NCBI GenBank assembly: GCA_003218945.1
Contig: QHPE01000159.1
Span: 1 to 53,903 of the forward strand
Direction of reading: 5' to 3'
Source of the DNA: Verrucomicrobiota bacterium
Lineage (GTDB): Bacteria; Verrucomicrobiota; Verrucomicrobiia; Chthoniobacterales; UBA10450
Length of the DNA: 53,903 nucleotides
Below the pieces are notes generated by a model. It did not search any database. It was given only the letters and a program-made list of their open reading frames with translations, and was not told the DNA's origin. Positions 1 to 53,903 of this stretch are shown piece after piece. Made by a program: the position numbers and the translations under genes. Every line of letters begins with the position of its first letter. Within the stretch, counting starts at the first letter, position 1.

Positions 1-1
1 T

Positions 2-700
2 GGGCAAGTCCGGCTATTTCGGCACCTGCAGTCTAATCCTGCATTTCGAACGAATTTCAGCTCCGTTCCCACGAATTACGCAATCCCGGCTTCAGCCCGG
101 CGCAACCCGTTTCAAAACGCGCCCGCTGTGCTCATCCTAATTGCGATTAATGTGCTCGCGTTCCTCTTGGAAATATCCGCGGGCGGCTGGAACGATCCCG
201 ACGTGCTGCATCGGATGGGCGCGCTGGAGCCGTACGGGGTCGTCAAAGGCGAATATTGGCGCCTGTTGACCGCCCTTTTTCTCCATGGCGGTTTTCTCCA
301 TCTGGGGTTCAATCTTTTCGCGCTTTACGTTCTCGGACCGCCGCTCGAGCGCGCCATCGGCTCAATCCGGTTCGCCGCATGTTACTTGATTGCGGGACTA
401 GGCTCCAGCGTAGGTGTGGTTGCGTTGACGACGCTCGGCTTCGTTCAGGCCGCTCAGGTGATAGGTGCTTCGGGCTGCATCATGGGAGTGGTCGGCGCGT
501 GGGCCGGGTTTTTACTGCGACATCGCCACGCGCCGTTAGCCAATCAGCGGCTCGGAAACATAGGGCTGATCGTGGCGATCCAGGTCGCCTTCGATCTGTC
601 AACGCCGCAGGTGAGTATGGCCGCGCACATGTGCGGATTGGTCGCTGGATTCTTACTCGGGCTGATCCTCGCCCCCGCGATCTGTAGCCGGGGGCGTTGA
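2..700 (+). CDS. Rhomboid family intramembrane serine protease, probably cut at the window edge
   Basis: Rhomboids cleave transmembrane substrates inside the inner membrane. Numbered from the GTG at 128, the protein has the L1 WR motif (44-45), the HGGFLHLGFN segment with H58 and N62, the nucleophile motif GASG with Ser115, and the partner His167 in AAHMCG, so the Ser/His dyad and oxyanion residues are present. At least six hydrophobic segments can be seen. The frame stays open without a stop back to base 2, and the residues just before 128 (NAPAV) look like a normal lead-in to TM1. The true start is therefore probably outside the window, with GTG 128 as the alternative. The last residues and the stop codon are encoded by a palindromic repeat arm (683-706), so the C-terminus may have been rewritten by that element. 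Confidence 0.88.
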   Translation, partial: GQVRLFRHLQSNPAFRTNFSSVPTNYAIPASARRNPFQNAPAVLILIAINVLAFLLEISAGGWNDPDVLHRMGALEPYGVVKGEYWRLLTALFLHGGFLHLGFNLFALYVLGPPLERAIGSIRFAACYLIAGLGSSVGVVALTTLGFVQAAQVIGASGCIMGVVGAWAGFLLRHRHAPLANQRLGNIGLIVAIQVAFDLSTPQVSMAAHMCGLVAGFLLGLILAPAICSRGR

Positions 701-706
701 CCCCGG
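683..706. repeat. Single arm of the TGTAG palindromic repeat family
   Basis: TGTAG is followed by a hairpin pairing CCGGGG with CCCCGG. The structure matches the other TGTAG-hairpin arms in this window, but no partner arm was found nearby. It supplies the end of the rhomboid reading frame, including the TGA. Confidence 0.6.
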
Positions 707-885
707 CAGAAGTTACTAATTGTCCCAACTCCAAAATCACGCGGAGTAGAACGATCCTCCACTTGCCGGATCAGGTTTTCTTGATTAACTGCCGCTCTGT
801 TCGCTTGGGTATTCGAATGGTAATTTCTGGAACCTGCAATGTTTGGCTCGGGATGAACGGCCCCGGCTAGGGTAGGCTCAAGTAC

Positions 886-3441
886 ATGCCGACTTTTCAA
901 ACCTACAATGTGACGCCGATCCTGCCGGCGCCGCTGGAGCCGCTGCGGGAGATGAGTTTCAACCTTTGGTGGACTTGGGAGCCGGCCGCCCGACGATTGT
1001 TCCGGCAACTCGACCCCGAGCTATGGAACCGCACCAATCATAATCCTGTCCGCATGCTGCAACTTTCACGGCAATCGCGCCTTGAAGAACTTGCACAGGA
1101 CAAGAATTTTTTGCGCGAGCTGAAGCAAGTTTTCCATGACTTTGAGAAATATCTCGGACGCCATGATACCTACGGAAAAACCGGGCCAGGCGCCGAAATT
1201 AAGAATCCCATTGCGTATTTCTCCGCCGAATTTGGTTTTCACGAATCAATTCCGAACTACTCCGGTGGCTTGGGCATTCTCGCCGGCGACCATTGCAAGT
1301 CCGCGAGCGATCTCGATCTCAATTTCGCTGCCATTGGCCTGCTCTACCGACACGGATATTTCCGACAGCAGATCGATAAGGACGGCATTCAGGCCGCGAT
1401 TAATCTGAACCAAAATTTTTATCATTTGCCGATCCGCGAAGTGCGCCATGGCGAAACGAAGCTTCTGGTCTCAGTGCCGATCCTGGATCGGGAAGTTTTC
1501 GCCAGGGTTTGGGAATTGCGAGTCGGCCGGGTAAACGTCTATCTTCTCGACACCGATATTCCTGAGAACAGCGCGGAGGACCGGCTGATCACCGCCGAGC
1601 TTTACGGAGGCGACCTCGAGATGCGGATGCGCCAGGAAATCATGCTCGGCTTCGGCGGTGTCAAAGCGCTCACCGCGCTTGGAATTCAGCCCGACGTGTT
1701 TCACATGAACGAAGGGCACTCTGCGTTTCTGGCGCTGGAGCGGATCCGTGTGAATGTCGTCGAGAGGAAGCTCGACTTTTATTCGGCGCTGCAGGTCGTC
1801 GCGGCCGCGAACGTTTTTACCACGCACACTCCGGTCCCTGCTGGCAATGACTCCTTTTCGCGCGACATGATGCAGAAGTATTTCGGCAAGTTCGCAAAGG
1901 AACTAAACATTCCATTCGACGAGCTGTTCTCATTTGGTCACACCCGTCTCCATCCCGATGAGCCGTTCAATATGACTGTTCTTGCGCTGCGGCTGAGCCG
2001 CCACGCGAATGGTGTCAGCAAATTACACGGCGAAGTGAGCCGGTCACTTTGGAAAGATGTGTGGTCGGGCGTTCCGGTCCACGAAGTACCGGTCACGAGT
2101 ATTACGAATGGCGTGCACACCAAGACCTGGATGGCACCTGAATTTGCTGCGCTTTATCGCAAACACCTCGGCGATTGGGAGGAGCGTCTGACTGAGCCGG
2201 ATTTTTGGCGCGGCGTGATCGACATACCGGACGCGCAACTTTGGGAAACACACCAACAACTCAAATGTCGACTGATCGATTTTGTTCGCGACCGGGAGCG
2301 ACAACGCCGTGAACGCCTGGGCGAATCGCCGGAGTCAATCCGCAGAGTCAATCGAATCCTTGACCCGGAAATTTTGACCATCGGCTTCGCGCGGCGATTC
2401 GCCACGTACAAACGCGGCACGCTTTTATTCGGCGACAAGGAACGATTGAAACGACTGGTGAATGACGTCACGCGGCCGGTGCAATTCATTTTCGCAGGCA
2501 AAGCACATCCGCGTGACGAAGCAGGCAAGGCGCTTATCCAGGAAGTTTACAAATTCAGCCGCGAACTTGGCCTGGAGACTCGCGTCGTATTTCTGGAGGA
2601 CTACGATAGCTACATTGCGCGCCGGCTCGTGCAGGGAGTTGATCTTTGGCTAAACCATCCGCTGCGACCGCTTGAAGCAAGCGGCACCAGCGGGATGAAG
2701 TCGGCCCCAAATGGTGGGATCAACCTGAGCGTGCTCGACGGCTGGTGGCGTGAAGGCTACAACGCCAGCAACGGCTGGGCGGTTGGCGCCGAGATCGACA
2801 GCGGCACTACTGAATTTCAAAATGAAGTGGATGCCAGCAGTCTGTATCACTTGCTCGAGAACCAAATCGTTCCGCTTTATTACGCGAAACCGGACGGAAA
2901 ACTTCCCCTGGCCTGGTTACAACTGATGCGGGAATCGATTCGCAGTGTCACGCCCGTTTTCAACACGCAGCGAATGGTCAAGGAATACACGCAACAACTT
3001 TATGTGCCAGCAGCGCAGGGGTACGAGAACTTTTCTCGTGACGGCTGCGGCGCCGCGACCCAGCTCAGCCAATGGAAAACGAAGATGCGCAAGGACTGGC
3101 CGCAAGTTCAGGTGTCCGACGTGCAGATAGCGAGTAAAGATCGGCCCAGCATTTCAGTCGGCGAATCCCTCCTGATCAGGGCAAACGTGCGCCTGGGCGC
3201 AATCGATCCGCAACATGTCCGCGTAGAAGCCTACCACGGCGAAGTGGATAACGGCGACCTCCACAATCCTAGCGCGACGGTGCTAAATCAAACCAACCAA
3301 GTCGATGGCAACGGCACGTACGTTTACGAAGGCAGCGTTCCCGCGAGCGAAAGCGGCACCTATGGTTTCAGCGTCCGCGTCGTGCCCGTCCACCCCTGCC
3401 TGATGCAGGCGCACGAACTGCGCCTTATCACCTGGTCGTAA
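886..3441 (+). CDS. glgP: Alpha-glucan (glycogen) phosphorylase, GT35
   Basis: Releases glucose 1-phosphate from glycogen or maltodextrin using pyridoxal phosphate; cytoplasmic. The 851-residue protein is the bacterial/archaeal form that starts with a DUF3417-type domain (NLWWTWEP near residue 25). The catalytic part contains HMNEGHSAF, the THTPVPAG loop, TNGVH, and the PLP-lysine motif EASGTSGMK with Lys605. The C-terminal 130 residues have a beta-rich character typical of this subfamily. The ATG at 886 gives the expected N-terminus. The only other glycogen-type enzyme in the window is the GH57 protein at 51285, so the two are not in one operon. The gene is followed by a repeat-rich spacer. 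Confidence 0.95.
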   Translation: MPTFQTYNVTPILPAPLEPLREMSFNLWWTWEPAARRLFRQLDPELWNRTNHNPVRMLQLSRQSRLEELAQDKNFLRELKQVFHDFEKYLGRHDTYGKTGPGAEIKNPIAYFSAEFGFHESIPNYSGGLGILAGDHCKSASDLDLNFAAIGLLYRHGYFRQQIDKDGIQAAINLNQNFYHLPIREVRHGETKLLVSVPILDREVFARVWELRVGRVNVYLLDTDIPENSAEDRLITAELYGGDLEMRMRQEIMLGFGGVKALTALGIQPDVFHMNEGHSAFLALERIRVNVVERKLDFYSALQVVAAANVFTTHTPVPAGNDSFSRDMMQKYFGKFAKELNIPFDELFSFGHTRLHPDEPFNMTVLALRLSRHANGVSKLHGEVSRSLWKDVWSGVPVHEVPVTSITNGVHTKTWMAPEFAALYRKHLGDWEERLTEPDFWRGVIDIPDAQLWETHQQLKCRLIDFVRDRERQRRERLGESPESIRRVNRILDPEILTIGFARRFATYKRGTLLFGDKERLKRLVNDVTRPVQFIFAGKAHPRDEAGKALIQEVYKFSRELGLETRVVFLEDYDSYIARRLVQGVDLWLNHPLRPLEASGTSGMKSAPNGGINLSVLDGWWREGYNASNGWAVGAEIDSGTTEFQNEVDASSLYHLLENQIVPLYYAKPDGKLPLAWLQLMRESIRSVTPVFNTQRMVKEYTQQLYVPAAQGYENFSRDGCGAATQLSQWKTKMRKDWPQVQVSDVQIASKDRPSISVGESLLIRANVRLGAIDPQHVRVEAYHGEVDNGDLHNPSATVLNQTNQVDGNGTYVYEGSVPASESGTYGFSVRVVPVHPCLMQAHELRLITWS

Positions 3442-3805
3442 GGGTATTTTGTAGGGCGTCTGTGTCAGACGCCAATCACATTGGACGAGGTCCGTTTTAA
3501 ACGCTGATCAAATTCCCGACTCGGACTCCGGCCTGCCCTCCATCTCGCTAGTGTTCCCGCGGCTCGATTCTGTGAAACGCCTGGCGTCTGACATAGACGC
3601 CCTACAACATGTGTCTACTCTTGCGTCGCCTACAAGGCGACGGCTACAGAAGCAGCAAGGGCTCCGCGATTTCCCGCTGAGCCCTCGCATTGTCAGGGGA
3701 AGGCGAAGTTTTATGCTTCTGTTATTAAGGCGGACAAGTGACCAACGCCCGGCATTCGCCTGGCCGGCTCAAAATGCTTGAGCCGACCCAGGCAATTAAA
3801 GCCGG
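3442..3805. other. Spacer between convergent genes, rich in palindromic repeats
   Basis: This 364-base gap separates convergently transcribed glgP and the surface protein gene. It holds a complete TGTAG-family element (3450-3606) and another arm-like hairpin (about 3624-3648, GTCGCC with GGCGAC followed by GGCTACA). I see no credible coding frame and no T-run terminator. Confidence 0.6.
3450..3606. repeat. TGTAG-family inverted repeat element, copy with 24-bp arms
   Basis: The left arm (3450-3473) and right arm (3583-3606) are inverted copies of 24 bases with one mismatch. Each arm is itself a hairpin with a short loop (GGCGTCT paired with AGACGCC), bounded outside by TGTAGG or CCTACA. The interior of about 109 bases is not repeated elsewhere in the window. 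Confidence 0.85.
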
Positions 3806-6800
3806 TTACTGCTGACACGACGGGCAGTTGTTGTTACCGTCGCTATCGAAGTGGCTATTAATCGAGTCAATGGCGTTGGTGATGTCGCTCAACGAGGCGG
3901 AGCACGTGCTCTGCCCGGCTAGCGCGCGGTTCGCCAGATACAACAGGCCGGCGACGGTCTGCCCATAGCCGCCGTTACACGTTGAGTTATTCAGCGCGGT
4001 TAGGACACTCGCCGGAATTGAGACACACGAAGGTAGCACGAGATTGGGTAGCGTCGGATCGAGTCGCGTGTTGAGCGTCAGCGCCACTGTCTGGCCCAGC
4101 AATGTGCTCTTCCACTGTCCATTCCCTTGGAGCGGTATCGCCGGATTGGTCTGACAATTGGGACTGGTGCCGCACGCGTTCAGCGTTTGGTCGCCGAAGT
4201 TCGACGGCAAACTAGCCGGTGCGGTGTTCGCGGGTAACCGCGCCAGATGGCAGCTGTTATCGCCGTCCAGGCAGGTTACGGCCGATTGTGTGATAGTCAG
4301 CGACCGCACACCAGGGACGCCGACCACCAGCGAGCCGCCGCTGGCCGGCGATGTCAGTAGTTGCAGTAACCGGGTCGTCGTGTACTTCATGCCGTTATAG
4401 GTGTACTTCCCGCCGGTATTGCCATAGGCGCCCTGGGTTAGCGAGCAGAACTTCGGACATGAGGCTACGGTAATTGAGCTGCTCTTGGTGCAGCCATTGG
4501 CATCTTTGACCGTGACTGTGTGCGAAACAGCCGCGAGACCGGTGAAGGTATAGGACGACGTAGCTACGAAGAAGCTTCCGTTATCGATCTTAAGTTGGTA
4601 CGGTCCGGTGCCGCCACCGAACGTGGCTGTGAGGGATCCATTATTGCTGCTGCTGCAAGCCCCCGCCGCAAGAGTGAGCGTTACTGCTGGAGGCTGAGTC
4701 AGCGTCACAGCTGTGGATGACGTGCAGCCATTGGCGTCTGTTACCGTATACGTGTGTGAACCAACCCCTTGCTGGAAGCTGCCCGTGCCTGTGTAAGGCG
4801 TAGTACCACCCGTGGCACTGATGATTACCGTAGTCGTATCACCATTACATGCGATGGTGCCATGAGTATTGCTGGCTACCAGAACGGCTGGCTCGCTGAT
4901 ATTGCCGCTGACTACTGTACTGCAGCCGTGCGCATCGGTGACCGCGAAGCTAAAAGGACCAGCCGACACACCCATGTGCGCTCCGTCACCAGAATATGGC
5001 GGGGTGCCACCCGCAGCGGTGATGCTTACCGTGGTAGTGCCACCGAAACACAGGATCGGGTCATGACTCTCACTGGCGCTCAGTGCGTCCGGCTCAGTCA
5101 GCGTAACGGTCGTGCTCGACGTGCAGCTATTGGCATCCGTCACCGTGTAAGTGTGCGAACCCACCCCTTGCGTGAAGCTGCCCGTCCCTGTGTAAGGCGC
5201 AGTACCACCCGTGGCACTGATAGTCACCGAAGTTGCCCCGCCATGACAGGCGATCGTGCCATGCGTGTTGCTGACCACCAGGGCGTCAGCCTGGCCAACT
5301 GGCACGCCCGGGGTCGAGCCGGGGCAACTGTGCGCATCGGTAATGCTGGCCGGATAGGTTCCAGAAGCCAGACCGGTGAAGGTTGTGCTGCCGGTCACCC
5401 CGGTGTGGGTAACGCTATTGACTGTGACCGAGTAAGGCGGAGAACCGCCGCTGACTGTGACGGTCACACTGCCATCATTACCGCCGTTGCAACTTGCCGG
5501 GGTGGTCGTTTCAGAGGCCGAGATCGCTGTTGGAATAGTGATGGTCACCGCAGCGCTTGTCTTTTGGCAATCACCACCCGGGCTGCTGTCCTTCACAGTT
5601 ACGGTGTGCGAGCCGCTACCGACATTGTTGTACGTCACAGGTGAGGTACATGACCCAAACGAACCGTTATCGAGTTTGCACTGGTATGGCGCTATGCCGC
5701 CATCGAAGGTTCCAGTAACGGTGCCCAAACCCGTGCTACAATCTGGGTTGGTAGCTGCAGCGTCGGCGACAAACCCGGCGCTGAAGGCGGTCTGAATCGG
5801 TGCGGCCATATCTACCAAGGTTGCCGTATCGGAGGTAGACTCCTTTGTTTTGACCATGACCGTCTTGATCTCAATGCCGGCGCAAGGATCAACGATCGCT
5901 TTGATCAACGCTGTAAGGTCAAGGGACATTTCAACGAATTGGTTTTTCACATACGTTGTGCCGCCAAACGCTCCATACGGCACTGCCACCCCATCTACTG
6001 AAGTAGTGGCGACAAACGCCTTACCGGCTGGAATGCTACTGGTATACTCAACATACGCGAAGCCTCCAGACACCGCCTGCCATCTGTAAATCAGGATTGT
6101 GGCTAGAGAGCCTCCATTACCATACTGTGCCGTCACCAAAAGGTCGCCAACGGTCCTTCCGCCATCAGGTCCAGCCGAGGTGAAGTTGCCGCACGGCGGG
6201 TTAGTGCAGCCCGTAAGAACGTTCCTTGTCAACGTGTTTTGCAAAAGCTCGAAATCGACGTAGGCGTCACCAGTGGTCTTGTATCTATCGGCGGAGGCGG
6301 TGATCCAGCGATCATTATTAGCATCCGTCGAGATATGAACATAGACGTTGTTCATATCCATTTTGTTATTAGCTGCCTGGGTCCACCAGGTCCAGTTCGT
6401 ATTCGGGTCACCGTTGAGCTTGCCGCCGCTAAAAGAATCATCGCAAGCGTTGCCGCAGTTCGCTGGATCTTGGACCCGGTATGTAACGGGCGGGCCATTC
6501 TTGGGGACACCGGTCTCGAATAAAATACCGCCGACACCGCTGCCGCTTGTAGTATCTGACCAATCGGTTATTGGATTGGGACTCGCGCTGGCTCGCAGAT
6601 TGCCGTCGATCTCGAATCCACCCGGGTCACCGTTCGGCGCGGTCCCGGCACCGACAACGTCAGTGAATTGCGTCCAGGCCGTGACAGCTCCCTGTTTCGC
6701 CGTCAAGGTAAAGGCTAAGCCGACATCCTGAGACTGGACGACAAAGTCGGAGTTGGAAATATTTCCGCCCGCATCAGCCATCACAGATGCGTCGAACCGC

Positions 6801-7195
6801 GAGACGTTATTGCTATCATCAATATGCAGTGCGACCGCTTGGTTTGGGGTCCAACTGGAACCGCTAATCACAACGGTTTCGCCCGGCATGTAATCCGATT
6901 TGTCGGTGGTGACAGTTTCCCCGTTCGGTCCGGGCATCTCCATCAAGTTAAACGAAGTGTTCGATTCCCTTTGCCGACCAAGCGATCCAGGCGACGGCGG
7001 CGATGGATTGTTATTACTGGCCAGCGAGGCCTGGGGAAGGCCGCTGTTTTGACCTTGCGACGGTCGTTGCGGCCGCGCAGACCCACCTGGCCGCGCCGCA
7101 AAGGCAGCCAATACTAACAGGGTGCCCGCTAAGCAAAGCAAAAGTAACACGCGGAAGTTAAAGAAGGCTGATTTAGAGGAGGACTTTTTTTTCAT
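3806..7195 (-). CDS. Large secreted surface protein with SprB-like repeats
   Basis: Predicted exported protein of 1129 residues. Residues 1-34 are a lysine-rich start plus a hydrophobic stretch (signal peptide or anchor), followed by a Pro/Gln/Ser-rich linker to about 90. Residues 93-180 look like an Ig-type domain (DYMPGETVVISG). Residues 190-470 form a larger unrecognised domain. About 476-912 hold six SprB-like units of 65-80 residues, each with a cysteine near CNGG or CHGG, an SGGSPPY-type turn and a T(V)TDAN(G)C end. Units near 638-702 and 769-834 are nearly identical. The last 215 residues are Cys-rich and share an architecture with the end of the 11363-12691 product. SprB repeats are known from gliding adhesins; adhesion is inferred here. 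No sorting domain was recognised. It lies downstream of an orphan receiver gene on the same strand. Confidence 0.8.
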   Translation of the reverse strand: MKKKSSSKSAFFNFRVLLLLCLAGTLLVLAAFAARPGGSARPQRPSQGQNSGLPQASLASNNNPSPPSPGSLGRQRESNTSFNLMEMPGPNGETVTTDKSDYMPGETVVISGSSWTPNQAVALHIDDSNNVSRFDASVMADAGGNISNSDFVVQSQDVGLAFTLTAKQGAVTAWTQFTDVVGAGTAPNGDPGGFEIDGNLRASASPNPITDWSDTTSGSGVGGILFETGVPKNGPPVTYRVQDPANCGNACDDSFSGGKLNGDPNTNWTWWTQAANNKMDMNNVYVHISTDANNDRWITASADRYKTTGDAYVDFELLQNTLTRNVLTGCTNPPCGNFTSAGPDGGRTVGDLLVTAQYGNGGSLATILIYRWQAVSGGFAYVEYTSSIPAGKAFVATTSVDGVAVPYGAFGGTTYVKNQFVEMSLDLTALIKAIVDPCAGIEIKTVMVKTKESTSDTATLVDMAAPIQTAFSAGFVADAAATNPDCSTGLGTVTGTFDGGIAPYQCKLDNGSFGSCTSPVTYNNVGSGSHTVTVKDSSPGGDCQKTSAAVTITIPTAISASETTTPASCNGGNDGSVTVTVSGGSPPYSVTVNSVTHTGVTGSTTFTGLASGTYPASITDAHSCPGSTPGVPVGQADALVVSNTHGTIACHGGATSVTISATGGTAPYTGTGSFTQGVGSHTYTVTDANSCTSSTTVTLTEPDALSASESHDPILCFGGTTTVSITAAGGTPPYSGDGAHMGVSAGPFSFAVTDAHGCSTVVSGNISEPAVLVASNTHGTIACNGDTTTVIISATGGTTPYTGTGSFQQGVGSHTYTVTDANGCTSSTAVTLTQPPAVTLTLAAGACSSSNNGSLTATFGGGTGPYQLKIDNGSFFVATSSYTFTGLAAVSHTVTVKDANGCTKSSSITVASCPKFCSLTQGAYGNTGGKYTYNGMKYTTTRLLQLLTSPASGGSLVVGVPGVRSLTITQSAVTCLDGDNSCHLARLPANTAPASLPSNFGDQTLNACGTSPNCQTNPAIPLQGNGQWKSTLLGQTVALTLNTRLDPTLPNLVLPSCVSIPASVLTALNNSTCNGGYGQTVAGLLYLANRALAGQSTCSASLSDITNAIDSINSHFDSDGNNNCPSCQQ
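4690..5283. repeat. Two near-identical coding repeats of about 185 bases
   Basis: Bases about 4690-4873 and 5101-5283 are close direct copies, roughly 410 bases apart, encoding two of the SprB-like units of the surface protein. Shared strings include GTGTAAGGCG and TACCACCCGTGGCACTGAT. The copies differ mostly by scattered substitutions. Recombination between them would change the repeat number. Confidence 0.75.
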
Positions 7196-7328
7196 TGTGA
7201 GGGATTTTTGTTTGTTCTAGAAGCCGTTGCGCCTTCTTCTATTTGGTTGTCTGGGATTCCGGCGGTAGCTGCTGCGATTCGCCCGGAGAAATTTCTCGAT
7301 TTGGGATTGATGTTATTCCTTTGTTGAA

Positions 7329-7727
7329 TTATTTGCCGTTGGAACTTCCTGGTTGAGGGGACGAGGTCGCGGCAGAAATGGCGCCAAGAAGAGTGCGGTC
7401 GAGCACTGGTTTGCGAAGGAAAGCAGACGCGCCGCCCTGCATCGTGCGCTCGCGGGCGTTCGGCAAATCCTGGCCGGTAACAATTATTACAGGGAGCTCT
7501 GCGCATTTCCGGGCGAGATGTGCTTGGACGCTGAACCCGTTCATTTGCGGCATGTGCAGATCGAGAACGACGCAATCCGGCAGTCGTGTATCGAGTGATT
7601 GCAAAAACTCCGAACCGGAGCCGAAGGTCTCCACACTCAGCCCGGCGGAACGCAGTAACCGCATCAGTGCTTTGCGGATCGGTTCTTCGTCGTCAACGAC
7701 AGCGACGTGCGGCTGAGTTTTGGTCAC
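7329..7727 (-). CDS. Single-domain response regulator (receiver only)
   Basis: A CheY-like receiver of 132 residues without an output domain. The acidic pocket VVDDEE (10-15), the phosphoacceptor Asp56 in VVLDLHMP, Thr84 and Lys106 in FLRKP are all present, so it should be phosphorylated. Sequence style is that of the FixJ receiver and resembles the regulator at 8161-8823. It starts with GTG (7727). A single-domain receiver next to a FixL-like kinase could act as a phosphate sink or relay, which is inference. It lies between the FixL/FixJ pair and the large surface protein on the same strand, 133 bases upstream of the latter. Confidence 0.88.
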   Translation of the reverse strand: MTKTQPHVAVVDDEEPIRKALMRLLRSAGLSVETFGSGSEFLQSLDTRLPDCVVLDLHMPQMNGFSVQAHLARKCAELPVIIVTGQDLPNARERTMQGGASAFLRKPVLDRTLLGAISAATSSPQPGSSNGK

Positions 7728-7763
7728 AACAGCACGACAGTAAGGCAGCCGAGGCAGCCCGCG

Positions 7764-7825
7764 GTATTAGACCTTAGTTTGTTATGCCAAAGGCTGTTAT
7801 ACCTAAGGTTACTATACTTTAGTCT
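7764..7825. repeat. Four tandem degenerate 15-16 base repeats, possible regulator sites
   Basis: Units at 7764-7778, 7779-7793, 7794-7809 and 7810-7825 share a core like TTATACCTAAGG. They lie 37-98 bases upstream of the receiver gene start on its promoter side. The regular spacing suggests a cooperative binding region, but no protein can be assigned. Confidence 0.5.
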
Positions 7826-7836
7826 AGCATGGCTCC

Positions 7837-7909
7837 TGTAGCGGCGGTCTGTGACCGCCGAGACATTTTCAGGGCGAGACGGAGTCGGCGCTCATAGAGC
7901 GCCGCTACA
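7837..7909. repeat. TGTAG-family inverted repeat element, 73 bases
   Basis: The left arm TGTAGC is followed by the hairpin GGCGGTC-TGT-GACCGCC. The right arm is the hairpin GGCGCTC-ATA-GAGCGCC followed by GCTACA. The left arm is almost identical to one arm of the copy at 48821-48892. Confidence 0.85.
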
Positions 7910-7972
7910 GTTCAAGACCATTGAGCCGCATGCGGATTGATAACGGCGGGCGGGGGATTTAACACGGCTCCG

Positions 7973-8046
7973 GCCCACTAAACACACGAAATGACACGAA
8001 AAGTTTCGAAGCCGAAATCATTAAGCCCTTCGTGTGTTTCGTGGGC
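7973..8046. repeat. Inverted repeat with 18-base arms
   Basis: Bases 7973-7990 and 8029-8046 are reverse complements with one mismatch (AAACACACGAA against TTCGTGTGTTT). There is no T-run, so it is not a standard intrinsic terminator. It lies 115 bases beyond the stop of the FixJ-like gene. Confidence 0.65.
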
Positions 8047-8160
8047 ACAAGAGGACAAGAAACTGCGGAACGGATAATGTCGCCCGCGAATCACACAGAT
8101 ACACGCGAAAGAAAAATCATTCGCGTTAATTCGCGTCATTTGTGGGCTGGTCCGCCTCTC

Positions 8161-8823
8161 CTAGGCTGCTGATTTCAGCGAATTGGTTCCTCTAATCCCG
8201 CAACGTTCCGTCAGGCGTGCCAACTCTGCGACTGATTGCACCTTCATTTTTGCTATCACGCGGGCGCGATGCATTTTAACTGTTGCTTCCGTGATTCCCA
8301 GGTCGCCGGCAACTTGTTTGTTCAACTTGCCGGTGGCGACATGCTCGAGCACTTCCCGCTCGCGCGGTGTAAGCGTGTCGAGACGCGCACGGATTTCGGA
8401 TAGTTCGGCCTGTTCCCGACGGGCGACAGCGCCTCTTTCAATGGCTGCACGAATAGCCGGAAGCAGATTTTTAGCGTTCACGGGTTTGGTAAGGAAATCA
8501 AACGCGCCGCCTTTCATCGCCTGCACACTCTTCGAAACATCACCGTGGCCGCTGAGGAAAATAATCGGAAGGATACTGCCTCTCTCACCCAGTACAGTTT
8601 GGAGTTGAAGACCATTGAAACCGGGCATCGCCAGATCAAGCACAAGGCAACCCGGCGTGTTCGGATCGTACTGCGCGAGAAATTCCCTGGGCGACTCAAA
8701 GACGGTCACGGCGATGCCGGCCGAACGCAGCAAACGCGAGACAGCTTTTCGTATCGCTGCGTCGTCGTCCACGACAAACACCGTAGGACTGGGAGGAAGA
8801 GACATTAGTTGATCAGTGATCAC
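8161..8823 (-). CDS. FixJ-family response regulator with LuxR-type HTH
   Basis: DNA-binding regulator of 220 residues. The receiver has VVDDD near 17-21, phosphoacceptor Asp63 in VLDLAMP and Lys113 in FLTKP. The C-terminus (about 150-205) is a LuxR/FixJ HTH (LTPREREVL, ITEATVKMHRARV). It is the cognate partner of the kinase at 8820-10811: the kinase TGA overlaps this GTG by four bases, implying translational coupling. An ATG six codons in (8805) is an alternative start. Target genes are not visible; the flanking surface-protein genes are plausible. Confidence 0.92.
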   Translation of the reverse strand: MITDQLMSLPPSPTVFVVDDDAAIRKAVSRLLRSAGIAVTVFESPREFLAQYDPNTPGCLVLDLAMPGFNGLQLQTVLGERGSILPIIFLSGHGDVSKSVQAMKGGAFDFLTKPVNAKNLLPAIRAAIERGAVARREQAELSEIRARLDTLTPREREVLEHVATGKLNKQVAGDLGITEATVKMHRARVIAKMKVQSVAELARLTERCGIRGTNSLKSAA

Positions 8824-10811
8824 TGCTTCCTTTCAAGTAAGGCGGTCGACGCGCTTACCCATAGTTCTTCCGCCTCCGATCCGGTCGCAGCGGACCCGAG
8901 CAAGACGCTCGGAGCGGTTACTCGGGTTACCGACACCTCGGTCGTGGTTAAGACTGATCCATCGAGAACTTCGGACGGCACTGTGGAGAGCGCATCCGAC
9001 CTGACTATGGGCAGGCTAAAATGAAAGGTCGCGCCGCGGTCCGAATTATTCGTAGCCCAGATTTCCCCTTTGTGTGCGTTAATGATGGTACGGCAGATGG
9101 AAAGTCCAAGTCCCATTCCCTCCTTTTTCGTGGTGAAGAAACGGTCGAATACTTGTTCTCGTTTTCCTTCCGGAATGCCGCCGCCCCGATCCGCAACGGA
9201 TACCCGCACTTCGCCGTTCTCCGATTTAGAAGCGATGAGCAGTTGGCGCTCCGAAGAATTGTGATTGCTCAACGCTTCGCAGGCATTCAGCATGAGGTTA
9301 AGCAATACCTGTTGAAGCTGGACCCGGTCGCCGGCGACTGTGGGCAAATTCTGGGCAAGGTTGGTATCCACAGTTACGTTTTGATTGATGAGATCACTGC
9401 GCATTAGTTTCAGGACGTCTCCAATCACTTCGTTTAGATCGACATCATCGCAGTGCGTTTGCGGTTCTCCCTTTTTTAGTAACCCGCGAAGGCGGTGGAT
9501 TACTTCGCCAGCGCGTTGGTCTTCGGTTACAATGTCATTGAGGATCTCGCGAACCTCATTAAGATCGACCTCGTCAGCATCCAGGAATCGCTGAGCAGCC
9601 TGAGCGTTACTGAGAATCGCAGTGATCGGGTGCGTTAGCTCGTGCGCAAGCGAGCTGGAAAGTTCCCCCAATGCGCTCACACGCGCGAGGTGCGCCAGGT
9701 CATGGCGCTGGCGGGCCGCCTCCAGCGCTGCCAGCTTTCGACCCGTAATGTCCATGCTGACTCCCAGAAGACGTATCGGATTGCCCTGTTTGTTTACCTG
9801 CACACGCCCACGCGCCGCGACCCAGCCCACACTCCCGTCCGAAAGGACCCTCCGAAACTCTGCGTCGTAATCTTTGCCGTTCTTGATTGCATCCCGGAGT
9901 GCCTGTCGGACTTTATCGCGATCATCCGGATGCCATCGGGAAATGAGGTCCTCGAACGTGATTTTTCCAGAAACAGGAAACCCTAGCTGAGCGCGGCGCG
10001 TTGGGCTCACCCAGATCTCATCTTTGCTCAAATCCCACTCCCATAGCCCGAGATCCGCTGAGTCGGCGGCTAAGCTCAGCCTCTTATCGCTTAGTTCCAA
10101 TTCATGCGCGAGGCGCGCTCCTCTAGCCATGTCGCTACTCAGCTCATAGCCCATCGCCGCCACGACGGCCGTATATGTAAAGCCGAGGAAAAAGGGGACT
10201 TCGATGACGCCCCAGATTACCAGCGGGACGTGCCACGCCAGGATCGCGCCGAAAATCATGCTACCGCCTACGAGCAAAGCGCGTCGTCGATCACCACGGC
10301 GCCACACGCTAATCGTAGCATCCACGGAAAAGATAAGCAGCAAGAGCAGACTAACCTGACTAAGTAAGCCCCAAGGATTCGGGATCCCCACGGGCACTGA
10401 GACGATCTCACCGGCACACGAGAAGTGGCGGATGTCTGTAATCGCCCGGAAATTGATACTTACCGGAAAGATGAAATTGAGGGCAAGTACAAGCGTCCGC
10501 AGGCCGTAGATGCTCCACGCCAGCCATCGTCGTCCGGCACGGAGATAGAGTCGCACGAAAGCCACGAACGACACTGTGAGCACCCACGTGGGTACGTGTA
10601 CCCAGCGCACCAAAGTCTGGTATTGCTCGACTGTCTGGGCATTCATCATCCCCAGCTCGAATGCAGAGATTGCCGCCGCCGCGACCGCGCTACAGGAAAA
10701 CAACAAATGCGCCCAAGTCTGGCGCTGTTTGCACCAGACTGCGCAATAGAACGCCGCAAGCGTCAAACACGCACCCAAATTTATCGACCAGAAGACGGTG
10801 ATCCAACTCAT
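8820..10811 (-). CDS. Membrane sensor histidine kinase, FixL-like (PAS, HisKA, HATPase)
   Basis: 663 residues. Residues 1-225 contain about seven hydrophobic segments and form a multi-pass sensor region. Residues 240-360 are a PAS/PAC domain (LGLWEWDL to DITGRK). The phosphorylated His390 lies in the FixL-type H-box SLAHELTHP. The ATPase part has the N-box NLMLNACEAL (505-514), the G1 box DRGGGIP and the G2 box GMGLGL. A Ser/Thr-rich tail of about 55 residues follows the kinase core. The first residues and the PAS domain are clearly paralogous to the kinase at 13852-15051. It feeds the FixJ-like regulator that overlaps its stop codon. The ligand is unknown; no heme-PAS signature could be confirmed. 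Confidence 0.93.
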   Translation of the reverse strand: MSWITVFWSINLGACLTLAAFYCAVWCKQRQTWAHLLFSCSAVAAAAISAFELGMMNAQTVEQYQTLVRWVHVPTWVLTVSFVAFVRLYLRAGRRWLAWSIYGLRTLVLALNFIFPVSINFRAITDIRHFSCAGEIVSVPVGIPNPWGLLSQVSLLLLLIFSVDATISVWRRGDRRRALLVGGSMIFGAILAWHVPLVIWGVIEVPFFLGFTYTAVVAAMGYELSSDMARGARLAHELELSDKRLSLAADSADLGLWEWDLSKDEIWVSPTRRAQLGFPVSGKITFEDLISRWHPDDRDKVRQALRDAIKNGKDYDAEFRRVLSDGSVGWVAARGRVQVNKQGNPIRLLGVSMDITGRKLAALEAARQRHDLAHLARVSALGELSSSLAHELTHPITAILSNAQAAQRFLDADEVDLNEVREILNDIVTEDQRAGEVIHRLRGLLKKGEPQTHCDDVDLNEVIGDVLKLMRSDLINQNVTVDTNLAQNLPTVAGDRVQLQQVLLNLMLNACEALSNHNSSERQLLIASKSENGEVRVSVADRGGGIPEGKREQVFDRFFTTKKEGMGLGLSICRTIINAHKGEIWATNNSDRGATFHFSLPIVRSDALSTVPSEVLDGSVLTTTEVSVTRVTAPSVLLGSAATGSEAEELWVSASTALLERKQ

Positions 10812-10882
10812 CGGCTAACAGCGACTAGCTTTGATTTGGAATGCGTTTCCATCTCGCCATCCTCTACGGAAATTGAGGAGCG

Positions 10883-11060
10883 AAGTTGTCAAACTACCGT
10901 CCTGATTGTGCGCCTGGATTTCACCTAGGGCGGTGGAAACTGTCCTTAAGGAATTGCGCCAGTCATTAACACCGATGCTCCTGTTTACGCCAACTGTGCT
11001 TTTTTGGTTAGGCAGATGCGTCAACAGTTCACCTGGCCGAATCGAATGAGTGCGCGCCGT
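10883..11060. repeat. Diverged copy 1 of a duplicated intergenic segment
   Basis: It aligns along its length with about 12853-13030. Shared anchors include GCGCCTGGATTT, a CATTAACA block, CTAGGG-like strings and GAATGAGTGCGCG in the same order and spacing. By eye about two thirds of positions match. It sits just upstream of the kinase at 10811. Confidence 0.7.
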
Positions 11061-11112
11061 TCTTTGTAAGCCCACGCGCGTGCAGAAAAGTGCTCCCTAC
11101 CGATGGATTAGG

Positions 11113-11280
11113 TCAGCTTTCGCTGTTAGGGCATAAGGCTTGGGGACAACCACCCTGCGGGGCTATCTCTGTGAATTCTGTGATCGAGAGGTCTCCCAAA
11201 GTTCGCCGGGCCTCAGATTTTCCGTGAGCAAGTCGAGCAAATCGCTTGAGTTCAGCCGCCGTGTAGACACCACCGTGACC
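11113..11280 (-). pseudogene. Remnant of the C-terminus of a NarL-type response regulator
   Basis: In one minus-strand frame the segment reads TAAELKRFAR followed by a diverged tail and a TGA. TAAELKRFAR is identical to the HTH end of the intact regulator at 13124-13855. The receiver and most of the HTH are missing. The matching downstream spacers (10883-11060 and 12853-13030) show that regulator tail and spacer were duplicated together. A terminator sits directly before the remnant, so it is unlikely to be translated. Confidence 0.75.
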
Positions 11281-11291
11281 AGCGCTGCAAC

Positions 11292-11321
11292 AAAAAAGGC
11301 TCCGCGGTTGCCCGCGGAGCC
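11292..11321 (-). terminator. Intrinsic terminator of the 11363-12691 gene
   Basis: On the minus strand a 10-base stem (GGCTCCGCGG paired with CCGCGGAGCC) with a four-base loop is followed by six T residues. It lies about 42 bases after the stop codon at 11363. Confidence 0.93.
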
Positions 11322-11362
11322 TTTCGGTACTTCTATTTAGCTCGAATCCTGGCTATGCTCCT

Positions 11363-12691
11363 TTAATCACCGAAGCTGAACGGGCAAGGCGACGACTGTA
11401 CGAAGCTCTTGTTGTTGTTCGCGTCGTTCAATGCGTTCTTTAGCGTCTCCTGGCACGCCCGATCCGGACTGCCTGCCTGCGTCAAGGGATGATCGAGCAG
11501 CGATTGATTCGCAGCCGTCATCAGGTCATTGATGCTGATGAAGCCAAGGCTGTTCAATCCAGTGACCGTTCCGCAGGTTGATAACCCTGGTGCATAGACC
11601 AGCGCGCTTCCGTTCACGAAACCGTGAAGCACATTGAGTTTCATCGTCGCCAACTCTGCCGACAGCATGTTCGCCATGTTGGTCGTATTCGCGCCGAGCA
11701 GAAACTGATTCAGAAGCGTCTTGCTCTGAGTGAGCGTGCCTGTGAAATCCTGCGCAGTACCTTGCCCAGTTACTAAATTCAGGGCAGTGAGCGCCGCGAA
11801 ATCATTGCGTGTTTCGAGTTGCTGGCCATTTCTGTTGCTCCAGTAGGCGAGTGTGAAACCGCCGCCTGCACCCACACAAACATTGCCGAAGGTGACGTTC
11901 TCCGTGTAACCGGTATCCACATCGAATTCCACTTCGGTGGCAGTATTATGGATCCAGTTTAGCTCGTTCGGGTGGCGTTCAATTACGGCGTAGTCCCCAG
12001 CAAGGACATAGGCGCACCGCGGGGTTTCTTTCCACAGGTGCAAGTTATTATGTCCAAACACACGGAACTCCCAGCCGGTAATCTCCTGTTCTCCATTGTC
12101 CTGAATTCCGTTGACGTTCGCGTCGTAAAACGTAGTGACGCATACCTCGCCCTTAGGACAGGGAGTAGGCGAAGGGGTTGCCGTGGGAGTCGCACTAGGC
12201 GTTGGCGTGGGCGTGGGGTTTGTATTGTTGACCTGGAAATTATCGGTCTTGGTGCTGTTATTTATGAAGTCGCAATCAGTGCTGACCCAGACTTTGTATT
12301 CTCCACCCGGATTCGGCGTGTCATCGTACCCGGGAACAGTGAAGCCACTGGAACCTGTCTTTAGGATTGAGGTGAGCTGATAGCATTGAACGAATTCACC
12401 GTCGACGACGGTGACTGCACCTGGGTCGCTCTTGCCCAGAACGGTCGCCCCGCTCGGGTCGGTGACTTGCACGCAGTAACTGCCATCCGGAAGGCCGGCA
12501 GCACCGGGATGCGCCGGGCCGCCATCGACATAAACATCTTCCTTATTGTCAAAGATATTTTGGTTCACTTCGGTGCAGGTGCTGTCGGTGGTAAAGATCG
12601 CGCCGGGAAGCGGCGGATCGGCACGAAGATTACTACAAAATGCCAGGACAGCGATAAAGGCGATCCATATACATTTCTTATTTGCTTTCAT
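11363..12691 (-). CDS. Secreted protein with SdrD-B-like domain and Cys-rich C-terminal domain
   Basis: Exported protein of 442 residues. A signal peptide (about 1-25, WIAFIAVLAFCSNLRA) is followed by a region to about 150 that reads like an Ig-type domain. Then comes a Thr/Pro linker (NPTPTPTPSATPTATPSPTP) and an SdrD-B-like segment beginning TTFYDANVNGIQDNGEQ. The C-terminal 170 residues contain FTLAYWSNRNG, LLGANTTNMANML and MKLNVLHGF. They resemble the C-terminal domain of the 3806-7195 protein in layout: an aromatic/Gly start, a Leu-rich middle and a C...L...A-N helix near the end. Function is unknown; a cell-surface or matrix role is likely. It is a single-gene unit with its own terminator, and lies between the two kinase-regulator pairs. 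Confidence 0.8.
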   Translation of the reverse strand: MKANKKCIWIAFIAVLAFCSNLRADPPLPGAIFTTDSTCTEVNQNIFDNKEDVYVDGGPAHPGAAGLPDGSYCVQVTDPSGATVLGKSDPGAVTVVDGEFVQCYQLTSILKTGSSGFTVPGYDDTPNPGGEYKVWVSTDCDFINNSTKTDNFQVNNTNPTPTPTPSATPTATPSPTPCPKGEVCVTTFYDANVNGIQDNGEQEITGWEFRVFGHNNLHLWKETPRCAYVLAGDYAVIERHPNELNWIHNTATEVEFDVDTGYTENVTFGNVCVGAGGGFTLAYWSNRNGQQLETRNDFAALTALNLVTGQGTAQDFTGTLTQSKTLLNQFLLGANTTNMANMLSAELATMKLNVLHGFVNGSALVYAPGLSTCGTVTGLNSLGFISINDLMTAANQSLLDHPLTQAGSPDRACQETLKNALNDANNNKSFVQSSPCPFSFGD

Positions 12692-13123
12692 TTAATTTTT
12701 CTTTCGATTCTTGTCTGGGGAGCCTTCCCAAGGCTGGTCCAAGACGGGTTTATGTTGATGGGTTCGAGCAACCGCGATCACGATCGCTCGGGGAGATGTT
12801 AGATTTGAAATGATTCTTCCATTTCGCGATTATATACGAGAAGCTCGCGGGCAAGTTTCTAAGGCAACGGTGCTGATTGAGCGCCTGGATTTGACGTAAA
12901 GCCGGGGGCCAATTATCCCTAGGGAATTAATTCAGGCATTAACAACCAGTGCTTCTGCTAGGCAAATCGTGCTTTGTTCGTTAGCCGAAAATGTCGCAGC
13001 TTATCATGGCCAGCGAGAATGAGTGCGCGAAGTTCCTCAAGAGCAGGCTACGTGCGAGGAGCCCTCGGTTTTGATGCGCTATTATTAGCTTTCGCCGTTA
13101 AGGCGAGTACGAATTGAGGACGA
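12692..13123. other. Spacer upstream of the secreted-protein gene
   Basis: 432 bases between the NarL-type regulator stop and the secreted-protein start on the minus strand. About 12853-13030 is the second copy of the duplicated spacer. The remaining bases show no coding frame and no terminator. The promoter of the 11363-12691 gene presumably lies here. Confidence 0.6.
12853..13030. repeat. Diverged copy 2 of the duplicated intergenic segment
   Basis: Partner of 10883-11060, with the same order of short conserved blocks. In both places it follows the 3' end of a NarL-type regulator, intact here and a remnant at the other copy. Confidence 0.7.
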
Positions 13124-13855
13124 CTAGCCTGCCGCGGTCGCCTTTGAATTGCCTGACGGAGAGGCCACCCATGGTTCAGAAGGCACCAGGTTTTTGGCAG
13201 CCCATTGTCGGGCGAATCGCTTGAGTTCAGCTGCCGTTTGTAGAGTCAGCTTATGCTTAATTTTTTCGCAGTGGGTCTCGACGGTTTTGCGGCTAAGATG
13301 AAATTGCTCGGCAATCTCCCGCGGAGTGTAAGCAGCGCCTAAAAGTTGAAACACTTGCATCTCGCGATCGGACAGGCGCTCGACGCCGATACGCGAGGCA
13401 ACCGGTTTGTCGCGCAAAGTTCGCTGCACTACGGCTGCGGCGACTCTTTCGCTGAAGTACAATTCGCCTGCCAGCACTTTGCGCACCGCCCGCAGCACCT
13501 CGTCCGTGACGTTTTCCTTCATTATGTAGCCGGAGGCCCCGGCGCGCAGCGTGCGTTCGGCGAAAATCAACTCATCGTATTGCGATAGGACGAGCACCTT
13601 TACTTCAGGAAATTCGACCCGCAATGTTTTGATGAAGTCCAGCGCGTCGCCGCCCTTCAAGCGCAAATCGAGAATCATTAGATCAGGCTTGCATTCTTGT
13701 ACCAGGCGTTTGGCATCTGACGTGTTGTCCGCAACGCCGACACAGGTGAGGTCCGGTTGTCTGTCGATTAACTGTTTTAGCCCATCGCATAGCACCGGGT
13801 GGTCGTCGACTACTACTACGTGGGATTTTCTTTCGGTTTGTGTTATTGCATTCAT
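13124..13855 (-). CDS. NarL/LuxR-family response regulator
   Basis: 243 residues from the chosen ATG (13855), which overlaps the kinase TGA as ATGA; a longer frame to 13900 exists but lies inside the kinase gene. The receiver has VVVDDHP (14-20), phosphoacceptor Asp63 in LILDLRL (read as LMILDLRL) and Lys113 in YIMKENV. The HTH (about 158-215) contains LSDREMQVF and LSRKTVETHCEKI. It should be phosphorylated by the kinase at 13852-15051 and act as a transcription factor. A truncated paralogue of its C-terminus lies at 11113-11280. Confidence 0.93.
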   Translation of the reverse strand: MNAITQTERKSHVVVVDDHPVLCDGLKQLIDRQPDLTCVGVADNTSDAKRLVQECKPDLMILDLRLKGGDALDFIKTLRVEFPEVKVLVLSQYDELIFAERTLRAGASGYIMKENVTDEVLRAVRKVLAGELYFSERVAAAVVQRTLRDKPVASRIGVERLSDREMQVFQLLGAAYTPREIAEQFHLSRKTVETHCEKIKHKLTLQTAAELKRFARQWAAKNLVPSEPWVASPSGNSKATAAG

Positions 13856-15051
13856 GATATTGTAGACAGAGAAGGCTCCGCTTGTAGAGGTACACGGCAA
13901 GAAATAATCGTCCCCTTATTGGGGCCGGGGCGCACTTCGCACGAGCCGCCGATGCATTGCGCGCGGTAGCGCATGATTCGAAGTCCCATCCCGTGGCCAT
14001 TGGTCTTGGTGTTAAACCCCGCCCCGTCGTCTTGCACCGTTAACACCATGTCACCATTGCCGAATGTGAGCTGGATCAAAACATGCCGAGCAGCACCATG
14101 CTCTATGGCATTACGCACTGCCTCCTGCGCGATTCGATAAAGTTGAGCTGCTACTGGCGGGCTAATCGGTAGCGGCTCGGCGTCAGATGTAACCACGCTT
14201 TTTACATCGCAACTGTGACTGGTATTCACGGCCAGGCATTCCAACGCCGTTTCCAAGTCGTCCACTGTGTCACCGCCTTCGGCGCTCCGCGCGGTGAGCC
14301 GTACTTGCCTGGCCGCTTCGTTGGCGAGCTTTACTATTGCGGAAGCTTGGTCGGCTTCGTCAGGCTGACATGGCCCCAACTGTTCCTCAAGCAGTTTTGC
14401 GCTTATAGCGATCGTCACGAGTTGTTGCCCTATTCCGTCGTGCAAGTCATATGCGATGCGCCGCTGTTCGCGGGCACAACTCTCGATCACCTCACGTTCG
14501 ACGAGCGCGCGCTCCGCGATTTCTCGCTCCATAAACGCGGTCCTCTGCTGCGTGACTCTTTGAAGTTCGGCGCGCTGCTCGCGGGCCCGGATCTCGGCCT
14601 CTTTTCGGTCCGTAATATCGAGGCTAATTGCCGTAAGCCGCTGGGCTTTTCCGCGGTCATCAAGGTGCACGTGCCCATGCGCGTGAACCCATCGCACGCT
14701 GCCGTTTGGGGCAACAACACGAAACTCTACATGGCAATCTTTGACGTTTTGGATCGCCTCATTCATTGCTTGTCGAACTCTTTCGCGATCTTCTGGGTGC
14801 CAGCGTGGCATCAGGTGTTGGAATGTGATCCTTCCAAAAGCAGGCAAACCCAACTGAGCACGGCCTGTAAGCGGGACGCAGATTTCATCTCTTTCCAAAT
14901 CCCACTCCCACATTTCGAGGTTAGCGGACTTTGCAGCGAGGTTGAATCTCTTCTCTCTAGTTTCCCATACGCGCGCCAAGCGTACAGCGAAGGCCGCGAG
15001 CATCAAAAACGCTCCGGCATTCATCAACCAGATGACGGTAATCCAATTCAT
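13852..15051 (-). CDS. Sensor histidine kinase, NarX/DegS type (PAS, HisKA_3)
   Basis: 399 residues from the ATG at 15051. The frame continues upstream to 15288, but MNWITVIWLMNAGAFLMLAAF matches the start of the FixL-like kinase (MSWITVFWSINLGACLTLAAF) and fixes the start. One N-terminal membrane helix (5-25) is followed by a PAS domain (35-150; NLEMWEWDL, LDITDRK), a coiled-coil linker (150-190) and HisKA_3 with His204 in YDLHDGIGQQL. The ATPase has the EAVRNAIEHG N-box and DDGAGF. Its PAS domain is close to that of the 8820-10811 kinase although the catalytic cores belong to different families, which suggests domain shuffling after duplication. Its four-base stop/start overlap couples it to the NarL-type regulator. 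Confidence 0.92.
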   Translation of the reverse strand: MNWITVIWLMNAGAFLMLAAFAVRLARVWETREKRFNLAAKSANLEMWEWDLERDEICVPLTGRAQLGLPAFGRITFQHLMPRWHPEDRERVRQAMNEAIQNVKDCHVEFRVVAPNGSVRWVHAHGHVHLDDRGKAQRLTAISLDITDRKEAEIRAREQRAELQRVTQQRTAFMEREIAERALVEREVIESCAREQRRIAYDLHDGIGQQLVTIAISAKLLEEQLGPCQPDEADQASAIVKLANEAARQVRLTARSAEGGDTVDDLETALECLAVNTSHSCDVKSVVTSDAEPLPISPPVAAQLYRIAQEAVRNAIEHGAARHVLIQLTFGNGDMVLTVQDDGAGFNTKTNGHGMGLRIMRYRAQCIGGSCEVRPGPNKGTIISCRVPLQAEPSLSTIS

Positions 15052-15305
15052 CGAAATGTGGCCGAGCTGCCTGCCAATACTATTTACTTCGGATTTTTGA
15101 AGCCGAAGTTTCAAAAAAAATGAGGGTCTGCCCTCGGAATTTTTTCCTAATCGCGATGGCCATGCCCACCTCAATGACATCTTCCACTGGCTGCGCGCCT
15201 CGCTGATAATGTAAGGCTTATCGCCGGAACCCGGCGAACATCCACGCTCGGAAAGCCTTATCAAGAAGCTTGCGTGACTACGGCACAAATGAGATTATCC
15301 GCGCG

Positions 15306-16070
15306 GTGAGACCGAATACCCCCTTTAGCGACTCCCATGCTCGGTTCATGACAACACGTTGGAGCATCGTTGTGTCGTGTTCGGACTCTGCAACGGATGA
15401 ACAGAAAGCGCACGCTGCCCTTGCCGAACTTTGCAAAATTTACTGGCGACCCGTTTTCGCCTTCATCTGCCGGAAGGGCCACTCCGTTCCTGACGCACAG
15501 GATTTGACTCAAGAATTTTTTGGCAAGGTCATCAAAGGTCGCCTCATGCAGTCCGCCGATCGGAACAAGGGGAGATTCCGGTCGCTTCTGCTCAAGGCCC
15601 TGCAACGTTTTTTGTACGATCAAGGCGATAAGCGTCAGGCGCGCAAACGCGGCGGCGACTTACGCTTTGTTTCCTGGGACGACTGGATGACGGAGGCGCC
15701 ATCCCACTTGTCCATTACCGAGCAGGAATCTGGCAATTGGTCGCCGGAAAGAATTTTCGATGTACGCTGGGCTGCGACAGTGGTCGAGCGCGCGCTGCGG
15801 CGATTGGGTGACGAGTGTGAAAAACACGGCCGACGACGCGTTTTTGATGTCCTTAGCAGTTACCTTAGTGCCGATCGGGAAGAGATATCGTATGCAAATT
15901 TTGCGAAGATCCTTGGCCTTCAGGAAACGGCAGTGAAAAATCTGGTGCACCGCTTGCGTGAACGTTATCGCGCTCTGCTTCGCGAAGAAGTTGCTGAAAC
16001 TGTGGGTGGGCCCAACGAGGTCGATGACGAATTGCGTTATCTCTGCGCGGCATTAAGCGCTGCGGAATAG
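15306..16070 (+). CDS. ECF-type RNA polymerase sigma factor
   Basis: About 254 residues; the frame is open to 15270. GTG 15306 was chosen because the following residues lead naturally into TTRWSIVV, but TTG 15270 and ATG 15348 remain possible. Region 2 is visible (YWRPVFAFICRKGHS, AQDLTQEFF), then a linker and region 4 (SYANFAKILGLQETAVKNLVHRLRERY). This is the ECF group found in Planctomycetes and Verrucomicrobia that is encoded beside Ser/Thr kinases rather than anti-sigma factors. The adjacent kinase gene (16272) begins about 200 bases downstream on the same strand, consistent with control by phosphorylation (inference). Confidence 0.88.
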   Translation: MRPNTPFSDSHARFMTTRWSIVVSCSDSATDEQKAHAALAELCKIYWRPVFAFICRKGHSVPDAQDLTQEFFGKVIKGRLMQSADRNKGRFRSLLLKALQRFLYDQGDKRQARKRGGDLRFVSWDDWMTEAPSHLSITEQESGNWSPERIFDVRWAATVVERALRRLGDECEKHGRRRVFDVLSSYLSADREEISYANFAKILGLQETAVKNLVHRLRERYRALLREEVAETVGGPNEVDDELRYLCAALSAAE

Positions 16071-16271
16071 GTTCCGAGCCAAAAGCGGATTAGGTTGGTC
16101 TACGGGGCGAAAACTCCCGCCCCTCTTGTTGCGAATCCATTGCGGTGCGTATTTTTTTGTTCGCCGCTGCATGATTCCCGAGGCGGGCTGCGTTGTAAAT
16201 AACTTTTCAGGGAATCTATGAAAATTAAAATTGGCAACGATCAAACCTCGATCTATTCTTAGGGCTCTTTC

Positions 16272-19100
16272 ATGAGTTCGCCTAGCGGTTCTGTTTCTCT
16301 CCATCTTCAGACTGAATCGGGCATCTGCGCCAAATGTGGGTCTGTGTCGCGCGTGGGCCGCGGCCTTTGTTTGAAGTGCCTTCTTTCCGCAGGCATTGCT
16401 GGTAACGGTGAGCATCCGCCGGTCGAGTCGACGCTGGACGACTTGCTGCGCGACATTCATGGTCACGACGCGGATTGGTTCCTCGGGAATTATCAGATTC
16501 TGGAAGAAATTGGACGGGGTGGGATGGGCGTCATTTATCGGGCCCGACAACGGCACTCGCGTCGGATCGTCGCGATCAAGCGCGTTTTATCTTACCACGC
16601 TGATTCCCAGGAAACGCTAATGCGCTTTCGCCGCGAAGCTCAGGCCGCGGCGAACCTGGATCATCCCAATATTCTGCCAATTTATGAAGTAAGCGAAAGC
16701 CACGACGGGTTGCCGTTCTTCAGCATGAAGTTTGCGGGGGGCGGCAGTTTGCTGGAAGCGGCCCCAATATTGCGCAGCGATCCACGTCGTGCTGTTACGC
16801 TAATGGCCAAAGTTGCGCGTGCCGTGCAATACGCGCATGAGCAGGGAATTCTCCATCGTGATCTCAAGCCGGCGAACATTTTGTTGGACGCCCGCGGCGA
16901 ACCGATGGTCGGCGACTTCGGGTTGGCCAAATGGCTGGAGCCAACCGGCCGGTTGACACGTACGCCTAGCATCTTCGGAACGCCGGGGTACATCGCGCCC
17001 GAACAGGTAAGCGGGTCAGACACAAAACTTACCGCCGCGGCTGATGTATACGGTTTGGGAGCGGTTCTGTTTGATCTCTTAACTGGCCGGCCGCCATTCA
17101 CAGGTGAGCACGCGCTGAAAACTATTCAGCAGGCGGCTGAAAAGCCCGCGCCCAAACTGCGCACTCTGGCGCCGGCACTGGATCGCGACTTGGAAACAAT
17201 CTGCGCGAAATGCTTGGAACGCGACCCACTCGCCCGTTATCGCTCAGCTGGTGAACTGGCGGATGACCTCGAACACTGGCTGCTCGGACGTTCGATCGTC
17301 GCGCGTCCTGTTTCGCCCCCTGTGCATCTCTGGCGTTGGGTGCGGCGCAATCCGCTCGTCGCACAAATGGCTGCGCTTTTGGTGGCGATGGCAACCGTAG
17401 TGGGCGTGATGATTTCGAAGGCCCAACCAGTGAGCCCGCCGGCGGCAAGTGGGATAGCGGTTTTGCCATTTGAAAGCATCGGCCCAGACAACGACGGCAC
17501 ATTTTTCGCCGAGGGCGTCTACGATGGTGTTCTGAGCAAACTGGCGAAGCTTGCGAATCTGAAGGTAATCAACCACAACAGTGTCGCCAAATACCGCGGC
17601 GCGCAGAACACGCAGGAAATCGGGCGTGCTTTAAACGCTGCCTATGTGCTCGCCGGAAGCGTGACACGGGATGCCGGCAGAATTCATCTTAGTGTCCAGT
17701 TGATGGATACGCGGAACGATTCGCGCGTCTGGGGGGAGCAATACGATCGAAACGCAAGCGACGTGTTTGCGCTGCAAGGTGAGATCGCGCAAGAAATCGC
17801 AGACAGACTGGGAGTCAGCGTTTCACCCACCGAGAAGACTGCGCTCCAGGAAGGACCAACCGCGGATCTCGCTGCGTATAAGTCGTACTTGCGAGCCAAA
17901 GACCTGCTCTATGACATCTCATTGAGCACACGACAAAATGAAGATCTGTTGGAAGCTGTCCAACTACTCGATCAGGTTGTGGCGCGCGACCCCTCGTTCT
18001 TTGACGCCTACTGCCAGTTAGCGGGAGCGCATGATCGAATGTACTTCGGGGGTTTGGACCATAGTAATGCGCGTTTGAAATTGGCTGAAACAGCAATTCA
18101 GTCCGTTCAGCGGCTACGCCCTGAATCGGGAGAAACCCATTTGGCTCTCGCTCAGCATTATTATTACGCGTACCGGGATTATGACCGAGCCAGACAGGAG
18201 TTGGTGCTTGCTCACCTGACATTGCCTAACGAATCACGGATTCCACTTTTAGCCGGGTACATTGACCGGCGCCAAGGTCGCTGGGAGAAGGCTCTCGAGG
18301 AAATCACCCAGGCATTGGAGCTGAATCCACGGGATTTTTCCGTGCTTGAACAAATTACGCTTACCTACGAAGCGTTGGGCCGCTATCAAGAAATGGCTGA
18401 GACTCTTGATCGCGTGCTGGCAATAGCTCCAAAGGACGTCCCCACCCGAGCACGACGCGCGTTGGTCGATCTGGAGCGGGGGGCAGATGTTAGAGCTTTC
18501 GAAACGACAATTGACGCAATCATGGCAGACGACCCGAACGCCAGCCTTGGTTTTACTAGTACATGGCTGTTGATCGTATTGCGCGAACGCGACTCCGTTG
18601 GGGCTCAGCACGCATTATCGAACATAGGTACCGGCGGATGTTTTGATGAAAGCATTCCATTCCCTGACGGCTGGTGTAAGGGTCTTGCTGCTTTGGTGCG
18701 TGGTGATCAGTCGACAGCTCGCGCGGCCTTTGATACTGCGCGAAAGGAGCTCACTGAAGAAGTACACAGTCAACCGAACTATGCGGCTGCGCTTTGCGCA
18801 CTTGGTGTGGTTGATGCCGTACTCGGGAATAAAGATGATGCGATTCGCGAAGGCGAACGTGCAATCGAATTGACGCCGCTTAGCAAAAACGCCATCGAAG
18901 GCGCAACGCTGGTGCGATATCTTGCTGTGATTTACGCGTGGGCTGGTGATAAAGATCGCGCGATCCAGCGCTTGGCTGAGACAACGTACCTGCCCGGCAG
19001 TCACATCAGCTACGGATATCTGCGTCTTCATCCACTTTGGGATCCGTTACGAAGCGATCCGCGCTTTCAGGCGATCGTCGATTCGCTCGCACCAAAGTAA
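16272..19100 (+). CDS. Membrane Ser/Thr protein kinase with TolB-like and TPR domains
   Basis: 942 residues. Residues 19-37 hold a four-Cys zinc-ribbon-like motif (CAKCG ... CLKC). The kinase domain (73-340) has the Gly loop EIGRGGMG, Lys103 in VAIKR, HRDLKPAN (195-202), DFGLA (215) and GTPGYIAPEQ, so it is catalytically complete. A transmembrane helix lies at about 363-381. Residues 392-530 resemble the TolB N-terminal-type domain seen in signalling proteins (GIAVLPFESIGPDNDG, YVLAGSV). From about 535 to the end are TPR-like helical repeats, probably outside the cytoplasm. The arrangement resembles a transmembrane receptor kinase whose sensor is the TPR region. The sigma gene immediately upstream is the likely substrate. 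Confidence 0.92.
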   Translation: MSSPSGSVSLHLQTESGICAKCGSVSRVGRGLCLKCLLSAGIAGNGEHPPVESTLDDLLRDIHGHDADWFLGNYQILEEIGRGGMGVIYRARQRHSRRIVAIKRVLSYHADSQETLMRFRREAQAAANLDHPNILPIYEVSESHDGLPFFSMKFAGGGSLLEAAPILRSDPRRAVTLMAKVARAVQYAHEQGILHRDLKPANILLDARGEPMVGDFGLAKWLEPTGRLTRTPSIFGTPGYIAPEQVSGSDTKLTAAADVYGLGAVLFDLLTGRPPFTGEHALKTIQQAAEKPAPKLRTLAPALDRDLETICAKCLERDPLARYRSAGELADDLEHWLLGRSIVARPVSPPVHLWRWVRRNPLVAQMAALLVAMATVVGVMISKAQPVSPPAASGIAVLPFESIGPDNDGTFFAEGVYDGVLSKLAKLANLKVINHNSVAKYRGAQNTQEIGRALNAAYVLAGSVTRDAGRIHLSVQLMDTRNDSRVWGEQYDRNASDVFALQGEIAQEIADRLGVSVSPTEKTALQEGPTADLAAYKSYLRAKDLLYDISLSTRQNEDLLEAVQLLDQVVARDPSFFDAYCQLAGAHDRMYFGGLDHSNARLKLAETAIQSVQRLRPESGETHLALAQHYYYAYRDYDRARQELVLAHLTLPNESRIPLLAGYIDRRQGRWEKALEEITQALELNPRDFSVLEQITLTYEALGRYQEMAETLDRVLAIAPKDVPTRARRALVDLERGADVRAFETTIDAIMADDPNASLGFTSTWLLIVLRERDSVGAQHALSNIGTGGCFDESIPFPDGWCKGLAALVRGDQSTARAAFDTARKELTEEVHSQPNYAAALCALGVVDAVLGNKDDAIREGERAIELTPLSKNAIEGATLVRYLAVIYAWAGDKDRAIQRLAETTYLPGSHISYGYLRLHPLWDPLRSDPRFQAIVDSLAPK

Positions 19101-19266
19101 GATCTGACTTGCCGGGACACGCTTCGGCAGCAGCCAGCTCAAAGGCGGGAGAAAAGTCGGAACCGCAATATTCCTCTCCTAAGCGGTAAGGCTGAATTGC
19201 CGGTAAGTGTATGAATAACCCCGAGGCGTGGTGTGAGTAATTTTACTTAAGGACGGGATTTTGTGC

Positions 19267-19272
19267 TTGACA
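19267..19272 (+). promoter_or_regulatory. Possible -35 hexamer of the peptide gene
   Basis: A perfect TTGACA lies 31 bases before the ATG at 19303. A 17-base spacer leads to TACTCG, a poor -10, which would place transcription start almost at the start codon. The call is tentative. Confidence 0.25.
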
Positions 19273-19302
19273 GTTGCTCAAAGTGCCGGTACTCGCGGAG
19301 TT

Positions 19303-19635
19303 ATGCATATTACCAACCCTACCCTAATCGTACGCTTGTTCGCCGCAACGCTGGTTACTGTGGCCACTATCGGTCTCAGCACCGTCGCAACGCACCCAAC
19401 CGCTCAAAATCAAACCCGGCTGACCTTGAAAAACATTCGAACGGATAAGAGCACAGCCCTCTACGCCGACAACCACACAAACCGTGGCTCTTGGTTTTGT
19501 GAGATGGTCCTGCCAACAGGCAACTACGCTGACAATCGTGCAAGCCGCGGCTCTTGGTTTGTCGAGATGGTCCTCCCAACCGGTGACAACAAGCTGATGA
19601 CTGAGAATTTGAAATCAGTCGCAGCGACACTCTAA
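19303..19635 (+). CDS. Small secreted protein with two 21-residue repeats; candidate peptide precursor
   Basis: 110 residues from the ATG at 19303; the open frame reaches TTG 19261, but the ATG puts a signal peptide (LIVRLFAATLVTVATIGLSTV) at the N-terminus. After a short spacer come two tandem 21-residue units starting YADN, each containing RGSWF, then C or V, then EMVLPTG. Sixteen of 21 positions are identical. The two 63-base DNA units differ at six synonymous codons, so the repeat is old and kept at protein level. No known family was recognised. Downstream on the same strand lie a one-TM protein with a FAPN motif and an HTTM protein, an arrangement like sdpC-sdpA-sdpB with the small product first. 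A role as precursor of a processed peptide is inference. Confidence 0.65.
   Translation: MHITNPTLIVRLFAATLVTVATIGLSTVATHPTAQNQTRLTLKNIRTDKSTALYADNHTNRGSWFCEMVLPTGNYADNRASRGSWFVEMVLPTGDNKLMTENLKSVAATL
19462..19587 (+). repeat. Two tandem 63-base coding repeats
   Basis: Units 19462-19524 and 19525-19587 encode 21 residues each. They share 16 identical residues and differ at six synonymous and five replacement codons. Confidence 0.9.
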
Positions 19636-19766
19636 GCCTGCTGCTTAGCCACTAAGAGCGTGCTAGTCCCGGGACCCGGGACCGGCGCTATTGTGCACCG
19701 AACTGGCGACCAACTCTCGCTACCGTCTGGCACAGCCATCGTTTTCCCCGATCACAGCGTTCAGTA

Positions 19767-20366
19767 ATGTATTGGAAGCAAATTCACGCAGCGTGGTTTG
19801 GAATACACTTCTTTTTACTGACCGCGGTTTGTTTTGCGGGAGTATTCTGGTTGATAGCGCAGGGGTCCACGATTTTATCCTCAGCTTTTGATGAGTACGC
19901 GCGTAGGGCTGAATTAGTCGCGACCTGGTGTCTGGGCAAAGAGGCCCGTGCATCGAATCCGCTTCGGAGAGGTATCGCAACCTATCTGCATGCTGCTGGC
20001 ATCCAAGCCGGGTACAGCTTTTTTGCACCCAACGTTCCAAGCCAGCATCGGCTCACGTTCGAACTGTTTTACGACGATGGACGTATAGAATACGAGTCAC
20101 CGCGTATGCGCAGCAAAGCCGCCGCCCTGCGTTTGGAGAGTTTGTTAGACAGGTTGCCAGAGGAACGTTACGATTCGGTTCGAGAGGCGCTCGTCAAAAT
20201 GCTGGCGTTCTCCGTCTGGCGTAAGTACCCGGACGTGAAAAAACTTCGCGCAACGTTGGATTCAGTTCATGCGCCTGGTATTACCGAGTTTGAGCAAGGC
20301 AAAACAGAAACATTTCAGCCGATGTTCAGCTTCGATTTCAGCCTGCGGGATGAGCAAAAGCAGTAG
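19767..20366 (+). CDS. One-TM protein with FAPN motif, SdpA/DUF5819-like
   Basis: 199 residues. One membrane helix (about 11-32) is followed by a soluble part. Residues 70-110 contain YLHAAGIQAGYSFFAPNVP and then a beta-strand and DDGR. This matches in style the tyrosine...FAP/FFT...P signature of DUF5819 and SdpA proteins, which are encoded beside HTTM/SdpB proteins in Bacillus and Actinobacteria (family knowledge; similarity judged by eye). The gene lies 131 bases after the repeat-peptide gene and 66 bases before the HTTM gene. It may be a partner subunit of the HTTM protein. The assignment is moderate; the conserved pairing is the main argument. Confidence 0.7.
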   Translation: MYWKQIHAAWFGIHFFLLTAVCFAGVFWLIAQGSTILSSAFDEYARRAELVATWCLGKEARASNPLRRGIATYLHAAGIQAGYSFFAPNVPSQHRLTFELFYDDGRIEYESPRMRSKAAALRLESLLDRLPEERYDSVREALVKMLAFSVWRKYPDVKKLRATLDSVHAPGITEFEQGKTETFQPMFSFDFSLRDEQKQ

Positions 20367-20367
20367 C

Positions 20368-20434
20368 GGAATCGTTGTTTATTGTCCGTGATTCTTTCTC
20401 CGAGTTCAGTGATTCTCTTATCCGTATAATCCGT
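20368..20434. repeat. CACGGAT-type low-complexity repeat region
   Basis: Between the SdpA-like and HTTM genes the sequence has imperfect repeats of GTGATTCT and TCCGTGATTCT/TCCGTATAATCCGTG. The HTTM start codon GTG lies at its right edge. Confidence 0.4.
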
Positions 20435-21407
20435 GCTCAAATTGCCCGGTTCGCAAATTAACGCCGGCGTAAGTCTGGCACAAAAATGGTGGCAAAGCTT
20501 CTGCTGTTTTCTTTTTCCACCTGAAACTGACACGTGGCTCGCGGTGTTGCGGATCGGTTTGGGGATGCAGGTTATCGTTTATGCGCTGTTCTTAAGAAGT
20601 GATTGGCATTATCTGTTCGCCAGCAGTGGCAAAGGTCTTGTCGGTCGGGAAGTTGGTGAAGCTATTACCTCTTTCGATAGCCCGCTGATCCCGACGTTGG
20701 GCTGGCTTGTCGCTATCGGTCGCAATTTCAACATCAGCGAGGAAGCGGTGCTTTCCATTGCCTGGATCTGCTTACTTTCCGCCGGTTGCCTCTTGCTGCT
20801 GGGTCTGTTCTGTCGCCCGGCCGCGATTGTCGCCTGGTTCGTTCACCTCTGTGCCGCTGAAAGCGGAGGGCTGCTGGCCTACGGTGCCGATAGTTTCATG
20901 ACGACGGCACTGTTCTACTTGTTGTTATCTCCCCTGCCCGATCATTACTCCTTTGACCATTGGGTAGCAAAGACAAAACCCAAAAATCCACGGGCACTGG
21001 GTTTTTGGCGTCGCGTCATACAGGTGCAACTGTGCTTTGTTTATTTTATCGGCGGGCTGGCAAAATGCCTTGGCAACGGTTGGTGGGACGGCTCCAATCT
21101 TTGGCGCGCGCTAATCCGGCCGCCTTTTACGGTTGTTCCGCCAGATATTCTCGTCCGGTTCAAATACGCTCTGCCTGTCCTTGGTATCGCGATCTGTTTG
21201 CTCGAAGTGAGTTACCCAGTTTTCATTTGGATGAAAAAAACGAGACTCATTTGGCTGGTTTGTATTGTGGCGATGCACGCCGCGATTGGGCTTTTGATGG
21301 GACTATATCTGTTCGCGCTCGTGATGATCGTGATGAATATCGCAGCCTTCGGCGTTATTTCTAACACCGCGACGCCACAGAGCGCTACGGAAACTGATGC
21401 TCAGTGA
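20433..21407 (+). CDS. HTTM-domain membrane protein, SdpB-like
   Basis: 324 residues with about seven to eight hydrophobic segments. HTTM is the transmembrane domain of vitamin K-dependent gamma-carboxylase. The family signature region is visible at 196-224 (VQLCFVYFIGGLAKCLGN, then WWDGSNLW). SdpB, required to mature the Bacillus SdpC toxin peptide, is an HTTM protein (established for Bacillus). GTG 20433 was used as start; it follows a short repeat, and another start inside is possible. No soluble carboxylase-like C-terminus is present, so the gene encodes the membrane part only. It closes a three-gene set with the repeat peptide and SdpA-like protein. A second HTTM gene lies at 25496. Confidence 0.82.
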   Translation: MLKLPGSQINAGVSLAQKWWQSFCCFLFPPETDTWLAVLRIGLGMQVIVYALFLRSDWHYLFASSGKGLVGREVGEAITSFDSPLIPTLGWLVAIGRNFNISEEAVLSIAWICLLSAGCLLLLGLFCRPAAIVAWFVHLCAAESGGLLAYGADSFMTTALFYLLLSPLPDHYSFDHWVAKTKPKNPRALGFWRRVIQVQLCFVYFIGGLAKCLGNGWWDGSNLWRALIRPPFTVVPPDILVRFKYALPVLGIAICLLEVSYPVFIWMKKTRLIWLVCIVAMHAAIGLLMGLYLFALVMIVMNIAAFGVISNTATPQSATETDAQ

Positions 21408-21701
21408 CAGACTTCTCTGGAACCGTTGATGAAAGCGACACTACGGTTTCAGCGGGCGGGGTATACAGCGAAATTTTTTGGGCCTGAAGGCCGAAAAAGT
21501 GAAGAAATTTTGCAGAAGACCGAGGGTGGCGCGCCAGGGGCGGGTAGCTACACAACCAATACGGCCCTCTCTGGAGCAGCGGCTCACGGATACAAAGCTT
21601 CGCAACCGTCAGCACGGATCGGTCGCAAGCAACCGAGGCGCGTGCGCTCTGCAGGAATTCCGTTCGTGACATCCGCGTAGGCCGCAGTTTCCTTCTTTCG
21701 A

Positions 21702-22748
21702 ATGCGCTTCGATACAGAAACATCGACTGAAGAACGAATCGACCGGCTGCATGCGGGCGGAGTTGTCGACATGCATTTCGATTTGCCGATGGATTTGTAC
21801 GAAAAACGGGAACGCAAAAAGGTCCTGGAATCGGAATTCTTGCCCGACTTCGAAACGGGGAACATCTGTGTTGTAGGCGCGGCAATTTACATTGAGGACC
21901 GGTATTTGCCGCACAATGCTCTGCGCGTGGCGCTCGATGAGGTTGCTCGGCTGTCTGCCGAAACAGCAGCATCGGAGCGCTTCGCGGTTTGCAAAAGTTT
22001 TCGCGAAATTCAGGAGGTCCGCAAACGTGGTCGAATCGCATTTCTCATCACGATGGAAGGCATCGAACCGTTGGGCGATGACTTAAATCAGCTGCGCGTC
22101 TTTTACGAATTGGGCGTGCGCTCAATTGGGCTTACTCACGCACGAACCAACGCAGCGGGACACGGCGGAATTTTCGCGGCCAGCGGCTCGTCCCCAGAGG
22201 GGCTCACTGCGTTTGGTCGGGATGTAGTGCGCGAATGCGAGGCGCTCGGAATAATGATTGATCTCGCACACATCAATCCAGCCGGGTTTGACGAGGTTCT
22301 CACCATCGCAACAAAGCCGCCCATTGTGTCCCACACGAACGTACGCCGGTATTACGATATAGAGCGCAACATCAGCGACGAACAGATCAAAAAAATCGGT
22401 GAACGGCGCGGCGTCATCGGCGTCAACTCCATCCTCGTTAGCCCGCGAAAAGAAGAAAGCACCCTCGATCGTTACGTCGATCACATCGAGCACATCGCGA
22501 AGTTGATCGGCATGGAGAGTATTGGGATCGGATTCGATTTCTTCGAGTTCATCTACAGCCAGTGGCCGGAGTCGAGGCAAAAACAGCTCACCGCAAAATT
22601 CGCAACGCCGCATTTCATTCCTGAACTGACGAACCATTCGCACGCGCGCAATCTCACACGCAAATTGATCGAGCGCGGATTCAGCGACGCTGACATAGAA
22701 AAGATTCTACGAGAGAATTGGCTGCGGATTTTCGAGGGGCTCCTTTAG
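21702..22748 (+). CDS. M19-family membrane-dipeptidase-like peptidase
   Basis: 348 residues. M19 enzymes are binuclear zinc dipeptidases that hydrolyse dipeptides, often with D-residues. The metal-site residues are all visible: HxD at His25/Asp27 (DMHFDLP), bridging Glu119 (MEGIE), His190 (DLAHIN), His211 (SHTNVR) and Asp279 (GIGFDFFE). There is no signal peptide, so it is probably cytoplasmic. Its stop overlaps the stop of the convergent membrane-protein gene by four bases. It begins about 295 bases after the HTTM gene, so co-transcription with the peptide cluster is uncertain. Confidence 0.92.
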   Translation: MRFDTETSTEERIDRLHAGGVVDMHFDLPMDLYEKRERKKVLESEFLPDFETGNICVVGAAIYIEDRYLPHNALRVALDEVARLSAETAASERFAVCKSFREIQEVRKRGRIAFLITMEGIEPLGDDLNQLRVFYELGVRSIGLTHARTNAAGHGGIFAASGSSPEGLTAFGRDVVRECEALGIMIDLAHINPAGFDEVLTIATKPPIVSHTNVRRYYDIERNISDEQIKKIGERRGVIGVNSILVSPRKEESTLDRYVDHIEHIAKLIGMESIGIGFDFFEFIYSQWPESRQKQLTAKFATPHFIPELTNHSHARNLTRKLIERGFSDADIEKILRENWLRIFEGLL

Positions 22749-23113
22749 CCAGTCCCCGGTCGGGCCGGAACGGAAATCGTGTAAGTGATCAACGCGCAAA
22801 TGATTACCATGCCGATCATGGCGAAGATAAATATTCCATCGGCGATCTTTTCGAGACGATGCATTCGGCGCATCGACCGGGAACGCAGCGCCCAATAAGA
22901 AAGCAGACACGAGATCAGAAACAGCAGCGCGTCTCCCGCAAGAAAGTCGTCAGCCAGGGTATCTGCAGTTCCTAGTGTAATCACAACACGAATTAATCCG
23001 ATCACGGTCAGACAAACACCCATCATGGCCGAGGAAACGGTGAAAATATGGATAGAGATATCCTGCTCCAGAGGCGTGCTCGTGTCGCGGTGCTCGCTTG
23101 TTTCCCCTTCCAT
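22745..23113 (-). CDS. Small three-TM membrane protein
   Basis: 122 residues with hydrophobic helices at about 22-48, 58-75 and 90-113, separated by an arginine-rich loop (RSRSMRRMHR). No family was recognised. It is convergent with the dipeptidase (four-base overlap of stops) and divergent from the beta-CASP nuclease, with about 90 bases of shared promoter space. The helix pattern supports a real gene rather than an antisense frame. Confidence 0.65.
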   Translation of the reverse strand: MEGETSEHRDTSTPLEQDISIHIFTVSSAMMGVCLTVIGLIRVVITLGTADTLADDFLAGDALLFLISCLLSYWALRSRSMRRMHRLEKIADGIFIFAMIGMVIICALITYTISVPARPGTG

Positions 23114-23203
23114 GCCGATGCGTCATTAGACCGCTCGCAAAACCGACTGTTCAGACAATAGCCGCTCTGATAGGACGGTTCAGGAAGCCGACGGGAATCG
23201 CAT

Positions 23204-24580
23204 TTGAAATTCATTAACCTTACCAGACACACCGAGATCGGCGCGAATTCGTACTATCTTGAGATTGAGCGCCACCGGCTCGTGCTGGATTGCGGAATGC
23301 ATCCGAAGAATACCGGCGACGATGCGCTGCCGCTTTTCAAGGCAATTGCCGATCGCGATGTGGAAGCTGTTCTGATTTCGCACGCACATCAGGATCACAT
23401 CGGTACCTTGCCGTTGGCCATGCGGCGCTTCTCAGGCGCGCGGGTCTTCATGACCGAGGCGACAGCTGAAATCGGCAGTGTGCTCTTACACAACTCGGTG
23501 AACGTGATGACACGACAACGCGAGGAGATTGGAGAACTGTCGTATCCGCTTTTCACACATCGCGAAACGGACCGCTCATCGGAGCGCTGGCGTAGGTGTC
23601 CGTTGCGCCAGCAAATGTCCATTGCCGGCGAACGGGCGCCCCGCCGCGAAAAACACGCCTTGGCATTTGAGTTCTTCGACGCAGGACACGTACTCGGCTC
23701 GACTGGAATAATGCTGCGCACCGAAGGGCGAACGGTTTTTTACACTGGTGACGTCAATTTCGACGATCAAACCATCATGGAGGCGGCGGTTTTCCCAGAG
23801 GAAAAAATTGATGTGCTGATCATGGAATGCACCCGGGGCGACCACCCAAAACCAGAGGGCTGGACCCGCGCTAATGAGGAGCGACGGTTCTCCGAGGCGC
23901 TCGGAGCTGCGCTTGAGCGCGACGCGTGCGTGCTGATACCAGTGTTCGCATTGGGCAAAACACAGGAAATTCTGGCGATGCTTTACAAGTTTCGCCGGCA
24001 GCGGCTGCTGCCCGAATTTCCGATTTATATCGGCGGTCTCAGCTCGAAGTTCACCGATATTTACGACCGGCGCACGCATACGACGCGGCGCCAAATGCCG
24101 CGCCTGAAACTTATGAGAGACGTAGCGCCCTACATTCTAAACGATGAAACAGTGCGCGACACGCCCGTGCGCGGCGGACGCGTGTACGTTCTCTCGAGCG
24201 GCATGATGATCCCAAAAACGCTCTCGAATGTTTTCGCCCGAAGAATCATTGAGAATCCCATCCACTCGATCTTCTTTGTGGGATACGCAAATCCTGAGTC
24301 GCCCGCCGGGCTTTTGCGTGACGCGGGCATAGGCGGCGAGGTGGCGCTTGATCCCAATAAAGCGCGGCAGCAGATCCGCTGCAACATCGAGCAGTTCCAG
24401 TTTAGCGCACATGCGACTCGCGAGTCGCTCATCCATCAAGCCGCGAAAATTTCGCCAAACAAAATTCTGCTCGTGCACGGCGACCCGCCGGCAGTCGAGT
24501 GGATGCGTGACACGTTATCAAACAAGCTTCCTGGTTCGGAGATAATCGTGCCTACGCCTGGAGCTGAGCTGGAGTTGTAA
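23204..24580 (+). CDS. Metallo-beta-lactamase/beta-CASP family nuclease
   Basis: 458 residues, the length of archaeal/bacterial beta-CASP RNases related to CPSF73. The zinc motif is HAHQDH (60-65); later come DAGHVLGS, FYTGDVN, CTRGDH, PVFALGKTQE, SSGMM and SAHATRE, and GDPPAVEWM near the C-terminus, all in beta-CASP order. The likely role is processing or decay of RNA. The TTG start (23204) is supported by the LKFINLTRHTEIG N-terminus and an AGGA stretch upstream. It is followed by exonuclease III after 73 bases. Confidence 0.9.
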   Translation: MKFINLTRHTEIGANSYYLEIERHRLVLDCGMHPKNTGDDALPLFKAIADRDVEAVLISHAHQDHIGTLPLAMRRFSGARVFMTEATAEIGSVLLHNSVNVMTRQREEIGELSYPLFTHRETDRSSERWRRCPLRQQMSIAGERAPRREKHALAFEFFDAGHVLGSTGIMLRTEGRTVFYTGDVNFDDQTIMEAAVFPEEKIDVLIMECTRGDHPKPEGWTRANEERRFSEALGAALERDACVLIPVFALGKTQEILAMLYKFRRQRLLPEFPIYIGGLSSKFTDIYDRRTHTTRRQMPRLKLMRDVAPYILNDETVRDTPVRGGRVYVLSSGMMIPKTLSNVFARRIIENPIHSIFFVGYANPESPAGLLRDAGIGGEVALDPNKARQQIRCNIEQFQFSAHATRESLIHQAAKISPNKILLVHGDPPAVEWMRDTLSNKLPGSEIIVPTPGAELEL

Positions 24581-24653
24581 CGGCGCTGTCTGAGCACCGA
24601 CGGATTTTGTTGGCAACAAGATTGGTGCGACCGTCAGAAACACGGCTACACGC

Positions 24654-25418
24654 ATGCGCATCGCCTCGTGGAACATCAACTCACTGCGCAAACGACAGGA
24701 CCGCTTGTTTGCATGGCTTGAAGCGACAAAGCCGGACATCGTCTGTTTGCAGGAAACCAAATGTCCAGACGAACAATTCCTGGCGCTCGCGTTGGAAGCG
24801 GCGAGTTACCACTCCGCGTATCACGGAGAGAAATCGTACAACGGCGTTGCAATTTTAGCCAAGACGGACCTGCGCGATGTTCGCCCGTCCCTTTGCGATG
24901 AGGTGACCGATCCGCAGGCGCGCGTCATTGCAGCCAGTATTGGCCGCCTTCGGGTATTCTCGATCTATGCACCGAATGGGCAAGCGGTCGGCTCGCCGGC
25001 GTATGAATACAAACTACAGTGGTACCGCCGGTTGCGAGACTGCGTGGCGAAAGAAAAATCTCCCGATTTGCTCGTGTGCGGCGATTTTAATGTCGCGCCT
25101 CAGGACGTGGATGTATACGATGCAGATCTCTGGCGCGGGGCGATTATGGCTTCGGACGAAGAACGCGCGGCCTTCCGACAGTTGTGCAGCCTTGGCTTAC
25201 ACGACACACTTCGAATCCATCATAAGGAAGGCCAACTTTTCACCTGGTGGGACTATCAAATGCGGGGGTTTGAAAGAAATCGCGGCCTGCGCATTGACGC
25301 CGTACTGGCAAGCGAAAGTCTGGCTAAGAACTGTACCGCATCCGGCATCGACCGCGAAATGCGCATCGGGAAAGAACCATCCGATCACGCGCCGGTGTGG
25401 GCGGAGTTCGTGATGTAA
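24654..25418 (+). CDS. xth: Exodeoxyribonuclease III (AP endonuclease family)
   Basis: 254 residues with the complete EEP fold: MRIASWNINSLR, metal-binding Glu34 in CLQETK, YAPNG, CGDFNVAP, a TWWDY substrate-recognition loop and terminal SDHAPVW. It removes 3' blocks and cleaves abasic sites during base-excision repair. The length and the ATG start are standard for the ExoA/XthA family. Confidence 0.95.
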   Translation: MRIASWNINSLRKRQDRLFAWLEATKPDIVCLQETKCPDEQFLALALEAASYHSAYHGEKSYNGVAILAKTDLRDVRPSLCDEVTDPQARVIAASIGRLRVFSIYAPNGQAVGSPAYEYKLQWYRRLRDCVAKEKSPDLLVCGDFNVAPQDVDVYDADLWRGAIMASDEERAAFRQLCSLGLHDTLRIHHKEGQLFTWWDYQMRGFERNRGLRIDAVLASESLAKNCTASGIDREMRIGKEPSDHAPVWAEFVM

Positions 25419-25429
25419 AAGCGCCGAAC

Positions 25430-25495
25430 CCTGACCATCGAAATCCAGAATTGGGCGTTCGACGTTCGATATTGCATGGTCGATGCTCGACGTGA
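25430..25495. repeat. Short GTTCGA-rich repeat before the DCC-HTTM gene
   Basis: Imperfect direct repeats of TTCGACGTTCGAT and GGTCGATGCTCGACG fill the 66 bases before the next start codon. Confidence 0.4.
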
Positions 25496-27457
25496 ATGCC
25501 TAACAAATCGAGCCTCCGTGTTTCTAATGCGCCGCCAAAACCGCTTTTGATTTGGGACGGCGAATGTGATTTTTGTCGATTATGGATCGAAAGATGGCGC
25601 GAAATCACAGAAGGTAAGGTCGATTACGCCACTTACCAGGAAGCAGCCGTGCGGTTCCCCGAGATTCCGGTCGATCAATTCACGCGCGCGATGGCTTTCA
25701 TCAAACCAGATGGCGACGTATTCTTCGCGGCAGATGCGGTATATCGGTCATTAGCATATCGCCGTTCGCGACGATTGCTGGCATGGAGCTACGATCGCGT
25801 TCCCGGGTTCGCGGCTGTGTCCGAAACCGGCTACGGCTTTATCGCTCGCCACCGAAATTTTGCCTCAGCAGTTACACGCTTGCTATGGGGCAACGACGTC
25901 CGCCGGCCAACGTATTTTTGGGCACGGCGCTGGTTCCTTCGCGCGCTTGGCACGATCTATCTAATCGCGTTCGTGTCGCTCTGGGTGCAAGTGAATGGGC
26001 TCGTAGGCAGCGACGGCATGTTGCCGGCGAATCAATTTCTGCCGGCCGTTCGCGCGCAAATCGGACCAGACGCCTACGCTCTTCTGCCCACCCTGTGCTG
26101 GTTCGGTCAGAGCGACGCATTCCTTTATTTTCTTTGCGGTAGCGGCGTTCTGTTTTCGTTACTTTTGATTTTCGGAATTGCTCCGGCTATTTCACTCGTT
26201 GCTCTTTTCGTCTTGTACCTCTCACTCACGATCGCAGGACAAATCTTTTTTAATTTTCAATGGGACGTGCTTTTGCTGGAGGCTGGTTTCTTATCGATCT
26301 TTTTTGCGCCATGGCGATTGTGGCCAAGACGATTTTCTGTAGAGGCAGTCGTGCCGGCTGCGAACAATTTTCACCCCGCAGGCGACATGCCTGCCACCGC
26401 ACTAGCCACTCCATCACGACAACAAGAACCGCCGGTTTCCCGCGCAGGTTTGTTTTTGCTCAAGCTTCTTCTGTTCAAACTGATGCTGATGTCCGGGGTG
26501 GTGAAGCTGACCAGCGGCGATCCGAGTTGGTGGAACCTCACCGCCCTCGATTATCATTATTGGTCGCAACCGTTGCCGACGGTGTTCGGCTGGTTGGCGG
26601 ACAAAAGTCCGGAATGGTTCAAGCACTTTTCTGTAGCGTTTTGCATCGTGATCGAAATTGTCGCGCCGTTTTTCATTTGGGCGCCGCGCCGGCTGCGATT
26701 GCTTGCCTGTGGGCTCCTCGTTTTTCTGCAGATCATGATCGCGGCGACGGGGAATTATTGCTTTTTCAACTTGCTGACGATCGCGTTGTGTTTGTTGCTG
26801 GTCGATGACGCTGTAGCCGCCTCGCTCCGTCGAGGCGCCCGCCTTGATCGCCTTAAGCACACGGCGACAGAGCGCCGTGGCTACAAACTCTCGATACCAG
26901 CAGTTGCAGTCTTCATTCTGACCTTCCCAATCAATGCATGGTTGATTTTCAGTGCGTTTAAACCACTGGCCCGCCCACCACGTGCGTTGGCCAATGTCTA
27001 CGAACGACTCGAAGCGTTTCGAATTGTGAACGGCTACGGCCTATTTCGTGTGATGACAAAGGACCGCTGCGAGATCGTGCTCGAAGGCAGCACCGATGGA
27101 ATCGATTGGCTGCCCTACGAATTCAAATGGAAACCGGGCGACGTGAAACGCGCGCCCGGTTGGTGTGCGCCGCACCAGCCCAGACTGGACTGGCAGATGT
27201 GGTTTGCGGCGTTGGAGACGCCGCAGGAGAATCGGTGGCTCATCGCGCTCGTCTTCCGGTTACTCCAGGACTCCCGTGACGTGAGCGGCCTGCTCAGGCG
27301 AAACCCCTTCCCAGACAAACCGCCGCGTTACATCCGCGCGATGTTTTATCGGTATCGCTTCACAACCGTGGACGAGCGCCATCAGATCGGTGCCTGGTGG
27401 AAACGCGAGGAGCTCCGCGAATATCTTCCAGCACTCTCGCTGGACCAATTCAGGTGA
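25496..27457 (+). CDS. DCC thiol-oxidoreductase domain fused to HTTM/lipase-maturation-factor protein
   Basis: 653 residues. The first 130 are a DCC-family domain with the DGECDFC signature (21-27). Residues about 140-470 are multi-pass membrane, with HTTM/LMF-like features (SGVVKLTSGDPSWWNLTAL). The rest is the soluble LMF1-type C-terminus (DWQMWFAAL, NPFPDKPPRYIRA). Such proteins are annotated as lipase maturation factors; their bacterial substrates are unknown. A TGTAG-family repeat lies in frame at 26812-26885 (residues about 440-464) at the end of a membrane segment and has clearly been inserted into the coding sequence. The fusion could link redox chemistry to maturation of exported proteins (inference). 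Confidence 0.88.
   Translation: MPNKSSLRVSNAPPKPLLIWDGECDFCRLWIERWREITEGKVDYATYQEAAVRFPEIPVDQFTRAMAFIKPDGDVFFAADAVYRSLAYRRSRRLLAWSYDRVPGFAAVSETGYGFIARHRNFASAVTRLLWGNDVRRPTYFWARRWFLRALGTIYLIAFVSLWVQVNGLVGSDGMLPANQFLPAVRAQIGPDAYALLPTLCWFGQSDAFLYFLCGSGVLFSLLLIFGIAPAISLVALFVLYLSLTIAGQIFFNFQWDVLLLEAGFLSIFFAPWRLWPRRFSVEAVVPAANNFHPAGDMPATALATPSRQQEPPVSRAGLFLLKLLLFKLMLMSGVVKLTSGDPSWWNLTALDYHYWSQPLPTVFGWLADKSPEWFKHFSVAFCIVIEIVAPFFIWAPRRLRLLACGLLVFLQIMIAATGNYCFFNLLTIALCLLLVDDAVAASLRRGARLDRLKHTATERRGYKLSIPAVAVFILTFPINAWLIFSAFKPLARPPRALANVYERLEAFRIVNGYGLFRVMTKDRCEIVLEGSTDGIDWLPYEFKWKPGDVKRAPGWCAPHQPRLDWQMWFAALETPQENRWLIALVFRLLQDSRDVSGLLRRNPFPDKPPRYIRAMFYRYRFTTVDERHQIGAWWKREELREYLPALSLDQFR
26812..26885. 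repeat. TGTAG-family element inside the DCC-HTTM coding sequence
   Basis: It starts TGTAGCC, followed by GCCTCG paired with CGAGGC. It ends with CACGGCG paired with CGCCGTG and GCTACA. The reading frame remains open through the 74 bases. Confidence 0.8.
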
Positions 27458-27508
27458 AAACGTCGTCAATCTTGAGAGGCACGTGTTCCGGCATATATTC
27501 GCCATGCG

Positions 27509-27727
27509 ATGGCGAAAGAAGAACAGATCATCACCGAAGGCACTGTGACTCAGGTGCTGCCTGGCACGATGTTCCGTGTCGATCTTCCTGGTCAACGCAA
27601 TGTCCTTGCCCATATTTCGGGCAAAATGCGCAAGCATTTTATCCGGATTGTGCCGGGCGATAAAGTTTCCGTAGAGCTTTCGCCATACGACCTGACAAAG
27701 GCGCGAATCATTTTCCGCGAACAGTGA
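27509..27727 (+). CDS. infA: Translation initiation factor IF-1
   Basis: 72 residues, full length for an S1-like OB fold, starting [11 protein letters not shown] and ending [12 protein letters not shown]. It binds the ribosomal A site during initiation. It stands alone here, away from the ribosomal protein operons where it often occurs. Confidence 0.97.
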
Positions 27728-27927
27728 CTTTCGCTTTTTCTCGTTAAGTTTGGTAGGCCGTCCAAGCGTTAAACGTTTAAGAATCCGGTAGTGGTACACT
27801 TTCTGTATCGATCCGAGAAGTCCGGCTCAATCGTTTGACGCGTTTATGATTTTAGGACAAGTCGGCGTTTGCCCATTTAATGGAGCGCGCGGATAGTCGC
27901 AGCGAAGAAATTAACTGGAGGTTACCA

Positions 27928-28254
27928 ATGGCAGAAGAAATGAAACCAGGAGAACAAACTGCATCGTCCACAGGTGATGCACAGAACAAGTTGCAGAGCA
28001 GCCGAGAACATGCTCGTAAAGCGGCGGAAGATTTGAAATCAGCCGCAGGGGCTTTCGCGGACGAATACCGCGGGAAAGCCGAGCAGGCTTTGGGTGAAGC
28101 ACGCGGCAAAGCGGAACAAGCTTGGGGAGATGCCAGGAGCCGCGTCCGCACGTTCCAGGAAGATGCGGAGCAGTACGTACGCGAAAATCCGACAAAAGCG
28201 GTGTTCACGGCACTCGGAATCGGATTCGTGCTGGGTCTGATCTTCCGGCGCTAA
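27928..28254 (+). CDS. DUF883/ElaB-YqjD-like membrane-anchored protein
   Basis: 108 residues. A long Ala/Lys/Glu-rich helix (about 10-80) is followed by a C-terminal membrane helix (AVFTALGIGFVLGLIF) ending RR, the layout of ElaB/YqjD proteins. Family members bind ribosomes at the membrane in E. coli. The ATG at 27928 has GGAGG at 27917-27921, six bases upstream, and is preferred over an upstream in-frame start. It begins a three-gene set with 28273 and 28662. Confidence 0.87.
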   Translation: MAEEMKPGEQTASSTGDAQNKLQSSREHARKAAEDLKSAAGAFADEYRGKAEQALGEARGKAEQAWGDARSRVRTFQEDAEQYVRENPTKAVFTALGIGFVLGLIFRR

Positions 28255-28272
28255 ATTGGAAAGCTCTCGACG

Positions 28273-28695
28273 ATGAGTAACGAGAGCCCTCCGTCTGTCA
28301 ATCCTGCGGGGCATTCTGGTTTACTCGGAAACGCGCTGGCGCTGATAAGTGCTGTCGCGGACTTTTTTGAGAGCCGGTTAGCATTGGCTGCCAAGGAATC
28401 GAAATCGGCGGCAGTGCAAATCCTGATACTGATCGGTTGTATTGTTTTCGCCGCGGCGCTGTGTGTAATGGGCTACGTCTTTCTGATCGTCAGTGCAATT
28501 GCCGGCCTGGCACATCTGGCAGGGACCTCATGGCCATGGATCGCACTGATCGTTGGCCTGGTGCATTTCATAATCGCGCTGGTGCTGTTGCTGATCGCAC
28601 GCAGCCGTATCACCAAGCCACTGTTCCGGGACACCGTCGATGAACTTAAGAAAGATCGCGAATGGCTGAGAAACCTGAATCAATCAACGAGCTGA
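28273..28695 (+). CDS. YqjE/holin-X-like membrane protein
   Basis: 140 residues with two long hydrophobic segments (about 50-80 and 86-108) after an amphipathic N-terminus (ADFFESRLALAAKE) typical of the YqjE/phage-holin superfamily of envelope proteins. It is 18 bases downstream of the ElaB-like gene and overlaps the next gene by 34 bases, which implies one operon. Confidence 0.8.
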   Translation: MSNESPPSVNPAGHSGLLGNALALISAVADFFESRLALAAKESKSAAVQILILIGCIVFAAALCVMGYVFLIVSAIAGLAHLAGTSWPWIALIVGLVHFIIALVLLLIARSRITKPLFRDTVDELKKDREWLRNLNQSTS

Positions 28696-29039
28696 AATTG
28701 GAGATTGCAGATTCCCGGGAACGCCTGGTCCGCGAGTTGCGCGGCCTGCGATACGAATTGGATTTGCCGGCAAAATTCCGCAAATCATTCCGAAAACAGA
28801 CCGGTTCCTGGATCTCTGCAGCGGCCGCTGTCGGGGCGCTGATCGCATTAGCGCCCATGCGGAAGAAAAAAATCTATGTCGATACAAGAGGCCGGCGCAA
28901 GCAAGACAAAAAGCTGATGGAAACCGGCATTGCGCTGGCAGCCATGAAGCTTGTGACAAACCTGGCCCGGCCGGTGATTATGGAATTTGTCAAAAACCGG
29001 TTCTTTTATTCTGGCGGACAGCAGCGCGGCAAGAAATAA
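28662..29039 (+). CDS. Small basic protein following the ElaB-YqjE-like pair
   Basis: 125 residues. Residues 1-45 are charged and helical; one or two short hydrophobic stretches follow (WISAAAAVGALIALAP and GIALAAMKLVTNLARPVIM), separated by a basic segment. In E. coli the third gene of the yqjD-yqjE set encodes YqjK, but similarity here is only positional. It overlaps the preceding gene by 34 bases. Confidence 0.72.
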   Translation: MAEKPESINELKLEIADSRERLVRELRGLRYELDLPAKFRKSFRKQTGSWISAAAAVGALIALAPMRKKKIYVDTRGRRKQDKKLMETGIALAAMKLVTNLARPVIMEFVKNRFFYSGGQQRGKK

Positions 29040-29098
29040 TACGCTTCTGTCCATCGGCCCTACGTGCCTCATGAGATGGATGACTGTTTTTCCGAATC

Positions 29099-30199
29099 AT
29101 GTCAGAGGTTTCAGCTCCTGAAATCGAATCGCATCCGCTTCCGCACGTCGATAATTATCTTCAAGTCGGGCAACAAGCGGGCGCCTCGGACGTTCACCTT
29201 GGCGTCGCCGCTCCACCGATTTGGCGAGTGCACGGAATATTGCAACCAATGTGGCCGGACGCGCCAATTCTGACGAAGGAACAAACAGTGTCGCTGGCAG
29301 AGGCGTTCATGCCCGAAGTATACAAAGAGGAACTTAACGCGCGCGGCGATTCTGATTTTGCCTACGAAAACGATTACGGTCGTTATCGGGTCAGCGTGAT
29401 TAGGCAGCGATTAGGCATCGAGGTTGTATTTCGTCTCATTAACGCGGACGTCCGCACAATGGATCAACTCGGGTTACCCGAGTACCTTAAGCTGCTCACC
29501 CGTTATCAGAACGGCCTGATCCTTGTCACCGGTTCGGTTGGCAGCGGCAAATCAACGACACTTGCCGCCATGATTCAGCAAATAAACATGGAGCGGCACG
29601 ATCATATCATCACGTTGGAGGACCCAATCGAATACGTTATTCGCTCAAGGAATTGTCACGTGAGCCAACGCGAAGTGTTCACGCACACACAATCGTTCGC
29701 GACGGCGCTTCGCGCGGCGCTCCGCGAGGATCCGGACGTGATCATGGTGGGCGAGATGCGCGACCTCGAAACGATTTCCCTTGCCATCACTGCGGCCGAG
29801 ACCGGGCACCTTGTTTTGGCAACACTGCACACAGCAAATGCATCGCGCACACTAGCCCGGCTACTGGATGTGTTTCCGCCTGAGCAACAGGAACACATCC
29901 GCGTGATGGTGGCCGAATCACTGCGCGGCGTTATCAGTCACCAACTGATACCGCGAAAAGATGGAACCGCTCGCGTGCTCGCGTTGGAGATTCTCACCAA
30001 TACGCCGGCTGTGGCGAACGTTATTCGTGAAAATAAAACGTATCTGTTGCCCGGAATTATTCAGACCGGAAAAAAACAAGGCATGCGTTTGATGGACGAC
30101 GCATTGATAGACCTGTACGAAAACGACCTGATCAGCGCAGAAGAAGTCTATGCACGAGCAGATCAAAAACATATCGTGCGGCAGCAGCTGAAATTGTAG
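29099..30199 (+). CDS. PilT-type twitching/retraction ATPase (first of two)
   Basis: 366 residues. PilT hexamers power type IV pilus retraction. Visible are an N-terminal PAS-like domain (SDVHLGV), Walker A GSVGSGKS (145-152, Lys151), the Asp box EDPIEYV, Walker B DVIMVGEMRD and the His box HLVLATLHTANAS. It is the upstream member of a tandem pair; the next ATPase starts 11 bases after its stop. The second member often corresponds to PilU. No pilin or assembly gene is in the window. Confidence 0.93.
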   Translation: MSEVSAPEIESHPLPHVDNYLQVGQQAGASDVHLGVAAPPIWRVHGILQPMWPDAPILTKEQTVSLAEAFMPEVYKEELNARGDSDFAYENDYGRYRVSVIRQRLGIEVVFRLINADVRTMDQLGLPEYLKLLTRYQNGLILVTGSVGSGKSTTLAAMIQQINMERHDHIITLEDPIEYVIRSRNCHVSQREVFTHTQSFATALRAALREDPDVIMVGEMRDLETISLAITAAETGHLVLATLHTANASRTLARLLDVFPPEQQEHIRVMVAESLRGVISHQLIPRKDGTARVLALEILTNTPAVANVIRENKTYLLPGIIQTGKKQGMRLMDDALIDLYENDLISAEEVYARADQKHIVRQQLKL

Positions 30200-30209
30200 A
30201 GCACATACA

Positions 30210-31370
30210 ATGCCTGATCTTGATCAATTCCTTCAAGTCGTCGCCCGCCAGGGTGCATCGGATTTGCATATCGCTGAGGGACAACCCCCTAAAATCCGAG
30301 CGCAGGGCGACATCATGCCGATCCGAGCCGAGCCGATTTCGCACGACGAAGCCACGCGGATGCTGAGCGAAGTTTGCGGTGCGCGTAACTGGGAAGCGTT
30401 TAACCAGCGCGGCGATCTTGATTTTGCCTACCAGATGGATGAGCACTCGCGATTTCGAACCAACTACTTCAAGCAGTCGGAAGGTTACGCCGCAGCGTTT
30501 CGATTGATTCCAACAAGGATTTCGACGCTCGAAGATCTGGGCATTCCTGTAACCGTCAAGGACTTCGCTTACTTGCGTGGCGGACTCGTGCTCGTGACCG
30601 GTCCAACCGGTTCCGGCAAAACGACAACGCAGGCTGCACTGATAGACTTCATCAATGAAAACTTTTCCAAGCATGTGGTGACAATCGAGGAGCCGATCGA
30701 ATTCGTGCACGGCATTAAGCGCAGCGTCATCACCCAACGCGAAGTACCCACAGATTCGATTTCGTTTGCTGCCGGCCTAAAGGCGTCGCTGCGCCAGGAC
30801 ACCGACATTGTATTGGTTGGAGAGATGCGTGACCTTGAGACAATCTCACTTGCCTTAACCGCAGCCGAAACTGGCCTTCTTGTGCTCGGAACGCTCCACA
30901 CTAACAACGCCCGCAAGACTGTGGATCGCATGGTGGATGCTTTCCCCGCCGAGCGACAGCCACAGGCGCGCGCGATGCTGGCGAACTCACTTCGTGGCGT
31001 GGTAGCACAATTGCTTCTGAAAAGATCGGATCGGCCCAGCCGCATCGCTGTGAACGAGATTCTGATCGCTAACGCAGCCGTCGCCGCAATTATCCGCGAA
31101 GGCGCAACTCACAAACTTCAGGACGTAATCGTTTCCGGTAGAGCGCAGGGCATGCAATTTATGGACGACGCAATCTGGGCTCTACTGGAAAAAGGCATCG
31201 TTTCCCCGCACGAAGCATTCATGAAAGCGATCGACAAAAGCCGTTTCAAGCCATTCCTCTCGCCCGAGGAGGAGTCGCTCGGCAATGCCGCCGGTTGCAT
31301 CAGCGACGACGAGAAGCGGCCGCCGGGCAATCTTATGCTCGCCACTCGTGCCCAGGTCGGCACGCGTTAG
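30210..31370 (+). CDS. PilT-type retraction ATPase (second of two)
   Basis: 386 residues, paralogous to its neighbour. It has SDLHIAEGQ, Walker A GPTGSGKTTT (131-140, Lys137), EEPIEFVH, Walker B DIVLVGEMRD and LVLGTLHTNNA. The C-terminus is about 20 residues longer than in the first copy. Both copies keep all ATPase motifs, so neither looks degraded. Its stop overlaps that of the convergent dehydrogenase gene by four bases. Confidence 0.93.
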   Translation: MPDLDQFLQVVARQGASDLHIAEGQPPKIRAQGDIMPIRAEPISHDEATRMLSEVCGARNWEAFNQRGDLDFAYQMDEHSRFRTNYFKQSEGYAAAFRLIPTRISTLEDLGIPVTVKDFAYLRGGLVLVTGPTGSGKTTTQAALIDFINENFSKHVVTIEEPIEFVHGIKRSVITQREVPTDSISFAAGLKASLRQDTDIVLVGEMRDLETISLALTAAETGLLVLGTLHTNNARKTVDRMVDAFPAERQPQARAMLANSLRGVVAQLLLKRSDRPSRIAVNEILIANAAVAAIIREGATHKLQDVIVSGRAQGMQFMDDAIWALLEKGIVSPHEAFMKAIDKSRFKPFLSPEEESLGNAAGCISDDEKRPPGNLMLATRAQVGTR

Positions 31371-32422
31371 CGAGGTTCACCCGAAGATTCCCGGGAATTG
31401 AGGTCCATCGCCGCTACCTCCGAAGGCGCAGCCCGATTCACCACTAGAACCGGTGCGCCGTTAAGCTTGCCGGCACGAAATCGGTCCAGCGCGGTGTTGG
31501 CCTCTTCCAACAGGAAAGTTTCAGTGTGCGTTCGGACCGGAACCCGCGGCGCGATCGCGAAGAAGTCGTCCCCATCCCGTCGGGTCAGGTTCGCCACTGA
31601 GGTGATGACGCGTTCTTCCCATAAGTCGGCGTATGGAAATGACGGAATGTCCGTCATATGAATTCCGCCGCACACCACAGCACCGCCTTTCGCGAGGCCG
31701 CGCAGCGCCGCGGGAACGAGCGGACCAACTGATGCGAAAATAATTGCAGCGTCGAGTCTTTTCGGCGGCATCTCATCGGATCCGCCAGCCCAAACCGCGC
31801 CGAGCTGTCTGGCGTTTTCTTGCGTTGCATTGTCGCCAGGACGTGTAAACACGAAGAGCTCGCGTCCTTCGTATAGGGCAATTTGCGCGATTAAATGCGC
31901 CGCGTTGCCGAACCCGTAAATGCCGAGGTGCTGCGCGCCGCCCGTTTTGCGATAGGACCGATACCCGATTAGTCCGGCACAAAGGAGCGGCGCAACCTGA
32001 ACGTCATCGTACCGATCGGGGAGATGAAAACAGTACCGAGCATCTGCAACAGTGAAGTCGGCGTAACCCCCGGCAATAGTGTAACCGGTAAAGAGAGCAT
32101 TATCGCAGAGGTTTTCCCTGCCCGATCGGCAATAAGCGCAGTCGCCATCCGTCCAACCAAGCCACGGGATACCTACACGATCGCCGATCGCGAAGTTCGA
32201 AGGTGCGTCCTTGCCGATTTGTTCCACTCGGCCGACGACTTGGTGACCCAGAATCAATGGCAGTTTCGGGTCCGGCAATTCGCCAGCCACCACATGAAGG
32301 TCGGTGCGGCAAACCGCGCACGCGTTGACGCGCACGAGCAGTTGTCCCCTATCCGGCTTTGGTTTTGGCACGGCGCGCAATTGCAGGGGCTGCTTCGGCC
32401 GGTCGAGAACCATCGCGCGCAT
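31367..32422 (-). CDS. Zinc-dependent alcohol dehydrogenase (MDR family)
   Basis: 351 residues. The catalytic-zinc Cys is in CAVCRTDLHV; GHQVVGRVE follows. The structural-zinc lobe reads TDGDCAYCRSGRENLC, so the usual first Cys is replaced by Asp while the other three are kept; this variant occurs in a subgroup of these enzymes. The nucleotide-binding motif is YGFGNAAH. The substrate cannot be told from sequence. It is convergent with the second pilT gene. Confidence 0.9.
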   Translation of the reverse strand: MRAMVLDRPKQPLQLRAVPKPKPDRGQLLVRVNACAVCRTDLHVVAGELPDPKLPLILGHQVVGRVEQIGKDAPSNFAIGDRVGIPWLGWTDGDCAYCRSGRENLCDNALFTGYTIAGGYADFTVADARYCFHLPDRYDDVQVAPLLCAGLIGYRSYRKTGGAQHLGIYGFGNAAHLIAQIALYEGRELFVFTRPGDNATQENARQLGAVWAGGSDEMPPKRLDAAIIFASVGPLVPAALRGLAKGGAVVCGGIHMTDIPSFPYADLWEERVITSVANLTRRDGDDFFAIAPRVPVRTHTETFLLEEANTALDRFRAGKLNGAPVLVVNRAAPSEVAAMDLNSRESSGEPR

Positions 32423-32495
32423 AGCGCTAAATATCGCTCTTACTCGTGCTCTTAGTCATGGCTCGTGCTCTTTCAAACCGCTTAAGATCGTCGAG

Positions 32496-35400
32496 TTAGC
32501 GAGCGCCGGCCGGGGCGGGCCGTATTTCTCGCTCCGGATGCCCCTTCCCCGGTTCTGGCTCGTGATGGTAATGGGCGCTGCGGAGAAACGGCACTTTGTC
32601 GAGCACGTGTTCCTGGAACCACTCAAGCCACAAATAGATAACGGGTGTGACAAATAACGTCACAAGTTGCGAGAAGATCAACCCACCTACGATAACAAGA
32701 CCCAGCGGGCGCCGCGATGCGGCATCCTGACCGAAGCCCAAAGCTATCGGGATCGCGCCCATGAGCGCGGCGAGCGTTGTCATCATGATCGGACGAAACC
32801 TTTCCATGCTGGCTTCGTGAATGGCCGAGCGAAGATCCCAGCCTTCGTCGATCCGTTGCAAGGCGAAATCGACTACCATGATCCCGTTCTTTTTCACGAT
32901 GCCTAACAACAGGAAAAGTCCGATCACGCTGTAAAGAGAAAGCACTGAGTGGAAGAGATACAAAGTGGCCAAACCACCCACCATCGCGGGCACGATGGCC
33001 GGGAACAAAACCGTGAACGGGTGCACATAGCTTTCATAAAGGATTCCGAGGATCACATACATGACGAAAATTGCCGCAAGCAGCAGTAGGGGCAGCGATT
33101 GAAAGAGCTGCCTGAATACTAGCGCTTCGCCTTGGAACATCCCCTGCACAGTTGGGTAATGTGACTGGAGTTGCGCGAAGGCGTCCTCGATGTATTTGGT
33201 CGCGTCGCCGATCGCGACGTTCGGCAACAGGTTGAAATTGAACGTGACGCTGGTGAACTGATTCAAGTGGTTAACTGCCTGCGGACCGATGATTTCCTTT
33301 GTGGATGTTACAACACGCAACGGGACGAGGCTCGTCATGTTTCCTGTGGTCGTGGCAATCGTCCCCCCACCCGAGCCGCTGGCGCTGAAATTCCCGCTGG
33401 TGCTGCTGCGGACATAGAGATCGTCGAGGTCTTCAGGGTGCGAGCGGTCCTTGTCATTCACTTCAAGAATGACCTGGTATTGGTCATCGGGTTCCTTGAT
33501 GAGATAGACGTAGTTTTGGGAGTAGGCGTTGCGCAATAGACTTTGGATTGCCGAAGTAGAAACGCCGTAGGTCGCAGCGCGATCGCGATTGATATCGATC
33601 CTGAGATTAGGCGTGCTGTGATAGTAATCAGACCGGACACTGGCGAAGCCCTTGAACTGTTGCAGCTTTTTTAATAACTCGTCCGCCATCGTGTAAACAT
33701 CCTGAGGCACGATGCCGCTAATTGTGTAGGCGTATTGGCCCTGTGTCTGACTGGTAGCGCCGACGCTGATTTGCAGCACCGGAGTTGGCGTTAATACGGC
33801 ACTGATGCCTGGAATCGAACCGATCGATTTTTGCAGTCGCAGGATGACTTGATCGATTGGCGGACGCTCGCTGCGCGGCTTCAGGAAAAGAAACATCAGT
33901 CCCTGCGACAACGGGCTGCGCGAGGAAAAACCGGCGAGCGTGAAAAATTGTCCGACCGCAGGATCATCCTGGAGTTTTTGGTTCACCTGCGCTTGGAAGG
34001 CGCGCATTTGCGCTGGCGATGAGCCTTCCTGCGCGATGAACACGCCGCGAACGAAACCGCTGTCGCCCGGCGGTATTAACGTGAAAGGCAGGCGTGTGAA
34101 GAAGAACCAGAGCCCAAGAATGCAAGCGATTAGGACCGGCATAGTGAGCCATGCGCGGTCGAGGAACCAGTCGAGCGCGCGACCGTACCCAGCGATCACG
34201 CGTTTGATAAAATTGCCGGTGTGTCGTTCCATCCAGGCGCGTTTGTGACCGGCCCTGCGTTCCCCCAGAATCCGTGCGCACATCAGCGGCGTGAGCGTCA
34301 GAGACACCAGGCCCGAAGCGAGAATGGCCACGATGATCGTGACGGAAAATTCGCGAAAAATGCGGCCGAGCAGTCCGGGAATGAAAACCAGCGGAATAAA
34401 TACTGCAGCGAGCGACAACGTCATCGAGAGGATGGTGAAGGAAATCTCGCCGGCACTATTGAAAGTCGCTTTGAGGATCGACTCGCCATGCTCGGCCCGG
34501 CGCACCACGTTTTCCAAAAACACGATGGCATCATCGACGAGAAAACCAATCGCCAGAGTGAGCGCCATTAAGGTAAGATTGTTGATCGAAAAATTGAGCA
34601 TGTACATCACGGCCACGGTAAGCAGCAATGACATCGGCAAAGCCACAGCTGGAATGAGCGTATCAGTAGCGCGACCGAGGAAGACGTAGATAACCATCAC
34701 CACAAGGACGAACGCGATGATCAGCGTCCATTTCACCTCGTTGGCAGAATTCACAATGGTTTGTGAACGGTCGAAAATTGGTGTGAACATGATTGAGCCG
34801 GGCAAACTCGCCCGCAGCTCAGGGAAAAGCGCCCTGACGGAGCTGGCCACTTCCACCGCGTTTGCGCCAGCTTGGCGTGAAACCGCCAGCACGACGACCG
34901 CGTGCGGCGGATTAAAACCGCGCATCCAGAAAAATCGCGAGATGCGCTCGTCTTGCACGCTCTGGCGTACATCAGCTACATCGCTCAGGTAAACAGGCAA
35001 ACCGTTCGGGTTGCGGGCCACGATTAGGCTGCGGTATCCCTCGGCCTTGTCGATTTGTCCGTTCGGCTGCAGAACAAAGGTGCGATGTGCACCGTCGAAT
35101 TGTCCTGCACCGGAATAAACTGTTCCCGCTTTGATCGCGCTGGCCAGATCGTCCATCGTCAACGCTCGCGCAGCCAGTGCCGACGGGTCCGCCTTCACTC
35201 GGATCGCGCCTTGCACGCCATAAATGTTCACCTGCGAAACGCCGGGCAGAATGTTGATGCGCTGCGCGACAACAGTGGACGCATACTTGTAAAGGTCCCA
35301 ATCCGTCAGTGTATCCGATAAAAGGCCTAACAAGTAAACGGCTTGGTCGTTCGGATTGGTCTTGGTGAACGTCGGCGGACTCGGAAGATCGATTGGCAGT

Positions 35401-35873
35401 CTTCCGGTGGCACGCTGGATGGCAGCTTGCACATCTGTCGCGGCGTCAGTGATACTCTTGCTCAGCACAAACTGCAGCGTCAGCGATGTGTTGCTTTGCG
35501 TGCTGGTACTGGTGATGATGTCAAGTCCTGGAATTTGCAGGAATTGTTTTTCCAACGGCGTGGCGATGTTGTTTGCCATCGTCGTCGGATCTGCGCCGGG
35601 GTACGAGCAGGTAACCTGAATGACTGGGTAATCGACGGCGGGGAGGTCGTTCACGGCGAGTTTACCGTAAGTAGCTAAACCAGCAACGATAACCGACAAG
35701 GTCAATAATACGGTCATCACCGGCCGACGAATAAAGGGACCGGACAATCCCGAGCCTTTAACTGGAACTAATTTTACAGTCGACGCCGACGCACCCTCAG
35801 CAAACGATCTCGAGCGAACAAGGTCTTGATCTTGTACTTCTCGCTCGCGGTCGTGTTCGTCGCCGTCATTCAT
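32496..35873 (-). CDS. RND-family multidrug efflux permease, AcrB/MdtBC type
   Basis: 1125 residues, full RND length with 12 membrane segments in two halves. Each half begins with a single helix and a large periplasmic loop. The proton-relay Asp pair is in GFLVDDAIVFLENV of the first half. The pump pairs with the membrane fusion protein at 35866, with which it overlaps by eight bases, and the two are regulated by the MarR gene at 37092. The hydrophilic N-terminus (about 40 residues, rich in Asp/Glu/Arg) is longer than usual. No outer-membrane channel gene is adjacent. Confidence 0.95.
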   Translation of the reverse strand: MNDGDEHDREREVQDQDLVRSRSFAEGASASTVKLVPVKGSGLSGPFIRRPVMTVLLTLSVIVAGLATYGKLAVNDLPAVDYPVIQVTCSYPGADPTTMANNIATPLEKQFLQIPGLDIITSTSTQSNTSLTLQFVLSKSITDAATDVQAAIQRATGRLPIDLPSPPTFTKTNPNDQAVYLLGLLSDTLTDWDLYKYASTVVAQRINILPGVSQVNIYGVQGAIRVKADPSALAARALTMDDLASAIKAGTVYSGAGQFDGAHRTFVLQPNGQIDKAEGYRSLIVARNPNGLPVYLSDVADVRQSVQDERISRFFWMRGFNPPHAVVVLAVSRQAGANAVEVASSVRALFPELRASLPGSIMFTPIFDRSQTIVNSANEVKWTLIIAFVLVVMVIYVFLGRATDTLIPAVALPMSLLLTVAVMYMLNFSINNLTLMALTLAIGFLVDDAIVFLENVVRRAEHGESILKATFNSAGEISFTILSMTLSLAAVFIPLVFIPGLLGRIFREFSVTIIVAILASGLVSLTLTPLMCARILGERRAGHKRAWMERHTGNFIKRVIAGYGRALDWFLDRAWLTMPVLIACILGLWFFFTRLPFTLIPPGDSGFVRGVFIAQEGSSPAQMRAFQAQVNQKLQDDPAVGQFFTLAGFSSRSPLSQGLMFLFLKPRSERPPIDQVILRLQKSIGSIPGISAVLTPTPVLQISVGATSQTQGQYAYTISGIVPQDVYTMADELLKKLQQFKGFASVRSDYYHSTPNLRIDINRDRAATYGVSTSAIQSLLRNAYSQNYVYLIKEPDDQYQVILEVNDKDRSHPEDLDDLYVRSSTSGNFSASGSGGGTIATTTGNMTSLVPLRVVTSTKEIIGPQAVNHLNQFTSVTFNFNLLPNVAIGDATKYIEDAFAQLQSHYPTVQGMFQGEALVFRQLFQSLPLLLLAAIFVMYVILGILYESYVHPFTVLFPAIVPAMVGGLATLYLFHSVLSLYSVIGLFLLLGIVKKNGIMVVDFALQRIDEGWDLRSAIHEASMERFRPIMMTTLAALMGAIPIALGFGQDAASRRPLGLVIVGGLIFSQLVTLFVTPVIYLWLEWFQEHVLDKVPFLRSAHYHHEPEPGKGHPEREIRPAPAGAR

Positions 35874-37095
35874 ACGATGCTGCGCTTTTTGAAGCAGCGG
35901 AGCGGTCGATCGGTCCCGGCGTGTGTGCGTCGTAGGGTTGCGGCGCTATCTTCGCTCCTGGCGAAAGCGCAAGCTGGCCAGTAACAACCACAGTCTCGCC
36001 GGATTTTACGCCGTTCTCGATAACAGTGAGATCGCCCTGCTGGGGTTGGCCCGGTGTTACCGTGCGAAGCTCGACTGTATTGTCCGGTTTCACTACAAAA
36101 ACGAACGGTCCGCTCTGGCTGATCTGCACGGCCTGCGACGGCACGAGCGTGGCATTGCTGAGGATGTCCAAAATGAAACGGACGCGCACAAATTCCATCG
36201 GCCAGAGCGCACGATCTGGATTCGGCGTTACGCCGCGGGCCTTCACTGTTCCCGAACCCGGCTGCACTGCGTTGTCGATGAAATACAACTCACCTATGCG
36301 CGGCGCAATGGAACGATCCGCCAGATACGTTTCGACCTTCACGTTTGGGCCGCCGAGATATTTTCGGACCAGCGGCAAATCATTCTCGGCCACGGTGAAA
36401 TCAGTGTAGATAGGATCCAGGCCTTGGATCGTCACAAGCGCCGGACTGGAAGGTCCAACCAAATTCCCAACATCGACATTGCGCAGACCGATTCGTCCGT
36501 TGATTGGCGATTTGATAAAGCAATAATCGAGGTTCACCTGCGCGGCTTCCGCGACCGCTTGCGACTTCTGCGCGTTCGCCACAGCAATGTCGTAGTCCTG
36601 CTGCGCTACGACCTTTCTCGTACGCAGGTCCTCTTGTCGTTTAAGTGTCACCTGATCCAGCGCAGCTTGCGCTTTCGCCTGGTCAAGAGCTGCCTGGAAC
36701 GGCCGCGGATCGATTGTGAAAAGCAAATCGCCTTTTTTCACGTCGGAGCCATCCTGGAAATGGCGCGCCATAATCACGCCGTTCACCTGCGCCTGCACCT
36801 GCACAGTCTCGTATGCCGCACAGGTGCCAATCTCATCTAGATAAAGTGGCACGTCCCTTGTAATGACCCTGACGACACTTGCCGGACGGGCTGGCGGCTG
36901 AGTGGCCTTCACTTCCGCAGCCCTCTGTTGAAAAATCCAGTACGTGACGAACCCGGCCAAAAGGATGAAAAGTAAATACGCCCACTTTGGAATCCTCTGA
37001 TTCGCACGGACGCGTTTGGTTTGAGATCTCATGGGCGGCTCGGATAAGCGGTGATCCAGTGTCTTATGATGGCCGAAGACCGTGTTGGCTTTCAT
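35866..37095 (-). CDS. RND efflux periplasmic adaptor (membrane fusion protein)
   Basis: 409 residues. One N-terminal membrane helix (WAYLLFILLAGFVTYWIF) anchors it. Then come a barrel-sandwich/lipoyl region, an Ala/Gln-rich hairpin of coiled-coil helices (AALDQAKAQAALDQVTLKRQ) and a beta-barrel domain ending before a short tail. It links the RND pump to an outer-membrane channel. The ATG at 37095 overlaps the MarR stop as ATGA; an internal ATG at 37032 is possible. MarR, adaptor and pump form one operon. Confidence 0.94.
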   Translation of the reverse strand: MKANTVFGHHKTLDHRLSEPPMRSQTKRVRANQRIPKWAYLLFILLAGFVTYWIFQQRAAEVKATQPPARPASVVRVITRDVPLYLDEIGTCAAYETVQVQAQVNGVIMARHFQDGSDVKKGDLLFTIDPRPFQAALDQAKAQAALDQVTLKRQEDLRTRKVVAQQDYDIAVANAQKSQAVAEAAQVNLDYCFIKSPINGRIGLRNVDVGNLVGPSSPALVTIQGLDPIYTDFTVAENDLPLVRKYLGGPNVKVETYLADRSIAPRIGELYFIDNAVQPGSGTVKARGVTPNPDRALWPMEFVRVRFILDILSNATLVPSQAVQISQSGPFVFVVKPDNTVELRTVTPGQPQQGDLTVIENGVKSGETVVVTGQLALSPGAKIAPQPYDAHTPGPIDRSAASKSAASYE

Positions 37096-37646
37096 TTGGA
37101 CCCCTTGCGAAACGTCCCTTTTTTTAGAATCGAATTTCCCTGTTTAGTGTGGCCGTTGTGCCTGGTAAAACGTCGACCCACACCTGCGTTGCTACTCGAA
37201 CGTACCTTGTCAGTCTTCTCGGCCCGCTCCCGAATACGCGCCAACACTTTCATACAGGTTTGAAGATCGGATGTGGGAATGCCTCCCATTAATTGATCCC
37301 AGAGAGTCACGGCGCTTGAATTAATTTGGCCGATCACGCGCTGCGCACGGCGGCCGAGCAACACCATTTTGCAACGGCGGTCCCGCTGCGAATTGCTGCG
37401 AGTGATCCACTCCTCCCGCTCCAGCCGGTGCAACAGTGTCACTACACTCGGCTCTTCCACCCCGAGGCGCGCGGCTATCTCAGCCTGGGTGAGCGCGTCG
37501 CCTGCCAGCGACAGATGCATCAGCGTCCGCCATTTCGCTTGGCTCAGCCCCATGGGCTTAAGCCGGTGGTCCAGCTTTTGTCGCCATGCGCGGGCCGTGC
37601 CATGAAGCAATTGGCCAAATGTTTCAGAGTTATCGCCGCTGGACAT
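37092..37646 (-). CDS. MarR-family transcriptional regulator of the efflux operon
   Basis: 184 residues. The winged helix contains LTQAEIAARLGVEEPSVVTL and LEREEWITR, followed by a dimerisation helix and an unusually basic 30-residue tail. The ATG at 37646 was chosen over 37682 because GGAG lies four bases upstream and because the longer frame would include the operator palindrome. It probably represses its own operon and the overlapping adaptor and pump genes. The ligand is unknown. Confidence 0.92.
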   Translation of the reverse strand: MSSGDNSETFGQLLHGTARAWRQKLDHRLKPMGLSQAKWRTLMHLSLAGDALTQAEIAARLGVEEPSVVTLLHRLEREEWITRSNSQRDRRCKMVLLGRRAQRVIGQINSSAVTLWDQLMGGIPTSDLQTCMKVLARIRERAEKTDKVRSSSNAGVGRRFTRHNGHTKQGNSILKKGTFRKGSK

Positions 37647-37660
37647 AATTCTCCAAACCA

Positions 37661-37684
37661 AATTGGTTAGTATGCTAACCAATT
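37661..37684. promoter_or_regulatory. Perfect palindromic operator upstream of marR
   Basis: AATTGGTTAG-TATG-CTAACCAATT has two perfect 10-base arms with a four-base centre. It lies 15 bases before the MarR start codon, exactly where autorepression would be expected, and has the size and symmetry of known MarR/SlyA sites. Confidence 0.88.
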
Positions 37685-37700
37685 CTAATCTGCGAGCCTG

Positions 37701-39152
37701 TCAATCCTCGTCGTCGGATGCCACTTCGCAGAGAACCATCTGGCGTTTGCTGTAATCCTGCACACGAGCAATAGGACGTGCGCGAAGTGGTGCCCATCTT
37801 CGCGCGCTTAGCGCTTCCGATTCATCTTCAACTCGAACAAGAAAGTAACGGGCATCGTGGGGCAGGTTCTTTACGTAGCTCACGTAGTGCACCGGCGCTT
37901 TCACATAGAAAAAGACCGGCTGATAATCCGGATTCACCGCATAAAGGATTTCATTGGTGGGCACGACCGCATTGACTTCAGCAGCTGCCTTTTTCACCTG
38001 CTGTCTGTTCCTCAGGATCACTGCCGTGACCGGGTAACCAATCGCACCTATCACAAGCCCCAGGCCGACGAAAGCCACCACCACATTCGTCCAGGCGCGC
38101 TCCTTGGCAATGCGCTTTGGCCACTCCAACGCGTTACCGGCACAAATCATTCCCAGCAGCCACGATGCTGGAACTATCGCCGGCATGCTGTATCGCGCGA
38201 CTGCGCCGGGAACCAGACTGACGGCGACGAATGGTACTGCGGTTCCCCAAGATAACGCCCACGCCATCCTCCGCTCCGCTTCATCGTGAAATTTTGAAAA
38301 TCGCGCAAACGGGAGCAGAAGAAGCCATGGCAGAAAATAAATGAGGCCGCGCGGGATATTTTGGATCCAGCTAAAAAATTTGAAATCGATGCCTTTCAAT
38401 CGTCCCGTGTACTGAGCAGACCATTTGCCCATGGCAACCTCTGAGGTCGTCATGTAGACAAACGGAATGGCCCATGCCGCCGCAATTCCAAGCATGACTG
38501 CGAGCGCGAGGAAGTGCCCGGGGTGAACGAGAAGCCGCCAATCTTTCGAATACGCGAGAACGGCTACCACAATCCCGTAGAAAAATATGAGATGCGTAGG
38601 GCCTTTGGCCAGCAGACCAAGTCCGAGGAAAACGGATGCCGGAAGCCAGATGAGCCACGGCGATTTCTTTTGGAGGAAAAAGCTCAGCCAAAAAATAATC
38701 GCCAACCCGCAAAGCGAGACATACAGCGCCTCGATCTCAATCAACCGACCTTTTTCTATGATGCCGATGTTAGTCATCCAAATCAGTGCTGCGAGCATCG
38801 ATCCTTTGGGAGTAAGACTCGCGCGCGCGACAATGACGAAGGCAATGGCCACTGCGAGCACCGAAACGACCGAAGGCAGACGCGCCGTCCATTCATTGCG
38901 CACTCCGAACGTTTCAAAGGATGCAGCTACCAGCCAGTTTACCAGGGGCGGTTTCCGGTAGTACGGATTACTGCCAACTTGGGGGACAATGTAGTTACCC
39001 GTTTCAAGCATCCGAATGGCCGGCAAGATTCGGCGGCCTTCTTCCCCCTTAATCGCAATCGAACCGAGCGCAGGCAAATAAATCATCGCCCATGCGAGCA
39101 CAACGACAGCGATGGCGCGAGTTCGTGAATTTACTAGGTCTTGAATACTCAA
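37701..39152 (-). CDS. PMT/ArnT-like glycosyltransferase, membrane
   Basis: 483 residues with about ten to twelve hydrophobic segments. The first periplasmic loop has EEGRR (36-40) followed by YYRKPPLVNW, the acidic/KPPL pattern of GT39/GT83 enzymes that use polyprenyl-phosphate sugars (for example ArnT). A soluble domain of about 80 residues ends the protein. The acceptor could be lipid A or a protein; this cannot be decided. It is transcribed away from nusA. Confidence 0.88.
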   Translation of the reverse strand: MSIQDLVNSRTRAIAVVVLAWAMIYLPALGSIAIKGEEGRRILPAIRMLETGNYIVPQVGSNPYYRKPPLVNWLVAASFETFGVRNEWTARLPSVVSVLAVAIAFVIVARASLTPKGSMLAALIWMTNIGIIEKGRLIEIEALYVSLCGLAIIFWLSFFLQKKSPWLIWLPASVFLGLGLLAKGPTHLIFFYGIVVAVLAYSKDWRLLVHPGHFLALAVMLGIAAAWAIPFVYMTTSEVAMGKWSAQYTGRLKGIDFKFFSWIQNIPRGLIYFLPWLLLLPFARFSKFHDEAERRMAWALSWGTAVPFVAVSLVPGAVARYSMPAIVPASWLLGMICAGNALEWPKRIAKERAWTNVVVAFVGLGLVIGAIGYPVTAVILRNRQQVKKAAAEVNAVVPTNEILYAVNPDYQPVFFYVKAPVHYVSYVKNLPHDARYFLVRVEDESEALSARRWAPLRARPIARVQDYSKRQMVLCEVASDDED

Positions 39153-39268
39153 TTGTTGCTCCCGACTTATCCGAAGCTAAGCAGCGAACGTCAAATCAAA
39201 CCGAACCGCCGCTTGACGGGAAGGATTCGGAAACCTAAACTACAGGTCTAGTCCGCGCGCTGATCGGA

Positions 39269-39294
39269 GTGGGAACTGGTGTCCCACTTTTTTT
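39269..39294 (+). terminator. Terminator-like hairpin in the nusA leader
   Basis: GTGGGA (39269-39274) pairs with TCCCAC (39282-39287) across a seven-base loop and is followed by seven T residues. It reads toward nusA, 24 bases before the chosen start codon. No plus-strand gene lies between it and 31370. It would therefore end either stray upstream transcripts or the leader of the nusA operon itself. Confidence 0.75.
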
Positions 39295-39317
39295 AGTCTG
39301 CGGGCTGCATGTTTTTT

Positions 39318-40568
39318 ATGAATGCCGAATTTATCGCCATGCTCGATTACCTGGAGCGGGAGCGCGGGATCAAACGCGAAATCCTGATTGAGGCGGTTTC
39401 GAATGCATTGCTGTCAGCCTCGAAAAAGAGTGTCGGGGCGTCTCGCGATTTGCACATCGATATTAACCGCAAGACTGGCGAAATCCGAGCGCTGGCAAAT
39501 TTGCTCGTCGTTGACCAGGTTACTAATCCGCAGGATGAAATCGAGCTCTCAAAAGCGCGCAAAATTAAGGCCGACGTAAACGTCGGCGACGCGGTAGAAG
39601 TTGAAGTCACGCCGAAAAATTTCGGGCGTATCGCGGCGCAGACTGCCAAACAAGCGATGATGCAGCGGATTCGCCAGGCCGAGAAGGAAATGATTTACGA
39701 GGAATTCAAAGATCGAGCGGGCGAAATCGTTAGTGGCACGGTGCGGCGTTTCGATCGTTCCGATGTCATTCTCGATCTTGGCAAATTTGAAGCCGTCATG
39801 CCTCAGCGCGAGCGAGTCGCGGTGGAAGATTACAACGTGGGTGACCGTCTCCGCGCGTACGTCGTCGCGGTGGAAAACGGCGTCCGTGGCCCAGAGATTA
39901 TCGTGTCGCGCAGTCATCCAAATTTTGTGCGACGTCTTTTTGAACTGGAGGTAAGCGAAATCGCGGACGGCACAGTGGAGATTCGCGGCATTGCGCGCGA
40001 GGCCGGTTATCGCACCAAGATCGCGGTGTGGAGCGCGAATGAGAAGGTCGACCCGGTCGGCGCATGCGTGGGCATGCGCGGCTCGCGCGTGAAAAACATT
40101 GTGCGTGAGCTCAATAACGAAAAGGTGGATATCATCCGGTGGAGCTCAGATCCAAAGGAATACGTTCTGGAAGCGCTTAAACCGGCGAAGGTAAAAAATC
40201 TCATGTTCGATACGGAGAAAAAGAGCGTGCAAATCTCCGTCGATGAAGACCAGCTTTCTCTCGCGATTGGGAAAAAAGGACAAAACGCGCGGCTGACTTC
40301 GCGGCTAACCGGCTGGGAAATCAATATCGGCAAGGACACCTCAGCGACGACTGTGGTCGAACAGAAAGTCGCCCAAGCGGCACAAACCCTCGCCGGCACG
40401 CTCCCGCTCACCGAAGAGCAGGCGTTAACTCTGGTGAAATCCGGATTTACTAATCTGGAAGGATTGCGCGATGCAGATGTCCAGGATCTGGTGGATATTC
40501 TGGGAGTGGACGAAACAAAGGCGCGCGAAATTCATGATGCAGTGCACCGGCAGGAAGTCGTACATTAA
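39318..40568 (+). CDS. nusA: Transcription termination/antitermination factor NusA
   Basis: 416 residues from ATG 39318 (ATG 39309 is three codons earlier). NusA binds RNA polymerase and modulates pausing, termination and antitermination. Visible are the N-terminal RNAP-binding domain (to about 125), the S1 domain (GEIVSGTVRRFDRSDVILDLG), two KH domains (VGACVGMRGSRVKNIVREL and LAIGKKGQNARLTSRLTGW) and a C-terminal helix-hairpin-helix region (LTLVKSGFTNLEGLRDADV). It starts the nusA-infB-rbfA-nrnA-truB-ribF run; rimP, usual upstream neighbour in many bacteria, is absent here. Confidence 0.96.
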   Translation: MNAEFIAMLDYLERERGIKREILIEAVSNALLSASKKSVGASRDLHIDINRKTGEIRALANLLVVDQVTNPQDEIELSKARKIKADVNVGDAVEVEVTPKNFGRIAAQTAKQAMMQRIRQAEKEMIYEEFKDRAGEIVSGTVRRFDRSDVILDLGKFEAVMPQRERVAVEDYNVGDRLRAYVVAVENGVRGPEIIVSRSHPNFVRRLFELEVSEIADGTVEIRGIAREAGYRTKIAVWSANEKVDPVGACVGMRGSRVKNIVRELNNEKVDIIRWSSDPKEYVLEALKPAKVKNLMFDTEKKSVQISVDEDQLSLAIGKKGQNARLTSRLTGWEINIGKDTSATTVVEQKVAQAAQTLAGTLPLTEEQALTLVKSGFTNLEGLRDADVQDLVDILGVDETKAREIHDAVHRQEVVH

Positions 40569-40623
40569 ACATGGCTCCGTTTGAGGACGCTTGAGCCATG
40601 AGCGAGATTTTACAGGAAGTACA

Positions 40624-42885
40624 ATGGCAACGAAGACGAGCAGCAAAATTGCAATGCGTAAGCCAACCGCGAAACCTTTCGGCTCAGGTCGGAAGACTGC
40701 TGCTCCTCAGAAGCGCGACGACGTCGCGGCAAAAACAAAGCTTCCCAAAAAAGGACTAGGAAAGGATGTTGCCGGTGTGGACGCAGCGGCATCCGCCAAG
40801 CCGTCCACGACTCAGCGCGAAAAGCCCGAGCCTGCGGTTTCCGCGCAGGCCACTCCACATCCAGAGACCGTTTCGCTGATCGATCGAAAAAGACCGGCAA
40901 AAAAATCTCAGGACAGCGAAATCAAAACAAAACGTGCGGTTTTACCGCCAATTTCGCGGATCCGTGCGTCCCTCGACACTACTGCCAAAATTGCACCGCC
41001 CTCACCGCCCGACCAGACGCCCTCACCTCAACCGGCGCCTGCTGAGCCAGCAGAGAAGGCATCTGGCGAAGCGCCATCCCCTTCTGCGGAGCTTCAACCT
41101 GGACCGGAGCAGAAGGTTCTTCTCATAAAGCCGCCAATCGTTGTTAAGCAGTTTGCAAACGAACTCGGCTTAAAGCCCCATCAGCTGATCGCAGAACTGA
41201 TGACGCACAACATTTTCGCTAACATCAATCAGACGATCGAGCCGGATATCGCTGCGAAGATTGCGGAAAATCACGGGTTCATTCTAGAAAAGGAGCGACG
41301 GGAAAAAGGTGCAGGTGTTCACAAAATAGAACAGCCTGTCGTCGCTCCCCCTCCGCCGGTCATTGAAAAGAAAGAGGAACTAAGGCCGCGCGCGCCCATA
41401 ATCACTTTTATGGGACACGTCGATCACGGTAAAACCAGCTTGTTAGATGCGATTCGGAAGACGCGCGTCGCGGCCGGTGAAGCCGGCGGAATCACCCAGC
41501 ACATCGGAGCGTACAGTGTCGAGCACAATGGACACAAGATCACCTTCATTGATACACCAGGCCACGCCGCTTTCACCGCGATGCGCGCGCGTGGCGCGAA
41601 TGTAACCGACATCGTGGTGTTGGTCGTCGCCGCTGAGGACGGCATTATGCCTCAGACGGTCGAAGCAATTAATCACGCCAAGGCCGCGCCACACGTGAAG
41701 ATCATGGTGGCCGTAAATAAGATGGATCTCCCGGGCGCGAATCTCGATCGCGTGAAGAAACAACTGCAAGAGCATGCGCTGACTCCGGAAGATTGGGGCG
41801 GTGAAACGATCATTTGTCCAGTGTCGGCAACCAAGGGAACGGGTATCGATCACTTGCTCGAGATGATGGCCTTACAGGCGGAGGTAATGGAATTGAAAGC
41901 TTCACCTACGGCCAGACCACGCGGCACCGTCATCGAAGCGCAACTGGAAGCGGGTCGGGGCCCCACTGCCACCGTGATCGTTCAGATGGGCACATTAAAA
42001 ATCGGTGACCCATTTATATGCGGAGATTACAGTGGCAAAGTAAAATCCTTGCTCGACGACCGCAGCAAATCCGTAAGACAAGCCGGGCCTTCAACGCCGG
42101 TGAAAGTTCTCGGGTTCACTGGTCTGCCGAATGCGGGCGACGAATTCCTGGTAATGGAATCGGAGCGCGCCACCAAGCAACTGAGTGACGAACGGCTTGA
42201 GACGAAGCGAACGAACAAGCTTTTCGTTCCACAACGCGCTACCCTCGAGACACTGCTCGAAACAGCTGGAGGCAGAAAAGTGCTGCGGATCGTTTTGAAA
42301 GCCGACACCCAAGGCTCTGTCGAAGCGATCGTGAATGCGTTGAAGCAGATCGAAACCAAAAAAGTCGATCTGGAGATTATTCACTCAGCCGTCGGACCGA
42401 TTTCGGAATCCGACATTCTTCTGGCCAGCGCGTCCGACGCAGTGGTGATCGGTTTTAACGTTAAGGTTGAAAGCATGGCAGTCCCGGCGGCGAAACGGGA
42501 AGGAGTGCAAACCAAGCTTTACAGCATTATCTATGAGCTGCTCGATCAAATCAAAGATGCCATGGCCGGTCTGCTCGAACCGGAGTTGCGTGAAACCGTC
42601 ATCGGACACGCGGAGGTGAAACAGGTTTTCCAATTGAGCAGAGGCATTGTCGCTGGTTGCCTCGTGACCGATGGCCGCATCGCGCGGGCTGCGCGCGCTC
42701 GCACCCTGCGAAAGCGCCAGCCGGTTTATGACGGCGGGATTTCGACACTGCGCCGTTTCCAAGACGACGTAAAAGAAGTCCGTTCCGGCCTCGAATGCGG
42801 AATCAAGCTGGGCGATTTTAGCGAATATCAGGTGGGTGACGTAATCGAGTGTTATCAACTCGAGCAAATCGCCCAAAAACTGTGA
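40624..42885 (+). CDS. infB: Translation initiation factor IF-2
   Basis: 754 codons including stop from ATG 40624; AGGA at 40614-40617 is a good Shine-Dalgarno, so the TTG at 40591 is rejected. A Lys/Ala/Pro-rich N-terminal region (about 150 residues) is followed by the IF2_N-type helix region ([20 protein letters not shown]). The G domain has G1 GHVDHGKT, G3 DTPGHAA and G4 NKMD. Domains II and III and the C-terminal fMet-tRNA-binding part follow. It delivers initiator tRNA to the ribosome. It is 55 bases after nusA. Confidence 0.97.
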
Positions 42886-42890
42886 TGCTA

Positions 42891-43009
42891 GTCATTGCGA
42901 GCGAAGTCGGGGCAGCCACGCAGCCCCGAACGCTTTCGGGGCTAGACCAGGCTTTCAATCCCGCCAGTAGATCCTAACGATAATTCCGCTTCGCTCCGTT
43001 CAAATGACA
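42891..43009. repeat. GTCATT-GAGCGAAG family element between infB and rbfA
   Basis: The left end GTCATTGCGAGCGAAGTCGG and the reverse complement of the right end (GTCATTTGAACGGAGCGAAG) match imperfectly. Inside lies a perfect nine-base hairpin (42922-42930 with 42935-42943, AGCCCCGAA) without a T-run. Confidence 0.6.
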
Positions 43010-43019
43010 GGAAAGGGCA

Positions 43020-43370
43020 ATGAAACATCGGAAACTACGCGTGAACGAACTCGTGAAACGTGAACTCAGCGGCATTATTGCGCGTGAAATTAATTTTGAA
43101 GGCGCGCTGGTCAGCATTAACGCGGTCGATGTGGCGCCCGATCTTAAGAGCGCGCACGTTTTCGTAAGCACTCTCGGGACAGAAAATGGAGCCAGCGTGA
43201 TCGCCAAACTGGAAGTGCATCGCCCCGCGCTACAGGCCGAACTCTCGCGCCACGTGGTATTGAAATACACGCCGCATCTCATTTTTCATCTGGACGAATC
43301 CATCAAACGCGGTGCCCGAGTGCTTGAAATTCTGGACGACCTCGGAAAACGCGGTGGCCAAGACGAGTGA
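43020..43370 (+). CDS. rbfA: 30S ribosome-binding factor A
   Basis: 116 residues, full length for the KH-like fold. It begins MKHRKLRVNELVKRELSG and contains VDVAPDLKSAHVFVS and the end-region RHVVLKYTPHLIFHLDES. It assists 16S rRNA 5' helix maturation and cold adaptation. Its stop overlaps the nrnA GTG by four bases. Confidence 0.95.
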   Translation: MKHRKLRVNELVKRELSGIIAREINFEGALVSINAVDVAPDLKSAHVFVSTLGTENGASVIAKLEVHRPALQAELSRHVVLKYTPHLIFHLDESIKRGARVLEILDDLGKRGGQDE

Positions 43371-44356
43371 GTAACACGACGTTCGAAGAAGTTGGCCGCG
43401 TCCTGAGCGAACACCACCAGTTCGCGGTGCTCGGTCACGTTCGTCCTGACGGCGATGCGCTTGGGAGCCAGCTCGCGCTCGGCCTCTCACTGCGCAAACT
43501 CGGCAAGAACGTGCGCATTTGGAATGAAGAAGGCATGCTAGAAAAATATTCGTTCCTTCCCCGTGGAGAATTGCTGACGAAACCGCCTGCAACGGAGGAG
43601 CACGTAGATGTTGCTATCGCGCTGGACACCGCAATCCAAAATCGGTTGGGCACATCACTCGCCGCGATTGGCTCGGCGAAAATCTGGATCAACATCGACC
43701 ATCACCTTACAAATCCTGGCTATGGCGATTTGGTGATCATCGATCCGAGCGCACCCGCTACAGCAGAGATCATTTTTCGACTAATCAAGAGTCAGCGCCT
43801 GCCGTTCGATCACGATATCGCGGAGAATCTCTTCGCCGCGATCTCCAGTGATACTGGCTCGTTCCAATATCCCAAAACCAGCGCGCGCACACTTGAGATT
43901 GCCGCCGAGTTGGTGCGCGCCGGCGATCTCGACGTTGGGAAAATTAGCCAGCAGTTGTACGAAAACTATCCTCGCCGCAGGCTGGAGTTATTGCGTGAGC
44001 TGCTGCGAACGATGCGATTTAGTGAATCGGGCCGGGTGGCAACATTTGGGCTTAGCCTCAGGACCGCCGGAGAACTCGGTGTCATTCCTGAAGACAACGA
44101 AGGCTTGATCGATCATCTTCGGGCAGTTCGCGGCGTCATCGTCGCAGTCTTTTTCGAAGAACTCCCCGATGGAAAGGTGCGCATCAGCATGCGTTCAAAA
44201 GATGAACGGATCGATGTCTCCGCGATTTGCCAGACGTTTGGTGGCGGCGGACACACGCTCGCTGCCGGTGCGCGCGTTTTGGGGACGCTGGCCCAAGTCG
44301 AACAAAAAGTCCTGGAGGAAATTGATGAAGCCGTTAAGCGCGCCGGGCTCTCCTGA
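43367..44356 (+). CDS. nrnA: DHH-family oligoribonuclease / pAp phosphatase NrnA
   Basis: 329 residues from a GTG that overlaps the rbfA stop. NrnA degrades short oligoribonucleotides and dephosphorylates pAp. The metal-site motifs are GHVRPDGDALGS (His24, Asp28, Asp30), ALDTA, the DHH triad at 111-113 and the DHHA1 motif FGGGGHTLAAGA near the C-terminus. It overlaps truB by 32 bases. Confidence 0.93.
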   Translation: MSNTTFEEVGRVLSEHHQFAVLGHVRPDGDALGSQLALGLSLRKLGKNVRIWNEEGMLEKYSFLPRGELLTKPPATEEHVDVAIALDTAIQNRLGTSLAAIGSAKIWINIDHHLTNPGYGDLVIIDPSAPATAEIIFRLIKSQRLPFDHDIAENLFAAISSDTGSFQYPKTSARTLEIAAELVRAGDLDVGKISQQLYENYPRRRLELLRELLRTMRFSESGRVATFGLSLRTAGELGVIPEDNEGLIDHLRAVRGVIVAVFFEELPDGKVRISMRSKDERIDVSAICQTFGGGGHTLAAGARVLGTLAQVEQKVLEEIDEAVKRAGLS

Positions 44357-45056
44357 TGGCGTCCTGCTCGTCGATAAAGCCGAGGGAATGACGTCGCACG
44401 ACGTAGTGGCGCTGGCGCGACGAAAACTTGGAACCAAGAAAATCGGCCATTGCGGCACCCTCGACCCGATCGCCACAGGTCTGCTTCTGTTGACGGTGGG
44501 ACGCGGCACAAAGGTGCAAGATCTGCTCATGAGTGAGGACAAGGAATATGCCGGCACGTTCGTGCTCGGCGTGACCACCGATACACAGGACCGCGCAGGC
44601 GAAGTGATTCAGCAGCGACCTGTGCCCGCGCTGGATGAGCATCAAATCCGGGCCACCTTCGAAAAATTCCGCGGCGACTTTTACCAGCTGCCGCCGATGG
44701 TCTCCGCAAAAAAGCAGGGCGGGGTGCCGCTCTATAAATTAGCCCGTCAGGGAAAGGTAGTTGAGCGCGAGCCGCGCCTCGTCCATGTCTATCGCTACAC
44801 AATCGGCCGAATCGCCTTACCAGAAATCGACTTTAGCGTGCTGTGCAGCAAAGGCTTTTATGTTCGCACGTACGTTCACGACATCGGCGAAGTGCTTGGT
44901 TGCGGCGCCCATTTGAAATCGCTGCGCCGGACAAGGTCGGGCCGCTTTGACGTAGCCAACGCGCTCAGTGTCGACGAAATGAAAAACGCGACGCGAGAGG
45001 AAATTCTCAACCGGATGCTGAGTCTGCCGGAAGTGTCGAAGATGCGCGGAGCGTAA
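44325..45056 (+). CDS. truB: tRNA pseudouridine-55 synthase
   Basis: 243 residues. Catalytic Asp47 is in CGTLDPIATG; KEYAGTFVLG, PPMVSAKK and KGFYVRTYVHDIG follow. It makes pseudouridine 55 in the T-loop of tRNA. The ATG at 44325 has GGAGG at 44314-44318, six bases upstream, inside the end of nrnA, so the ORF extending upstream is not the gene. The 32-base overlap with nrnA implies coupled translation. Confidence 0.96.
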   Translation: MKPLSAPGSPDGVLLVDKAEGMTSHDVVALARRKLGTKKIGHCGTLDPIATGLLLLTVGRGTKVQDLLMSEDKEYAGTFVLGVTTDTQDRAGEVIQQRPVPALDEHQIRATFEKFRGDFYQLPPMVSAKKQGGVPLYKLARQGKVVEREPRLVHVYRYTIGRIALPEIDFSVLCSKGFYVRTYVHDIGEVLGCGAHLKSLRRTRSGRFDVANALSVDEMKNATREEILNRMLSLPEVSKMRGA

Positions 45057-45187
45057 GCAAATGAGGAGTGATTCGTTACAGTGTTACGTCGTTACATTGG
45101 AGCCCCTTATGACCTTGACCCCTGTTGTGACCGCTTAACGCTTCAACTGTTTAACGGTTCAACGCGGCGAGGCCATTCTTAATTCAC

Positions 45188-46120
45188 ATGATGCAAATCC
45201 TTCGCTCGGTTCCGGAGCTCTCGCCCTTACCTGGACCGCTCTTTCTCGCCATCGGCGTCTTCGACGGTGTTCATCTCGGTCATCAGGCGGTTATCTCCAC
45301 TTCTGCCGAGCACGCGCGGGCGGAAAACGGAACGCCCGTCGTAGTCACGTTTGATCCCCACCCGGAGAAAGTCTTGCGGCCGGAGAAAGCGCCGCATTTG
45401 CTTACCGCCACGGCGCACAAGATCGCTCTGATTCGGATGCTTGGGGTGAGGCATCTTCTCATCATTGCGTTCGATAAACAGTTCGCCGCAACCGAGCCGG
45501 AGGACTTTGTGCAGCAGTTGGTTCAACATTCCAAACCTCTGCGTGAAATTTGCGTCGGGCACGAATGGTCGTTTGGGAAAAATCGACGCGGCAACCTTCA
45601 GTTGCTCACCAAGCTCGGCGCAAACTTCGACTTCAACGTAGTTGGAATTCGGCCTGTGACCGTTAACGGCGAAATCGTAAGTAGCACGACGATCCGCCGT
45701 GCTGTGGAAGCCGGCGATTTTAAAAAAGCCGCGGTGATGCTTGGCCGTGAATACACGATTCTGGGAACGGTTGTCCACGGCGATGATTTGGGAAAGAAAA
45801 TCGGATTTCAGACAGCAAATCTGAGTGCTCATAGCGAACAGTTTCCACCGAACGGCGTTTATTTTGCCGAGGCAAAGCTGGAAGGTGTTGTCTATCCCGG
45901 CGTTGTGAACCTCGGTTATCGACCCACCATCAGCAGCGGCAAATCGGACCGTGTTCTTGAAATTCATCTGCTTGATTTCAAGCGCGAAATTTACGGCCGA
46001 GAATTGGAACTCCGTTTCGTCCGTTATCTCAGGCCCGAAAAGAAGTTCGAGAACGTTGACGCGCTCGTGCGGCAGATCGAACGTGATGTTCAGCAGGCGC
46101 GCGGCTTTTGCGCCCAATAA
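45188..46120 (+). CDS. ribF: Bifunctional riboflavin kinase / FAD synthetase
   Basis: 310 residues. The N-terminal FAD synthetase has GVFDGVHLGHQ and the NTP-transfer motif SSTTIRR. The C-terminal flavokinase has IGFQTANL and GVVNLGYRPT. It converts riboflavin to FMN and FAD. It ends the nusA run, 131 bases after truB; that spacer has repeated GTTACA and CGCTTAACG-like strings, so it may also have its own promoter. Confidence 0.96.
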   Translation: MMQILRSVPELSPLPGPLFLAIGVFDGVHLGHQAVISTSAEHARAENGTPVVVTFDPHPEKVLRPEKAPHLLTATAHKIALIRMLGVRHLLIIAFDKQFAATEPEDFVQQLVQHSKPLREICVGHEWSFGKNRRGNLQLLTKLGANFDFNVVGIRPVTVNGEIVSSTTIRRAVEAGDFKKAAVMLGREYTILGTVVHGDDLGKKIGFQTANLSAHSEQFPPNGVYFAEAKLEGVVYPGVVNLGYRPTISSGKSDRVLEIHLLDFKREIYGRELELRFVRYLRPEKKFENVDALVRQIERDVQQARGFCAQ

Positions 46121-46133
46121 CCGAGACGCCGCT

Positions 46134-46490
46134 TCAAAACTCCAAGCGCGTAAGGTCCCGCACCTCGGGCGTCTTGCGTATCGCAAAAATGACCGCAAAA
46201 GCGCCCACCACGAGACCGCAGCCGAACGCAAACACAAGCAACAGCCAGATTGGGAAGTTAGCCAATTCGATTATCCCTTCGCGCACTACGTGACCGGCAC
46301 CGATCAAGTAAGCCACTCCGCTTCCAATTAGCGCCAGGCCAAGGAGAATTACTGCGCGTAACCATCGTGACTCTCGTCGTGCTGCGGGCAAGCTCGCCAT
46401 GACACGTGCGGTGAAACCATCGTCATCAATGTACGGCACAGTCTCACGCAATTGCCGACCCAGCGTCTCGTCGTTGATCATTGGATGCAT
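46134..46490 (-). CDS. Two-TM protein after an ECF sigma gene, possible anti-sigma factor
   Basis: 118 residues. A cytoplasmic N-terminus of about 45 residues (ETVPYIDDDGFTARVMASL) is followed by two membrane helices (about 46-66 and 79-103). The first region has the length of an anti-sigma domain but no zinc HxxxCxxC motif. It begins four bases after the sigma gene stop, which is why an anti-sigma role is proposed. Confidence 0.7.
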   Translation of the reverse strand: MHPMINDETLGRQLRETVPYIDDDGFTARVMASLPAARRESRWLRAVILLGLALIGSGVAYLIGAGHVVREGIIELANFPIWLLLVFAFGCGLVVGAFAVIFAIRKTPEVRDLTRLEF

Positions 46491-46494
46491 TGTA

Positions 46495-47031
46495 TCAATT
46501 TGGCGCCCACGCCGCCAGTGTTCGTTTCAGTTTTTCGCGGCCACGCAGGACGTTGGTTTTTACAGTTCCAAGCGGGATATCCAAAACGCGCGCCGCCTCG
46601 TCGTGCGAAAGACCGTTTTGGCAGCAAAGCACAACGGCAGTGCGTTCGTTTAACGGGAGCAAGCTGAGCGCGTGCATTAGATCATGTCTCAAACCCGGAT
46701 CGATACTCCTCGGATCCTGCTCGGCCTGCCACTGCTCCTCATCCACGCCGACCAACTCCTTGCGGCGGCGCGCGTCCTCGCGAAAACAGTTGTACGCGAT
46801 TCGATAAAGCCACGTGGAAAATCGCGCTTCACCCCGAAAGCTTCGAATATTCTTGTAAGCTCGGAGAAAAGCTTCTTGTGCAAGGTCATCGGCCAGAGCG
46901 AGGTCTGTGCGGGTGAGTTGCCGCAGCAGACCGCGCACGCTGGATTGATGGCGGCGCACAAGTTCGCCGAACGCGTGCTGATCGTCGTCGGCAAGAACTC
47001 GCGCAATGAGGTCCGCATCCGTAAGCTCCAC
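46495..47031 (-). CDS. RpoE-type ECF sigma factor
   Basis: 178 residues. Region 2 (AFGELVRRHQSSVRGLL, DDLAQEAFLRAYKNI, FSTWLYRIAYNCFRED) and region 4 (LLPLNERTAVVLCCQNGLSHDEAARVLDIPLGTVKT) are complete. It belongs to the classical RpoE-like group, not the kinase-linked group at 15306. It lies between the membrane-protein gene at 47042 and the putative anti-sigma gene, all on the minus strand with 4-10 base gaps. Confidence 0.94.
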   Translation of the reverse strand: MELTDADLIARVLADDDQHAFGELVRRHQSSVRGLLRQLTRTDLALADDLAQEAFLRAYKNIRSFRGEARFSTWLYRIAYNCFREDARRRKELVGVDEEQWQAEQDPRSIDPGLRHDLMHALSLLPLNERTAVVLCCQNGLSHDEAARVLDIPLGTVKTNVLRGREKLKRTLAAWAPN

Positions 47032-47041
47032 AGCCGCAATA

Positions 47042-47728
47042 TTACGGTCTCGGTGGCGGAGGAGGAATTTCCTTTTTGCCTTCTAATTTCCATACAATTA
47101 GATAGCCGAGTCCAATTAGGAACGGAATTAACCCGAACGACCACACGCCGCCTTCCCAGTCATTGACGGCCCCTAGCCAAACCATCAGGCCCAAGCCGAC
47201 CATTGTCCAAATAACTCCGCGCCGCACATCCGAACGCCGACGCACGCGTCGCACCTCAGGTGCAAGCAGTTCCGCGGGAACCGGCTGACCTTTCTCCACC
47301 ATCATCCGGATCGTTCGCTGTCGCATGCGGTTTCCGATAAGTGCAAATATCCCTATCGTGGCAACGATCAGCACAGGCGCACCGAAGATCGACAGGAACA
47401 CGATCGCTACGATTGGAATGGCGATGAAGTCACGCATTTTCTCAAGATCGGCGTCTTCATCTTTATCACCGGTATCAATGGTGATTCCATGCTTGCCATG
47501 AAGCTTTTTCTCCAGCTTACGGTGAATTCTGTCCGCGAGATCCGATGAAGCCGAACTCCCAGTAGCCGTTGGCGTTAATGCAGGCGCTGCGATTGACGTT
47601 GCTGACGTGGTGGCTGTTGCTGCTGCCGTTGTTGTCGGGCTGGCAATGGGTGTTTCGGTTGGAGCCTGCCCAAACAAGCTGCCAGCCAGCGCCAGTGAGC
47701 AAATGCAGAGGAGGAATAATTTTTTCAT
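47042..47728 (-). CDS. Secreted/membrane protein with DUF6249-like region
   Basis: 228 residues from ATG 47728, whose product begins with a signal peptide (MKKLFLLCICSLALAG); the frame extends to 47764. A Thr/Ala/Pro-rich stretch follows (about 25-60), then charged residues and three to four hydrophobic helices (about 100-145 and 170-222). The C-terminus ends in six prolines (PPPPPPRP). The membrane part resembles the DUF6249 family by eye. It heads the operon containing an ECF sigma gene and may be its sensor or target (inference). Confidence 0.75.
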   Translation of the reverse strand: MKKLFLLCICSLALAGSLFGQAPTETPIASPTTTAAATATTSATSIAAPALTPTATGSSASSDLADRIHRKLEKKLHGKHGITIDTGDKDEDADLEKMRDFIAIPIVAIVFLSIFGAPVLIVATIGIFALIGNRMRQRTIRMMVEKGQPVPAELLAPEVRRVRRRSDVRRGVIWTMVGLGLMVWLGAVNDWEGGVWSFGLIPFLIGLGYLIVWKLEGKKEIPPPPPRP

Positions 47729-47850
47729 AATGTCTTTGATCGTAGGATGCAGCAAATGCCCCATTTGGATTCAACGACTTTGCGTCTCCCGAGGCAATTA
47801 AAAGGTTGCGTGCCGCGGCCGACTGGACATTATTGTTCCCTCGCAAAACT

Positions 47851-47926
<76 letters not shown>

Positions 47927-47935
47927 ACTTTTCGC

Positions 47936-48913
47936 GTGTATTTGTGGCGCAGAACAGCCGAACCCCAATGGGTTAAAGCACACGAACATCTTCTTCAAGC
48001 CCAGGCCCACGGCGATCTTGTGATCGTACACAGACCCGGGCGGAAGCGTTTTCAGCTTGAAATTGTCTGCAGATTCCGAAGCGCGGCACGAGCAGTAGTC
48101 AAAAAGTTTGGCGGACGCATCGAGCAATTACCGCCTGATTGGCTGGAGCGACTCATCGCTCGCAAGCCGAACGCAATCCTGATCGGAAAGCGCTTGGTCG
48201 TCGCCACCTCCATCGAAGCGTTGCAGAGCTGCAGTGTCCGCTGTCCTGAGTGGATTCCCCTTCGCCTCTCCAGGCCGTATGCGCCGGGGATAGCAAACCC
48301 TACAGCATACGATGACAAACCGCCGCTCCTTGTCATTCCTGCCTCGATAGCATTTGGAACCGGTGAGCACGCCACGACAGCAATGTCGCTTCGGTTCTTG
48401 GAAGAACTGAGCCGCGGGTGGAAGCGCGGCTGGTCGCTCGTCGATCTTGGCACTGGGAGTGGAATCCTCGCTCTGGCGGCGAAACGTTTCGGCGCGGGGC
48501 GCGTCACAGCCATTGATGCCGATCCCACGGCGATTTCCATCGCCGAATCAAACGCACGGCTGAACCAAATTCATGGTGTCACTTTTCGATTAAGCGATGT
48601 CCGCAAATGGAGATCGACGCACGAGACCAACGTCATCACTGCAAATTTACATAGCGAATTGCTGATAGAAATCCTTTCGAAATTAAAACGCGGCGGCCGG
48701 TTGATTCTGTCAGGGATTTTGCACCGCGACGAAGCCGAGTTTCTGCACGCCCTGTCCCGAAACAACCTCGAGATAATCAAAATCAAGCGTCGCGGAAAAT
48801 GGATTGCCATCCTCGCCCGTTGTAGCGGCACTTTGCGAGCAGCGGACTTGGCCTGTGGCAAATTTTTGCGGCGGTCACAGACCGCCGCTAGAGTAGAACG
48901 AAATGCAAACTGA
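47936..48913 (+). CDS. prmA: Ribosomal protein L11 methyltransferase
   Basis: 325 residues from GTG 47936. Methylates ribosomal protein L11. An upstream start would lie inside the tRNA, so GTG, ten bases after its CCA, is preferred. The N-terminal L11-binding domain is short but typical (TAEPQWVKAHEHLLQAQ). SAM motifs follow: FGTGEHATT, DLGTGSGILALA and DADPTA. The usual NILA-type active-site motif reads TANLHSE. The C-terminal 25-30 residues (about 296-325) are encoded by a palindromic repeat at 48821-48892 and are probably not part of the original enzyme. The start of the next gene overlaps by 11 bases. Confidence 0.9.
   Translation: MYLWRRTAEPQWVKAHEHLLQAQAHGDLVIVHRPGRKRFQLEIVCRFRSAARAVVKKFGGRIEQLPPDWLERLIARKPNAILIGKRLVVATSIEALQSCSVRCPEWIPLRLSRPYAPGIANPTAYDDKPPLLVIPASIAFGTGEHATTAMSLRFLEELSRGWKRGWSLVDLGTGSGILALAAKRFGAGRVTAIDADPTAISIAESNARLNQIHGVTFRLSDVRKWRSTHETNVITANLHSELLIEILSKLKRGGRLILSGILHRDEAEFLHALSRNNLEIIKIKRRGKWIAILARCSGTLRAADLACGKFLRRSQTAARVERNAN
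48821..48892. repeat. TGTAG-family element forming the 3' end of prmA
   Basis: Left arm TGTAGCGGC; right arm GGCGGTC-ACA-GACCGCC followed by GCTAGA. Read on the minus strand, its first 24 bases match the copy at 7837-7860 except one, so the two are copies of one element. Confidence 0.85.
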
Positions 48914-49979
48914 ACAGCTTGCCTACGTTATCGTCACGCCCTATTCGATGCGAAAATCGCGCACCGGCGGAATCGTTGGCCGGTTGATTTCCCGCACCGG
49001 ACTCGACTTGGTCGGAGGGCGAATGTTCGCTCCTGGCGCGGAACTAGCCAAGCGCTACGTGGACACAATTGTAACCGAAACCGATCCTCGCCACCGCGCT
49101 ACGCAGGAATTGATTCGCGATTATGTACTGAAAAATTTCACCGACGAAAAGAACCTTCAATGTCCCCGTGTTCTGTTTCTCATTTTCCGCGGCCCGGACG
49201 CCGTGGAAAGAATTCATGAAGTCGTGGGCCATATCGTGCACGAGCGCACCAGCGGCGAAACGATTCGCGACACCTATGGCGATTACCTTACCGACGACTC
49301 AGGCAATGTCGTTTACTTCGAACCGGGAGTCGTTACAGCTTTCGAACCCAGCGCAGTCGAGCGTGATTTAAGACTTTGGGCGGAATTTTCTGATTCCGAC
49401 GGCGGAATCCTCGATGGCGCCGTGCCCCACCCGCCCGGCACCCTAATCGAAAAAACGCTAGTTTTAATCAAACCGGACAATTTCCGATTCCCGAACCTGC
49501 GCCCAGGCGGTGTGATTGAAGTGTTCTCGCGCTCCGGCCTTTCAATCATCGGCTTCAAGGTTCATCAAATGAGCGTAGCACAGGCAGAGGAGTTTTATGG
49601 ACCAGTGCTACCGGTGCTTGAGGAAAAGCTCGGAGCGAAAAGCGGCCGTGAAAACTGGGAGTGCATTGTCGAGTTCATGGCGGGCAAAAAACCGAGCGAA
49701 TGTCCTGCCGAGGAACGCGAAGCGCCGGGCACGGAAAAATCGATCGCGATTGTTTACCAGGGAGTGGACGCCGTGCGGAAGATTCGCGACGTGCTCGGGC
49801 CGACCGATCCAGCAAAAGCGCCGCCGGGCTCCATTCGAAAGGAGTTCGGACAAACGATCATGGTTAACGCCGCGCATGCATCGGATTCCGTTGAGAATGC
49901 GAAACGCGAAATGGCGATCATCCGAGTCGAAGAAAATAATTTCAAACCTCTGATTGAAAACTTCTATCGCCACCAATAG
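48903..49979 (+). CDS. Tandem nucleoside diphosphate kinase with one degenerate domain
   Basis: 358 residues, two NDK-like folds in one chain. NDKs transfer the gamma-phosphate of ATP to NDPs through a phosphohistidine. The second domain (about 180-350) has the lead strand EKTLVLIKPDNF and the catalytic NAAHASDS with His325. The first domain (about 7-170) has LAYVIVTPYSMR and IVGRLISRTGLDLVGG but lacks the NxxHxSDS motif, having YFEPGVVTAF instead. It is therefore probably a non-catalytic copy that could serve regulation or oligomerisation. Normal NDKs are about 140 residues. Confidence 0.88.
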   Translation: MQTEQLAYVIVTPYSMRKSRTGGIVGRLISRTGLDLVGGRMFAPGAELAKRYVDTIVTETDPRHRATQELIRDYVLKNFTDEKNLQCPRVLFLIFRGPDAVERIHEVVGHIVHERTSGETIRDTYGDYLTDDSGNVVYFEPGVVTAFEPSAVERDLRLWAEFSDSDGGILDGAVPHPPGTLIEKTLVLIKPDNFRFPNLRPGGVIEVFSRSGLSIIGFKVHQMSVAQAEEFYGPVLPVLEEKLGAKSGRENWECIVEFMAGKKPSECPAEEREAPGTEKSIAIVYQGVDAVRKIRDVLGPTDPAKAPPGSIRKEFGQTIMVNAAHASDSVENAKREMAIIRVEENNFKPLIENFYRHQ

Positions 49980-50012
49980 CTTGCGCTCCCATTTGTGGAT
50001 CACATCATTGCC

Positions 50013-51176
50013 ATGGAAATCTCTGAACGCGCCGCTCAACTGACTCCGTCGTTGACTCTCTCGATCGACAGCAAGGCGAAAGCAATGAAGGCCGAAGGCA
50101 TCGACGTCTGCGGCTTCGGTGCGGGCGAGCCGGATTTCGACACACCTGAGCACATCAAAAGGGCCGCAATCGAAGCGTTGGAGGCGGGCTTTACGAAATA
50201 CACGCCCAACGCTGGCATCCCCGAACTGCGGCAGGCGATTGCAGACAAATTTGCGGTAGATAACGGACTCAATTATCGCGCGGCACAGGTCATCGTCAGC
50301 AACGGCGCAAAGCACGCGTGCTACAACGCGATCCTCGCCACTTGTCAGCCGGGCGATGAAGTCATTATTCCAGCGCCGTATTGGGTCAGTTACCCCGACA
50401 TGGTGCGGCTCGTTGGCGCCGAGCCGGTGATCGTGCCTACCAGTGAGCGCAACTCCTGGAAAATGCGCGCTGAAGATTTTGAAAATGCAATGACTCCGCG
50501 GACAAAGATGCTGATCATGAACAGCCCCGGCAACCCAACTGGTTCCGTTTATACGCGCGAGGAATTAGAAGCGATCGTCAATGTCGCCGCCGAAGAAGAC
50601 ATTTACATCCTGTCCGACGAAATTTACGAGAAGCTCCTGTACGACGACGCCAAACATGTGAGCATCGCGTCGCTATCCAAGGAAGCGTACGACCTGGCAA
50701 TTACGATTAATGGGTTTAGTAAATCTTATGCGATGACGGGATGGCGACTCGGTTATCTCGCCGCGCCCGACCAGGTGGCGAGAGCTGTCGATTCAATCCA
50801 AAGCCATACCAGTTCAAATCCGTCCTCCTTTTCGCAATACGGTGCGCTTGCCGCCCTAAAAGGCGACCAACAACCGCTCGCCGATATGCGCGAGGAATTC
50901 GATATGCGTCGCAACTATATGTTTGACCGACTCTCGAAGATTTCCAATGTGACTGCCGTCAAGCCACAGGGCGCGTTTTACATGCTGGTAAACATTAACC
51001 AGCTTGGACTCACTTCGCAGAATTTCGCCGATCGTTTGCTGAGCAAAGCCAATGTTGCCGTGGTGCCGGGAGCTGCCTTCGGCGACGACCGCACCGTACG
51101 GTTCAGCTACGCCACCAGCCTTGATGTGATTAAGAAGGGCCTGGATCGATTCCAGGACTTCTGCCGTACGTTGTAA
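50013..51176 (+). CDS. aspC: Class I aspartate aminotransferase
   Basis: 387 residues from ATG 50013; GTG 49995 would add six residues (VDHIIA). Transfers amino groups between aspartate or glutamate and 2-oxo acids. Visible are GAGEPDFDTP, PNAGIPELRQ, PAPYWVSYPDM, NSPGNPTGSVY, LSDEIYEKLLYD and the PLP-lysine motif GFSKSYAMTGWRLGY (Lys237). The layout is of the Bacillus/Thermus-type branch (Igamma). Confidence 0.94.
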   Translation: MEISERAAQLTPSLTLSIDSKAKAMKAEGIDVCGFGAGEPDFDTPEHIKRAAIEALEAGFTKYTPNAGIPELRQAIADKFAVDNGLNYRAAQVIVSNGAKHACYNAILATCQPGDEVIIPAPYWVSYPDMVRLVGAEPVIVPTSERNSWKMRAEDFENAMTPRTKMLIMNSPGNPTGSVYTREELEAIVNVAAEEDIYILSDEIYEKLLYDDAKHVSIASLSKEAYDLAITINGFSKSYAMTGWRLGYLAAPDQVARAVDSIQSHTSSNPSSFSQYGALAALKGDQQPLADMREEFDMRRNYMFDRLSKISNVTAVKPQGAFYMLVNINQLGLTSQNFADRLLSKANVAVVPGAAFGDDRTVRFSYATSLDVIKKGLDRFQDFCRTL

Positions 51177-51180
51177 TCGC

Positions 51181-51269
51181 TCATCCCGAACGAAGCGAGA
51201 CGCATTCGAGAGACCCAGCGCACACTGAAGTCATTGCATCGGGCTTCCTCGACTTCGCTCGGAATGACA
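51181..51269. repeat. TCATYCCGARCGAAG inverted-repeat element
   Basis: The left end TCATCCCGAACGAAG matches the reverse complement of the right end (TCATTCCGAGCGAAG) except two positions. The ends are of the same type as the element between infB and rbfA. It occupies nearly the whole spacer between aspC and the GH57 gene. Confidence 0.75.
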
Positions 51270-51284
51270 ATGTAAATCTTCCGG

Positions 51285-52910
51285 ATGCGCGGCCATCTTG
51301 CCCTCATTCTCCACGCGCATCTCCCTTTCGTACGCCATCCTGAGCACGAGCATTTCCTCGAGGAAGAGTGGTTTTTCGAGGCGATTACAGAAGCCTACAT
51401 CCCGTTGCTGCGCATGATGCAACGACTCATGGCCGATCGTGTGCCGTTCAAACTCACGATGTCGATCACGCCAACGCTCTGCGCGATGCTTCAGGATCAG
51501 CTCTTACGCGAGCGCTACGTGCGGCACCTCGAATTGTTGATCGACCTAGCTGAGCGCGAGCAACAGCGAACTCGTAAAGATCCGCAGCTGCATCAGTTGG
51601 CGAACTTTTATTTCGAACTGTTCTCAGAAAATCGCCGCTTCTTTGTTGAGGAATGTAAATACGATCTGCTCAGCCTATTTGAGAGGTTTGCACAGACCGG
51701 CGCGCTCGAAATCATTGCCAGTGCCGCAACGCATGGCTTGCTTCCAATTGCTCAACAGCAATCGAGTGAGGCAGCGCGTGCACAGGTTTTAATCGGACGC
51801 GATACGCATGTCGACGTATTCGGCGCAGAGCCCGCCGGATTTTGGTTACCCGAATGCGGCTACGCACCTGGTCTCGAATGTACTCTCCAGGAAGCCAATC
51901 TCCGGTGGTTTGTGCTCGATGCACACGGATTGCTCTTTGCAAAACCGCGCCCGTGCCGTTCTATCTATGCGCCCTGTTATACACCGGCGGGACCGGTCGC
52001 CTTCGCCCGGGATCCCAATGCAGGCCGACAAGTCTGGAGTGCAAAGGAAGGTTATCCGGGTCATCCAGCTTACCGGGAATTTTATCGCGACATCGGTTTT
52101 GATCTGCCAACGGAATATTTGGGATCCATTGCACGCGGAAGCCGAAAATTCTCCGGGGTGAAGTATCATCGGATCACTGGACCGGGTAACGAAAAACAGT
52201 TGTATGATCGCACGGCAGCGACGAACGCGGCGCTAAAACATGCAATTCACTTTCTGGAACAACGCCGTGAGCAGATTCTCGGAATCGGCCAATTGGGTTT
52301 TACCCCGATCATTATCGCTCCGTTCGACGCAGAATTATTTGGGCACTGGTGGTTCGAAGGACCGATCTTTCTTGAACAATTCATACGCCGCACCGCAAAA
52401 CAATCCGATTTACGCCTGACCACGCCGAGTGAATATCTGGCTGAGCATCCCACACAACAAATCGTCAAGCCCGCTGCCTCGACATGGGGAGAGAACGGCC
52501 ATCTCGCAGTCTGGCTCGATCCGGGGAACGCTTGGATTTATCCGCAGCTGCAATCTGCGGCGGACCGCATGACTCAACTCGCACGGCAGCACACCAACAC
52601 GGTTGTAGGGCAACCGCTTCGATCGACGAAAGAAACATCGGCAGGCGGAGCGCCTGCCCTACAACTTACTGATCGTGTTTTGAAACAACTCGCCCGCGAA
52701 CTTTTACTGGCGCAGTCAAGTGATTGGGCGTTTCTAATGAAAACACGGACTGCGCGCGAATATGCGACCCAACGCACGATCGATCACCTTGCTCGTTTCA
52801 ATCGCCTGCACGATCAGTTTGTGGCCACGATGATTAGTGAAGAATTCCTGCGTGATTGCGAATGGCGGGACAACGTTTTTCCAAACCTCAACTGGCGATA
52901 CTATGCTTAG
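51285..52910 (+). CDS. GH57-family alpha-glucan enzyme, probable 1,4-alpha-glucan branching enzyme
   Basis: 541 residues, about the length of bacterial/archaeal GH57 branching enzymes. Visible: LHAHLPFVRHPE (His10, His12), catalytic nucleophile Glu190 in FWLPECGY, Asp348 in PFDAELFGHWW, and GENG near 408. GH57 branching enzymes introduce alpha-1,6 branches into glycogen; alpha-amylase activity cannot be excluded by sight. A 60-base TGTAG-family element (52604-52663) is inserted in frame, giving about 20 foreign residues (roughly 440-459) in the C-terminal helical region. The stop overlaps the next gene's ATG by eight bases. It may work with the glycogen phosphorylase at 886. Confidence 0.88.
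   Translation: MRGHLALILHAHLPFVRHPEHEHFLEEEWFFEAITEAYIPLLRMMQRLMADRVPFKLTMSITPTLCAMLQDQLLRERYVRHLELLIDLAEREQQRTRKDPQLHQLANFYFELFSENRRFFVEECKYDLLSLFERFAQTGALEIIASAATHGLLPIAQQQSSEAARAQVLIGRDTHVDVFGAEPAGFWLPECGYAPGLECTLQEANLRWFVLDAHGLLFAKPRPCRSIYAPCYTPAGPVAFARDPNAGRQVWSAKEGYPGHPAYREFYRDIGFDLPTEYLGSIARGSRKFSGVKYHRITGPGNEKQLYDRTAATNAALKHAIHFLEQRREQILGIGQLGFTPIIIAPFDAELFGHWWFEGPIFLEQFIRRTAKQSDLRLTTPSEYLAEHPTQQIVKPAASTWGENGHLAVWLDPGNAWIYPQLQSAADRMTQLARQHTNTVVGQPLRSTKETSAGGAPALQLTDRVLKQLARELLLAQSSDWAFLMKTRTAREYATQRTIDHLARFNRLHDQFVATMISEEFLRDCEWRDNVFPNLNWRYYA
52604..52663. repeat. TGTAG-family element inserted in frame in the GH57 gene
   Basis: TGTAGGG at the left; at the right GGCAGGCG-GAG-CGCCTGCC followed by CTACA. 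The length is exactly 60 bases (20 codons), so the frame is retained. Confidence 0.85.
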
Positions 52911-53667
52911 ATTGCGCATCGTCACTTTGGTCGCCTCGATCATTTCCGTCGCTCTCCTCCGAGTCGCCGCCGCACAGGAATCGTCCACTCCAACGCCTCG
53001 GCCCAGCAGAGAAGAATCGCCTGTTCCCTCTGTTTTGCCTGAACATTCCACAGCATCCTCGCCGACGGCGGAGCAAACGCCTTCACCTTCGCCTGCGAGA
53101 AGTGTACGCATCAGATTCGTTCCTCCGCCAATGGAAGGCACGATCAGCCTTGGGATTTTTGATCAGAGCGGCAAACTTGTACGCGTCCTGCATCAGAACG
53201 CACAGCTGAATGATTTCACGATCGGCGCCGACGCGTTGGTGACGCAATGGGATGGAAAAGATGACGCCGGCCAAGACTTACCTGCCGGACAATATCACGC
53301 GCGCGGGTACCTCATCGGCCCGCTCAAACTGGAAGATTTGGGCCAGACTTCGCCGCCCAAGCCGGACACTGACACGAACAGCGTCGTTAAAGTGCGATTG
53401 GTCCCTGATCCGTTACGGAAAAATAAAAGCCCGGTGATCGAAGCCGGCATCGGATTCGGTGCGGGCGGGAGTTACTTGGAAACCACCGATGGCCTGCCGC
53501 TGTTCAAAATTAGCGAGACACCGAATGTTGCGCATGCATTGATTGCGAAGAAAAGTGAAAACGGTATTGATGTTTGGCAGGATGACGGCAGAGAACCGCA
53601 TCAGTTCCGCATCTCGAATGTTGACCAGATGATGGCGTTCGATTGCGGAGAGTTTGAGCTGAAATGA
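52903..53667 (+). CDS. Secreted protein with FlgD-Ig-like domain
   Basis: 254 residues from ATG 52903, which overlaps the GH57 stop by eight bases; an upstream frame to 52837 lies inside the GH57 gene. The N-terminus is a signal peptide (IVTLVASIISVALLRVAAAQ), followed by a Thr/Pro/Ser linker to about 67. Residues about 75-140 are FlgD-Ig-like (SGKLVRVLHQNAQ, WDGKDDAGQDLPAGQYH). The remaining 110 residues are unrecognised. The FlgD-Ig domain is common in surface proteins of this phylum and does not imply a flagellar hook here. Confidence 0.82.
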   Translation: MLRLRIVTLVASIISVALLRVAAAQESSTPTPRPSREESPVPSVLPEHSTASSPTAEQTPSPSPARSVRIRFVPPPMEGTISLGIFDQSGKLVRVLHQNAQLNDFTIGADALVTQWDGKDDAGQDLPAGQYHARGYLIGPLKLEDLGQTSPPKPDTDTNSVVKVRLVPDPLRKNKSPVIEAGIGFGAGGSYLETTDGLPLFKISETPNVAHALIAKKSENGIDVWQDDGREPHQFRISNVDQMMAFDCGEFELK

Positions 53668-53754
53668 GCGGCAGCGGCGGTCTCCACCCTGCGAAATAAA
53701 AGAACCGGCGCTTGACACACGCACCGCTACGACGCAAGCGATTGCTAATCACAA

Positions 53755-53903
53755 ATGCCCTCTACGCCTGAATTTCAGCAGACACTCGGCAAGGTCGCCG
53801 GCTTTAGCGGCACCGCTCTCCACACCGGTGAAAAAGTTACGCTCAGGCTACACCCCGCCCCGGTGGATCACGGAATTAAATTCAAAAGAAAAGATTTGCA
53901 GGA
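53755..53903 (+). CDS. lpxC: UDP-3-O-acyl-N-acetylglucosamine deacetylase, start only
   Basis: The first 49 residues are in the window and the gene runs off the right edge. FSGTALHTGEKVTLRLHPAP is the diagnostic N-terminal strand region of LpxC, the committed step of lipid A synthesis, and implies an outer membrane. In this phylum lpxC is sometimes fused to fabZ, which cannot be seen here. Confidence 0.93.
   Translation, partial: MPSTPEFQQTLGKVAGFSGTALHTGEKVTLRLHPAPVDHGIKFKRKDLQ

Follow-up and report, generated by a model that had tools for sequence, protein, structure and literature searches.

The hairpin that precedes nusA is a genuine attenuator in the leader of the nusA operon and belongs to a known kind of leader terminator. 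It was found on a contig of a Verrucomicrobiota bacterium of the order Chthoniobacterales (assembly GCA_003218945.1, contig QHPE01000159.1), the whole 53,903 nucleotides of which are referred to here as the window; close relatives of this genome include Candidatus Udaeobacter MAGs. The reading that is considered probable is that of an attenuator in the 5′ leader of nusA-infB-rbfA which is subject to feedback by NusA, with a closing helix that forms around the terminator after read-through. What is new is the occurrence of a rimP-leader-like terminator on an operon that begins with nusA, in a phylum without detectable RimP, together with a covarying enclosing helix in the Chthoniobacterales. 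A literature search, with most subscription papers outside its scope, found no description of this variant.

The terminator and its promoter

An earlier sequence-only reading had proposed a hairpin with seven T residues at 39269-39294, inside the leader of an operon that includes IF-2 and RbfA. The hairpin is present precisely at this position and reads GTGGGAACTGGTGTCCCACTTTTTTT, the letters of the interval being GTGGGAACTGGTGTCCCAC followed by seven T. The segment 39262-39300 folds at -12.2 kcal/mol. The operon content was likewise as claimed, the gene order being nusA, infB, rbfA, a DHH phosphoesterase, truB and ribF (Table 1). The encoded NusA retains its RNA-binding KH region (Pfam KH_5). 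Its start is the ATG at 39318, which is kept in relatives, whereas the ATG at 39309 is not, and about 23-24 nt separate the T tract from this conserved start. A mini-ORF before nusA (ATGTTTTTATGA) was rejected, as it is not kept in relatives.

Table 1. Positions of the leader elements and surrounding genes in the window.
Feature	Positions	Strand	Basis or remark
PMT-type glycosyltransferase, divergent neighbour	37701..39152	-	ORF list, Pfam
-35 element TTGACG, predicted nusA operon promoter	39213..39218	+	Promoter scan; identical in 33/33 same-genus sequences
-10 element TAAACT	39236..39241	+	Promoter scan, genus comparison
Closing helix, 5′ strand AGTCCGCGCGCTGA	39250..39263	+	Fold z -4.33; covariation
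Terminator hairpin AGTGGGA-ACTGGTG-TCCCACT	39268..39288	+	Sequence, terminator scan, fold, conservation
T tract, seven T	39288..39294	+	C-T5 instead in most same-genus relatives
Closing helix, 3′ strand TTAGTCTGCGGGCT	39293..39306	+	Fold, covariation; invariant in 33 same-genus genomes
nusA	39318..40568	+	Pfam NusA_N, KH_5; start supported by relatives
infB (IF-2)	40591..42885	+	Pfam IF-2, GTP_EFTU
rbfA	43020..43370	+	Pfam RBFA
DHH-family phosphoesterase, truB, ribF	43367..46120	+	Pfam; remainder of apparent (predicted) operon

It had also been stated that no plus-strand gene lies upstream for about 8 kb. The nearest gene-sized plus-strand ORF ends at 31370, 7.9 kb upstream, and between 31367 and 39152 the main genes are on the minus strand. 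The hairpin was thus rejected as the terminator of an upstream operon. As the glycosyltransferase gene points away, the hairpin is not its 3′ end either, and a bidirectional terminator was rejected because on the minus strand the hairpin is not followed by a T tract.

A predicted promoter with a strictly conserved -35 element, TTGACG-17-TAAACT at 39213-39241, stands upstream of the hairpin, and transcription is expected to start near 39248, about 20 nt 5′ of it. With the promoter just upstream, the nusA transcript should pass through the terminator. The spacing between the hairpin and the -10 box is nearly fixed, at 19-27 nt in 78 of 83 leaders. The promoter scan returned no promoter-like site between the T tract and the nusA start, and on sequence the predicted promoter speaks against a nusA transcript that starts downstream of 39294, which had been named as an outcome that would contradict the proposal. 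The placement of the terminator within the nusA operon leader appears well supported by this promoter and by the wide conservation described below. Immediately 5′ of the -35 box, the block 39180-39212 (AACGTCAAATCAAACCGAAC) is conserved at 0.70 within the genus, compared with 0.42 nearby; candidate roles are an operator or a piece of a divergent promoter for the glycosyltransferase, with TTGACG on the minus strand.

In a simple scan the site does not stand out, with 10 terminator-like sites in 8 kb against 11.4 expected. Under stricter scoring, a value of 23 is reached at three plus-strand sites across the window, and the two besides this one fall within coding sequence. The strong evidence for the site is its conservation. 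The top-scoring terminator of the window is at 11324-11295 on the minus strand, where a T run accompanies a very strong hairpin (AAAGGCTCCGCGG/CCGCGGAGCCTTT). The listed plus-strand ORF 47882-48913 is overlapped at its start by a tRNA-Gly (GCC) at 47851-47926 and therefore probably begins further downstream.

Conservation from genus to phylum

In pairwise comparison of 33 genomes of the genus, the -35 box has a mean identity of 1.00, with 0.93 in the hairpin and 0.99 in the T tract, and 0.94 and 1.00 in the 5′ and 3′ strands of the closing helix. The promoter spacer (0.49), the stretch from the -10 box to the leader (0.46) and the distal intergenic DNA (0.42) are far more variable. Since the leader stands at 0.93-1.00 and its surroundings at 0.42-0.49, constraint begins at the predicted transcription start and continues onward from there. 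In one same-genus MAG there is an additional NusA-like gene with about 40% identity (G017:C251:1812-2912), which is possibly contamination.

The hairpin is kept far beyond the genus, contrary to the prospect, raised with the original proposal, that it might not be conserved. When terminators within 110 nt of the nusA start were counted, 89 of 116 Chthoniobacterales leaders had one, against 54 of 1160 shuffles. The window's own family (f1) accounts for 50 of 51, followed by f6 (22/24), f7 (8/10), f12 (2/2), f3 (1/1) and f10 (1/1). None was found within this distance in f2 and f13, and the matches in f4, f5 and f9 are only ones that differ in sequence or position. As f4, f5, f13 and f2 have nusA with the terminator missing at the corresponding place, this control is dispensable.

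In other orders of the class, a terminator precedes nusA in 38 of 40 genomes (shuffles 13/400; farther-upstream DNA 2/40; minus strand 1/40). In other classes of the phylum, the count is 17 of 20 (shuffles 6/200; the same two controls 2/20 and 3/20), the shuffle rate outside the order being about 3%. The distance from terminator to gene outside the window ranges from 23 to 108 nt. The element accompanies nusA in every lineage sampled and is present once in the window's genome, where the nusA leader was the single convincing match to the leader model. A second genomic AGTGGG..CCCACT (C237:4518) was set aside, having no T tract and being located elsewhere. Across 141 genomes of the class, the fixed pattern GTGGG..CCCAC..TTTTT has 30 matches, and 12 of these fall no more than about 60 nt ahead of nusA. 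A cultured relative with the leader is Chthoniobacter flavus Ellin428 (L090).

The stem usually reads AGTGGG...CCCACT, and certain groups have GCGGG, GTCGG or GTGGAAA instead. Five related stem types were defined; 49 of 50 f1 leaders and 33 of 65 from other Chthoniobacterales have one of them, as do 38 of 40 in the remaining orders of the class and 15 of 20 in the remaining classes of the phylum, against 15 of 8750 shuffles. That the stem keeps its sequence beyond its pairing across the phylum suggests recognition. In leaders from several other families of the class (L211, L214, L216, L223, L229, L230, L234, L238), a small hairpin, GCTGG...CCAGC or similar, sits 5′ of a nusA terminator of the AGTCGG/CCGACT type.

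Known leaders and the case for NusA

Naville and Gautheret reported in 2010 that a GGGc...gCCC terminator before rimP-nusA-infB is the most ubiquitous transcription attenuator (PMC2965389). In their view the stem is recognised by a protein, for which NusA was the best candidate and RimP another, and the choice between the two was left open (PMC2965389). The Verrucomicrobiota leader shares with this rimP-leader an intrinsic terminator in the 5′ leader of a nusA-infB operon, 4-130 nt before the first gene, a conserved GGG...CCC stem followed by a U run, and NusA as the proposed regulator. The GTGGG...CCCAC types dominate here, with the lower-case c/g being A/T in the window's family and c/t...g/a in other families; in E. 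coli the sequence is CTGGGCTTTAGGCCCTTTTTTTATGTC. The first gene of the rimP-leader operon is rimP, whereas here nusA is first and rimP is neither in the operon nor found in the phylum. The leader is therefore filed as a rimP-leader variant and not as a plain member. A larger covarying helix surrounds the terminator in the Chthoniobacterales, whereas the 2010 survey saw neither a larger conserved element nor an antiterminator (PMC2965389).

RimP_N had no hit in 195 Verrucomicrobiota genomes and DUF150_C none in 115, while both searches were positive in 10 of 14 control genomes. The RimP domains are apparently missing in all sampled Verrucomicrobiota, though the operon has RbfA and IF-2, and 30S maturation would there have to proceed without RimP. 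The persistence of the leader without detectable RimP makes RimP an unlikely regulator and leaves NusA as the leading candidate.

The original study of NusA autoregulation in B. subtilis is reportedly that of Mondal in 2016. NusA-stimulated termination in the B. subtilis nusA operon leader is autoregulatory, as reviewed in PMC12288461. In both cases, a leader terminator controls transcription into the operon that encodes NusA, a likeness of position; NusA dependence has been demonstrated in B. subtilis, whereas for the Verrucomicrobiota leader it is a prediction. In the rimP-nusA operon of S. agalactiae, RNA-seq placed termination 31 nt after the transcription start and NusA feedback was proposed (PMC4448216). 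That leader is also very short (31 nt, against about 45 nt predicted here), but its operon begins with rimP and a closing helix was not described. A NusA feedback circuit has also been proposed for E. coli (PMC2965389). Its metY-rimP-nusA-infB operon has terminators 5′ of the nusA genes and NusA feedback in common with the present case, but has a long leader with several promoters, a tRNA and RNase III sites (PMC6511841). NusA feedback is favoured as the best candidate mechanism because the circuit has been reported in B. subtilis and proposed in S. agalactiae and E. coli, and because RimP was not found in the phylum.

Under NusA feedback, RNA polymerase would start near 39248 and the first 40 or so nucleotides would fold into the AGTGGG/CCCACT hairpin. 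At the T tract, either a short RNA of about 45 nt would be released or the polymerase would read through into nusA. Polymerase-bound NusA may aid termination at the hairpin, as its known activity and the B. subtilis example suggest. Plentiful NusA would thus lead to fewer full-length transcripts and scarce NusA to more. The sensor could also be another termination factor (NusG, Rho) or another product of the operon.

It is unlikely, though the most credible of the alternatives, that the hairpin acts as a constitutive partial terminator, fixing a low read-through for the operon without feedback. The lack of a conserved antiterminator fold outside f1 is consistent with such a device. The preserved stem sequence, however, points to recognition. 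Moreover, hairpins of this sort are acted on by a factor that the operon itself encodes, and feedback by NusA is on record in B. subtilis (PMC12288461).

The closing helix

From 39248, the leader folds into one long stem (z -4.33). Its outer helix, formed by 39250-39263 and 39293-39306, encloses the terminator and ends 11 nt before the conserved nusA start codon. In f1, this outer helix is 90% paired, and slid versions drop to 40-53%. The whole-structure covariation score in f1 is 0.160 against a shuffle mean of 0.107, above all 500 shuffles and with three both-side pairs, in an alignment that places genus g26 one base off. Matched changes are visible by eye: AGUCC/GGGCU in the window, AGUCC/GGACU in L061 and AGACC/GGUCU in L063. 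An RNA model built from the mixed alignment A1 was dropped, as it held only 7 pairs.

In 33 other Chthoniobacterales sequences, the 5′ strand is a better match to the distal strand of the same leader than to distal strands swapped in from other leaders (p 7e-5), and it also outperforms shuffled strands (p 8e-5); the combined p for 53 class representatives is 5e-7; coming from related sequences, these values are guides only. Outside f1, the helix was weakly supported by a shuffle test confined to the 16 nt that follow the T tract, and the larger representative set with the own-versus-swapped test gave clear support within the Chthoniobacterales. Following read-through, the 5′ end of the mRNA would pair behind the T tract, so that the terminator is locked inside a long closed stem. 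The helix would probably serve 5′-end protection or start-site shaping and would not compete with the terminator.

Competition is instead what a switch with another ligand would involve: IF-2, RbfA or another protein would bind, and the 5′ strand would alternate between the terminator arm, as an antiterminator, and the distal strand. In the window, the prefix 39248-39281 folds at -10.2 kcal/mol and sequesters the terminator arm, and in f1 the arm pairing beats shuffled arms (p 8e-5). However, own arms pair no better than swapped ones (p 0.11), other families have zero excess of arm pairing (p 0.4-0.7), and the matched changes favour the closing helix. Rfam 15 gave no relevant covariance-model match for the leader or 16 relatives, the gathering-level matches in the window being one tRNA only, and this lack of a family match also counts against the switch, which is considered improbable. 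An antiterminator as a general feature was rejected, since outside f1 there is no support for the 5′ strand pairing with this arm of the terminator.

Nine leaders without the terminator retain a 5′-terminal helix: L035, L038, L039, L076, L083 and L087 in f5, and L093, L094 and L100 in f13. Their helices read GACCGA...TCGGTC and CCCGAC...GTCGGG, with different inner content. These leaders, and a closing helix that stops so near the conserved start codon, would fit a conserved element that is essentially an mRNA stabiliser or translation-control hairpin, with termination incidental. This is very improbable, as a stabiliser needs no T tract and the tract is not only near-invariant in the genus (0.99) but stands behind the hairpin almost phylum-wide. 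A separate small RNA gene, with a 45-nt RNA ending at the hairpin and a later promoter for nusA, can be virtually dismissed: the promoter-terminator spacing of 40-50 nt would give a defined short RNA, but the short gap before nusA is devoid of a promoter-like site, and the single-copy element accompanies nusA in every sampled lineage.

More tentatively than NusA feedback, the terminator nested in a 5′-terminal closing helix may represent a Verrucomicrobiota leader RNA type that controls nusA in a phylum without RimP. The helix would add a second layer of control, through 5′-end protection or start-site access, that is absent from other rimP-leaders, and some families would have kept that layer alone.

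Most work on NusA feedback has been done in E. coli and Bacillus. A leader signature kept without detectable RimP argues that RimP is dispensable to it, with NusA or another operon product as the natural suspect. The covarying closing helix offers a concrete mutational target in an abundant, little-studied soil lineage.
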